In this document: positions 1 through 40,124 of the stretch, piece by piece
Position numbering within the stretch: position 1 is the stretch's first letter
How the letters are laid out: each line of letters starts with the position of its first letter
NCBI GenBank assembly: GCA_002011735.1
Contig: MTOQ01000052.1
Location: 1-40,124 of the forward strand
Source: Nitrospirae bacterium JdFR-81
GTDB taxonomy: Bacteria; Nitrospirota; Thermodesulfovibrionia; UBA6902
Reading direction: 5' to 3'
DNA: 40,124 bases
Notes under the pieces: model-generated
Database searches by the model: none
Told to the model about the DNA's origin: nothing
Seen by the model: only the letters and a program-made list of their open reading frames with translations
Made by a program: the position numbers and the translations under genes

Positions 1-113
1 GAGGCTTCTTCTTTATCCCTGGGGACGAAGGGTCTGATATTCCTCCTCTTCCATGGTTTATTATTCTCACAGTGGATACTATGTCCTAACCGGAAAGAGG
101 GGGGCTATTGACA
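1..113. repeat. Left copy of contig-end inverted repeat
   Basis: Bases 1-99 match the reverse complement of 40025-40123 with only three mismatches (at 67, 70 and 71) and no gaps. After eight unmatched bases (100-107), TTGACA recurs at the same spacing (108-113 here; 40011-40016 on the other strand at the right end). Both copies lie upstream of the first gene at their end (rho here, metK there) in the same orientation relative to that gene. No protein is recognised in it. A dispersed element such as an IS end, at which assembly stopped, is the simplest reading; that is inference. Confidence 0.9.
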
Positions 114-136
114 AAATTATCTCGTTCTGTTTTACT
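108..136 (+). promoter_or_regulatory. Candidate promoter upstream of rho, partly inside the end repeat
   Basis: A perfect -35 TTGACA (108-113) is followed after 17 bases by TTTACT (131-136, 4 of 6 to consensus). A better -10, TATAAT at 136-141, is 22 bases from the -35, which is too far for normal sigma-70 spacing. The -35 belongs to the repeat shared with the right end of the window. About 105 bases of leader would then precede the rho start codon. Confidence 0.35.
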
Positions 137-244
137 ATAATCAACGGTTCTTCTTTTTAATCCCTTAAATACATAAGGTAAGAAACCCCCGGAGAGTTAT
201 TTTTTCAAAATAGGCATTCCCTCAAAGAAAGGAAGTAAAGCATC

Positions 245-1525
245 ATGGCAGAAAAGACAAAGACCCAGAATGATACCATGAATCTAACAGACCTGAAGGA
301 GATGACCATCGAGGAGTTGACAAAACTTGCCAAGAGCCTGAATGTTGAAGGGGCAAGGGGCATGAGAAAACAGGACCTCATCTTTGCCATCCTCCAGGCC
401 CAGACCGAGAAGACCGGCCTCATCTTTGGCGAAGGGGTCCTCGAGATACTCCCTGATGGATTCGGTTTTCTCCGCTCACCTGACTACAGTTATCTACCAG
501 GGCCTGACGATATATATGTCTCACCATCACAGATAAGGAGGTTCAACCTGAGGACAGGGGATCTCGTGACAGGGCAGATAAGGCCTCCGAAAGAGAGTGA
601 ACGATACTTCGCCCTGCTCAAGGTAGAGGCTGTCAACCATGAATCGCCTGAGGAGAATATAGAAAGACCACTCTTTGACAACCTCATCCCGTATTATCCA
701 ACAAAGGCGATAAACCTTGAATACAACAAAGAGGACTATTCCACAAGGGTGATGGCCCTTGTTACACCCATAGGAATGGGGCAGAGGGGCCTGATCGTTG
801 CAGCACCAAGGACAGGCAAGACGATGCTATTGCAGTCGGTCGCCAAGGCCATCAAGAAGAACCACCCTGATATCCACCTTATAGTCCTGCTCATAGATGA
901 GAGGCCCGAGGAGGTCACGGACTGGAAGAGACAGGTGAAGGCCGAGATAATAAGCTCGACATTTGATGAGCCACCACAGAGGCATATACAGGTGTCCGAG
1001 ATGGTCATCGAGAGGGCAAAGAGACTCGTTGAGATAAAAAAGGATGTGGTGATACTCCTTGACTCCATAACGAGGCTTGCAAGGGCATATAATGCCGTAA
1101 TCCCTGCAAGTGGCAAGGTGCTCTCAGGAGGACTCGACTCCAACGCACTCCAGCGGCCAAAGAGGTTCTTCGGCACAGCCAGGAACATCGAGAACGGAGG
1201 CAGTCTCACAATCCTTGCTACCGCACTGATTGACACTGGAAGCAGGATGGATGATGTCATCTTCGAGGAGTTCAAAGGGACCGGTAATATGGAGCTGCAC
1301 CTTGACAGAAAGCTCGTCGACAAGAGGATATTCCCGAGTATAAATATAAACGCCTCTGGAACAAGGAAGGAAGAACTGCTGGTGGACAAGAATACACTGC
1401 AGAGGATGTGGATATTGAGGAAGGTGCTTCATTCATTGAGCACTGTTGAGAGCATGGAGTTCCTACTTGATAAACTCAAGGGGACAAAGAATAACAAAGA
1501 GTTCCTCGATATGATGAATAAGTGA
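245..1525 (+). CDS. rho: Transcription termination factor Rho
   Basis: The hexameric RNA helicase that loads on untranslated RNA and ends transcription. The protein is 426 aa, close to the usual 419-430. It has an N-terminal Rho domain, the RNA-binding cold-shock fold (GFGFLRS, then [16 protein letters not shown]), and a RecA-type motor with Walker A APRTGKT near residues 187-193, followed by [10 protein letters not shown] and the Q-loop/R-loop region ([21 protein letters not shown]). The start at 245 has a GGAAG Shine-Dalgarno 9 bases upstream (231-235). A second methionine 12 codons in aligns with the start of E. coli Rho, so the first residues are an extension or a choice of start. It is a single gene between the end repeat and the accessory segment. 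Confidence 0.97.
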
Positions 1526-1917
1526 TTGTGTCAGGGCATATCAGCCTGTTGAAGGGAACCATCCACCCCTTGGAATTCGATAGTTTTATCAACTTACACA
1601 GTTTGATGGACAGCCCCAATTATTCAAAACGAAGAGAAAATAGCAGTTGCTTAAGAAGATAAAACTAATGCCATATAAGATATGTAATCTGTTAGACTGA
1701 GCATCCAATCAACGCAAATTGTACAGAGCATTCTTATATCTGTTTCTTAAAGACTTCTCGATATCAAAAACCTCTTTCTTTTGAGAAATATAATAGTTTA
1801 TTCTACTGACGCAATGAGAAAAGTGCGATGTTCAATTTTTAAAGGGATGTCTATGCTGATCTAAAATATGCTAAAATTAAGGTGCATTGTCTCAACACAA
1901 GAAGAAATTAGAAAATC
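1526..1917. other. AT-rich gene-free stretch
   Basis: No intact gene, tRNA or clear rho terminator is visible here. Base composition becomes AT-rich after about 1590, unlike the flanking rho gene. On the minus strand, 1709-1831 is open for about 40 codons, reads like protein (it contains FDIEKSLRNRYKNALYN) and ends in TGA, but has a stop just upstream and no usable start, so it may be the tail of a lost gene. Just upstream of the next gene, TATGCTAAAAT (1867-1877) could hold a -10 element. Confidence 0.5.
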
Positions 1918-2130
1918 ATGATAAGGAATCTTCAAAAGATTGAAGCCTTTGAAAAAGAATTCATCAAAAGAGATAAAAGCCTCTCTTACGAAAAGGCTCT
2001 CAAGATCTTTACATCCCTATGGAAGGAAGGGATGGATCTTGGAGTCCTGCCTCCTCAAGACCCCATGGAAGGTATAGAGATTGATATCAAAATTGCAAAG
2101 ATCTTGAACTCATGTTTGAAGAACTCTTAG
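1918..2130 (+). CDS. Small protein paired with a nucleotidyltransferase (possible antitoxin-like partner)
   Basis: A 70-aa charged, mostly helical protein without a domain I can name. Its C-terminal half (DLGVLPPQDPMEGIEIDIKI) looks conserved in style, and small proteins of this kind occur upstream of MNT-fold nucleotidyltransferases. It overlaps the next gene by 19 bases, implying translational coupling. The ribosome site is weak (AAGAAGAA about 10 bases upstream of the ATG). It uses AGA as well as AGG for arginine and is AT-richer than the core genes, which suggests transfer. A role as partner or neutraliser of the nucleotidyltransferase is inferred from position only. Confidence 0.65.
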   Translation: MIRNLQKIEAFEKEFIKRDKSLSYEKALKIFTSLWKEGMDLGVLPPQDPMEGIEIDIKIAKILNSCLKNS

Positions 2131-2669
2131 CGAAATTAGCTGCCTCTCTTGATAGACACAGAATACCCTATATGATCATTGGTGGACAGGCTGTACTTGT
2201 CTACGGAGAACCAAGACTCACAAGGGATATAGATATTACTCTTGGTGTTGATGTTGATCGTTTAACAGATATTCTTTCAATAGCACAGGAGGCATCTTTA
2301 AAATCTTTACCTGACAAGATTGAAACTTTTGTAAAAGAGACAATGGTTTTGCCAGCAATTGATGAGGCTACTGGAATCAGGGTGGATTTTATATTCTCTT
2401 ATACTCCTTATGAAAGAGAGGCAATCAGCAGGGCAAATAAGATAAAGATTCTCAATCAAGAGGTCTGTTTTGCTTCTGTAGAGGATGTAATAATACACAA
2501 GGTCTTTGCAGGAAGAGCACGAGATATTGAGGACATTAAATCCATATTAATTAAAAACAGAGATATAGACACAGAATACATAAGAAGGTGGCTTAAGGAA
2601 TTTGATACCTCACTGGGAGAGGATAGATTTTTGAATACCTTTATTGAATTACTGAAAGAGATATCTTAA
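2112..2669 (+). CDS. MNT-fold nucleotidyltransferase (AbiEii/DUF6036-like)
   Basis: A 185-aa stand-alone nucleotidyltransferase of the polymerase-beta superfamily. The fold signature is visible: the glycine-rich IIGGQAVLVYG (about 22-32), the metal-binding RDIDITL (about 38-44, two Asp), and a third acidic strand VDFIFSY (about 95-101). A C-terminal helical part follows, with EDVIIHKVFAGRARDIEDI, typical of the AbiEii/DUF6036 group. Family members are toxins of type IV-like systems or enzymes that add nucleotides to tRNA or proteins; the target here is unknown. It overlaps the 70-aa gene and ends 10 bases before the 50-bp repeat. Confidence 0.85.
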   Translation: MFEELLAKLAASLDRHRIPYMIIGGQAVLVYGEPRLTRDIDITLGVDVDRLTDILSIAQEASLKSLPDKIETFVKETMVLPAIDEATGIRVDFIFSYTPYEREAISRANKIKILNQEVCFASVEDVIIHKVFAGRARDIEDIKSILIKNRDIDTEYIRRWLKEFDTSLGEDRFLNTFIELLKEIS

Positions 2670-2679
2670 ATAAAAACTC

Positions 2680-2729
2680 TAACAATCCCTTCCTGCGGAG
2701 GGCTAAAGCCGTCACAGAAATTGGTGTTA
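2680..2729 (+). repeat. 50-bp direct repeat, copy 1 (attC-like hairpin)
   Basis: Identical over all 50 bases to 3217-3266. The ends are inverted (TAACA at the left, TGTTA at the right). Inside, CC/GG, CTG/CAG and CGG/CCG segments can pair with small bulges, giving one long imperfect hairpin. This copy begins 10 bases after the nucleotidyltransferase stop and ends 15 bases before the DUF4160 start. The flank reads TCTAAC at the left, matching the YYYAAC half of an integron attC core, but GTTATGG at the right does not match GTTRRRY well. Confidence 0.9.
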
Positions 2730-2744
2730 TGGTAAAATTAAAAT

Positions 2745-2984
2745 ATGAGTCCAACAATATTTTTCGAAAAAGGGTATCGGTTCTTTTTCTTCTCACGAGA
2801 AGAACCAAGGATGCATGTTCATATATATTGTGCTGATGGTGAAGCTAAATTCTGGTTAGAACCGGAGATAGAACTTGCAAAAAATTTTAAGCTTTCAAGG
2901 AAACAATTAAAAGAAATTGAAAATATCTTAGAGGAGCATTACGATGAAATCAAGTCAGCTTGGCAGGAATGGTTTAAAAGTTGA
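2745..2984 (+). CDS. DUF4160 family protein
   Basis: A 79-aa protein with the DUF4160 pattern: an N-terminal 'SPTIFFEKGYRFFFFSREE' strand pair, the conserved 'EPRMHVHIYCADGEAKFWL' core (about 20-38), then a helix with 'SRKQLKEIENILEEH'. DUF4160 genes are usually found directly before a DUF2442 gene, as here; the pair is widely listed as toxin-antitoxin-like, but its activity is not established. There is no clear Shine-Dalgarno before the ATG. It starts 15 bases after one repeat copy, and its end overlaps the next gene by 41 bases. Confidence 0.85.
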   Translation: MSPTIFFEKGYRFFFFSREEPRMHVHIYCADGEAKFWLEPEIELAKNFKLSRKQLKEIENILEEHYDEIKSAWQEWFKS

Positions 2985-3213
2985 GGTAACTAATATATCA
3001 AGTCATGGTATATGGTTATTAACCAGAGACAAGGAGTTATTTTTATCTTATGATGATTTCCCCTGGTTTAAAGATGTGCCGGTTAAGAAAATATTAAATG
3101 TGGAAGAAGTAACACCAGATCATTTTTACTGGCCTGAACTTGATGTGGATCTGAGTATTGAAATTATAGAACATCCTGATAGATTTCCTCTAAAAGCCAA
3201 AATGAACAGATGA
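2944..3213 (+). CDS. DUF2442 family protein
   Basis: An 89-aa DUF2442 protein. The core 'GIWLLTRDKELFLSYDDFPWFKD' followed by 'ILNVEEVTPDHFYWPELDVDL' is the family's hallmark (describing how the domain reads: a small beta-rich fold then the W-P-E-L-D-V-D-L end). The start at 2944 has a strong GAGGAG Shine-Dalgarno (2931-2936) seven bases upstream inside the DUF4160 gene, which supports the 41-base overlap and coupled translation. Its stop lies three bases before the second repeat copy. It is probably the partner of the DUF4160 protein; which one is toxic, if either, cannot be told. Confidence 0.87.
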   Translation: MKSSQLGRNGLKVEVTNISSHGIWLLTRDKELFLSYDDFPWFKDVPVKKILNVEEVTPDHFYWPELDVDLSIEIIEHPDRFPLKAKMNR

Positions 3214-3216
3214 CCA

Positions 3217-3266
3217 TAACAATCCCTTCCTGCGGAGGGCTAAAGCCGTCACAGAAATTGGTGTTA
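3217..3266 (+). repeat. 50-bp direct repeat, copy 2 (attC-like hairpin)
   Basis: Perfect copy of 2680-2729, starting three bases after the DUF2442 stop. The two copies exactly bracket the DUF4160/DUF2442 pair, so the unit '15-base leader, two genes, repeat' is 537 bp long. The right flank reads GTTAGTT, again only partly matching the attC consensus. No integrase gene is in the window. Confidence 0.9.
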
Positions 3267-3322
3267 GTTTAAATAGATACAGGTACAGGGATATATGCCA
3301 GCAAATCCACTTATAAACAAGG

Positions 3323-3355
3323 CAAAAACCTGCACTTACGAAGTGCAGGTTTTTG
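3323..3355. terminator. Bidirectional intrinsic terminator
   Basis: A perfect 14-bp stem (3324-3337 with 3341-3354) with a three-base ACG loop. The GC core CCTGCACTT is flanked by A5 on the left and T5 on the right, so it ends transcripts from both directions. It separates the plus-strand accessory genes from the minus-strand gene that ends at 3362. Confidence 0.93.
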
Positions 3356-3361
3356 GGGTAT

Positions 3362-4987
3362 TTATGTTGGGCATATTACCCTGCCGAGTATCTCTGTGAG
3401 CCTCAGATTCTCTGAGTAATCCACAGGACAGTCGATAACAGAGGGCCTGCGCTGTGAAAGGGCATCAGTGAGGATGTGGCCAAGCTCGCCCTCGCCTTCG
3501 ACCCTGTAGCCCTTTGCACCAAATGACTCGGCAAGCCTCACAAAATCGGGATTACCAAAGCTGCACCCAAACTCGTGGCCGAACCTCTTCATCTGTTTCC
3601 ATGAGATCATCCCATACGCCCTGTCGTTGAACACAAGGCACACAATGGGCAGGTTATATCTGAGCGCGGTCTCGAGCTCTGCCACACTCATCATGAAGCC
3701 ACCGTCTCCCATCACGGCCACGACATTCCTTTCGGGGTGGAGCATCTTTGCACTCAGTGCCGCTGGAAGGGCAAAGCCCATGGATGCAAAGCCATTGGAT
3801 ATGATCGATGTGAGGGGTTCGTATGCAGGATAAAACCTCGCCAGCCATATCTTGTGTGCACCAACATCACTGACCAGGATATCCTCCCTCCCAAGGGCCT
3901 CCCTGAGCTCTTTGACTATTCTCTGGGGCTTTAACGGGAAACCGCTGAGGTCCTGCATGAATGGAGAATCCATTGACTCCCTGAGCCTGAAGAAGTACTC
4001 GCCTTCTTTATCAAAATCTATAAGCTCATTCAGCCTCCTCAATGTCTCCTTGATATCACCCACCAGCGGGAATGCATTGTAGCGGGCGTCTACCTCAGGA
4101 GGTGTAAACCCTATGTGGATGACCTTCTTGTCACCACCAGGGTTCCAGTACAGGGGACTGAACTCCACAAAATCATATCCAATGGCGATAATGAGGTCTG
4201 CCCTCTCAAAACCACATGATATATAGTCCTTTGACTGGAGGCCTGTGGTTGAGAGGAAGAGCCTGCTGTCAGCAGGGATCGCACCCATCCCCATGAATGT
4301 GGTCGTCACGGCGATGTTTGCCCTTTCTGCAAAGGCCCTCAGTTCATGAGAGGCACCTGCCCTGATAACCCCATTGCCTGCGAGTATGAGCGGGTTCTCT
4401 GCCTCCTTTATCATCTCCACGGCCTTCCTGACCCTTGACCCGTCTGCAGGCGGACAGGCACCATCCAGATATTCAAGGGGTTCACCCCATGCCTGCATGC
4501 CTGCAACATCCTGCGGGACCTCTATGTGGGTGGGGCCCGGCTTCTCAAGGGTGGCTATCATGAACGCCTTCCTGATAACCTCTGGTATCACATCAGGCCT
4601 CTCAACCCTTATATTCCATTTCGTCAGTGGCCTGAAGACAGAGAGTATATCAACATATTGATGGGACTCCTTATGGAACTCTGATAGCTCGGTCTGTCCT
4701 GTGATGGCCACCATGGGAGAGAAGTCAAGAAGGGCATCTGCGGTGCCGGTTATAAGATTGGTTGCACCTGGGCCAAGTGTGGAGAGGCAGACACCAGGGC
4801 GGTGCGTCAACCTGCCCCATGCGTTTGCCATGAATGCGGCTGCCTGTTCATGCCTTGTTGTGATAAAGGTGATATCTGAGCTCCTTATCGCCTCGAGCAA
4901 CTCAAGGGTCTCCTCGCCAGGGATACCAAATACATGACGTATACCCTCTGCCTCAAGACACCTGACGAACAGCTCAGAGGCCTTCAT
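3362..4987 (-). CDS. Acetolactate synthase-like ThDP-dependent enzyme
   Basis: A 541-aa enzyme of the thiamine-diphosphate acetolactate synthase/pyruvate oxidase family, closest by eye to the stand-alone AlsS/PRK08322 group labelled acetolactate synthase large subunit. Seen: ELFVRCLEAEGIRHVFGIPGE at the start, the cofactor-activating Glu in TRHEQAA (Glu47), LSTLGPGATNL, and the ThDP motif beginning GDGGF near 427 and closing with FNDRAYG near 454-460. No regulatory (small) subunit gene is nearby, so it is more likely catabolic or of another specificity than the branched-chain biosynthetic enzyme. Its ATG overlaps the stop of the upstream phosphatase gene by four bases (ATGA), so the two are co-translated. 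Confidence 0.85.
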   Translation of the reverse strand: MKASELFVRCLEAEGIRHVFGIPGEETLELLEAIRSSDITFITTRHEQAAAFMANAWGRLTHRPGVCLSTLGPGATNLITGTADALLDFSPMVAITGQTELSEFHKESHQYVDILSVFRPLTKWNIRVERPDVIPEVIRKAFMIATLEKPGPTHIEVPQDVAGMQAWGEPLEYLDGACPPADGSRVRKAVEMIKEAENPLILAGNGVIRAGASHELRAFAERANIAVTTTFMGMGAIPADSRLFLSTTGLQSKDYISCGFERADLIIAIGYDFVEFSPLYWNPGGDKKVIHIGFTPPEVDARYNAFPLVGDIKETLRRLNELIDFDKEGEYFFRLRESMDSPFMQDLSGFPLKPQRIVKELREALGREDILVSDVGAHKIWLARFYPAYEPLTSIISNGFASMGFALPAALSAKMLHPERNVVAVMGDGGFMMSVAELETALRYNLPIVCLVFNDRAYGMISWKQMKRFGHEFGCSFGNPDFVRLAESFGAKGYRVEGEGELGHILTDALSQRRPSVIDCPVDYSENLRLTEILGRVICPT

Positions 4988-5643
4988 GACATGAGCTCCC
5001 TGAAGTCATATATGGTCATGAATTCATCAGACCGCTTTGGTTCTGCCTTTGAGTTTGCCACCGCCTTAAGGAGTAGATACCTTATACCATAATCCCTGGC
5101 CACCCTCAATACCTCCTCGGTATCGTCTATAAACAGGGAACGGGCCTTCTCAAAACCGAGCCTCTTCTCGGCCTCCTGCCAGAACTGGATGTATTCCTTT
5201 GGATAGCCAACATCAAAGGAGCATAACACGGAGTCAAAGTACCTGCCTATCTGCGTCTTCTTGAACTTCAGGTTTATGGTCTTATAATGGGCATTTGTGA
5301 GGAGGAACACCTTCTTCCTCCTCCTTCGCAACATCTTCAGGAAGTCTATCACATGGGGATGGACCTCTATGAGGTGTTTGACCTGCTCCTTGAGTGCCGG
5401 TATATCGAGGTTCAGCTCCCTTGACCAGTAGTCGATGTCGCACCAGTTCAATGTCCTCTCCTGTGACTTGTATGTCCTGAACAGGTAGTCCCTTGCTGCA
5501 CCAAATGTCATATTGTGCTTCTCGGCATACCTTTCGGGCACGAGATGCCCCCAGAAGTAATCATCGAAATACAGATCGAGCAGTGTGCCGTCCATATCCA
5601 GCAGGACAAAGTCTATCTCGTTTAAAGGTATATCAAGTGCCAT
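4984..5643 (-). CDS. yrfG: HAD-family nucleotidase, YrfG-like (GMP/IMP nucleotidase)
   Basis: A haloacid-dehalogenase-superfamily phosphatase strongly resembling E. coli YrfG (NudF-type GMP/IMP 5'-nucleotidase), e.g. VLLDMDGTLLDL, FWGHLVPE and LNWCDIDYWS. The catalytic motifs are DMDGT (16-20, Asp16 and Asp18), LLTNAH (114-119), Lys149 in GYPKE and FIDD (171-174). The ATG at 5643 sits 10 bases from an AGGAGG (5654-5659). A GTG at 5652 gives a three-residue extension but would be only one base from that site, so I prefer 5643. First gene of a two-gene operon with the ThDP enzyme; no metabolic link between the two is obvious. Confidence 0.87.
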   Translation of the reverse strand: MALDIPLNEIDFVLLDMDGTLLDLYFDDYFWGHLVPERYAEKHNMTFGAARDYLFRTYKSQERTLNWCDIDYWSRELNLDIPALKEQVKHLIEVHPHVIDFLKMLRRRRKKVFLLTNAHYKTINLKFKKTQIGRYFDSVLCSFDVGYPKEYIQFWQEAEKRLGFEKARSLFIDDTEEVLRVARDYGIRYLLLKAVANSKAEPKRSDEFMTIYDFRELMS

Positions 5644-5677
5644 ACCGGTCACCCCTCCTTACCCTGTTATCCTCACA

Positions 5678-5707
5678 ATTATAACCAACCCTTTCATCCC
5701 ATACCAA
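5678..5707 (-). promoter_or_regulatory. Candidate sigma-70 promoter for the phosphatase/ThDP-enzyme operon
   Basis: On the minus strand, a -10 TATAAT (5683 to 5678) is preceded after an 18-base spacer by TTGGTA (5707 to 5702, 4 of 6 to consensus). A transcript would start near 5671 and carry a leader of about 28 bases with the AGGAGG site. Confidence 0.55.
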
Positions 5708-5733
5708 TAGATCAAGGGGCATGGAACCCATAC

Positions 5734-6876
5734 TCACCCCCTCTGGCGTATCTCTATAATCGGTATCTCAGGAGGTGAAAAGAGCCTTACAGGCGGGCCT
5801 GCCGTCCCGATGCCGCCACTCACATATATGGCAGAGCCCCTTGAGAGTTCTCTATAGCTACTGTGGGGATAGAAGAAGAGCCTGACGATGATGTTAAGCG
5901 GGAATATCTGCCCGTTATGTGTATGGCCTGATAGCTGGAGGTCAAAGAGGCCGAGTGCCTCCTCATCAACAACGGGTTTATGTTTTAAGAGCAGTGTGAA
6001 TCTATCCCCTGGAAGTCCGGAGAGTATCTCCCTCTCTGACCTCTTGTGCCCCTCTTCCTCCTTTGACGGCCTGCTCTCTGCATCGTCAATACCCACGATA
6101 TTTATGGTGTTCTCCACCACCCTGCCCTCATTCCTCAATACCACAAACCCTGCCTCCTCAAGGAACCTCTGGGACCTCTTTATACCTGTGTAGAATTCGT
6201 GATTCCCTATTATGGCAAACTTCCCAAGTGGTGCCTCTAAGGATCTGAGCCTGTCCTTCAGTGGTTCGACATACTCTATGCCCCCGTCAATCAGGTCTCC
6301 TGTTGAGACGATGAGGTCAGGCCTCTCCTCCCTTATCCTCTTTATCGCCTTATCGAGCAGCCCGGCCCCCACTATGATACCAAGGTGGACATCTGAAAGC
6401 TGTGCGACCTTGATGCGTTCAACACCTGCAGGCAGCTTGTCGGTCTTTATGCTTATCCTTCTGAGTTCCAGGCTCCTTGCCCTGAAGAACCCGTAGAGGG
6501 TCAGGCATGCTGAGGCGGTCAGTGGTATAAAGAAAGACAGTGATGGAGGGAGTATAAATGCATCAAGATTCTGCCCAATGAGGGCACCACCATACACCAC
6601 CACCACATTATATATATCCAGGAAGACCGCGGGGAAGAAGAAGAGTATGAGGAGGCCCATCCATGTATAGCCGAAGAATGCAAAGGCCTTTGTCCAGGCC
6701 CCGCCACCCCTGAGTGAATAGAAATAGATGACCATGGGAGAGAAGGCCATCACAAAGAGGAAGAGGCCAAGGAGGAGGGTCAATGGACTGTTCAGGGGCA
6801 AGAGGTCCCTTGCCTTTAAAAATAGATAAAGGTGCGCAAGTGCATATGAGCCATGAAAGACGAGAAATATCAGCAT
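5734..6876 (-). CDS. Membrane-anchored metallophosphoesterase (YkuE/YaeI-like)
   Basis: A 380-aa protein with four hydrophobic segments in its first 131 residues (about 1-20, 31-53, 64-90, 110-131), then a calcineurin-like metallophosphoesterase domain. The metal ligands are in SDVHLG (161-166), GDLIDGG (193-199), GNHEFY (224-229), LKHKP (297-301) and GHTHNGQ (317-323), all intact. Related proteins cleave pyrophosphate bonds of lipid A precursors or act on phospholipids; the substrate here is not shown. It starts two bases after the stop of the TolC-family gene, so the two form an operon and an envelope role is likely. Confidence 0.88.
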   Translation of the reverse strand: MLIFLVFHGSYALAHLYLFLKARDLLPLNSPLTLLLGLFLFVMAFSPMVIYFYSLRGGGAWTKAFAFFGYTWMGLLILFFFPAVFLDIYNVVVVYGGALIGQNLDAFILPPSLSFFIPLTASACLTLYGFFRARSLELRRISIKTDKLPAGVERIKVAQLSDVHLGIIVGAGLLDKAIKRIREERPDLIVSTGDLIDGGIEYVEPLKDRLRSLEAPLGKFAIIGNHEFYTGIKRSQRFLEEAGFVVLRNEGRVVENTINIVGIDDAESRPSKEEEGHKRSEREILSGLPGDRFTLLLKHKPVVDEEALGLFDLQLSGHTHNGQIFPLNIIVRLFFYPHSSYRELSRGSAIYVSGGIGTAGPPVRLFSPPEIPIIEIRQRG

Positions 6877-6878
6877 CG

Positions 6879-8195
6879 TCAGTCCCCCTGTCCTCCCTCT
6901 TTAAGGAGGAGTCCAACCGCATATCTCAATCTCAGGAAGGAGAGTTGATGGTCATACCCTGCATTTGAAAGCTCCCTCTCCGTTGTCAGGAGGAGGGTGT
7001 TTGCATCTATTACATCAAGGCTATCGGCAAGGCCATACTCAAACTGCTTTGAGACGGCATTGAAGTTTTCCAGTGCGTACCTCTCCTCTGCCCTCAGGCT
7101 ATCGAGGGTCCCTGAGATGGTGAGGAGGCCGAGATATGCCTCCTCCACCTCCACCGCTATCCTCTTCTTTAATTCAGAAAGGCCATACTCAACCTGCCTG
7201 AGCCTTGCCATCGCCTGTGCCACCTCAGCCTTCCTGAGGCCCCCTTCAAAGAAGGGGAAGTCGATCCTCAACACCCCGTATATCCTCTCATCAAGCCCGA
7301 ATGTGGTGGATGGCTCGTTCTCCTCCTCCTGGTATACGCCCTCGATGGTAAGGGTCGGCCAGTAAGCACCCCTTGCATACCTCACCTCCTTCTCCGCAAT
7401 CCTCCTCTGGATAGCCATCGCCTTCATCTCCGGCCTCTCTGTAAAGGCCCTCTTCTTGAGACAATCCAGGGGGGTGAGGCTGCAGTCCCCTATCAAGGGG
7501 GCAAGGTCCACCACCACGGGCTCCTCCCTTATCTCAAAATCACCCTCGATACCTGCTATCTTCCTGAGCAGTGCCTTCTTAAGGCGGAGGTTATTGCGTG
7601 CCCTTAAGAGGTCTGCCTCTGCCCCTTTAAGCTCGGCCTCTGCCCTCAGGAGTGCCGTCTTTGTGAGCTCACCCACCTCCAGCCTCTTCCTGGTGGCATC
7701 CCTGTGTTGTCTCAATCTCTGCAGGTTTGCCTCTGCTATCTCCACTGCCTTCTCTGCCTTGAGGAGTTCGAAGTAGGCGCCTGTCACCTCCATGATATGG
7801 TCATTCCTTACAGAGCCGAGGTCATGGAGCGTCTTTCTTATCCTGTCCTTTGCGATACTGTAGGCGAGAAGCTCCCTGCCCCCAAGGGAGAAGGACTGGT
7901 CAAGCCTCATCCCCCAGGAGTCTGAATACTCAGGCTGGAGCGTGAAGCCTTCGAGGACCTCCTTATCGGTGTATCTCGTGTGGCTTCCGAATGCAGTGAG
8001 TGTAGGCAGAAGGACAGCCAGTGCCCTGTCCTTCTCCTTCATTGATATATAGAGATCCTCCTCTGCCACCTTTATCCTCTCGCTCCTCTGGAGTGCAAGC
8101 CTCCACAGTTCATCAAGTGAATACTCTGCTGCCCAGAGGCCCGGAGGTATGACAATAAACAGGAGTCCGAGTAATAACACAGAGACTGTCTTCAT
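6879..8195 (-). CDS. TolC-family outer membrane efflux protein
   Basis: A 438-aa outer membrane factor. There is a signal peptide (MKTVSVLLLGLLFIVIPPGL, cleavage after AWAA-type residues near 23), then two halves of long coiled-coil helices with the family's repeated pattern (for example LGVGELTKTALLRAEAEL in half one and FEYGLADSLDVIDANTLLL in half two). No inner membrane pump or adaptor gene lies next to it; the partner gene downstream is a metallophosphoesterase. The exported substrate cannot be inferred. It is separate from the second TolC-family gene at 31420-32778, which sits inside an Mla operon. Confidence 0.88.
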   Translation of the reverse strand: MKTVSVLLLGLLFIVIPPGLWAAEYSLDELWRLALQRSERIKVAEEDLYISMKEKDRALAVLLPTLTAFGSHTRYTDKEVLEGFTLQPEYSDSWGMRLDQSFSLGGRELLAYSIAKDRIRKTLHDLGSVRNDHIMEVTGAYFELLKAEKAVEIAEANLQRLRQHRDATRKRLEVGELTKTALLRAEAELKGAEADLLRARNNLRLKKALLRKIAGIEGDFEIREEPVVVDLAPLIGDCSLTPLDCLKKRAFTERPEMKAMAIQRRIAEKEVRYARGAYWPTLTIEGVYQEEENEPSTTFGLDERIYGVLRIDFPFFEGGLRKAEVAQAMARLRQVEYGLSELKKRIAVEVEEAYLGLLTISGTLDSLRAEERYALENFNAVSKQFEYGLADSLDVIDANTLLLTTERELSNAGYDHQLSFLRLRYAVGLLLKEGGQGD

Positions 8196-8246
8196 GGTGT
8201 ATCTCCCTTATCCAGACACAAGGATATAGAGAAACCGGGGTGGACC

Positions 8247-9122
8247 CTATGGGATCACCTTGTTAAGGGGATATTCCACTATACCTTCTGCCCCTGCTGA
8301 CTTCAGCTTCGGGATGATATCACGGACGATCTTCTCATCGATCATCACCTCAAGGGCAAACCACCCCTCATCAGAGAGCGTTGAGATCGTTGGAGAATGC
8401 ATGGCCGAAAGGAGGCTCATCACCCTCTTTAAGGCATTCCTGTGGACATTCATCTTGAGGCCAACCTTCTCCTCTGCAGCAAGTGCACCCTTGAGGAGAA
8501 GCACTATGTTCTCCATCTTCTGCCTCTTCCACCTGTCCCTCCATGCCTTCTTGTTTGCTATAAACCTGGTGGTTGAGACAAGGACCGTCTCCACAACCCT
8601 GAGGTTGTTTGCCCTCAGGGATGTGCCGGTCTCTGTGAGCTCAACAATGGCATCGGCAAGATGAGGCGGCTTCACCTCGGTTGCACCCCATGAGAAATCC
8701 ACCTCGGCATTTATCCCGCGGGACCTGAGAAACCTCTTTGTATAGTTCACGAGTTCTGTGGCGATCCGTTTGCCCTTGAGATCCGCCAGCCTCTTTATCC
8801 TTGAATCCTCTGGCACGGCAACCACCCACCTGACCGGCCTCAGCCCACCCTTTGCATAATTCAGCTCAGCCACCTCCTTCACATCAACACCCTGCTCGAG
8901 TATCCAGTCAAGCCCTGTGAGTCCACCATCAAGCACACCATCAGCGACATATCTTGCCATCTCCTGTGCCCTTATGAGCATGATCTTGATCTCAGGGTCA
9001 TCGATGGCAGGGTAATACGAACGGGCATCAACGGTGATGTTGTATCCTGCCTTCCTGAAGAGCCTGAGTGTTGACTCCTGCAGGCTACCCTTTGGCAGAC
9101 CCAGCTTCAGAACCTTCTCCAT
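8247..9122 (-). CDS. hisG: ATP phosphoribosyltransferase, long form
   Basis: First enzyme of histidine synthesis: joins ATP and PRPP in the cytoplasm. At 291 aa it is the long HisG with a C-terminal ACT-like regulatory domain (about 218-291), so no HisZ partner is needed and histidine feedback is expected. Seen: [16 protein letters not shown] at the start, DGGLTGLDW, and the PRPP loop [15 protein letters not shown] (about 161-175). It follows hisD by 50 bases on the same strand as the last gene of the rpmE-prfA-prmC-murA-hisD-hisG run. Confidence 0.96.
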
Positions 9123-9172
9123 ATAAAGACCTCACCTCCATCCATAATATTACAGAGGCACATCGAATTTAT

Positions 9173-10459
9173 TCAAACCTTGCCCTTCCTCACCCTTATG
9201 GTGTTGCCATGGGCCTCAAGCCCCTCTATATCGGCAAACCTCTCGACAATATCCGAGAGGGCCTTGAAACTGGCCTTCTTACCATGGATGATGCTTGTGC
9301 GCTTCATGAAGTCATACACACCGAGCGGGGAGGAGAACCTCGCTGTGCCACCTGTGGGCAGTGTGTGATTCGGCCCTGCTGCATAGTCACCGAGTGTCTC
9401 TGGCGTCCATTCTCCTGCAAATATGGCGCCTGCATTCTTCAGCCGTGGCAGATAACGGCCTGACGATCTCGTCATTATCTCCAGGTGTTCAGGTGCTATC
9501 TGATTGGCTATATCAACTGCATCCATCAAGTTGTCTGTGATGATTATCGCCCCGTATCTGTCAAGTGAGCTCTCCACTATCTCCCTCCTCTTGAGCCCCT
9601 TCAACTGCCTCCCCACCTCTGTCCTCACCCTCCTGGCAAGGGCTGCTGAGTCGGTGACCAGTATGGCCGAGGCCATCTCGTCATGCTCTGCCTGACCAAG
9701 GAGGTCGGATGCCACAAATTCAGGGTTTGCATGCTCGTCCGCTATTATCAGTATCTCACTCGGACCTGCTATCATATCTATACCCACATCCCCGAAGACC
9801 ATCTTCTTTGCCATGGTAACATATATGTTGCCAGGGCCGACTATCTTGTCAACCCTCTTTATCGTCTCTGTCCCGTATGCCATGGCAGCAATGGCCTGTG
9901 CACCACCTATCCTGTAGACCTCCCTTATCCCGAGTAACCTTATGGCAGCAGCCACCCATGGATTGATCACATCATCATGGCAGGGTACACAAAGCATGAT
10001 CTCCTCCACACCTGCAACCTGTGCGGGTATAACATTCATAAGCACCGTGGAGGGATAATAGGCCTTCCCGCCAGGGACATAGACACCAACCCTGTGGAGT
10101 GGTCTTATGATCTGTCCCAGTGTCATCCCGTTGTCCGAGAAATACCATGAATGCTCCTTCTGGAACTCGTGAAACACCCTTATCCTCCTTGCTGACTCCT
10201 TCAGCGCATCAAGGAAGCCCCTGTCCACGCGCCTGGCTGATGTGTCGATCTCTGCCTTGGGGATCAGGAAGTCCTTCAGTCTCACCCTGTCAAACCTCTC
10301 TGTGTATCTCCTTACAGCCCTGTCGCCATGTCTGCGAACATCGGATACAACCCTCTCCACCACCTGCCTCACCTCTTTCAGCCTCTCAAGGGACATGGAC
10401 CTCTCACTGAGCCTCTTCAAAAATCTCTGGATATCCTTCCTGTTCTTTATAACCCTCAT
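9173..10459 (-). CDS. hisD: Histidinol dehydrogenase
   Basis: Last two steps of histidine synthesis, oxidising histidinol to histidine with NAD and a zinc ion. The protein is 428 aa, the usual length. Visible are [18 protein letters not shown], the NAD-site stretch [25 protein letters not shown], zinc-site QAEHDE, the catalytic Glu-His in IAPEHLEI and the C-terminal [11 protein letters not shown]. The gene's ATG overlaps the murA stop by four bases. Confidence 0.97.
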
Positions 10460-11706
10460 CTCTCCCTCCTCACCCTTGCACCAAGGCCCCTCAGCTTCTC
10501 CTCTATCCTCTCATATCCCCTGTCTATATGGTACAGCCTGTCTATCACTGTCCTGCCCTCTGCAACCAGACCGGCAAGGACAAGGGAGGCGCTCGCCCTC
10601 AGGTCGGTTGCCATCACAGGTGCACCCTTGAGCATCCTGACCCCCCTCACAGTCGCTGTTGCCCCCTCAACGATTATATCAGCACCCAGCCTCCTCATCT
10701 CTGCGACATGCATAAACCTGTTCTCGAATATCCCCTCTGTGATGAGGCTCGTGCCATCTGAGACCGCCATCAGGGCCATGAACTGTGCCTGCATATCCGT
10801 GGGGAACCCTGGATACGGCATGGTCCTCACATCCACTGCGTTCAGCCTCTCAGGTCCCTTCACCTTTAATCTACCAGGTTTGTGCTCTATATGTATACCT
10901 GCCTCCCGCAGTTTTGCAATCACCGATTCCAGGTGATCGACCCTGCACCCCCTTATCTCCACCTCCCCCCCTGTGATACCTGCCGCAGCTATGAATGTGC
11001 CTGCCTCTATCCTGTCAGGGATGACCCTGTAATCAAGTGGGTTAAGGGAGTCAACACCATTTATCCTGATGATGCTCGTCCCTGCACCCTCTATCCTGGC
11101 CCCCATGGAGACCAGGGCGTTTGCAAGGTCCTGGACCTCGGGCTCGCATGCTGCATTCTCTATTATGGTGACTCCTTCGGCGAGTGTTGCGGCCATCATC
11201 AGATTCTCTGTGCCTGTGACGGTAGGGATATCAAGGTAGATCGTTGCCCCCCTCAGCCTTTCAGCCCTTGCATTTATATAACCCTCAGAGAGCTCTATCT
11301 CCGCACCCATCTTCTGCAGCCCCATGATGTGGAGGTCAATGGGTCTTGCACCTATTGCACACCCGCCTGGCAGGGAGACCCGTGCCCTGCCCATCCTCGC
11401 AAGCAACGGCCCAAGGACAAGGACAGATGCCCGCATGGTCTTTACAAGCTCATATGGCGCCTCCACTGTCTGTAGATTATCACTGTCAAGCACCACGGTG
11501 CCATTGTCGTGCATAAAGTCAATACCAAGATGGGTGAGCAGTCTCCCCATCGTGGTGATGTCCCTAAGGGAAGGCACATTGTGGATACGGTTCACACCTG
11601 GAGCAAGGATAGAGGCGGCCATTATCGGAAGGGCAGCATTCTTTGCACCGCTGATATCCACCGTCCCCTCAAGCCTCACCCCTCCCTCTATTATCAACCT
11701 CTCCAT
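10456..11706 (-). CDS. murA: UDP-N-acetylglucosamine 1-carboxyvinyltransferase
   Basis: Transfers enolpyruvate from PEP to UDP-GlcNAc, the committed step of peptidoglycan synthesis. 416 aa. Lys22-Asn23 in [11 protein letters not shown] and the catalytic loop [15 protein letters not shown] with Cys116 are intact. Because the loop carries Cys and not Asp, the enzyme is expected to be fosfomycin-sensitive. It overlaps prmC by 13 bases upstream and hisD by four bases downstream, so it is translated within the operon. Confidence 0.97.
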
Positions 11707-12563
11707 CGAGCCACTACTATCCTCTGCATGCCTGAATAATCCCTCAAGACCTCTAAACCAGTATATCCTGAGTCCTTTAATTTATCCACTATCCACCCAA
11801 GACCATCTGGATTTATCTCCATTATGAGCAGACCACCGTCCTTCAGATAATGGCAGGCCTCAGGGATGATTCTCCTGTAATACTCAAGGCCGTCCCTCCC
11901 TCCATCAATGGCGACAATGGGTTCCCACTCCCTTATCTCGGGCTGGAGCCTGCCTATATCCCCTGTCCTGATGTAGGGCGGGTTTGTTATTATGACATCA
12001 AAGTGCCCCTGCCTCCTGAACGGCCTGAAGAGGTCTCCTGTGATAAACCCTACATTGTTGACCCTGTTCGCCAGGGCGTTCATCACGGCATACCCTGTGG
12101 CAACCCAGGATATATCACTGCCATATACATATGCATCAGGAAACGCCCTTGCGAGTGAGAGGGCGAGACATCCGCTCCCTGTGCAGAGGTCCAGGATGCA
12201 TAGTGATGGGTATCTATCCATGACCTGTAGCCTGTAATCCCTAATCCTCTTAATCGCCTCCTCGGCCATGACCTCTGTCTCAGGCCTTGGTATGAGGACA
12301 CCCTCTCCTACCATCAGCCTCAACCCCAGAAAATCCACATGGCCTGTTATATACTGCAGGGGTTCGCGCCGTGCCCTCCTTCTCAGCACCTCCTCAAGGA
12401 GGCCCTTCTCATCAGTGCCTATGGGAGGATTATCCCTGTAGATCCTTACCCTGTCCATGCCCAGGGCATGGACTATGAGCTCCTCCGCCTCCCTCACAGG
12501 CTCCTCTATCCCTAACTCTCCAAGGAGCCTGCCTGTCTCCCTTATCTTGTCAATCACCCTCAT
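11694..12563 (-). CDS. prmC: Release factor glutamine methyltransferase
   Basis: SAM-dependent N5-glutamine methyltransferase that modifies the GGQ motif of release factors. 289 aa with an N-terminal helical substrate-binding part ([10 protein letters not shown] near 71-80, IPRPETE near 91-97), the SAM-binding [15 protein letters not shown] (about 124-138) and the catalytic TNPPYI (193-198). It starts eight bases after the prfA stop, so enzyme and substrate are made together. Confidence 0.96.
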
Positions 12564-12571
12564 CCGTCCTC

Positions 12572-13639
12572 TCAGATATCCTTGAGCTTCTCTGCCTGAT
12601 AATAGGCGATCAGGTTCTCGATGATCTCATCAAGCTCACCATCAAGCACACTTGATAGTTTGTGGAGTGTGAGGTTTATCCTGTGATCGGTCACCCTGTT
12701 CTGGGGAAAGTTATAGGTCCTTATCTTCTCGCTCCTCTCACCTGTCCCCACCTGGGACCTCCTCTCCTTCGCCCTCTCCTCCTCCTGCCTCTGCATCTCA
12801 AGCTCATAGAGCCTTGACCGTAACACCTTCAATGCCCTCTCCTTGTTCTTTATCTGGGAGCGACTGTCCTGACACTGCACAATCATACCTGTGGGGATAT
12901 GCACAATCCTAACCGCTGAGTATGTTGTATTCACCCCCTGGCCACCAGGGCCTGAGGCACAAAAGGTGTCTATCCTCAGATCCTTCTCGTCGATCTTCAA
13001 GTCCACCTCCTCGGCCTCGGGTAGCACGGCGACCGTGGCAGTGGAGGTATGGATCCTGCCAGAGGCCTCTGTAACAGGGACCCTCTGCACACGGTGTGTC
13101 CCGCTCTCATACTTCAGCCTGCTATATGCACCTTCCCCTCTTATAGAGGCTATCACCTCTTTTATCCCTCCCACACCTGTCGGGTTAATATCCAGGACCT
13201 CCACCTTCCAGCCCTTGCTCTCGGCGTATCTTGAATACATCCTGAAGAGGTCTCCTGCGAAAAGGGACGCCTCCTCACCTCCGGTGCCTGCGCGTATCTC
13301 GAGTATCACATTCTTTGTGTCACGTGGATCCTTCGGTATCAACATCCTCTTCAGCTCATTCTCAACCACCGGCAGCCTCTCCTTCAGCGCCACAAGTTCC
13401 TCCTCGGCAAGCTCCTTCAGGCCATTGTCGTTGCTTGAGTCGATGATCTCCTGGGCCTCTCTCATATCAGAGAGTATCTTCTTGTATTCACGGATCTTCT
13501 CAACAAGCCCGGAGAGCTCGGCCTGCTCCTTCAGATAGCGTGTGCTCTTTGATACATCTGAAAAGACAGCAGGGTCTGAGAGTAGCCTTGAGAGCTCGTC
13601 GTATTTCTTCTCTATCTCCTCAAGCTTCTCAAGAAGCAT
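12572..13639 (-). CDS. prfA: Peptide chain release factor 1
   Basis: Recognises UAA and UAG stop codons and triggers peptide release. 355 aa, normal length. The tripeptide decoding motif appears as PVT (188-190, PxT type of RF1) in [16 protein letters not shown], and the catalytic GGQ is at 232-234 in [11 protein letters not shown]. Followed closely by prmC, which methylates that glutamine. About 103 bases separate it from rpmE. Confidence 0.97.
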
Positions 13640-13742
13640 GATGTGTCACCCTGTTTATACAAAAATTTGCGGTGCATAAATAACAAAGGAGGAAACCCTC
13701 ACTTTCATGCATTTACACCAGGGGCCTCCTCCTTGAGATAAG

Positions 13743-13949
13743 CTACTTCTTGTTCTTTGCGTATTTCCTTCTGAACCTGTCAACCCTTCCCTCTGAGTCC
13801 ACTATCTTCTGTTTTCCTGTATAGAAGGGATGACACTTTGAACATATATCCACATGTATGGAAGGAAGGGTGGATCGCGTCACAAATGTCTCACCACAGG
13901 CACATACAACCTTTGCCTCTCTGTATTCAGGGTGGATTCCCTCTTTCAA
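13743..13949 (-). CDS. rpmE: 50S ribosomal protein L31, zinc form
   Basis: A 68-aa ribosomal protein. It keeps cysteines of the zinc-binding (C+) type: CAC near 16-18 and CSKC near 37-40, the latter in the family signature [13 protein letters not shown]. Translation starts at a TTG (13949) that aligns with the family's first residue and has GGAGGT five bases upstream. The zinc form implies that zinc limitation is not handled by this copy. Confidence 0.95.
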
Positions 13950-13980
13950 TGCCGACCTCCGTAAAATTGTTTGTGTATAA

Positions 13981-14010
13981 AATATAACAGAGAAGAGAGA
14001 TATTTTGCAA
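13981..14010 (-). promoter_or_regulatory. Candidate promoter for rpmE operon
   Basis: Minus-strand -35 TTGCAA (14010 to 14005) and -10 TATATT (13986 to 13981), separated by 18 bases; 4 of 6 and 5 of 6 to consensus. It lies about 30 bases upstream of the TTG start of rpmE. Confidence 0.5.
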
Positions 14011-14025
14011 ATTCATGGGCACTGG

Positions 14026-14055
14026 TTGTAAAACCTGTCTCCATTATGTTATAAA
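14026..14055 (+). promoter_or_regulatory. Candidate promoter for the parvulin lipoprotein gene
   Basis: TTGTAA (14026-14031), an 18-base spacer, then TATAAA (14050-14055). Back to back with the rpmE promoter in the same 139-bp divergent spacer. Confidence 0.5.
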
Positions 14056-14088
14056 AGCAGATAACCCAATTAAGAAAGGAGAGAGGTT

Positions 14089-14931
14089 GTGAAGAAGACA
14101 CTAACACTGATTCTCGCTATTTTTTTTGTGCTCGGATGCATCCAGAATGGGAACACCGAGGGGCCGATCATCGCAAAGGTGAATGATGCGGTGATAACAA
14201 AGGAGGACTTCCTGAGGAGCCTGGATAGTCTGCCAGGATGGGCAAAGGACAGGTTCAGCAGCAAGGAGGGCAAGAAGCAGTTCCTTGAGGAGCTCATAAA
14301 GAGGGAATTGCTGTATCAGGAGGCAGAGAGGATCGGCCTTGACAAGGACAAGGAGTTCCTTGAGAAGTTGGAGGACTTCAAGAAGATGACCCTCCTCTCG
14401 ATACTCATCAAGAGGGAGATAGAGGAGAAGGCCGTTGTAAGTGACGAGGAGGTAAAGAAATACTACGACAACAACAAAGAGGAGTTCAGGACAGACATGG
14501 TAAGGGCAAGCCATATACTTGTGGATACAGAGGATGATGCCAGGGAGATCCTGAAGAGGATCAAAAACGGTGAGGACTTTGCAGAGCTGGCAAAGTCGTT
14601 CTCAAAGGACAGTGGCTCTGCATCAAGGGGCGGAGACCTCGGTTTCTTTGGGAGGGGCAAGATGATACCAGAGTTTGAAAGGGTGGCATTCGGCCTCAAG
14701 CCAGGTGAGGTCAGCAAGCCACTGAAGACCCGTTTCGGGTACCACATCATAAAGGTGACCGAGAAGAAGGAAGGCACACAGCTTGCATTCAGCGATGTAA
14801 AGGACAGGATAAGGGAGAAGCTGATCTCCGAGAGGCAGAGTGAGCTCTTTGAATCCCTGATCAATAGATTGATGAAGGGCAGCAAGATCAAGAGGAACCT
14901 GGAGGAGCTCGACTCTATTGAGATCCAGTAG
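14089..14931 (+). CDS. Parvulin-type peptidyl-prolyl isomerase lipoprotein (PrsA/SurA-like)
   Basis: A 280-aa periplasmic folding helper. The N-terminus is a lipoprotein signal with lipobox VLGC (Cys17), so it is probably membrane-anchored. Residues about 25-135 form a SurA-N-like chaperone part (AKVNDAVITKEDFL). The parvulin domain follows at about 139-234 (RASHILV, FAELAKSFSKD, GGDLGFFGRG, MIPEFE, KTRFGYHIIKV). Start is GTG with a GGAG site seven bases before. It ends six bases before the end of the convergent proS gene. Confidence 0.9.
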   Translation: MKKTLTLILAIFFVLGCIQNGNTEGPIIAKVNDAVITKEDFLRSLDSLPGWAKDRFSSKEGKKQFLEELIKRELLYQEAERIGLDKDKEFLEKLEDFKKMTLLSILIKREIEEKAVVSDEEVKKYYDNNKEEFRTDMVRASHILVDTEDDAREILKRIKNGEDFAELAKSFSKDSGSASRGGDLGFFGRGKMIPEFERVAFGLKPGEVSKPLKTRFGYHIIKVTEKKEGTQLAFSDVKDRIREKLISERQSELFESLINRLMKGSKIKRNLEELDSIEIQ

Positions 14932-14937
14932 AAATCC

Positions 14938-16629
14938 TTAACCCCGGGCCTTGTAATGGGAGGAGACCCTTTCTATGGCCTCTGAAGAGGTGAGCCTCTC
15001 CACCTTGCCTGTCCTCCTCTGCTTCAGTTCAACAAGGCCCTCTTTAAGGGTCTTCTTGCCGATTATTATCTGGTAGGGGATGCCTATCAGGTCGGCATCC
15101 TTGAACTTCACCCCTGCCCTCACATCCCTGTCATCAATGAGCACCTCTATACCCCTGTCCCTGAGGGTTGTGTATATCTCTTCAGATGTCTCCATAACGT
15201 CCGTATCCTCGGTCACCGGAAGGACCTCGACGTCGAATGGAGCGATACTCTCGGGCCAGATGATACCATCATCATCGTGATTCTGTTCAATCGCCGCTGC
15301 TGCTATCCGTGCAGGGCCGATCCCGTAGCTACCCATCACTATCGGCACCTCCCTGCCCTTCTCATCAAGATAGAAGGCCCTCAGGGGCACGGAATACTTT
15401 GTGCCGAGCTTGAAGATATTGCCCACCTCTATGGCCCTCTCTATCCTTATATCTCCGCCACATTCTGGACACCTGTCCTCTTCCTTCACCACATGTATAT
15501 CATGCCACTCTGCGTCGAAGTGCACAGATGGCCTTATCCCCCTTGTGTGAAACCCCTCCCTGTTCGCACCTGATATATAGACCCCCTGCCTTATGGAGAT
15601 GTCGGCTATCTTCCTCAGGCTATTGTTATGTGGTCCTATAAAGCCTGCCTCAACCCCGAGTATCTCCCTTATCTCCTCCCTCTCTGCCTGCCTGAACCCC
15701 CCAACAATCCTCATGAGCTTCTTCTCATGGAGCTCCTGATCCCCCCTTATCAATGCGAGGAACGGGCCATCCCTGCCTATCAATACAAGGCTCTTTATAA
15801 AGTATTCGGCCGGTGCATTCAGGAACTCTGAGACCTCCTCAACGGTCCTCTTCTCAGGGGTGGGGATGTCCTCCAGATCCCAGTCGCTATGATCCTCGGG
15901 CTGGGGTCGAGGCGTTGAACGGGCAAGCTCGGTATTCGCAGCATAACCGCATGAGTCACATAATACTATCGTATCCTCACCAGCAGGGCTCGGGGCCATG
16001 AATTCATGGGCACCTGCACCACCCATCATCCCAGGGTCACTCTGGACCTGATAGAATTTGAGTCCGCACCTGCTGAATATCCTGTGATAGGCATCAACGT
16101 GTCTCTGATAGCTCTCCTCAAGGCCCTGCTCATCCCTGTCAAAGCTATAGCTGTCCTTCATGAGGAACTCCCTTGTCCTCAAGACCCCGCTCTTTGGCCT
16201 TGCCTCATCCCTGAACTTTGTCTGGATCTGATACCAGACCTGTGGCAGGTCCCTGTATGAACGGATCTCCATGGATGCAAGCCATGTGATTATCTCCTCA
16301 TGGGTCATGCCGAGACACATATCCCTCCTGCCCCTGTCCTTCAGCCTGAACATCTCCTCCCCTATCTCTGACCACCTCCCTGTTGCCTGCCATATCTCAG
16401 CAGGATGGAGTGCTGGCATGGTGATCTCCTGTGCACCTATCGCATCCATCTCCTGCCTGATTATCCTGTTGATCCTGTCGATGACCCTCCATCCAAGGGG
16501 GAGGTAGATATATAGACCAGCGGCAAGCTGTCTTATATAGCCCGCACGGAGCATCAGGATGTGGCTTATGGCCTCTGCCTCGGCAGGGGTCTCCCTGAGG
16601 GTGGGTATGAAGGTCTTGGAAAATCGCAT
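14938..16629 (-). CDS. proS: Prolyl-tRNA synthetase
   Basis: Class II aminoacyl-tRNA synthetase charging tRNA-Pro. 563 aa, the bacterial long type. The N-terminal core (MRFSKTFIPTLRETPAEAE, GLYIYLPLGWRVI, MPALHPAEIW) is interrupted by a YbaK-like editing domain (about 240-380, APAEYFIKSLVLI) that clears Ala-tRNA-Pro. The ATP site resumes with YGIGPARIAAAAIEQ, and the anticodon-binding domain ends the protein (VLIDDRDVRAGVKFKDADL). It is followed upstream by a methyltransferase gene 26 bases away. Confidence 0.97.
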   Translation of the reverse strand: MRFSKTFIPTLRETPAEAEAISHILMLRAGYIRQLAAGLYIYLPLGWRVIDRINRIIRQEMDAIGAQEITMPALHPAEIWQATGRWSEIGEEMFRLKDRGRRDMCLGMTHEEIITWLASMEIRSYRDLPQVWYQIQTKFRDEARPKSGVLRTREFLMKDSYSFDRDEQGLEESYQRHVDAYHRIFSRCGLKFYQVQSDPGMMGGAGAHEFMAPSPAGEDTIVLCDSCGYAANTELARSTPRPQPEDHSDWDLEDIPTPEKRTVEEVSEFLNAPAEYFIKSLVLIGRDGPFLALIRGDQELHEKKLMRIVGGFRQAEREEIREILGVEAGFIGPHNNSLRKIADISIRQGVYISGANREGFHTRGIRPSVHFDAEWHDIHVVKEEDRCPECGGDIRIERAIEVGNIFKLGTKYSVPLRAFYLDEKGREVPIVMGSYGIGPARIAAAAIEQNHDDDGIIWPESIAPFDVEVLPVTEDTDVMETSEEIYTTLRDRGIEVLIDDRDVRAGVKFKDADLIGIPYQIIIGKKTLKEGLVELKQRRTGKVERLTSSEAIERVSSHYKARG

Positions 16630-16655
16630 TTATCCCCTTACACCTTATTGCAGGG

Positions 16656-17441
16656 TCAGTTGGCCCGTGGCCTCAGCGTGAGCAGTATATTCTCATCATA
16701 CCACTCGATATTGTCCGTGTCCCTGAAGCGCCTTCTGATGTTCTCCTTGAAACCATCGAGTGAACTGTTCAGTTCATGATCATCATAGAGGGAGAAGGTC
16801 GAGTAGTGTCTTGCCTTTACCTTTTCTATCAGGTTCTCAAGGGAATCGCTCCTCTTGTATCTAAAGTGTCTCGTCTCCTCGAGGCTGAGAGAACCTGAGG
16901 ATTCGATCATATCCCTGAGCTCATCAAGCTCATACAGACGCCTCTCCTTCTCGACAAACATGGGGAAGTGCTGCCCCCAGATACCCCGTGCATTCTGACT
17001 CCTGAGCCTCGTGTAGATAAACACCCACCCGTTCCTCTTCAGGGCCCTGCCCGTGCTTTTGAGGAAGACAGGGGTGTCAAAGTGGTGAATGGCATTAAAT
17101 GTAAAGATACAGTCCATGGAGTCATCCTCTAAGTGGAAGTCATTGGCATCGGCCTTGAGCGTGGTAAAGTTATTCACCCCATGGCTCCTGAGATACTCTG
17201 ATGCCTCCCTCAACATCGCCTCGTTTATATCTATGCAGGTGAGGTGGAGGTTCTTTATATGCCTCAACAGCAGGAGGTCATACCTCCCATCACCACACCC
17301 TATGTCTGCACCCCTCACTTCGCTGAGCCCCCCGATCCTGTTCTTTATATGGATGATCGGTTCGATATCCGTCGTCCTCACACGCCTGTATTTACTCGCA
17401 ATCCTTGAGAAATGGCTATACATCGTGTTAGAGATACTCAT
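16656..17441 (-). CDS. Class I SAM-dependent methyltransferase
   Basis: A 261-aa Rossmann-fold methyltransferase. The SAM-binding motif I is ADIGCGDGRYDLL (about 45-57), the acidic end of strand 2 is CIDIN, and the post-motif region reads DCIFTFNAIHHF. The substrate is unknown; the DCIFTFNAIHHF type is common in small-molecule and lipid methyltransferases of the UbiE-like group. I start it at ATG 17441 (MSISNTMYSHFSRIASKYR), preceded by GGAAGG; a TTG at 17465 would add eight residues but would remove that site from use. Placed between proS and the inositol-phosphate synthase gene on the same strand. Confidence 0.85.
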   Translation of the reverse strand: MSISNTMYSHFSRIASKYRRVRTTDIEPIIHIKNRIGGLSEVRGADIGCGDGRYDLLLLRHIKNLHLTCIDINEAMLREASEYLRSHGVNNFTTLKADANDFHLEDDSMDCIFTFNAIHHFDTPVFLKSTGRALKRNGWVFIYTRLRSQNARGIWGQHFPMFVEKERRLYELDELRDMIESSGSLSLEETRHFRYKRSDSLENLIEKVKARHYSTFSLYDDHELNSSLDGFKENIRRRFRDTDNIEWYDENILLTLRPRAN

Positions 17442-17534
17442 GCCCTTTTCCCTTCCTAAATCCAAAGATTTAATCAGACCACGGGCCTCAGGCCCCTGAC
17501 CTGCCCGTCTCCCTCGGACTATCTGAGGGACTGA

Positions 17535-18701
17535 TCACCTGTCCCAGACCCTGTCAGGCTGTTTCTCGTACTCATAGGGGTACTCCTCCTGATGGGTCAT
17601 CAGCTCTCCGCTTATAAACGCCTCGGTCATGCGGAAGGCCTCATCATCTGGATACTGGACAGGTGGATGCTTGCAGAAGTATGCAGAGGGCGCATGGAGC
17701 ACGCCACCCTCTCCACGATCAAGCGCAAGCTTCAGGCAGCGGATGGCGTCAATGGCAACACCTGCGGAATTTGGTGAGTCCTCAACAGAGAGCCTGAGCT
17801 CGAGATTCATGGGCACATCCCCGAATATCCTGCCCTCCATGCGGATGAAACAGACCTTGTTGTCCTTCTGCCACGGGACATAGTCACTCGGGCCGATGTG
17901 GATGTTCTCAGGATCGAGCCTCTCCTCAAGGATCGACTGGACCGCCTCTGTCTTGGACCTCTTCTTTGATGCAAGCCTGCTCCTGTTGAGCATATTGAGG
18001 AAGTCTGTATTGCCACCGGTGTTGAGCTGGTATGTCCTGTCCAGCTTGACACCCCTCTTCCTGAAGAGGTCAGCCAGGGTCCTGTGGGTGATGGTCGCAC
18101 CGATCTGGGCCTTTATATCATCGCCTATGATCGGCAGACCCCTCTCCCTGAACCTCTCTGCCCAGAGGGGGGTGCTTGCTATAAAGACAGGTATATTGTT
18201 TATAAACCCTATCCCTGCCTCAAGGGCGCACTCGGCATAAAACTTGGAGCCCTCCTCAGAACCAACCGGCAGGTAATTGAGGAGCATCTCTGCACCTGAC
18301 TCCCTGAGGACCTTCACCACCTCCTCCTTTGTCGGTTCGGGCTCATCACTGAGGACAAAGGTGTTCTTCTCGGGATAATCGCGCATATGCTCTGAGAAGC
18401 CATCCAGCACCCTCCCCATCATCACCTTCACCCCTGTCTTCGGCATATCCTTGCAGAAGACAGCGGTGCAGTTTGGCTCTGCAAAGATGGCCTCATTGAC
18501 ATCCTTGCCGACCTTCCTCTTGTCGATATCAAACGCTGCCACCACCTCGATATCGTAAGGCCTGTAACCACCGATCTCCCAGTGCATGAGACCGATTGCG
18601 TCCTCGGCATTCTTTGTCCTGTAATATTCAATACCCTGCAGCAGGGAACTGACACAGTTCCCAACGCCAGCGATTGCTATCCTTATCTTCTCCCTTTTCA
18701 T
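17535..18701 (-). CDS. ino1: Myo-inositol-1-phosphate synthase
   Basis: Makes 1D-myo-inositol 3-phosphate from glucose 6-phosphate with NAD, the first step to inositol lipids or inositol-phosphate solutes. 388 aa from the chosen start, the short bacterial/archaeal type. NAD-binding [13 protein letters not shown] (about 11-23), [37 protein letters not shown] and [16 protein letters not shown] are present. ATG 18701 has GGGAGG seven bases upstream; ATG 18707 is only one base from it and is rejected. No partner enzymes for inositol use are in the window, so the end product is unknown. Confidence 0.93.
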
Positions 18702-18725
18702 ACGCATACCTCCCTACTCGTTTTT

Positions 18726-18757
18726 CTGATTACGAAACCTGTTTGAAACCCAATCAG
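18726..18757. promoter_or_regulatory. Inverted repeat in the ino1-dcd divergent spacer
   Basis: CTGATT (18726-18731) and AATCAG (18752-18757) form a 6-bp inverted pair around a 20-base centre, within the 204-bp AT-rich spacer between the divergent ino1 and dcd genes. It could be an operator or part of the ino1 leader. The evidence is weak. Confidence 0.25.
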
Positions 18758-18905
18758 CGGTAACGAAAAAATCTTACCAAAAAAAATCTTATTTATCAAT
18801 AGCAGAAGAGGGGGTTTGTTGTAAATACCAGGGCCTTTATGGTAGTCTTTAGCATCTGAGGGTTTCGGAGGCCTCATCACTCCAGAGAGAAGGGGAGAGT
18901 ATCAG

Positions 18906-19454
18906 ATGGTGAAGAACGATCGCTGGATAAGGGAGATGGCCAGGAAGGGTATGATAACACCCTTTGAGGAGGGGCAGGTCAGGAAGGGTGTCATATCCTA
19001 TGGGTTAAGCTCCTATGGATATGATATGAGGATAGGGGATGAATTCAAGATATTCACGAATATAAACAGCACGGTGATCGATCCAAAGGGGTTTGATCCC
19101 CAGAGCTTCGTGGACTTTAAGGGTGAGGTCTGTGTGATACCCCCGAACTCCTTTGTCCTCGCTTCCTCGGTTGAATACTTCAGGATACCCAGGGATGTGA
19201 TAGTGATATGTCTGGGCAAGTCCACGTATGCAAGGTGTGGCATAGTGGTCAATGTCACACCCCTTGAGCCTGAATGGGAGGGGCATGTCACCATAGAGAT
19301 ATCAAACACCACACCACTGCCTGCCCGTATATACGCCAACGAGGGGATAGCACAGTTGATATTCCTTGGTGCCGAGGAGGTGTGTGCAAGATCCTATGCT
19401 GACAAGACCGGTAAGTATCAGGCACAGAAGGGGATAACACTGCCAAAGATTTAG
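18906..19454 (+). CDS. dcd: dCTP deaminase
   Basis: Deaminates dCTP to dUTP, feeding dTTP synthesis. 182 aa. Family marks are [13 protein letters not shown] near 36-48, the catalytic-site strand [24 protein letters not shown] (nine-residue parts: GKSTYARCG and PLEPEWEGH) with the catalytic Glu, and [10 protein letters not shown] at the end. Because the C-terminal YQ.QKGI is the mono-functional form and no dUTPase fusion is seen, dUTP hydrolysis must come from elsewhere. GGGGAG lies nine bases before the ATG. First gene of the dcd-pyrF-trpE operon. Confidence 0.95.
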
Positions 19455-19460
19455 GGCCCT

Positions 19461-20186
19461 ATGAAGTCCGAAGACCGTATAATCCTTGCCCTTGATGTGG
19501 CAGGCTATGAAGAGGCCATCGATATCGCCTCAAGGTTCAGAGATCATATAGACATATTCAAGGTCGGTCCAGAGCTCTTCACCTCCTCAGGGCCGAGGAT
19601 CGTGGAGCAGCTGAACCTGATGGGCAAGAGGGTATTTCTTGACCTGAAATACCATGACATCCCCAGTACGGTGAGCAGGGCTGTAGAGGTGGCGGCAAGG
19701 CTCGGTGTGTTCATGCTCACCCTCCACACCATGGGTGGCCTTGAGATGATGAGACAGACAGTGGACAGGCTCGTTGAGGTCACCCTGAGGGACAATATAA
19801 CCAGGCCAAAACTCCTTGGTGTGACCGTATTGACGAGCATAGACCGTGAGGTGCTGATAAACGAACTCGGTATCACCCACAACATCACCCTCCAGGTGAG
19901 GCACCTTGCAGGGCTTGCCATAAAGGCAGGGCTTGACGGTGTGGTCGCCTCACCGAATGAGCTTGAGATGTTGAGGTTCCACTACAAAGACCTGCTGATC
20001 GTCACACCTGGCATAAGGCCCTCATGGAGTCAGAAGGATGACCAGAAGAGGACCATGACACCATCTGAGGCCATGAGGAAAGGGGCGGATTACATCGTGG
20101 TAGGAAGGCCCATCCTCTCCCACCCTGACCCCAGCCATGCCCTCGAGATGCTTATAGAAGAGATGCGATTCGGATATTCCGGCTGA
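19461..20186 (+). CDS. pyrF: Orotidine 5'-phosphate decarboxylase
   Basis: Final step of UMP synthesis. 241 aa. LALDVAGYEEA near 9-19, the catalytic DLKYHDIP (Asp61, Lys63, Asp66) and the phosphate-binding GIRPSW plus DYIVVGRPI are intact. Six bases after dcd and three bases before trpE, so pyrimidine and aromatic synthesis genes share a transcript. Confidence 0.97.
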   Translation: MKSEDRIILALDVAGYEEAIDIASRFRDHIDIFKVGPELFTSSGPRIVEQLNLMGKRVFLDLKYHDIPSTVSRAVEVAARLGVFMLTLHTMGGLEMMRQTVDRLVEVTLRDNITRPKLLGVTVLTSIDREVLINELGITHNITLQVRHLAGLAIKAGLDGVVASPNELEMLRFHYKDLLIVTPGIRPSWSQKDDQKRTMTPSEAMRKGADYIVVGRPILSHPDPSHALEMLIEEMRFGYSG

Positions 20187-20189
20187 TAA

Positions 20190-21674
20190 ATGCTTAAGTC
20201 AGCGATCCTACCCCCAAAAAAGGTATTCATTGAAGAGGCCAGGGCAGGCATTATAGGCCCTGTGTATATGAGGCTGCCCTTTATATCTCCAAGAAGCATC
20301 TATGAGTCCATAATGGGCAGGCATAGCTTTCTGCTTGAGAGCATAAAGGGGCCTGAGAGGATCGCCCGTTACTCGATATGTGGTGGTGGGCCCTTTCTCA
20401 TCTTCAGGGTGAAGAACCAGCAGGTGGTGATAGAGGGTGGAGAGGGCAGGAGCTCCATCTCCTCGGGCCACCCACTCAGGATACTCAGGGGGTTAATGAA
20501 GAGATACAGGATGCGTCCAAACCCTGAGCTACCACCCTTTGTCGGCGGTGTGGTGGGGGTCCTGAGCTATGACTTCGTCCATTACTTCGAGAGGCTCCCA
20601 AGGACCACCATTGATGACCTCAATCTGCCTGATGCAGATTTCCTCTTTGTGGATACGGTGGTCGTGACAGACCACAAACTCGGTCACACCTTCATCATCT
20701 CTGCACCAGGTGCATCAGAGATGATCACAGGAAAGGGGAGTGAGGATTGGGGTGATTACTATGAGATGGCCTGTGAGAGGCTGAACGCTCTTTACAGGAG
20801 GATCATTAATGCCCCTGCCACCAGACGGCCACCGAGGCAGACATCGGACATCTGCATAAGACACGAGATGGATAAGAAGACCTATATGGATATGGTGAAG
20901 AGGGCAAAGGAGTACATAAGGGCAGGTGACATATTCCAGGCGAACCTGTCTCAGAGGGTCTCAGCGCACACGCCAGACATACATCCATGGGACATCTACA
21001 ACATCCTGAGCATGATCAACCCATCCCCCTTTGCAGCATTCATGGACATGGGGGCCTATCACATAGTAAGCTCATCGCCTGAAAGGCTTGTGAGGGTGAA
21101 CTCCGGCACCGTGGAGACAAGGCCCATAGCAGGCACAAGGCCAAGGGGTGCCGATGAGTATACAGACAGGATCATGAGGGCCGAACTTCTGCTTGATGAG
21201 AAGGAGAGGGCAGAGCACATCATGCTCATAGACCTTGAGAGGAACGACCTTGGCAAGATATCCGATTATGGGAGTGTCGTTGTGGATGAGCTGATGATCA
21301 CAGAGGATTACTCCCATGTCATCCATATAGTGTCAAACATAAAGGGCAGGATGGCCCCTGACAGGGACTGCTTCGATGCCATAAGGGCGGTATTCCCTGG
21401 TGGCACTATAACAGGTGTCCCGAAGGTCAGGTGCATGGAGATAATCGATGAGTTAGAACCAACATCGAGGGGGCCGTATACAGGTTCACTCGGCTATATC
21501 AGCTTTACAGGCGCCATGGACCTGAACATTATAATAAGGACGTTCATCATAAAGGACTCACTTGCATATGTCCAGGCAGGTGCTGGCATCGTTGCAGACT
21601 CTGACCCTGAAAGGGAATACTATGAGACCCTCAAGAAGGCAGAGGCGCTTATAAGGACACTTGAGGCTATCTGA
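20190..21674 (+). CDS. trpE: Anthranilate synthase component I
   Basis: Chorismate-using enzyme of tryptophan synthesis, working with an amidotransferase (TrpG) that is not in the window. 494 aa. The N-terminal part keeps SFLLES, the tryptophan feedback site; the C-terminal chorismate domain has NLSQRVSAH, SSSPERLV, RPIAGTRPRG near 309-318, LIDLERNDLG and PGGTITGVPKVRCME. Alanine in PIAGT points to TrpE; PabB normally has Lys there. The possibility of a PabB cannot be fully excluded. Its last eight bases overlap the end of the convergent MglA-like gene. Confidence 0.85.
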   Translation: MLKSAILPPKKVFIEEARAGIIGPVYMRLPFISPRSIYESIMGRHSFLLESIKGPERIARYSICGGGPFLIFRVKNQQVVIEGGEGRSSISSGHPLRILRGLMKRYRMRPNPELPPFVGGVVGVLSYDFVHYFERLPRTTIDDLNLPDADFLFVDTVVVTDHKLGHTFIISAPGASEMITGKGSEDWGDYYEMACERLNALYRRIINAPATRRPPRQTSDICIRHEMDKKTYMDMVKRAKEYIRAGDIFQANLSQRVSAHTPDIHPWDIYNILSMINPSPFAAFMDMGAYHIVSSSPERLVRVNSGTVETRPIAGTRPRGADEYTDRIMRAELLLDEKERAEHIMLIDLERNDLGKISDYGSVVVDELMITEDYSHVIHIVSNIKGRMAPDRDCFDAIRAVFPGGTITGVPKVRCMEIIDELEPTSRGPYTGSLGYISFTGAMDLNIIIRTFIIKDSLAYVQAGAGIVADSDPEREYYETLKKAEALIRTLEAI

Positions 21675-22683
21675 AGAGCCTGAAGCCCCTCTTCTGCTTC
21701 TTCAGCTCTGAGAACAGATCCTTGAGCTCATTCAGTGCCTCGATACTCTTTGACTGGTTTATCTGGATGCCCTTCAGGCTACGATTGAGCTCTGAGAGGC
21801 TCTCTTTGAGACCATTGATTGCACCAACGATCTCTGAGAGGTCGGGTGCCACCACCTGAGGAGGGGCCTGCTGTGGCTGTGCAGCCTTCGGGAAGGAGAC
21901 GACCTCTTCCACAGGCTGGGCAGGTGCGGGCCTTACAGGCTCGGGCCTCCTTGGCTCCTCAACTGCAACCCTCTTCAGCTCCTCCACAACCTCCACGGGC
22001 TTCTCTGTAGCCACGGGCCTCTCGGCCTTCTCCTTTGCCACGGCCTTCGGTATCCTGCCAGAGGATATGAAGGAGGTCTCCGGTATCTTTATATCCACAT
22101 TGTGCCTCTTCTTTATATACTCAAGTGCATCCCTGGCGATCTGCATAAACGTCTTCTCCACACCCTTCCCCTCGGTGGCAACGGCCTCGAAATAGGGTGC
22201 ACCCTCCTTGTTCAGGTCATTGTTCAGCTCCTCGATACTCATGATGTTCTCTATATCCCTCTTGTTGTATTGAAACACCTTCGGGATATCCAGGGGTATG
22301 TTATTCGCCTCAAGGTTCTCCCTCATGTTGATAAGGCTCTCGATGTTCTGCTCCTTCATGCTCGTCTGGGAGTCTGCAACAAAGACGACCGCATCAGCAC
22401 CCTTCAGGACCAGGCGCCTGGTTGCATTGTATCTGACCTGGCCAGGAACGGTATAGAGCTGGAACCTGATATTGAACTCGCTGATCTTTCCGACATCAAC
22501 AGGGAGGAAGTCAAAGAATATCGTCCTGTCACCCTCTGTGGCCATGGAGATGAGTTTGCCCCTTGCATCAGAGGGCAGCACGGAGTGTAGATACTGGAGG
22601 TTTGTCGTCTTGCCTGAGAAGCCAGGACCGTAATAGACGATCTTCAGGGTGATCTCTTTTGTCGTGTAATTAAATAAAGCCAT
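21667..22683 (-). CDS. MglA-like Ras-family GTPase with long coiled-coil tail
   Basis: Small GTPase of the bacterial MglA group, which in Myxococcus sets cell polarity. Residues 1-195 are the GTPase: P-loop GPGFSGKTTN (19-28), switch II TVPGQVRYNATR (78-89), NKRD (140-143). Glutamine at 82 in the PGQ motif is kept. Residues about 200-280 are a Pro/Glu/Val-rich linker, and 281-330 a heptad-like helix (LSEIVGAINGLKESLSELN, IEALNELKDLFSELKK) ending in RGFRLFR. Normal MglA is about 195 aa, so the 143-residue tail is extra. No MglB (roadblock) gene is next to it. There is no clear ribosome site before the ATG. Confidence 0.9.
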   Translation of the reverse strand: MALFNYTTKEITLKIVYYGPGFSGKTTNLQYLHSVLPSDARGKLISMATEGDRTIFFDFLPVDVGKISEFNIRFQLYTVPGQVRYNATRRLVLKGADAVVFVADSQTSMKEQNIESLINMRENLEANNIPLDIPKVFQYNKRDIENIMSIEELNNDLNKEGAPYFEAVATEGKGVEKTFMQIARDALEYIKKRHNVDIKIPETSFISSGRIPKAVAKEKAERPVATEKPVEVVEELKRVAVEEPRRPEPVRPAPAQPVEEVVSFPKAAQPQQAPPQVVAPDLSEIVGAINGLKESLSELNRSLKGIQINQSKSIEALNELKDLFSELKKQKRGFRLFR

Positions 22684-22693
22684 TCGTAGAAAT

Positions 22694-22722
22694 ACTATAC
22701 AATTTTTTAAAAATTTAGTAAA
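22694..22722 (-). promoter_or_regulatory. Candidate promoter for the MglA-like gene
   Basis: Minus-strand TTTACT (22722 to 22717), a 17-base AT-rich spacer, and TATAGT (22699 to 22694), 4 of 6 and 5 of 6. It would start transcription about 5 bases upstream of the ATG at 22683, so the transcript would have a very short leader, consistent with the missing ribosome site. Confidence 0.45.
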
Positions 22723-22734
22723 GCATTATGCAAA

Positions 22735-23358
22735 TTAACTCAAGAGTGATAGCTCCATGACCTTCCTGAAGCTCCTCCTGTGGATGGGGCATGGCCCGTG
22801 TAGCTGAAGCAGTCTCACATGCTCCTGTGTTGAATACCCCTTGTGGCTCTTAAAATTATAAACAGGGTATCTATCATGATACTCCATCATTATCTCATCC
22901 CTTAACACCTTTGCCACGATCGAGGCCGATGCAATCGAGGCGCTCACCCTCTCGCCCTTCACTATAGACCTCTGCTCGATCTTGAGGGAAGGGAGGCTTA
23001 TGGCATCGATCAACAGTATATCAGGCCTGACCCTGAGGTCATCCACCGCCCTCTCCATGGCCAGCCTGGTGGCATTAAGGATATTCACCCTGTCTATGGT
23101 GTCGGCATCCACTATCCCGACCCCTATATCAATGGCCACAGAGACGATATCCCAGAAGAGCCTCCTTCGTAGCCCTTCGGTCGTCTGTTTGGAATCCCTC
23201 AGGTCTTTGATAACGATGTCCGGTGGAAGGATGACAGCAGAGGCCACCACAGGGCCTGCAAGGGGCCCCCTGCCTGCCTCATCAATGCCTGCTATAAGAG
23301 GGTATCTGTGTCGGACCCTGGCATCGTAAAGAAAGATGTCTTTCTCCTCCGAGCCCAT
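22735..23358 (-). CDS. rnhB: Ribonuclease HII
   Basis: Removes ribonucleotides and RNA primers from DNA. 207 aa. IAGIDEAGRGPLAGPV (22-37) holds the Asp-Glu pair Asp26-Glu27; LLIDAISLPSL carries the third acid and ASIVAKVLRDE the conserved basic and acidic residues. Last gene of the ribosomal/tRNA cluster, 26 bases after rplS. Confidence 0.96.
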   Translation of the reverse strand: MGSEEKDIFLYDARVRHRYPLIAGIDEAGRGPLAGPVVASAVILPPDIVIKDLRDSKQTTEGLRRRLFWDIVSVAIDIGVGIVDADTIDRVNILNATRLAMERAVDDLRVRPDILLIDAISLPSLKIEQRSIVKGERVSASIASASIVAKVLRDEIMMEYHDRYPVYNFKSHKGYSTQEHVRLLQLHGPCPIHRRSFRKVMELSLLS

Positions 23359-23384
23359 AAAAAGGGGCCTCCTGCCTCCCTGTA

Positions 23385-23738
23385 TCAGGCCCTGATGAAT
23401 GCCTTCTCCTTGATCTTTGCAGCCTTACCCTTCTTGTGGCGGATATAATAGAGCTTCGCCCTTCTCACATCGCCCCGTTTGACCACCCTGATCTCCTCTA
23501 TAAGGGGTGAGTGGAGGGGGAATATCTTCTCAACCCCGATGCCATAGGAAATCTTCCTCACCGTGAATGTCTCACGGAGTCCGCTCCCCCGCCTTGCTAT
23601 CACCACACCTTCAAAGGACTGGAGCCTCTCCTTATCGCCCTCCTTCACCCTCATCGTAACCCTCACCGTGTCACCTATATTAAAGGGCGGGACCTCTTTT
23701 TTCTTATAACCCTCTTCAACTATCTTTATCGCATCCAT
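23385..23738 (-). CDS. rplS: 50S ribosomal protein L19
   Basis: A 117-aa protein of the subunit interface. [28 protein letters not shown] contains the family start ([11 protein letters not shown]), followed by [31 protein letters not shown] in variant form and [14 protein letters not shown] lies seven bases before the ATG. Between trmD and rnhB, the usual order. Confidence 0.97.
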
Positions 23739-23800
23739 CGTATACCTCCATAAAGGGGACTTTATCTCAAGGTTAAGATTTTACTATTTTATAACATAAT

Positions 23801-24538
23801 TTACAACAGCTCCTCCCTCAGCTCCGAGAGTATCCTCCTGTCAAGCTCAGAGAGCTCCATCCTCTCAAGGAGGTCAGGCCTCTTGATGAGTGTCCTCCTG
23901 AGGGCCTCCCGCCTCCTCCAGAGCCATATCTCTCTATGATTGCCTGAAAGCAGGACATCCGGGACCTTCATCCCCCTGAATTCACGGGGCCTTGTATAAT
24001 GGGGATATTCAAGCAACTGGGATGTGAATGACTCCTCCTCGGCCGACCTCTCATCACCCAGGGCCCCTGGGATGAGCCTCGTGGCAGCATCGATCACAAC
24101 GAGGGCGGCAAGCTCTCCACCTGTGATTATATAGTCTCCAATGGATATCTCATCATCAACAAGCGCAAGCCTCACCCTCTCATCAATCCCCTCATACCGT
24201 CCACATATAAAGATGAACCTCTGACCGCTCTGTGAGAACTCTTTGGCAATGGCCTGCGTGAATACCCTGCCCTGTGGACTCAGAAGCACAACCCTCCTCT
24301 CCTCACCATCACCCTTCAGGGCCTCGACCGCATTGAACAGGGGCTCGGGCTTGAGGACCATGCCTGCACCACCACCAAAGGGATAGTCATCCACCTTCCT
24401 GTGTCTGTCGGATGTAAAGTCCCTGAGATTGTATACCTTTACGTCAAGCAGCCCCTTCTCTTGTGCCCTCCTGAGGATGCTCTCATCGAGATAGGCCTTT
24501 ATTATATCAGGGAAGATCGTGAGGACATCGCATCTCAT
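23801..24538 (-). CDS. trmD: tRNA (guanine-N1)-methyltransferase
   Basis: Methylates G37 of tRNAs to keep reading frame, using SAM through a trefoil-knot (SPOUT) fold. 245 aa. [12 protein letters not shown] at the start, [28 protein letters not shown], and [14 protein letters not shown] with [15 protein letters not shown] mark the active site. In most bacteria rimM sits directly upstream; here the preceding region is a non-coding spacer with a terminator, so trmD probably has its own start or depends on read-through. Confidence 0.97.
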
Positions 24539-24550
24539 ACCAAGGCCCTA

Positions 24551-24582
24551 AAAGAAAATCAGCCACGGCAGCAAGCCGTGGC
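24551..24582 (-). terminator. Intrinsic terminator between khpA and trmD
   Basis: On the minus strand, GCCACGGC and GCCGTGGC (24582 to 24562) form an 8-bp GC stem with a five-base loop, followed by TGATTTTCTTTT. It lies after khpA and 24 bases before the trmD start codon, so it could end the rpsP-khpA transcript or act as an attenuator for trmD. Confidence 0.7.
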
Positions 24583-24717
24583 AAAAACAACCCCTCTTAA
24601 TGGGTCCTTATTACTGTGGAAGTTGATCTCTCCACATCGGGCGGATCGGTTGTAGCCCAGAAAACCGCCAGACCCGTTCGACCGTCCACGAGAAAAGGTG
24701 TCCGAATGCCTGCTTAA
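24583..24717 (-). other. GC-rich spacer of unknown role where rimM is expected
   Basis: 135 bases directly after the khpA stop on the minus strand. It is GC-rich, unlike the AT-rich spacers elsewhere in the window, and contains potential pairings such as GGCGG with CCGCC. No intact gene is present; short open frames exist but have no start or ribosome site. It does not match the SRP RNA or any riboswitch signature I know. Possibilities are a leader RNA for trmD, a small RNA ending at the adjacent terminator, or an inserted repeat. Confidence 0.4.
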
Positions 24718-24948
24718 CTATTCAAGTATCTCAAGGACACACCGCTTGCCGAGTTTCGTCCCAGCAGCACTCAGGATCGTCCTCATCGCCCTGGCTGTCT
24801 TCCCCTGCTTCCCGATGACCTTTCCAAGATCAGACGGAGCCACCCTCAGTTCGTATACGGTAGTCCTTTCTCCATCAACCTCGGTAACAACAACCTCCTC
24901 TGGCTTGTCCACCAGAGCCTTTGCCATCTGTCCGATTAGTTCCTTCAT
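24718..24948 (-). CDS. khpA: KH-domain RNA-binding protein KhpA
   Basis: A 76-aa single KH-domain protein (YlqC/KhpA), which with KhpB binds many RNAs in other bacteria. It shows [19 protein letters not shown] at the start and the GxxG loop in [13 protein letters not shown]. The start at 24948 matches the family start and follows GGAGGT by four bases. An upstream GTG at 24981 would add 11 residues and overlap rpsP by four bases; it is less likely. Placed after rpsP as usual. Confidence 0.92.
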
Positions 24949-24977
24949 CTCCACCTCCATGTGCATCTGGGCTGTTT

Positions 24978-25214
24978 TCACAGGCCCGCGATTTTCAAAA
25001 GCTTCTTAGCGATAGCAGTTGGTTGTGCACCACGATCGAGCCAGTATTTGGCCCTCTCTATGTCTATCCTTACCTCTGAGGGCTCCTTCATTGGATCATA
25101 GATACCTATGATCTCAAGAAAAGGACCATCCCTCCTCTTGCGTGAATCAGCCACTACAACCCTGTAAAACGGCCTCTTCTTCTTGCCCCTCCTTGTTAAC
25201 CTGATCCTGACCAC
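24978..25214 (-). CDS. rpsP: 30S ribosomal protein S16
   Basis: 78 aa. [17 protein letters not shown] at the start and [18 protein letters not shown] are the family signature. It begins with GTG (25214), with GGAGG seven bases upstream. First ribosomal gene of the cluster after ffh. Confidence 0.97.
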
Positions 25215-25282
25215 AACGATCCCTCCACACCAGCTATAGTAAAATGCTCAATATTTTACACCAATCTGACCAAAAGATTCAA

Positions 25283-26602
25283 CTAAAACCTGAATTGGGG
25301 AAGGCCGAGGCCCTTGCCCTTCCTCACCTTCTTGAGCATCTTCTTCATGGCCACATACTGCTTGATCAACCTGTTCACATCTGCAACCGTTGTGCCACTG
25401 CCCTGCGCTATCCTCCTCTTACGGCTGCTGTTGATTATAGTATAATTCGCCCTCTCCTCTTTTGTCATCGAGTTTATTATCGCCTCGATCTTGACAAACG
25501 CCCTGTCATCCACCTTGAGCCCCTTCATATGCTTCCCCAGCCCCGGGATCATACTCAGTATATTCTCCAGAGGCCCCATCCTCCTTATCTGATTTATCTG
25601 CGCCTTCAGGTCATCAAAGGTGAATATGTTCTTCCTCAGCCTCTCCTCAAGCGACATCGCCTCCCTCATATCGACCGCCGCCTGTGCCTTCTCAACAAGA
25701 CTCACCACATCACCCATACCCAGTATCCTTGAGGCCATCCTGTCGGGGTGGAACGGCTCAAGGAAGTCCAACTTCTCACCCACACCGATGAACTTTATAG
25801 GTTTGCCTGTAACCGAGACGATCGACAGCGCTGCCCCTCCCCTTGCGTCACCATCCATCTTCGTAAGGATCACACCATCTATATCAAGCCTCTCATTAAA
25901 TGCCTTTGCTATATTCACTGCGTCCTGGCCTGTCATGGCATCTGCAACAAGCAGTGTCTCCCTTGGCCTCGCCCTCTCCTTCAGCTCCTCAAGCTCCCTC
26001 ATGAGCTCTTCATTTATATGGAGCCTTCCTGCTGTATCAAGTATGAGGATATCCCTCCCCTCACGATTCGCTATATCGAATGCCCCTGAATAGACATTGA
26101 GCGGGTTGTCTCCGGCATGTGTAGAATGGACAGGCACATCTATCTGCTCACCCAGTGACCTGAGCTGCTCTATGGCAGCTGGCCTCTGGGTGTCGAGTGC
26201 AACAAGCATGGGCCTTCTTCCATCCTTTTTAAAGCCCTTTGCAAGCTTTGCAGCAGTGGTGGTCTTGCCCGAACCATGAAGCCCCACGAGCATAATGACC
26301 GTTGGTGGATTGGGTGCAAGGCTGATCTTGCTCTGTCCTCCGCCCATCAGACTGCAGAGCTCGTCATGGACGATCTTGACAACCTGCTGTCCCGGGGTTA
26401 TGCTCTCGATCACCTCCTTACCAACGGCCCTCTCCTTCACCCTCTCCACAAAGTCCTTGACCACCTTGAAGTTGACATCGGCCTCAAGAAGGGCCATCCT
26501 CACCTCCTTGAGGGCTGCAACGACATCCTCCTCCCTGAGCAGTCCCCTGCCCTTCAGCTTCCTGAATATTCCATCCAGCCTCTCTGACAATGATTCAAAC
26601 AT
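25283..26602 (-). CDS. ffh: Signal recognition particle protein Ffh
   Basis: GTPase that, with 4.5S RNA, brings nascent membrane proteins to FtsY. 439 aa. NG domain with P-loop GLHGSGKTTTAAKL (about 107-120), DTQRPAA, DTAGRL and TKMDGDARGG; the methionine-rich M domain from about 300 includes RRMGPLENILSMIPGLG and SGTTVADVNRLIKQY. The 4.5S RNA gene itself is not in the window. Confidence 0.98.
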   Translation of the reverse strand: MFESLSERLDGIFRKLKGRGLLREEDVVAALKEVRMALLEADVNFKVVKDFVERVKERAVGKEVIESITPGQQVVKIVHDELCSLMGGGQSKISLAPNPPTVIMLVGLHGSGKTTTAAKLAKGFKKDGRRPMLVALDTQRPAAIEQLRSLGEQIDVPVHSTHAGDNPLNVYSGAFDIANREGRDILILDTAGRLHINEELMRELEELKERARPRETLLVADAMTGQDAVNIAKAFNERLDIDGVILTKMDGDARGGAALSIVSVTGKPIKFIGVGEKLDFLEPFHPDRMASRILGMGDVVSLVEKAQAAVDMREAMSLEERLRKNIFTFDDLKAQINQIRRMGPLENILSMIPGLGKHMKGLKVDDRAFVKIEAIINSMTKEERANYTIINSSRKRRIAQGSGTTVADVNRLIKQYVAMKKMLKKVRKGKGLGLPQFRF

Positions 26603-26605
26603 GGC

Positions 26606-27526
26606 CTAAAAGTTCTCCTCTATGTACCTCTCGGCAGAGACGGCAGAGATCGCACCATCGCCCACAGCGGTTGCTATCTGTTTCAGGGCCTTTGACCTCA
26701 CATCACCTGCCGCAAACACCCCTGGCACCGATGTGGCCATCCAGTCATCAGTGATTATATAACCATCCTCATCGAGGGCCAGGGAGCCCCTGAAGAGGTC
26801 TGTGTTCGGCCTATAACCGATATAGATAAATACGCCCTTTACATCCAGCCTCGATCTCTCACCTGTCCTGACATTCCTCAGGCGCAGGGCCCTCACAGTC
26901 TCCTCACCCTCGATCTCCTCCACAACCGTCTCCAGGATGAACTCCACCTTGGGATTTGAACGTGCACGTTCCTGCGTTATCTTTGCGGCCCTGAATTGAT
27001 CCCTGCGGTGTATAACATATACAACCTCCGCAAACCTCGTCAAGAACAGACCCTCCTCAAGGGCAGAATCACCACCACCCACCACGGCCACCCTCTCACC
27101 GCTGAAGAAGGCACCATCACATGTCGCACAGTATGAGACACCCTTGCCCCTGAACTCCCTCTCACCCCTTATATCCAGAGACTTGGGGCTTGCACCTGTT
27201 GAGATAATCACCGTCTTGCTCTTGTATAGTTTATCACCATCAAGGACTATCTCCTTGATCTTCCCATCCAGCCTGACATCCACAACCGTGCCGTTGATGA
27301 TCTCAAGGTCGAACCTCCTTGCATGCCTCTCCATCCTCTGGGCAAGCTCAGGGCCTGATATGCCCTCATCAAAGCCCGGATAGTTCTCGATCCATTCGGT
27401 CGTGGCAACCTGACCACCTGAAAGCCCCTTCTCTATCAGGAGACACTTCAGCCTTGCCCTTGCGGTATAAAGCCCTGCTGTAAGACCAGCAGGGCCTCCG
27501 CCAATAATCACAACATCGTATAGCAT
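26606..27526 (-). CDS. trxB: Thioredoxin reductase
   Basis: FAD enzyme that reduces thioredoxin with NADPH. 306 aa. FAD motif IIGGGPAGLTAGLYTAR (7-23), redox pair Cys133-Cys136 in SYCATCDGAFF, NADPH-site VVGGGDSALEEGLFL and the C-terminal VFAAGDVRSKALKQIATAVGDG-type ending (AAGDVRSK). It overlaps the trxA stop by one base (TAATG), so the two partners are co-translated. Confidence 0.97.
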   Translation of the reverse strand: MLYDVVIIGGGPAGLTAGLYTARARLKCLLIEKGLSGGQVATTEWIENYPGFDEGISGPELAQRMERHARRFDLEIINGTVVDVRLDGKIKEIVLDGDKLYKSKTVIISTGASPKSLDIRGEREFRGKGVSYCATCDGAFFSGERVAVVGGGDSALEEGLFLTRFAEVVYVIHRRDQFRAAKITQERARSNPKVEFILETVVEEIEGEETVRALRLRNVRTGERSRLDVKGVFIYIGYRPNTDLFRGSLALDEDGYIITDDWMATSVPGVFAAGDVRSKALKQIATAVGDGAISAVSAERYIEENF

Positions 27527-27855
27527 TAACCAAGAAGGGAGTCGATCTTTGATTTCAGCTGGGCCTTTGGCACCGCACCAACCACCTGATCCAGTATCTT
27601 GCCGTCCTTAAAAAATATAAGGGTTGGAATGCCCCTGATATTAAACCTGCTTGCAAGGTCAGGGTTTTCATCGGTGTTGACCTTTGCAAATGTGACCCTG
27701 CCCTCATACTCCCTGGCAAGCTCCTCAACAACAGGGGCGATTATCTTGCATGGGCCACACCAGGTAGCCCAGAAATCGACCATTACAAGGTTCTGTGACT
27801 GGAGAACCACGTTATCAAATGTGTCGGTGGTAACGCTCTTTACTGCCTCAGACAT
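27526..27855 (-). CDS. trxA: Thioredoxin
   Basis: General disulfide reductant. 109 aa with the active site WATWCGPCK (Cys33, Cys36), then IAPVVEELA and the cis-proline strand IRGIPTLIFFKDG. The ATG at 27855 follows AGGAGG by five bases; an in-frame TTG at 27858 is one codon earlier and less likely. Confidence 0.97.
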   Translation of the reverse strand: MSEAVKSVTTDTFDNVVLQSQNLVMVDFWATWCGPCKIIAPVVEELAREYEGRVTFAKVNTDENPDLASRFNIRGIPTLIFFKDGKILDQVVGAVPKAQLKSKIDSLLG

Positions 27856-27884
27856 CAAGACCTCCTCATCAAAAAATTTATTTA

Positions 27885-27914
27885 ATTATATTTCCAATAC
27901 CCGCACTTTGTCAA
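27885..27914 (-). promoter_or_regulatory. Strong sigma-70 promoter for trxA-trxB
   Basis: Minus-strand TTGACA (27914 to 27909) and TATAAT (27890 to 27885) with an 18-base spacer: both hexamers match consensus perfectly. The leader before the trxA ATG would be about 25 bases and contains AGGAGG. High, constitutive expression is expected. Confidence 0.85.
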
Positions 27915-27975
27915 TTTCACCGCTTGCATGTCACCTCATGTGAAGTCTATTCAAAAAACTGGTAGAATCTAAGAA

Positions 27976-28398
27976 ATGAAGAGGATATACACGCTCGGCA
28001 CAGACCTCAGGAGCCTTGAGGACTTTATGGAGATACTCTCTGCATACGGGATCGAGACGGTCATAGATGTGAGGAGCTTCCCGTCAAGCAAGCTTGAGCA
28101 CTTCAGGAGGGCCAATCTGGAGGCGATATTACGAAGGGAGATGTTCGAATATCACCACCTTGGCAGCAGTCTTGGGGGTTTCAGAAAGGGTGGATACAGA
28201 AACTACACCCACACAGAGGCGTTCAAAAGGGGTATCGATGAACTCGAACACATTGCATCAAAAAGATCATCGACCATCATATGTGCCGAGAGGTTTCCGT
28301 GGAAATGTCACAGGCGATTCATAGCAATGGAACTGCAGAGGAGGGGCTGGGAGGTACACCACATAATTGACAAGGGAAAGGTCTGGATACCAAAGTGA
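27976..28398 (+). CDS. DUF488 family protein
   Basis: A 140-aa DUF488 protein. IYTLGTDLRSLEDF at the start, TVIDVRSFPSSKL, the central YHHLGSSLGGFRKGGY and the Cys-rich CAERFPWKCHRRFIA near 103-117 are characteristic. The family's biochemical activity is not settled; the conserved Cys, Glu and His suggest an enzyme. It starts after a divergent spacer shared with trxA. Confidence 0.88.
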   Translation: MKRIYTLGTDLRSLEDFMEILSAYGIETVIDVRSFPSSKLEHFRRANLEAILRREMFEYHHLGSSLGGFRKGGYRNYTHTEAFKRGIDELEHIASKRSSTIICAERFPWKCHRRFIAMELQRRGWEVHHIIDKGKVWIPK

Positions 28399-28450
28399 GC
28401 CCATTCACTGTATGATATTAAAAACGGCTGAGGAGGCACTATTTTTTTAT

Positions 28451-28479
28451 TTGCATTGTGGTGCTATATGTAGTATGAT
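28451..28479 (+). promoter_or_regulatory. Candidate promoter of the radical SAM gene
   Basis: TTGCAT (28451-28456), a 17-base spacer and TATGAT (28474-28479, 5 of 6). The -35 is weak (3 of 6), which fits a regulated promoter with an operator at the start point. Confidence 0.4.
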
Positions 28480-28480
28480 A

Positions 28481-28505
28481 GGGGTAATGACCCCATGGTG
28501 GGTCA
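28481..28505 (+). promoter_or_regulatory. Operator-like or attenuator-like palindromes before the radical SAM gene
   Basis: Two overlapping inverted repeats: GGGGT/ACCCC (28481-28485 with 28490-28494) and TGACCC/GGGTCA (28488-28493 with 28500-28505). They cannot form together as RNA hairpins. They lie where transcription from the candidate promoter would start and about 30 bases before the start codon. Confidence 0.45.
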
Positions 28506-28533
28506 AAATTAAAGAGAGAAAGAAGGAAGTATC

Positions 28534-30348
28534 ATGAAGAGGATTTATTTTGTAGAGGCAAAATCACCAGGGGCGCATATCTTCAGCAAGACCACCCTGC
28601 CAAGACTGGGCTCTATACTCCTTGCAACCATCCTCAGGGAGAGGGGGTATGAGACAAGGGCATTCATCGAGGACATCTCCATACCTGACTGGAGGGAGCT
28701 TGAGGATGCCGATATGATATGCATATCATCAATCACATCCACCGCACCAAGGGCCTATCAGATTGCCCAGAGGTTCAAGGGCCTCAACATCCCGATAGTC
28801 TTTGGTGGTCCCCATCCGACATTCATGCCCGAGGAGGCACTCCAGTATGGCGACTATGTCGTGAGGGGTGAGGGAGAGGAGACCATCATCGAGCTGGTCG
28901 AATGCCTTGAGAGGGGCCTCTCACCAGAGGGGATAAAGGGGCTCTCATTCAAAAGGCCTGATGGCTCGATCATACATAATCCAGAGAGGGGGCTTGTCCA
29001 GGACCTTGACGCCTGGCCAATCCCTGACTTCAGCCTGGTCTATAACTGGAACAGGATAAGGACCATACCAATAGCAACATCAAGGGGCTGTCCATTCGCC
29101 TGTAAGTTCTGCTCGGTGATACAGATGTTCGGGAGGAAGTACCGTTATAAATCCATTGAGAGGGTGATCGAGGAGATCAGGATGCTGGCGTCTGAAAAGA
29201 CGCATGTCTTCTTTATTGACGACAACTTTACGGCCAATAAGAAGAGGACAAAGCAACTGCTCCAGGCGATACTGGACAACAACCTGAAGATAGAATGGAG
29301 TGCACAGGTGAGGACCGACATAGCGAATGACCCTGAACTGCTCAGGCTGATGAAGGAGACGAACTGCTTCAATCTTTACATCGGCTTTGAATCGATCAAC
29401 CCCGAGACGCTCAAGCTCTATAACAAGGGACAGAGCCTTGAGGATATAAACAGGGCGATCAAGACCATAAAGTCATACTCCATATCCATACACGGGATGT
29501 TCGTCCTCGGCTCGGACATGGACGACATCCAGACGATAAGGGAGACCGAGCGGTTTGCAAAGAGGCTGAATATCGACTCTGTGCAGTTCCTGGTGCTTAC
29601 ACCACTGCCAGGCACGCCTGTATTTGAAGAGCTGAGGGATCACGGCCGCCTCCTCCACACTGACTGGAGTAAATACGATGCACACCATGCGGTTTTCGAA
29701 CCGAAGCACATGACGCCCTTTGAGCTCCATATGGAGACCCTCAAGGCGATGGGAAGGTTCTATTCATGGGGTCTGATACTGCGAAACCTGTGGAGATTTG
29801 ATATATTCTATGCCTTTATAGGGCTCTATGGGAAGAGGTCTGTAAAGAAGGGACTGTCAACGAGCAAGAGGTATCTGGAGAACCTGAAGGCCTCCATCAT
29901 CGCCGAGTTTGACAGGAAGACAGAGGGCATCAGGGAGTATTTCTCCAAGAGGCAGAGGCCTGAGAGGGGTGTGCTCCTGAATGCCGCGTGTATCGATAAG
30001 ATAGAGATCCAGTTCTTCAGGGCGTTTTTTAAGAGGCTTGGCAAGGAGATAATCCTGAGCAAGGAGGCACTCAATGTCCCAGGGAATGTGCTGAGCATAA
30101 CGCCCATTGTTAAGAGCCTGAGTGACAGGGGACAGGCAGGTGCAGAATGCCTGAAGGAGCTCTATGAGAGGAACAAGGGGAAGGTGGTCAATATAAGGCC
30201 GATCTCCCTCTATAATGCCTGTGTCAAGATCGGGCTCCTCCTTAATATAAACCTGAAGAAGATACGCAAGGCGTATGAGAAGGCGCTCAAGGAGGTCGGT
30301 GGCAGGTCGTTTGAGTGTGAGAGCCTCATAATAAGTATAAGGGATTAG
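28534..30348 (+). CDS. B12-binding-domain radical SAM protein with extra C-terminal region
   Basis: A 604-aa enzyme. Residues about 1-165 form a cobalamin-binding-like Rossmann domain (MICISSITSTAPRAYQIA, VFGGPHPTFMPE, VVRGEGEETI); there is no DxHxxG loop, as in many BchE/HpnJ-type proteins. The radical SAM core follows, with the 4Fe-4S ligands Cys186, Cys190 and Cys193 (CPFACKFC), FFIDDNFTANKKR and YIGFESINPETL. Residues about 380-465 resemble the usual C-terminal helices; about 465-604 are an additional region I do not recognise. AAGGAAG lies five bases before the ATG. The reaction is unknown. Confidence 0.88.
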   Translation: MKRIYFVEAKSPGAHIFSKTTLPRLGSILLATILRERGYETRAFIEDISIPDWRELEDADMICISSITSTAPRAYQIAQRFKGLNIPIVFGGPHPTFMPEEALQYGDYVVRGEGEETIIELVECLERGLSPEGIKGLSFKRPDGSIIHNPERGLVQDLDAWPIPDFSLVYNWNRIRTIPIATSRGCPFACKFCSVIQMFGRKYRYKSIERVIEEIRMLASEKTHVFFIDDNFTANKKRTKQLLQAILDNNLKIEWSAQVRTDIANDPELLRLMKETNCFNLYIGFESINPETLKLYNKGQSLEDINRAIKTIKSYSISIHGMFVLGSDMDDIQTIRETERFAKRLNIDSVQFLVLTPLPGTPVFEELRDHGRLLHTDWSKYDAHHAVFEPKHMTPFELHMETLKAMGRFYSWGLILRNLWRFDIFYAFIGLYGKRSVKKGLSTSKRYLENLKASIIAEFDRKTEGIREYFSKRQRPERGVLLNAACIDKIEIQFFRAFFKRLGKEIILSKEALNVPGNVLSITPIVKSLSDRGQAGAECLKELYERNKGKVVNIRPISLYNACVKIGLLLNINLKKIRKAYEKALKEVGGRSFECESLIISIRD

Positions 30349-30824
30349 ACCATGGCCTTCTTTGAATAATACTCGAGCTCAAGGAGCCTCCTCTTTATAT
30401 CCACCCCTGACGAGTATCCACCGATAGAGCCGTCTGACTCTATCACCCTGTGGCAGGGCAGTATTATGGGGATGGGGTTCTTTGAGAGGGCACGACCAAC
30501 CGCCCTTGTCGCCTTTGGCATCCCGATCCTCTCGGCAAGCCATTTATACGTCCTTGTCTCACCATAGGGTATCTCCCTGAGAGTGGTCCACACCCTCTTC
30601 TCGAAATCCGTCCCCCTGAGAAACCTTATCTTCTGGTTAAAGACCACACCCGAGCCTCCAAAATACTCCCTCAACTGCCTTATAAGGCCATCAGGTGCTG
30701 AACCAGCCCTGTACTGGATGCCTGCAGGCTTCTTGAAGGAGACGGCAGTGAGATACCCCCCTGAGAAGACCATGTAGAGCATACCGATGGGGCTCTTAAA
30801 GGTATCATAATAAATCCCTTTCAT
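30345..30824 (-). CDS. ogt: Methylated-DNA-protein-cysteine methyltransferase
   Basis: Suicide repair enzyme taking alkyl groups from O6-alkylguanine. 159 aa. Active site LPCHRVI with Cys124; the helix-turn-helix/arginine-finger region TRAVGRALSKNP and the helix YGETRTYKWLAERIG are present. It overlaps mlaC by four bases upstream and, convergently, the radical SAM gene by four bases. Its place at the end of the Mla operon is probably incidental. Confidence 0.95.
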   Translation of the reverse strand: MKGIYYDTFKSPIGMLYMVFSGGYLTAVSFKKPAGIQYRAGSAPDGLIRQLREYFGGSGVVFNQKIRFLRGTDFEKRVWTTLREIPYGETRTYKWLAERIGMPKATRAVGRALSKNPIPIILPCHRVIESDGSIGGYSSGVDIKRRLLELEYYSKKAMV

Positions 30825-31423
30825 TCCAGTGCCTTCTCCTCCCTGAGTTTATCCTTCATCCTCCTTATCAGGCCCTCAAAGGATTCTGAGTTTATGATCT
30901 TGTTGAACTGTACCCTGTAATTGTTTATCAGGCTCACACCCTCTATTATCACATCATAGACAAGCCACTCGGACCCCCTCCTCATGAGGCGATAATCAAC
31001 AGGTGTCACCGTGTTGTCCCTTGATATAATCCTCGTCCTGACCACTGCGTATCCATCATCTATCCGTTCTTCTGTAAAGAGTATCCTTTCGTCCGTGTAT
31101 GATTCGATCCTGTTTATATAAGATCTTTCCAGTAATTCACTGAACAGGGGCACAAACTCCCTCCTCTCAACGGCACTCCTCCTTGCCCAGTGGATACCGA
31201 GGGCACGCCTGCTCATCTCCTCAAAATCGAACCTCCTGTAGATTAATTGCCTCAGTAGCTGTCTCCTCCTTGCCCGATTCTCTGGCCTCTTGAGCTCCTC
31301 GTCCTTAAGGATATTGAGCACGCCATCAATGGTGACCTTCATCTGATCCATGGGCCCTATGGCATAACCACGGATGGGCAGGATGAGCAAAAAGAGGATC
31401 AATACCACCTTCGGCACCCTCAT
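30821..31423 (-). CDS. mlaC: MlaC-family phospholipid-binding periplasmic protein
   Basis: A 200-aa Tol-Tol/MlaC-family protein that carries phospholipid across the periplasm. Signal peptide MRVPKVVLILFLLILPIRGYA, then the domain with RRFDFEEMSRRALG, FSELLERSYINRIESY, DYRLMRRGSEWLVYDVIIEGVSLI and YRVQFNKII, all family-typical. It overlaps the TolC-family gene by four bases (ATGA) and ogt by four, so it is a fixed part of the operon. Confidence 0.93.
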   Translation of the reverse strand: MRVPKVVLILFLLILPIRGYAIGPMDQMKVTIDGVLNILKDEELKRPENRARRRQLLRQLIYRRFDFEEMSRRALGIHWARRSAVERREFVPLFSELLERSYINRIESYTDERILFTEERIDDGYAVVRTRIISRDNTVTPVDYRLMRRGSEWLVYDVIIEGVSLINNYRVQFNKIINSESFEGLIRRMKDKLREEKALE

Positions 31424-32778
31424 TCCATAGCCTCCTCAATATCCATACCTGTCACATGATGGAGGTTTGCATAGGAGAGCCTCTCGTTATATACAGCCCT
31501 GAGATAATCCGCCCTTGTCAGTGCATACATCTTGATGGCATCAGCGACATCCTCCGCCTCCCCCACACCCATATCAAAATTTGAGAGGGCGGTCACAAGC
31601 CACCTCTTTGCGTTCTTATAGGCAGACTCTGTTGCCATGAGGTCCTTCCTTGCCTTCTCGATCTCCAGATATGCCTTCCTCACCTCAAAAGGTATGCCCT
31701 CATCAGCATACCTCTTCTTCTCAAGGAGCTTGTTCAGTTCTGCCTCTGCCTCCATAAGCCTCCCCTTTGTTATGCCAAAGTCTATTGTCCATCTGAGCCC
31801 AAGGAAGACCGACGCATATGAATGGTTGAACTCGTCAAAGACAAAAGGGTTATGGAGCCTGTCCCTGTTTGAGGCACCTGCTATCGAACCCTTGAAGCCC
31901 ATGAAGAAGACAGGGTAATAACCGCTCCTTTCGGCCTCAACAAGCGCCCTCTTGGCCTTTATACCCTCCCTCAGCTGGATGAACTCAGGCCTCCTCTGCC
32001 TTGCATCCCTTATGCTCTCCTCAAGCGGCTTCAGTGAGTCACCAAGGGGCAGGAAAGGCTCATCCTCTATATCGAACTCCACATCATCGGCTATCCCCGT
32101 CATCGTCCTCAGGGCATCCGTTGCCACAGCAAGGCCCTCCTCCACCTCATTGAGTCTTGCATCAATAATCCCAAGGAATGTCATGAGCTTGTATCTGTCC
32201 ACCTCATCGGCCGTGGGCAGGCCCTTCTCAAGCCTCCTGTTCACCTTATCGAGCGCCTCCTCGATGGTCTCCTTTATGTCCAGTATGTGTATCCTCAGGC
32301 TCTTTGCAAGCTGGATGGTATAGTACAGCCTCTTTGTCCTTAATACGATCTCAGATATCACCCTCTCCCTTGCAGCCCGTGTGGCCCCTATCCCTCCCTC
32401 GGCAGCCTCCCTGAGGTTGCTCAGCCTGCCGAAGGTATATAACGGCTGGATCAGGGTTATCTCGCTCCTGCCGAATATCCCGTTGATTACAGGGTCTGTT
32501 GAGTCGTCAGGTGATGAGACCTGATCCCCCCTTGCCCTTGGAGATGGTGCGGTGATCGCGAGGACCTCGATCTGCGGATAATGGGCACCCTCTGCCTGCT
32601 GCCTCTTTGCCTCCAACCTCTTGACCTCATATGAGGCCTCTGCCACCTCCGGACTCAGCTCAACGGCCCTCTTTATGCATTGTCTGAGATCAAGGACAAT
32701 CCGCTCCCTTGCAGACACAGCAGATGATCCAGCCGATAACAGCATAAACACCATCAGAAGACAGAGCCTCTGCGTCAT
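31420..32778 (-). CDS. TolC-family outer membrane protein within the Mla operon
   Basis: A 452-aa outer membrane factor with signal peptide (MTQRLCLLMVFMLLSAGSSAVSA) and two coiled-coil halves (ELSPEVAEASYEVKRLEAKR, LGVGEAEDVADAIK-like GVGEAEDVADAI in half two; PLYTFGRLSNL and LRWTIDFGITKG as barrel strands). It lies between mlaD and mlaC and overlaps mlaC by four bases, so it is very probably part of the same lipid-transport machine. In E. coli this position is empty and the outer membrane partner is MlaA, which is absent here. Confidence 0.9.
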   Translation of the reverse strand: MTQRLCLLMVFMLLSAGSSAVSARERIVLDLRQCIKRAVELSPEVAEASYEVKRLEAKRQQAEGAHYPQIEVLAITAPSPRARGDQVSSPDDSTDPVINGIFGRSEITLIQPLYTFGRLSNLREAAEGGIGATRAARERVISEIVLRTKRLYYTIQLAKSLRIHILDIKETIEEALDKVNRRLEKGLPTADEVDRYKLMTFLGIIDARLNEVEEGLAVATDALRTMTGIADDVEFDIEDEPFLPLGDSLKPLEESIRDARQRRPEFIQLREGIKAKRALVEAERSGYYPVFFMGFKGSIAGASNRDRLHNPFVFDEFNHSYASVFLGLRWTIDFGITKGRLMEAEAELNKLLEKKRYADEGIPFEVRKAYLEIEKARKDLMATESAYKNAKRWLVTALSNFDMGVGEAEDVADAIKMYALTRADYLRAVYNERLSYANLHHVTGMDIEEAME

Positions 32779-32834
32779 AAGAGACCACCTCCCAATATAT
32801 AATCCAAGACTGGAGAGTACAGATTGCCTTAAAC

Positions 32835-33275
32835 CTATATCTTCCCTATGGCATATTTGAGGAGCAGCTCCTCAAGCTCTACAGCGGATTCTGTCTCCCT
32901 TATCACACCCCCTGGCTCTATAAACCTCTCTGATGCACCAGGGGTGATCTCTATATACTTCTCACCTATCAGCCCCTTTGTCCTTATCGAGGCAATCGCA
33001 TCCTCCTGTAGCCTCACATCCCTCCTTATCTTCAGTGTCAGTTTTGCCCTGTAATCCTCGAGCTCAACCTTATCCACCTTGCCCACCCTCACCCCTGCTA
33101 TCTCAACAGAGGTGCCCGGTCTTACAGCACCTGCCCTGTCGAAGAAGGCATAGACCCTGTACCAGTCATCACCAAAGAGTTCGAGCCTGCCAAGGTTTAT
33201 GGAGATATAGGCGAGTGCGAGGATGCCCACCAGCATGAAGAAGCCAACCGCCATCTCAAGGTTGAATCTCCTCAT
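32835..33275 (-). CDS. mlaD: MCE-domain protein MlaD
   Basis: A 146-aa inner-membrane-anchored MCE protein that forms a ring guiding lipids. N-terminal anchor MAVGFFMLVGILALAYISI (about 8-26), then the MCE fold (about 38-118): RVYAFFDRAGAVRPGTSVE, VGKVDKVELE and LIGEKYIEITPG. Nine bases after mlaF. Confidence 0.95.
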   Translation of the reverse strand: MRRFNLEMAVGFFMLVGILALAYISINLGRLELFGDDWYRVYAFFDRAGAVRPGTSVEIAGVRVGKVDKVELEDYRAKLTLKIRRDVRLQEDAIASIRTKGLIGEKYIEITPGASERFIEPGGVIRETESAVELEELLLKYAIGKI

Positions 33276-33284
33276 CTCGTCCTC

Positions 33285-34049
33285 CTAAAAGACAACATTT
33301 ATAGGGCCCTCAAGGCTACCCTTTATAAATTGCTGGACCGCTCCATTGCCTGAATTCATTATCTCAGACGGTGTCCCGATCTCTATAATCCTGCCATCAT
33401 AGAGCATCGCAACCCTGTCAGCGATCTCGAAGATACCAGGCACCTCATGACTGATTATAACACCTGTAAAGTTGAATTTCCTGTGGCTTTCTGCGATCAA
33501 CTGGTGGATCGAGGAACATATCACAGGATCGAGCCCTGTGGTGGGCTCGTCAAAGAGGATTATCTCTGGCTCCATGACAAGGGCACGGGCAAGGGCCACT
33601 CGCTTCTTCATGCCACCACTGAGTTCATCAGGCCACTTGCCCTCAGAACCCCTGAGGCCAACATGTGCAAGCACATCCAGTGCCCTCTCCATTATCTCTT
33701 CATCGCGCAGCCTCGTCCTCTCCCTCAATGGAAAGGTGACATTCTCAAGCACCGTCATGGAATCGAAGAGTGCCCCCCACTGGAACAGGAATGCAAACCT
33801 CTCCCTTATCCTGTTTATATCATCACCCTTCATGGTGGTGATATCCTCACCATAGACGAGTATCCTCCCGTTGTCAGGCCTGAGGAGGCCTATCAGGTGT
33901 TTTAAGAGCACGGTCTTACCAACGCCACTTGGACCCATTATCACAAGGATCTCGCCCCTGAACACCTCAAGGTTCAGACGATCCAGCACCTTTACGCCAT
34001 TGAATGACTTTGTGACATCGATAAACCTTATTATCGGCTCCCTGCTCAT
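33285..34049 (-). CDS. mlaF: MlaF-type ABC transporter ATPase
   Basis: ATPase of the lipid-transport complex. From ATG 34049 it is 254 aa (MSREPIIRFIDVTKSF). Walker A GPSGVGKTVL, Q-loop LFQWGALFDSMTV, signature LSGGMKKRVALARAL and Walker B ILFDEPTTGLDP are complete. The start codon overlaps the mlaE stop by four bases. A longer in-frame reading to 34154 is composed of unlikely Arg/Gly/His-rich residues inside mlaE and is rejected. Confidence 0.96.
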   Translation of the reverse strand: MSREPIIRFIDVTKSFNGVKVLDRLNLEVFRGEILVIMGPSGVGKTVLLKHLIGLLRPDNGRILVYGEDITTMKGDDINRIRERFAFLFQWGALFDSMTVLENVTFPLRERTRLRDEEIMERALDVLAHVGLRGSEGKWPDELSGGMKKRVALARALVMEPEIILFDEPTTGLDPVICSSIHQLIAESHRKFNFTGVIISHEVPGIFEIADRVAMLYDGRIIEIGTPSEIMNSGNGAVQQFIKGSLEGPINVVF

Positions 34050-34825
34050 ATGAATACCGAGCCTATGAAATAGTCCCAGACGAGGATGAGCACCGACGAG
34101 AGGACGACCGCCTCTGTGGTCGCCCTGCTCACACCCTCGGCACCATGTCCACAATAAAAGCCCTTATATGAACAGACCCATGTAACGATGACGCCGAAAC
34201 TCAATGATTTATATATACCGACAAGCACATCATCCATGTTGATAAAGGTCTGCATCTCTGAAAAATATGTCCCTGAGCTCATCCCAAGCAGTCTGACGCC
34301 AACGAAATAACCACCATAGATGCCAACGACATCGAAGATCGCCGCCAGCATCGGAAAGACCAGCAGTCCTGCAAGTATAGTGGGGGAGATGAGGTATCTC
34401 ACGGGATTCAGCGCCATGGAGTAGAATGCGTCTATCTGCTCTGTTATCCTCATCATACCTATCTCCGCTGTAAGTGCAGAGCCTGTCCTGCCTGTTATCA
34501 TGAGAGCCGAGAACACAGGGCCGAGCTCCCTGACGAGGCTGAGGGCAACGGCAGGACCGAGCAGTGCCGCTGAACCGAACTTCTCAAGGGTGTAGTAGAG
34601 CTGGAGGCCAAGCACCATCCCTGTGAACGCACCTGTAAGCAGGATGATTATCATCGACCTTGTGCCCAGGAACCTGATCCTGAGGAGGAACCACCTGAAT
34701 TTAAAGGGCGGGGTGAAGAGTGTGTAGATGGCCTCAAATAGAAATATGGTCATCCTGCCCATCTCGGAAAGAACAGACAGGACGTATCCACCCATCCTGG
34801 CAATGATGCCCACAATCCACCCCAC
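34046..34825 (-). CDS. mlaE: MlaE-type ABC transporter permease
   Basis: A 259-aa inner membrane permease of the MlaE/YrbE family with about five or six hydrophobic segments. The family box LVRELGPVFSALMITGRTGSALTAEIG and the C-terminal SYKGFYCGHGAEGVSRATTEAVV are present (in shorter pieces: ELGPVFSALMITGR, GAEGVSRATTEAVV). The start is uncertain: GTG 34825 has no visible ribosome site, and an ATG at codon 11 is possible. No STAS-domain MlaB gene follows. 40 bases downstream of rel. Confidence 0.93.
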   Translation of the reverse strand: MGWIVGIIARMGGYVLSVLSEMGRMTIFLFEAIYTLFTPPFKFRWFLLRIRFLGTRSMIIILLTGAFTGMVLGLQLYYTLEKFGSAALLGPAVALSLVRELGPVFSALMITGRTGSALTAEIGMMRITEQIDAFYSMALNPVRYLISPTILAGLLVFPMLAAIFDVVGIYGGYFVGVRLLGMSSGTYFSEMQTFINMDDVLVGIYKSLSFGVIVTWVCSYKGFYCGHGAEGVSRATTEAVVLSSVLILVWDYFIGSVFI

Positions 34826-34865
34826 CAGAAGATTCTATCAAAAAAAGAAAAAAAATGAAGCCGGA

Positions 34866-37025
34866 TCAGGCCTTGACCCCTTTGAACCTCTTGACCTCGA
34901 TGACACCCTTTATATGAGAGAGCTTCTTGATGAGGTCATCAAGCTGCTGCTTGTCCTTCACCTCAAGGATGAAATTGAACCTTGCCCTTCTGTCGCTGGT
35001 CACGGATGCATCTATATGGGTGATATTGATATTATTCGTTGAGATCACCGCGCTCATCTCTGCAAGGAGGCCTGTCTTGTCTATAGTATAGGCAAGTATC
35101 TTTGCGGTATAGGTGGTCTTGCCATCACTCGCCCACTCCACCTCAACAAGACGATCCTTGTCCACTGCGTTTGCCTCGAGCATGGGACAGTCAACCGCAT
35201 GTATTGAGACCCCCTTGCCCCTCGTCACAAACCCGATGACCTTCTCTCCAGGGAGGGGATAACAGCACTTTGTCCTGTGGAACATTATATTATCCACACC
35301 CTTGAGGGTGATGCCCTTCTCCTCAACAGGCCTCTTTGGCTGTTCCCTGACGACCTTCTTCTTTGTCCTCTCGGGCTCCGGCAGGAGCCTGTTCACAATC
35401 TGGTGGGCTGAGACCCTGCCATAGCCTATGGCAACAAACAGGTCCTCATGGGTCTTTACCCGGAACGCCCTGGCGACTTCGAGTATCTCCTTCGACCTTG
35501 CAAGGCTCAGATCCAGCCCGTGCCTCCTCAGGGACTTCTCGAGCAGCTCCTCACCAAGCCTCAGGCTCTTCTGCCTCTCCTCGTTCTTTATCCACTGTTT
35601 GATCCTCGCCCTTGCCTTCTGACTCTTTACAAACTTCAACCAGTCCTTGCTCGGCCTGTGTCCTGGCGTGGTTATTATCTCGACCGTATCGCCATTCTGG
35701 AGCTTATACCTCAGGGGGACTATCCTCCCGTTCACCTTTGCGCCTGTGCATTGATGACCGATCTCCGTATGGATATAATAGGCAAAGTCAACCGGTGTTG
35801 AGCCCTGTGGTAGTTCGATCACATCGCCCTTTGGTGTAAAGACATAGACCACATCAGGGAAGATGTTCCCCTTTACAGCCTCAAGGAACTCCTTTGCGTC
35901 CGGCAGATCCTTCTGGAGCCTGACGAGCTCTCTGAGCCACCTGAAATACTCGTCATCGTCCTTGTCGATAACCCCTTTCTCCTTGTATTTCCAGTGTGCA
36001 GCAATACCCTCCTCGGCTATCCTGTCCATCTCCTCTGTCCTTATCTGAAACTCTATCTTCTCACCCCTTGGCCCAACGACCGTCGTGTGGAGGGACTGAT
36101 ACATATTCGACTTCGGTGCGCCTATGAAGTCCTTGAACCTACCTGGCACAGGTGTCCAGAGTGAGTGTAAGAGGCCGAGGATGGCATAGCAGTTCGCCTT
36201 TGTATCTGTGATGATCCTTATGGCAAGGACATCATAGACCTGCTCAAACGGGATGCCCTGCTTCTTCATCTTCTGGTATATACTGTAGTAGTGCTTTATC
36301 CTGCCAAACACCCTCCCAGGGATGGAGGACTCCCTCAGGTATGCCTCCACTATCTTCATTATCTCCTGGAGGTAGCTCTCCTGCTCCTCCCTCCTCTTTG
36401 CAACCTTGCGTGTGAGCTCATCATATATCTCGGGCTCAAGGAACTTGAAGCTCAGATCCTCAAACTCCGTCTTCAACCACCCTATACCGAGGCGATTTGC
36501 AAGGGGTGCGTATATCTCGAGCGTCTCCTTTGCGATCTTCACCCTCTTCTTCTCCTCAAGAAACTCCAGCGTCCGCATGTTGTGGAGCCTGTCTGCAAAC
36601 TTGATAAGGATGACCCTTATGTCCTCGGCCATGGCAAGGAACATCCTGCGGAAGTTCTCTGCCTTTGCCTCCTCGGATGTCTTGAACTCCACCCTGCTCA
36701 ACTTCGTAAGGCTTGAGACCAGGAAGGCTATATCATCACCAAAGAGTGCCTTTATGTCCTCAATCCGTGTGTCCGTGTCCTCTATGGTGTCATGCAGAAG
36801 GCCTGCTGCAACAGTGGTGCTGTCCATATGCATGTCTGTGAGGATCGCTGCAACTGCAAGGGGATGTTCGATATAGGGCTCTCCACCCTCCCTCCTCTGC
36901 TTGTTGTGGGCCTCGCAGGAGAAGGCATAGGCCCTCTTCAGGAGGCTTACATCGGCGTCAGGACTGTAGGAGAAGACCCTGTCGATGAGGGCATCGATGG
37001 TGTTTATCTCCTTTAATACCACCAT
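34866..37025 (-). CDS. rel: Bifunctional (p)ppGpp synthetase/hydrolase
   Basis: Long RelA/SpoT homologue, 719 aa, master of the stringent response. HD hydrolase with LLHDTIEDTD (76-85, metal ligands His78-Asp79 and catalytic Glu82-Asp83 kept); synthetase with GRIKHYYSIYQKMKKQ, DVLAIRIIT, KDFIGAPKSNMYQSLHT and EIQIRT-type EFQIRTEEMD; TGS domain (VYVFTPKGDVIELPQGSTPVDFAYYIHT region); zinc-finger-like region with CCYPLPGE; C-terminal ACT (EMSAVISTNNINITHID). Both activities look intact. It has no ribosome site before its ATG. Confidence 0.97.
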   Translation of the reverse strand: MVVLKEINTIDALIDRVFSYSPDADVSLLKRAYAFSCEAHNKQRREGGEPYIEHPLAVAAILTDMHMDSTTVAAGLLHDTIEDTDTRIEDIKALFGDDIAFLVSSLTKLSRVEFKTSEEAKAENFRRMFLAMAEDIRVILIKFADRLHNMRTLEFLEEKKRVKIAKETLEIYAPLANRLGIGWLKTEFEDLSFKFLEPEIYDELTRKVAKRREEQESYLQEIMKIVEAYLRESSIPGRVFGRIKHYYSIYQKMKKQGIPFEQVYDVLAIRIITDTKANCYAILGLLHSLWTPVPGRFKDFIGAPKSNMYQSLHTTVVGPRGEKIEFQIRTEEMDRIAEEGIAAHWKYKEKGVIDKDDDEYFRWLRELVRLQKDLPDAKEFLEAVKGNIFPDVVYVFTPKGDVIELPQGSTPVDFAYYIHTEIGHQCTGAKVNGRIVPLRYKLQNGDTVEIITTPGHRPSKDWLKFVKSQKARARIKQWIKNEERQKSLRLGEELLEKSLRRHGLDLSLARSKEILEVARAFRVKTHEDLFVAIGYGRVSAHQIVNRLLPEPERTKKKVVREQPKRPVEEKGITLKGVDNIMFHRTKCCYPLPGEKVIGFVTRGKGVSIHAVDCPMLEANAVDKDRLVEVEWASDGKTTYTAKILAYTIDKTGLLAEMSAVISTNNINITHIDASVTSDRRARFNFILEVKDKQQLDDLIKKLSHIKGVIEVKRFKGVKA

Positions 37026-37030
37026 GCTTT

Positions 37031-37059
37031 ATTATACAACTTTTCCTCCATCCTCCCAA
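37031..37059 (-). promoter_or_regulatory. Candidate promoter giving a leaderless rel transcript
   Basis: Minus-strand TTGGGA (37059 to 37054, 4 of 6), 17-base spacer, TATAAT (37036 to 37031, perfect). The -10 ends only five bases before the rel ATG at 37025, so the transcript would begin at or within about two bases of the start codon. No Shine-Dalgarno sequence is present to contradict a leaderless message. Confidence 0.55.
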
Positions 37060-37146
37060 AGACAGAGCAGTCCATTGACCATTACCCATGCCATTATACA
37101 TGGAGATTATAAGGGAGGAGATGATCCCTGCAGAAAGGTGGGCGCT

Positions 37147-37434
37147 CTACTCAACCTTCTCTATAAAGGCCTTTGCAGCCTTGAGGGCCTGTTTGAGCAC
37201 ATCTGCGTCATAGAGGAGGCCTCTATAATACCCTGCTATATGCAGCATATCATAGAGCATCTCAAACTCCCTCATTAACTTACCATTACGGACTGACGGG
37301 TGTCTTCTAAGGGCCGCCCTGTAGGCGTCCGCTGATTTGGGAAGCTCCTTTTTCGAGAGGCCCTTTTTGGTTATAAGATACTCATTTATCGCCTCCAAGA
37401 CGGCGAGATAGGCCGTCCCAACTGCCTCTCTCAT
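37147..37434 (-). CDS. DUF5618 family protein, N-terminally short
   Basis: A 95-aa helical protein. MREAVGTAYLAVLEAINEY, GLSKKELPKSADAYRAAL and MLYDMLHIAGYYRGLLYD match the DUF5618 family, which resembles HEPN-type small helical proteins. Family members known to me are roughly 115-120 aa with about 20-25 residues before the REACGTAYLAVL motif; here translation begins at that motif, and the in-frame codons upstream hit a stop after 11 codons that do not look like the missing part. GAGGG six bases before the ATG could still support translation. A truncated remnant or a short variant. Confidence 0.75.
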   Translation of the reverse strand: MREAVGTAYLAVLEAINEYLITKKGLSKKELPKSADAYRAALRRHPSVRNGKLMREFEMLYDMLHIAGYYRGLLYDADVLKQALKAAKAFIEKVE

Positions 37435-37500
37435 AAACCACCCTCTTAAATAGGGCCTATCACAATATCACCAAGGATAGAGAGAGGCATTTCAGGGCCC

Positions 37501-38793
<1,293 letters not shown>

Positions 38794-38809
38794 CTAACAA
38801 GGCAGGCCT

Positions 38810-39958
38810 TTACTTTGCCGCCTTCTTGAAGAGATCAACCAGATCGGTCTTCTCCCATGTGAACTCGGGTTCGCTCCTTCCGAAATGGCCATATGCAGCG
38901 GTCTTCTTATAGATCGGCCTCCTCAGGTTGAGCTTTTTGATGATGCCCTTTGGTGTGAGGTCTATATTCTTCCTCACGATCTCCTCTATCTCCCTGTCAG
39001 GTATCTTTCCTGTGCCGAATGTGTCGATGAGGATAGAGACAGGCTCGGGCACACCTATCGCATAGGCGAGCTGGAACTCCACCTTGTCTGCAAGCCCGGC
39101 GGCGACTATGTTCTTTGCCACATACCGCGCCATGTATGATGCAGACCTGTCGACCTTTGAGGGGTCCTTGCCAGAGAAGCATCCACCACCGTGACTGCCA
39201 ACACCCCCGTAACTGTCAACTATTATCTTCCTGCCTGTCAGTCCTGTGTCTCCCATCGGGCCACCGACAACAAACCTGCCCGTGGGGTTTATATGGTATG
39301 TGACATGCTCCTCATCAAGCAGCTCCCTGGGGACGATGGGTTTTATAACCTTCTCAACGATATCCTCCCTCATCTCCTTGAGGGTGATATCAGGGCTGTG
39401 CTGGGCAGAGACGACTATTGTATGGACCCTGTATGGCTGGCCATCCCTGTACTCTATGGTAACCTGTGTCTTACCATCGGGTCTCAGATAGCCAAGGATG
39501 TCCTTCTTCCTCACCTCGGTGAGCCTCATGGCAAGTTTATGGGCGAGCATTATTGGCATGGGCATGAGCTCGGGTGTCTCATTGCAGGCATAACCGAACA
39601 TGAGTCCCTGATCGCCTGCCCCTCCTGGGTCAACGCCCAGGGCTATATCCGGTGATTGTTCATGGATCGAGGTAATAACCGCACAGGTCTCATAATCAAA
39701 CCCGTACTTCGCCCTTGTATAACCTATATCCCTTATGGTATCCCTCACTATCGAGGGGATGTCCACATAACAGGATGTGGTTATCTCACCCGCAACAAAC
39801 ACAAGTCCTGTTGTGAGGGTGGTCTCACAGGCAACCCTTGCATCCCTATCCTCCGATATGATGGCATCAAGGATGGCATCGGATATCTGATCCGCGATCT
39901 TATCAGGATGACCCTCTGTTACAGATTCAGACGTGAATATATAGTTTCTCCTCCTCAT
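38810..39958 (-). CDS. metK: S-adenosylmethionine synthetase
   Basis: Makes SAM from methionine and ATP. 382 aa. [20 protein letters not shown] at the start ([14 protein letters not shown]), [17 protein letters not shown], and the phosphate loop [17 protein letters not shown] are intact. Followed by ahcY after 52 bases, giving a SAM-cycle pair. It is the outermost gene on the right and is read away from the end repeat. Confidence 0.98.
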
Positions 39959-39986
39959 ATCTTACCCCCGTAAAAAAGTATTTTTT

Positions 39987-40016
39987 ATTAAAAACTTTTT
40001 TTGACCCTCTTGTCAA
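39987..40016 (-). promoter_or_regulatory. Promoter for metK using a -35 inside the end repeat
   Basis: Minus-strand TTGACA (40016 to 40011, perfect) and TTTAAT (39992 to 39987, 5 of 6), spacer 18 bases. The -35 hexamer is at the shared TTGACA of the end repeat; the -10 lies outside it, so this could be a hybrid promoter formed by the element and local sequence. No SAM riboswitch signature is seen in the short leader. Confidence 0.6.
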
Positions 40017-40124
40017 GGTGAGAACTCTTTCCGGTTAGGACATAGTATCCACCCTGCGAATAATAAACCATGGAAGAGGAGGAATATCAGACCCTTCGTC
40101 CCCAGGGATAAAGAAGAAGCCTCT
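40011..40124. repeat. Right copy of contig-end inverted repeat
   Basis: 40025-40123 is the reverse complement of 1-99 with three mismatches. One strand is open without stops from the inner edge to the window end (it contains NNKPWKRRNIRPFVPRDKE), and another frame has a 13-codon reading MEEEEYQTLRPQG; neither is recognised. The element continues beyond the window. Confidence 0.9.

Follow-up and report, generated by a model that had tools for sequence, protein, structure and literature searches.

What are the two identical short repeats that each stand behind a pair of small genes in a draft genome of the Nitrospirota, and do they mark the ends of units that move? The window, by which we mean the whole stretch of 40,124 nucleotides that was analysed, is contig C17 of the 2.05-Mb metagenome-assembled genome of Nitrospirae bacterium JdFR-81. 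Comparison of the 40-kb window with itself placed two copies of the 50-bp repeat TAACAATCCCTTCCTGCGGAGGGCTAAAGCCGTCACAGAAATTGGTGTTA, 100% identical and in the same orientation, at 2680-2729 and 3217-3266, and a 22-nt core pattern taken from the repeat gave two matches in the window against 0.00 expected in shuffles. The first copy begins 10 nt past the stop codon of a nucleotidyltransferase gene (2112-2669) and the second 3 nt past that of a DUF2442 gene (2944-3213), which confirms what an earlier note on this DNA had described, namely same-strand gene pairs each closed by the same sequence. The low GC content mentioned there is equally borne out (35.5% in the cassette DNA versus 50.7% in the window), whereas the deviant arginine codon use stands only as a shift in the AGA:AGG ratio, host genes being rich in AGA and AGG as well. 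The array lies between rho and a convergent gene for a TPP enzyme. A search of Rfam with the repeat gave no credible family, matches in phage and plasmid collections were at chance level only, and a scan of viral contigs gave none. The features discussed below are as follows.

1562-1621, no strand assigned: 60-bp repeated sequence, possible IS end, with 78-82% matches in JdFR-85 (G061), contigs C41 and C40
1616-1654, plus strand: 3′ remnant of a hicB-like antitoxin gene (PIIQNEEKIAVA*) to the left of cassette 1, the hicB name being given by eye
1692-2726, plus strand: predicted cassette 1; its left end is putative and is placed at G^TT of GTTAGACT (1691-1698), its right end is the cut in attC site 1
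1918-2130, plus strand: 70-aa protein of cassette 1, without Pfam family
2112-2669, plus strand: MNT-type nucleotidyltransferase of 185 aa, DUF6036/AbiEii (PF19502, 44.2 bits; PF08843, 28.5 bits)
2676-2733, minus strand: predicted attC site 1, R″ ACTCTAAC to R′ GTTATGGT, containing the identical repeat and matched by the covariance models R1 and R2 (see below)
2727-3263, plus strand: predicted cassette 2 of 537 bp, from the TT after the cut in attC site 1 to the G before the cut in attC site 2
2730-2738, plus strand: putative extended -10 promoter element TGGTAAAAT, seen by eye at the 5′ end of cassette 2
2745-2984, plus strand: DUF4160 protein of 79 aa, DhiT-type toxin by family (PF13711, 73.7 bits)
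2944-3213, plus strand: DUF2442 protein of 89 aa, DhiA-type antitoxin by family (PF10387, 53.9 bits)
3213-3270, minus strand: predicted attC site 2, R″ ACCATAAC to R′ GTTAGTTT, with the identical core and scored by both R1 and R2

The form of the two repeats supports their identification as attC sites, with the bottom strand as the predicted recombining strand. The bottom strand does fold into the single bulged hairpin that had been proposed, with an energy no better than that of shuffled sequences; folding alone is thus no evidence, and the identity of the sites was judged by other tests. The TAAC and GTTA ends, and with them the AAC and GTT that are invariant in attC, are present in all seven aligned sites of the family. 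All seven also have an extrahelical G in the L stem of the bottom strand and an extrahelical T 6 nt from it, and such a pair is conserved on the bottom strand of attC sites, the T lying 6-8 nt from the G (PMC2727003). Compared by eye with the consensus RYYYAAC/GTTRRRY, the R″ and R′ boxes of the window agree at 5-6 of the 7 positions each, a partial match that had been recognised from the start, and several relatives come closer or agree in full. The site is not slightly short, as had been thought: it measures 58 nt from R″ to R′ as against 60 nt in seven of the reference attC sites. No covariation was detected in the family alignment, in which the sequences are too conserved. Mismatches without counterpart in most relatives occur in the L stem of the two window copies, so that the sites of the window may recombine poorly.

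Two covariance models were used to examine this identification. R1 follows the published stem layout and was built from attC sites of plasmid integrons and one 59-nt attC that adjoins an integron integrase in a relative (G041), the sites under test being left out. Run unfiltered over the 40-kb window, R1 had attC site 1 as its top match (13.8 bits, E 0.15); attC site 2, which has the same core and another right flank, its R′ flank being the next chromosomal sequence, reached 7.9 bits (E 6.6) and is not significant alone. Family sites in two Nitrospirota relatives, unseen by the model, scored 25-32 bits (E 3.5e-6 to 2e-4), and R1 found a further attC in JdFR-85 (18 bits, E 0.02) a few bases past the stop codon of the next gene pair. 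The score with an attC model that had been proposed as a check was obtained for the family in relatives, and only weakly for the window's own two sites. R2 is a model of seven family sites, and its scores for attC sites 1 and 2 (78.7 and 76.9 bits) are those of training sequences. It has matches in 66 of the 230 genomes of the class and in 50 of its 115 genera, and it recovers the attC on contig C35 of G041 beside the integron integrase (E 3.2e-4), which was first found by a scan with the strict consensus. Among the 28 R2 sites that lie outside the training set and have enough upstream sequence, 15 start between -3 and +15 nt from the stop codon of an ORF with 60 aa or more, where 1.1 would be expected at random positions, and many of the genes upstream of R2 sites are of toxin–antitoxin (TA) type (HicA, HicB, ParE, YafQ). 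A strict scan for RYYYAAC/GTTRRRY and the L box near the integrases of relatives gave only a few attC sites; breakage of contigs at arrays may be the cause. Two other matches were discarded: one of 84% (G032, C27) appeared chance-like, the TAAC and GTTA ends being absent, and a pattern match in a Roizmanbacteria genome also looked like chance. With an attC subfamily model that covers more than a quarter of the genomes of the class, the integron-borne spread of TA systems outside Proteobacteria is open to survey.

Related sites occur elsewhere in the genome and in its relatives. Beyond the window, JdFR-81 has a divergent attC on contig C24 past a YafQ-type toxin gene and a decayed one on C12 past what appears to be the end of a parE-like gene. 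A degenerate pattern retrieved the same repeat from JdFR-85 and S146_51 (G062), both Nitrospirota; in S146_51 copies stand past hicBA, parDE, a yafQ-type pair and a DUF4160/DUF2442 pair, and its array consists of a 75-aa gene, hicBA and parDE with an attC past each, the first of these (R1 E 2.3) being assigned by place and form. The yafQ-type TA pair is 83% identical between C24 of JdFR-81 (L181, 1713-2245) and C70 of S146_51 (L084, 10477-11008); the identity reaches the R″ box and the attC beyond diverges markedly, the gene body being the same and the attC different. JdFR-85 has only a partial intI match with two in-frame stops (C38:211-591) and has nonetheless kept its attC cassettes.

By family assignment, cassette 2 encodes a toxin–antitoxin pair of the DhiTA family: its DUF4160 gene is followed by an overlapping DUF2442 gene, which is the arrangement of dhiTA, and DUF4160/DUF2442 is described as the type II TA system dhiTA in Dickeya dadantii (PMC8198452). 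Homologues of cassette 2 have A/T-rich, -10-like hexamers at the spot equivalent to the putative promoter element, and the cassette probably brings its own promoter. The R″ box at the 3′ end, ACCATAAC, is the exact reverse complement of the cassette's own 5′ end, GTTATGGT, so that in the circular form R″ and R′ pair over 8 bp, as expected for attC.

The same cassette was found in two other genomes. Positions 2725-3253 of the window are 90% identical at the DNA level to a region on contig C41 of G062, and positions 2728-3261 are 92% identical to one on C14 of G108; both genomes belong to another family of the class (G111 and G062 are one genome). The matching DNA sets in at the predicted cut, G^TT at 2726/2727, and breaks off within the attC, the flanks being unmatched, and the three loci have nothing else in common within 5-16 kb. 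For comparison, identity is 75-77% between rho of the window and its counterparts in G061 and G062. In G062 and G108 only the right-hand repeat stands with the gene pair, whose left end is a bare TTATGGT or TATGGT; lacking a left attC, the cassettes are solitary there. With homology bounded by G^TT and attC and with unrelated flanks, the mobile unit is one cassette, and the comparison of sequences shows that cassette 2 moved between genomes and loci as a single unit. The transfer of one intact cassette between families is thereby documented with both ends resolved to a few bases. Searches among relatives, which include no second genome of the genus, found no empty site and no strain-level exchange, and at the rho locus the relatives have another neighbour gene and no synteny. 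Together with recognition of the family by the canonical attC model, the shared cassette with its G^TT boundary and different flanks upholds the earlier suggestion of attC-closed, CALIN-like cassettes, and the other suggestion, a distinct element family that moves gene pairs, is not needed.

Cassette 1 is less sharply delimited. Its candidate left end, GTTAGACT, matches the reverse complement of the R″ box ACTCTAAC at 7 of 8 positions (chance P about 0.17 in the stretch), and no homologue in the genomes compared reaches this boundary, which is therefore unproven. The nucleotidyltransferase matches AbiEii in PADLOC (E 3e-5), and the 70-aa protein is, from the gene order, a possible antitoxin partner. 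Further left, G001 and G022 have hicB-like genes whose 3′ ends match positions 1618-1675 at 90-93%, and in the window the 60-bp repeat directly abuts this truncated 3′ end (1562-1675), which suggests that an insertion destroyed a TA gene beside the cassettes. A supposed hairpin at an empty site (AAACTAA at about 1662 and TTAGTTT at 3264) was rejected, its left part being the conserved tail of the hicB-like gene. To the right of the array and before the convergent TPP enzyme gene, the window has a 25-bp inverted repeat with 3-nt spacing (3313-3365) that is probably a terminator, and a 36-bp stretch at 3323-3358 has an identical copy on contig C2 of the same genome. The ends of the contig (1-99 and 40025-40123) are inverted copies of each other, 97% complementary, and represent either an assembly artefact or the end of a mobile element.

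An integron integrase of 411 aa is encoded in the same genome on the 8.2-kb contig C67 (6433-7668). It scores 409 bits against TIGR02249 (cut-off 265), its nearest solved structure is IntI4 (2a3v), and it has the R/K/HxxR/H/Y catalytic motifs and the integron-specific insertion of this enzyme class. About 100 extra residues, outside the Pfam domains, precede its SAM-like domain at the N terminus, and the gene adjoins a mutS-like gene (named by eye). Directly upstream of intI (L009, 7806-8118) a candidate attI junction reads GTTAGGAGG; behind it comes a small ORF that has a P-loop-like motif and may be the first cassette, and at this point the contig stops. Integrase-family genes are present on C2, C9 and C67 and none on C17; a complete integron, with intI and attI adjoining the cassettes, is thus not what the window holds, its intI being on C67. 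The description of the array as being without an integrase is accordingly true locally, on C17, but not for the genome, which has a full-length intI. CALINs have been defined, and their cassettes reported to be mobilisable in trans (PMC12444791). Two attC sites on a contig without integrase make a CALIN by definition, and we are confident that the array of the window is a CALIN of two cassettes whose cargo is of TA type.

How such cassettes would move can be outlined from the integron model. The bottom strand of attC would fold once single-stranded, IntI, either the resident enzyme or that of a former host, would separate G from TT in the R′ box, and the cassette would exit as a circle and then insert into another attC, into attI or into a secondary site of the chromosome. 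With a DhiTA-family pair and a probable promoter of its own, cassette 2 could persist by addiction and would be kept even far from the cassette promoter of an integron. Cassette 1, with its AbiEii-like nucleotidyltransferase and 70-aa partner, probably acts in the same way.

It could also be that these are genuine attC sites in a fossil state, left over by decay from an old integron, and that the cassettes are immobile now, a course of events that we regard as possible and as clearly the less probable one. The L-stem mismatches of the window sites, the hicB remnant and the possible IS end to their left, the decayed attC on C12 and the partial, stop-containing intI of JdFR-85 would all fit such decay. 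However, the window copies are 100% identical, an intact IntI remains in the genome, and cassette 2 is 90-92% identical across families where rho is only 75-77% identical. Loss of mobility is in any case compatible with the CALIN assignment. That the DUF4160/DUF2442 pair was moved by a MITE, or by a composite element with a direct copy at either end, is very improbable: two direct copies with TAACA/TGTTA ends do flank cassette 2, but the G062 and G108 loci, where the pair has the right copy only, fit a cassette and not a composite element, the genome has an integron integrase, and no lone copies inside genes with target duplications were noticed among the 37 sites listed. Hardly any credence at all is left for a REP, a terminator or another intergenic repeat standing behind two operons by chance. 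The repeat is indeed short, partly palindromic, intergenic and placed right past stop codons, but besides its two full copies the genome has just a divergent attC and a decayed site, not the many copies of a REP family. The scattered copies that had been named as a sign of such elements were not what was seen, for the copies are scarce and linked to small genes, at whose 3′ ends they stand. No T-run follows the repeat, the gene pair has moved between unrelated loci together with its right-hand copy, and the attC model recognises the family.

The two-cassette CALIN can be compared with several known systems. Like the cassettes of class 1 integrons (catB3, aadA2, aadB), those of the window consist of one or more genes followed by an imperfect palindrome of 58-60 nt with AAC and GTT ends, and the extrahelical G and T of the bottom strand and the G^TT boundary are common to class 1 attC sites and the window family. 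Unlike them, the window has R boxes that depart in part from the 7-bp consensus, and a two-gene cargo of TA or TA-like type instead of a single promoterless gene. From CALINs there is no essential difference, given two attC sites 537 bp apart on a 40-kb contig without integrase and intI elsewhere in the genome; CALINs with intI elsewhere have been reported in Xanthomonas (PMC12444791) and in archaeal MAGs (PMC9668308), and the texts consulted do not describe the attC subfamily of the window. The kind of element, an integron cassette, is already known, the point of greatest interest being that solitary cassettes have passed between families. What the window adds is that integron cassettes carry a DhiTA pair and an AbiEii-like pair in a phylum to which the integron literature found here gives little space.

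TA-pair cassettes with their own promoters are known from the sedentary chromosomal integrons of Vibrio cholerae (PMC11023631), where they sit inside one large array, whereas here they occur in pairs or solitary at scattered loci. Insertion of cassettes outside integrons, mediated by attG sites, has been described (Loot et al. 2024, cited in PMC12901181), and the solitary cassettes without a left attC at unrelated loci in G062 (C41) and G108 (C14) resemble cassettes inserted in this manner, their membership of the attG class being putative; if they do sit at attG-type sites, they would be natural examples of the attG route. As a tentative and rather doubtful generalisation, one could envisage that TA cassettes of the class live mostly outside integrons, solitary or paired at scattered non-attC sites, maintained by addiction and their own promoters and passed between families, so that attC would serve here mainly as a device for the dispersal of TA systems.

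Follow-up and report, generated by a model that had tools for sequence, protein, structure and literature searches.

Apparent loss of rimM beside a predicted khpA terminator, with linked decay of the S19 C-terminal tail, in a class of bacteria

The gene rimM is missing between khpA and trmD in the window, by which we mean the whole stretch of 40,124 nucleotides analysed here, and 179 bases without a gene lie between its would-be neighbors. A single explanation likely accounts for this locus. Specifically, rimM would have been deleted in the lineage, the feature that now separates khpA from trmD would be an old upstream terminator accompanied by filler, trmD would be expressed by a read-through arrangement like that of Bacillus subtilis, and the C-terminal tail of ribosomal protein S19 would have decayed once RimM was gone. 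A preliminary description of this DNA had reported the missing gene and the length of the gap, and both the gene order and the coordinates bear this out. It had also proposed that a GC-rich, structured spacer and a terminator took the place of rimM. The core of that observation, the absence of rimM, is real, and a terminator is indeed present; the GC-rich structured replacement is wrong. The observation is partly confirmed, and the interpretation built on it is partly supported.

The genes of the locus lie on the minus strand, each an ORF, in the order ffh (25283..26602, 439 aa, used as the synteny query), rpsP (24978..25214, encoding S16 and conserved among relatives in the class), khpA (24718..24981), the gap, trmD (23801..24538), rplS (23385..23738, encoding L19) and rnhB (22735..23358). 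The product of khpA is a KH-domain RNA-binding protein (ylqC of Bacillus) that is 73-92% identical in relatives of the same family or order. TrmD is 62-72% identical in relatives. From 5' to 3', the spacer consists of a 135-base part (24583..24717), a hairpin (24562..24582), the T-rich tail TGATTTTCTTTT (24550..24561) and 11 further bases before the start of trmD. The nearest named TrmD is that of a Nitrospirae MAG (63%), and the class of relatives used for comparison probably belongs to Nitrospirota.

The hairpin, GCCACGGCTTGCTGCCGTGGC in full (GCCACGGC-TTGCT-GCCGTGGC, 24582-24562), has the kind of GC-rich stem, of 5-7 bp or more with a short loop, that is associated with Rho-independent termination: 8 perfect pairs, 7 of them G-C, closed by a loop of 5 bases, with a folding energy of -16.5 kcal/mol. 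The T-rich tract directly 3' of the stem is the second hallmark of such terminators and is the predicted 3' end of the ffh-rpsP-khpA mRNA. The preliminary description had recognized this 8-bp GC stem with its T-rich run before the trmD ATG; 23 bases separate the stem from the ATG. Dinucleotide shuffling of the spacer gave an equal or better hairpin in 2/2000 cases. Taken together, these features predict a strong intrinsic (Rho-independent) terminator of a known kind. A scan of the 40-kb window for perfect stems returned two terminator-like sites, and the khpA hairpin is the only GC-rich one. The other, AT-rich site (3323-3355) is an inverted repeat of 15 perfect pairs around a 3-base loop, flanked on either side by T-rich sequence and located just past the end of an ORF at 3362-4987; it is likely a bidirectional terminator.

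Does the hairpin belong to khpA or to the place of rimM? Among class genomes with a readable locus, junctions of at least 40 bases were scored for terminator-like hairpins, defined by an energy of -8 kcal/mol or lower and a tail in which some 6-base stretch holds 4 or more T. Such hairpins are present in 63/87 khpA-trmD gaps of RimM-negative genomes, where shuffling predicts 18.6, and in 13/20 khpA-rimM gaps of RimM-positive genomes, where it predicts 4.1. The remaining junctions have little or no excess: 14/68 for ffh-rpsP (10.9 expected), 2/15 for trmD-rplS (0.6 expected) and 5/18 for rplS-rnhB (2.5 expected). In family f9, the terminator is found in 7/7 RimM-positive and 13/13 RimM-negative gaps, and its stem is nearly always AAGGGGCGTTT/AAACGCCCCTT, shortly past the khpA stop codon, irrespective of RimM. 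The f9 stem hardly varies, with 98.5% of pair cells kept, and covariation within it is therefore weak. The case for the hairpin comes from the different stems found at this one position in different families, such as AAAGGGCGTG in f19, AAGGGGTAGAAGG in f18 and GGAGAAGG in f1. RimM-positive members of f14 also have a khpA-rimM terminator, and loci in Firmicutes and Kiritimatiellales have hairpins with T tails at the khpA junction as well. The arrangement matches that of terminator T1 of B. subtilis in lying directly 3' of khpA and upstream of rimM or trmD, in relatives with and without rimM. Judged by this distribution, the hairpin belongs to khpA and not to the place of rimM, and the earlier suggestion that it stands in for rimM fails on the terminators at the same junction in RimM-positive relatives and in Firmicutes.

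A related possibility is that the terminator arrived with the loss of rimM, filling its place and splitting the operon into two units. The only RimM-positive genome of the window's order, G027, has khpA and rimM 3 bases apart and no hairpin, so the hairpin could be secondary within the order. At the level of the class, however, this scenario is contradicted by the khpA-rimM hairpins of RimM-positive f9 and f14 members, by the identity of the f9 stem in RimM-negative members, and by the terminators of B. subtilis and other rimM-bearing Firmicutes; we consider it unlikely. The favored reading is that the terminator predates the loss of rimM in the class, because the same junction, and in f9 the same stem, is occupied in RimM-positive relatives. 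The loss would then have brought trmD next to a pre-existing khpA terminator. Within the window's order, the history of the hairpin may be more complicated, given that 16 of the 30 scored spacers in the window's own family pass the terminator threshold and that G027 has no hairpin. In some related genera the khpA-trmD gap is a mere 0-37 bases long; in others it holds an AT-rich palindrome that no clear T run follows.

Three further patterns were seen at these junctions. First, in several members of the family or order (L018, L019, L020, L022, L026, L027, L029, L030, L034, L037), khpA and trmD are separated by an AT-rich palindrome such as ACCACAGAGG...CCTCTGTGGT or AAGTGAGAAGTAAGAAG..., unlike the GC-rich terminators; this may be a mobile palindromic element. 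Second, in many members of the family, TAGAAT or TTGAAT follows the hairpin about 17-20 bases ahead of a trmD start without a clear Shine-Dalgarno sequence (L014, L021, L031, L039, L040, L150, L152, L156, L160), and may be either a weak U tract or the -10 box of a near-leaderless trmD mRNA. Third, family f8 does not have khpA upstream of trmD; another gene lies directly before it, often ending in AAAAAGAAATAG (L163, L166, L168, L170, L171, L185, L188, L195, L201).

What fills the rest of the spacer? The 5' 135 bases had been described as GC-rich with possible internal pairing. Their GC content is 51.1%, versus 50.7% for the window, and the whole 179-base spacer folds no more stably than its shuffles (z = -1.0). 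The 135-base part has no match in the relatives searched, and its sole match in the genome is itself. No Rfam family matched the spacer at gathering or relaxed thresholds, and the length of the khpA-trmD spacer ranges from 0 to 321 bases in relatives. By every comparison made here, the 135 bases look like meaningless filler, with a weak second terminator-like hairpin at 24606-24589. These results speak against the earlier proposals of a leader RNA, small RNA or repeat insertion. An interspersed repeat was rejected, with the spacer present in a single copy in the genome and the hairpin unique within the window. A decayed rimM was likewise rejected: a search of the spacer in any frame gave no RimM signal to E 10, whereas it did recover the remnants in two other genomes described below.

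One version of the leader RNA proposal has the whole 179-base spacer acting as a structured attenuator or r-leader that regulates trmD-rplS-rnhB through a ligand such as S16, L19 or tRNA. The two tandem terminator-like hairpins fit this proposal, as does the r-leader known upstream of rpsP-rimM in Flavobacteria (PMC7247131). Nevertheless, we regard it as improbable. Apart from the terminator, the spacer shares no sequence or structure with any relative, and the 135-base part, having no relatives, shows no conserved structure with covariation of the sort expected of a leader RNA or riboswitch. The ordinary folding energy, the missing Rfam family and the variable spacer length in relatives also count against it. 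Similarly improbable is that the 3' hairpin stabilizes a small RNA derived from the khpA mRNA 3' end. Terminator-derived 3' ends often become small RNAs, and the stretch ahead of the hairpin is of suitable length, but that stretch is neither conserved nor matched in Rfam. The reading of the spacer as a khpA terminator preceded by filler is preferred to both.

The preliminary description had allowed that rimM either moved or was lost. A genome-wide search with three profiles, PF01782, PRC_RimM (PF24986) and a class-specific profile (A2; 26 RimM proteins, mostly from the class plus other bacteria), found neither the N domain nor the PRC barrel of RimM anywhere in the window's genome, an assembly of 2.05 Mb in 95 contigs that is 96% complete and that yields S19 and RbfA. 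Loss is upheld by this result and relocation is not. RimM is absent in 37/37 members of the family that were searched, single-contig genomes among them, and was not found in complete genomes of family f19. The only RimM in the window's order is that of G027, whose gene has khpA and trmD as its neighbors in the canonical arrangement, and rimM occupies the same place in Nitrospira loci. Across 230 genomes of the class, the search scores are bimodal, with 80 unambiguous RimM proteins (E < 1e-29), 2 remnants, 3 weak partial PRC-like matches and nothing in the other ~145. Both remnants lie in the khpA-trmD gap of genomes from genus g25. In G035 (L162, G035:C40:7514-7750), RimM residues 1-45 run straight into residues 134-167 within an 86-codon frame, the product of an in-frame deletion of residues 46-133. 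In G053 (L161, G053:C80:7355-7447), only the last 31 RimM codons are left. On the evidence of these sequences, rimM has been lost in the lineage of the window, one of many independent losses in the class.

Two observations concern rimM status elsewhere. Genome G191 has two trmD loci (L042, G191:C42; L228, G191:C8), and the TrmD of the rimM-bearing locus forms a separate long branch amid the outgroups. The rimM-bearing contig is probably a contaminant, and family f8 is likely without RimM. In addition, several loci from Verrucomicrobiota/Kiritimatiellales and Hydrogenedentota (L076, L096, L108, L121, L130, L136, L147) have no rimM between khpA and trmD, judged by position.

Loss of RimM has a counterpart in S19. 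The PRC barrel of RimM binds S19 (PMC8073977; PMC9032327), and in the Thermus thermophilus complex 3A1P the C-terminal tail of S19 touches RimM; S19 residues 84-93 are unresolved in a Mycobacterium tuberculosis ribosome structure (PMC8073977). In 72 genomes of the class, the S19 residues most strongly associated with RimM are those of the C-terminal tail: RimM-positive S19 proteins end in KTTSVKG or similar, and RimM-negative ones do not. The motif was first seen in these 72 genomes and held in 58 fetched afterwards. Over all 130, a tail of the (T/S)(T/S)xVKG type is present in 51/55 RimM-positive genomes versus 1/75 RimM-negative genomes. The sole RimM-negative genome with the tail is G035, the bearer of a rimM remnant. 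Four RimM-positive genomes depart from the motif: the three members of family f7, and G127, whose KTAKVKVK comes close to it. The S19 gene of the window's genome is at G000:C48:11446-11688 (L261, L379), and the RimM-linked tail is gone there as well. To our knowledge, E. coli-type S19 tails do not have TTxVKG even though E. coli has RimM; hence, the motif characterizes this lineage and is not universal. RimM binding would explain why the tail exists: once RimM is lost, assembly of the 30S head would proceed without it, and the tail, freed from selection, would decay.

The association between RimM and the tail was also assessed against shared ancestry. A tree of TrmD alone lacked the resolution that paired tests need, yielding 3 independent starred pairs, so an L23-L2-L22-S3 tree of 98 genomes was used. 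On this tree, the minimum number of changes is 11 for RimM status and 10 for the tail. Among independent pairs on well-supported branches, a differing tail goes with RimM in 5-6 pairs versus 0 in most pairings (sign test over pairings, median p 0.06). A model in which the two traits are correlated is strongly favored over one in which they are independent (likelihood ratio 54.7, p 4e-11), and the same is true of a losses-only model (likelihood ratio 60.7, p 7e-14), with a tail loss rate of 36 without RimM versus 0.22 with it. The losses-only model has 15 losses of each trait, a number that is approximate because the trees are quick ones with an arbitrary midpoint root. The free model leaves the direction of change unsettled; the reading of the change as loss is based on the constant position of rimM, its identical place in other phyla and the remnants. 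The tail probably decays after rimM is lost, and does so repeatedly. That rimM was simply missed, either in the unassembled 4% of a 95-contig draft or by divergence beyond recognition, is very improbable in light of the RimM-negative single-contig and complete relatives, the remnants in G035 and G053, and the missing S19 tail. It is probable that RimM was lost about a dozen times or more in the class, each loss being followed by decay of the lineage-specific RimM-docking peptide (T/S)(T/S)xVKG at the S19 C-terminus. The class would then offer, ready-made by nature, matched ribosomes that do and do not depend on RimM, a few of them in mid-change, such as that of G035, where rimM is broken and the tail is intact.

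How is trmD expressed behind a terminator? In B. subtilis, terminator T1 has been mapped downstream of ylqC (khpA), read-through transcripts extend to T3, and a separate promoter, P3, lies upstream of rplS (PMC10100781). A separate trmD promoter between the hairpin and the ATG was considered and rejected, since 23 bases leave no room for one; the trmD mRNA would therefore have to come by read-through past the hairpin. By analogy, most transcripts would end at the hairpin after khpA, giving the ffh-rpsP-khpA mRNA, and a minority would read through into trmD, keeping TrmD, a protein needed in small amounts, at a low level. The function of the hairpin is most likely this partial termination, which would lower trmD expression. 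L19 is needed in ribosomal amounts, and rplS would receive additional transcription from a promoter immediately before it. A candidate for that promoter, the promoter-like TTGTAA-17-TAAAAT just upstream of rplS (23778..23806, minus strand), has 9/12 matches to the consensus and is proposed from this consensus match; it sits at the place of P3. The earlier suggestion of an attenuator for trmD-rplS-rnhB is plausible for the terminator hairpin alone and not for the rest of the spacer.

What are the implications? First, repeated loss of RimM without collapse of the genome suggests that assembly of the 30S head can be rewired. Second, close relatives with and without RimM provide pairs for asking how such rewiring occurs. 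Third, the S19 tail motif points to a specific contact that can be tested. There is nothing unusual about the terminator, and its lesson concerns the reading of operons: a gap where rimM should be need not mean a new regulatory RNA. The part worth following is the repeated loss of RimM with decay of the S19 tail, of which no description was found in the literature searched.

These findings can be set against three known systems. RimM, a factor for building the small ribosomal subunit, is conserved in > 90% of non-CPR bacteria (PMC12641178); E. coli cells deleted for rimM grow more slowly and are slower to process 16S rRNA (PMC9032327). As in CPR/Patescibacteria, a lineage that has lost ribosome biogenesis factors (PMC12641178), rimM is nearly absent across a whole lineage. 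Unlike CPR bacteria, which have reduced genomes and have lost many factors, most genomes here are ~1.8-4.2 Mb and RbfA is kept; moreover, the losses of rimM are many and scattered, with remnants still visible. The S19 segment that varies with RimM in this class is the same tail segment that touches RimM in 3A1P (PMC8073977). Neither the (T/S)(T/S)xVKG motif nor its decay once RimM is lost is described in the literature found, and the present link was drawn from sequences. Finally, the locus resembles the ylxM-ffh-rpsP-ylqC-ylqD-rimM-trmD-rplS region of B. subtilis (PMC10100781), where termination and read-through have been demonstrated; here, both are predicted. In B. subtilis, ylqD and rimM come after T1, whereas here trmD follows directly, 23 bases past the stem. 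The two loci agree in gene order, in the junction that carries the terminator and the shape of that terminator, in having trmD and rplS downstream, and in the position before rplS of the promoter, which is a candidate here.
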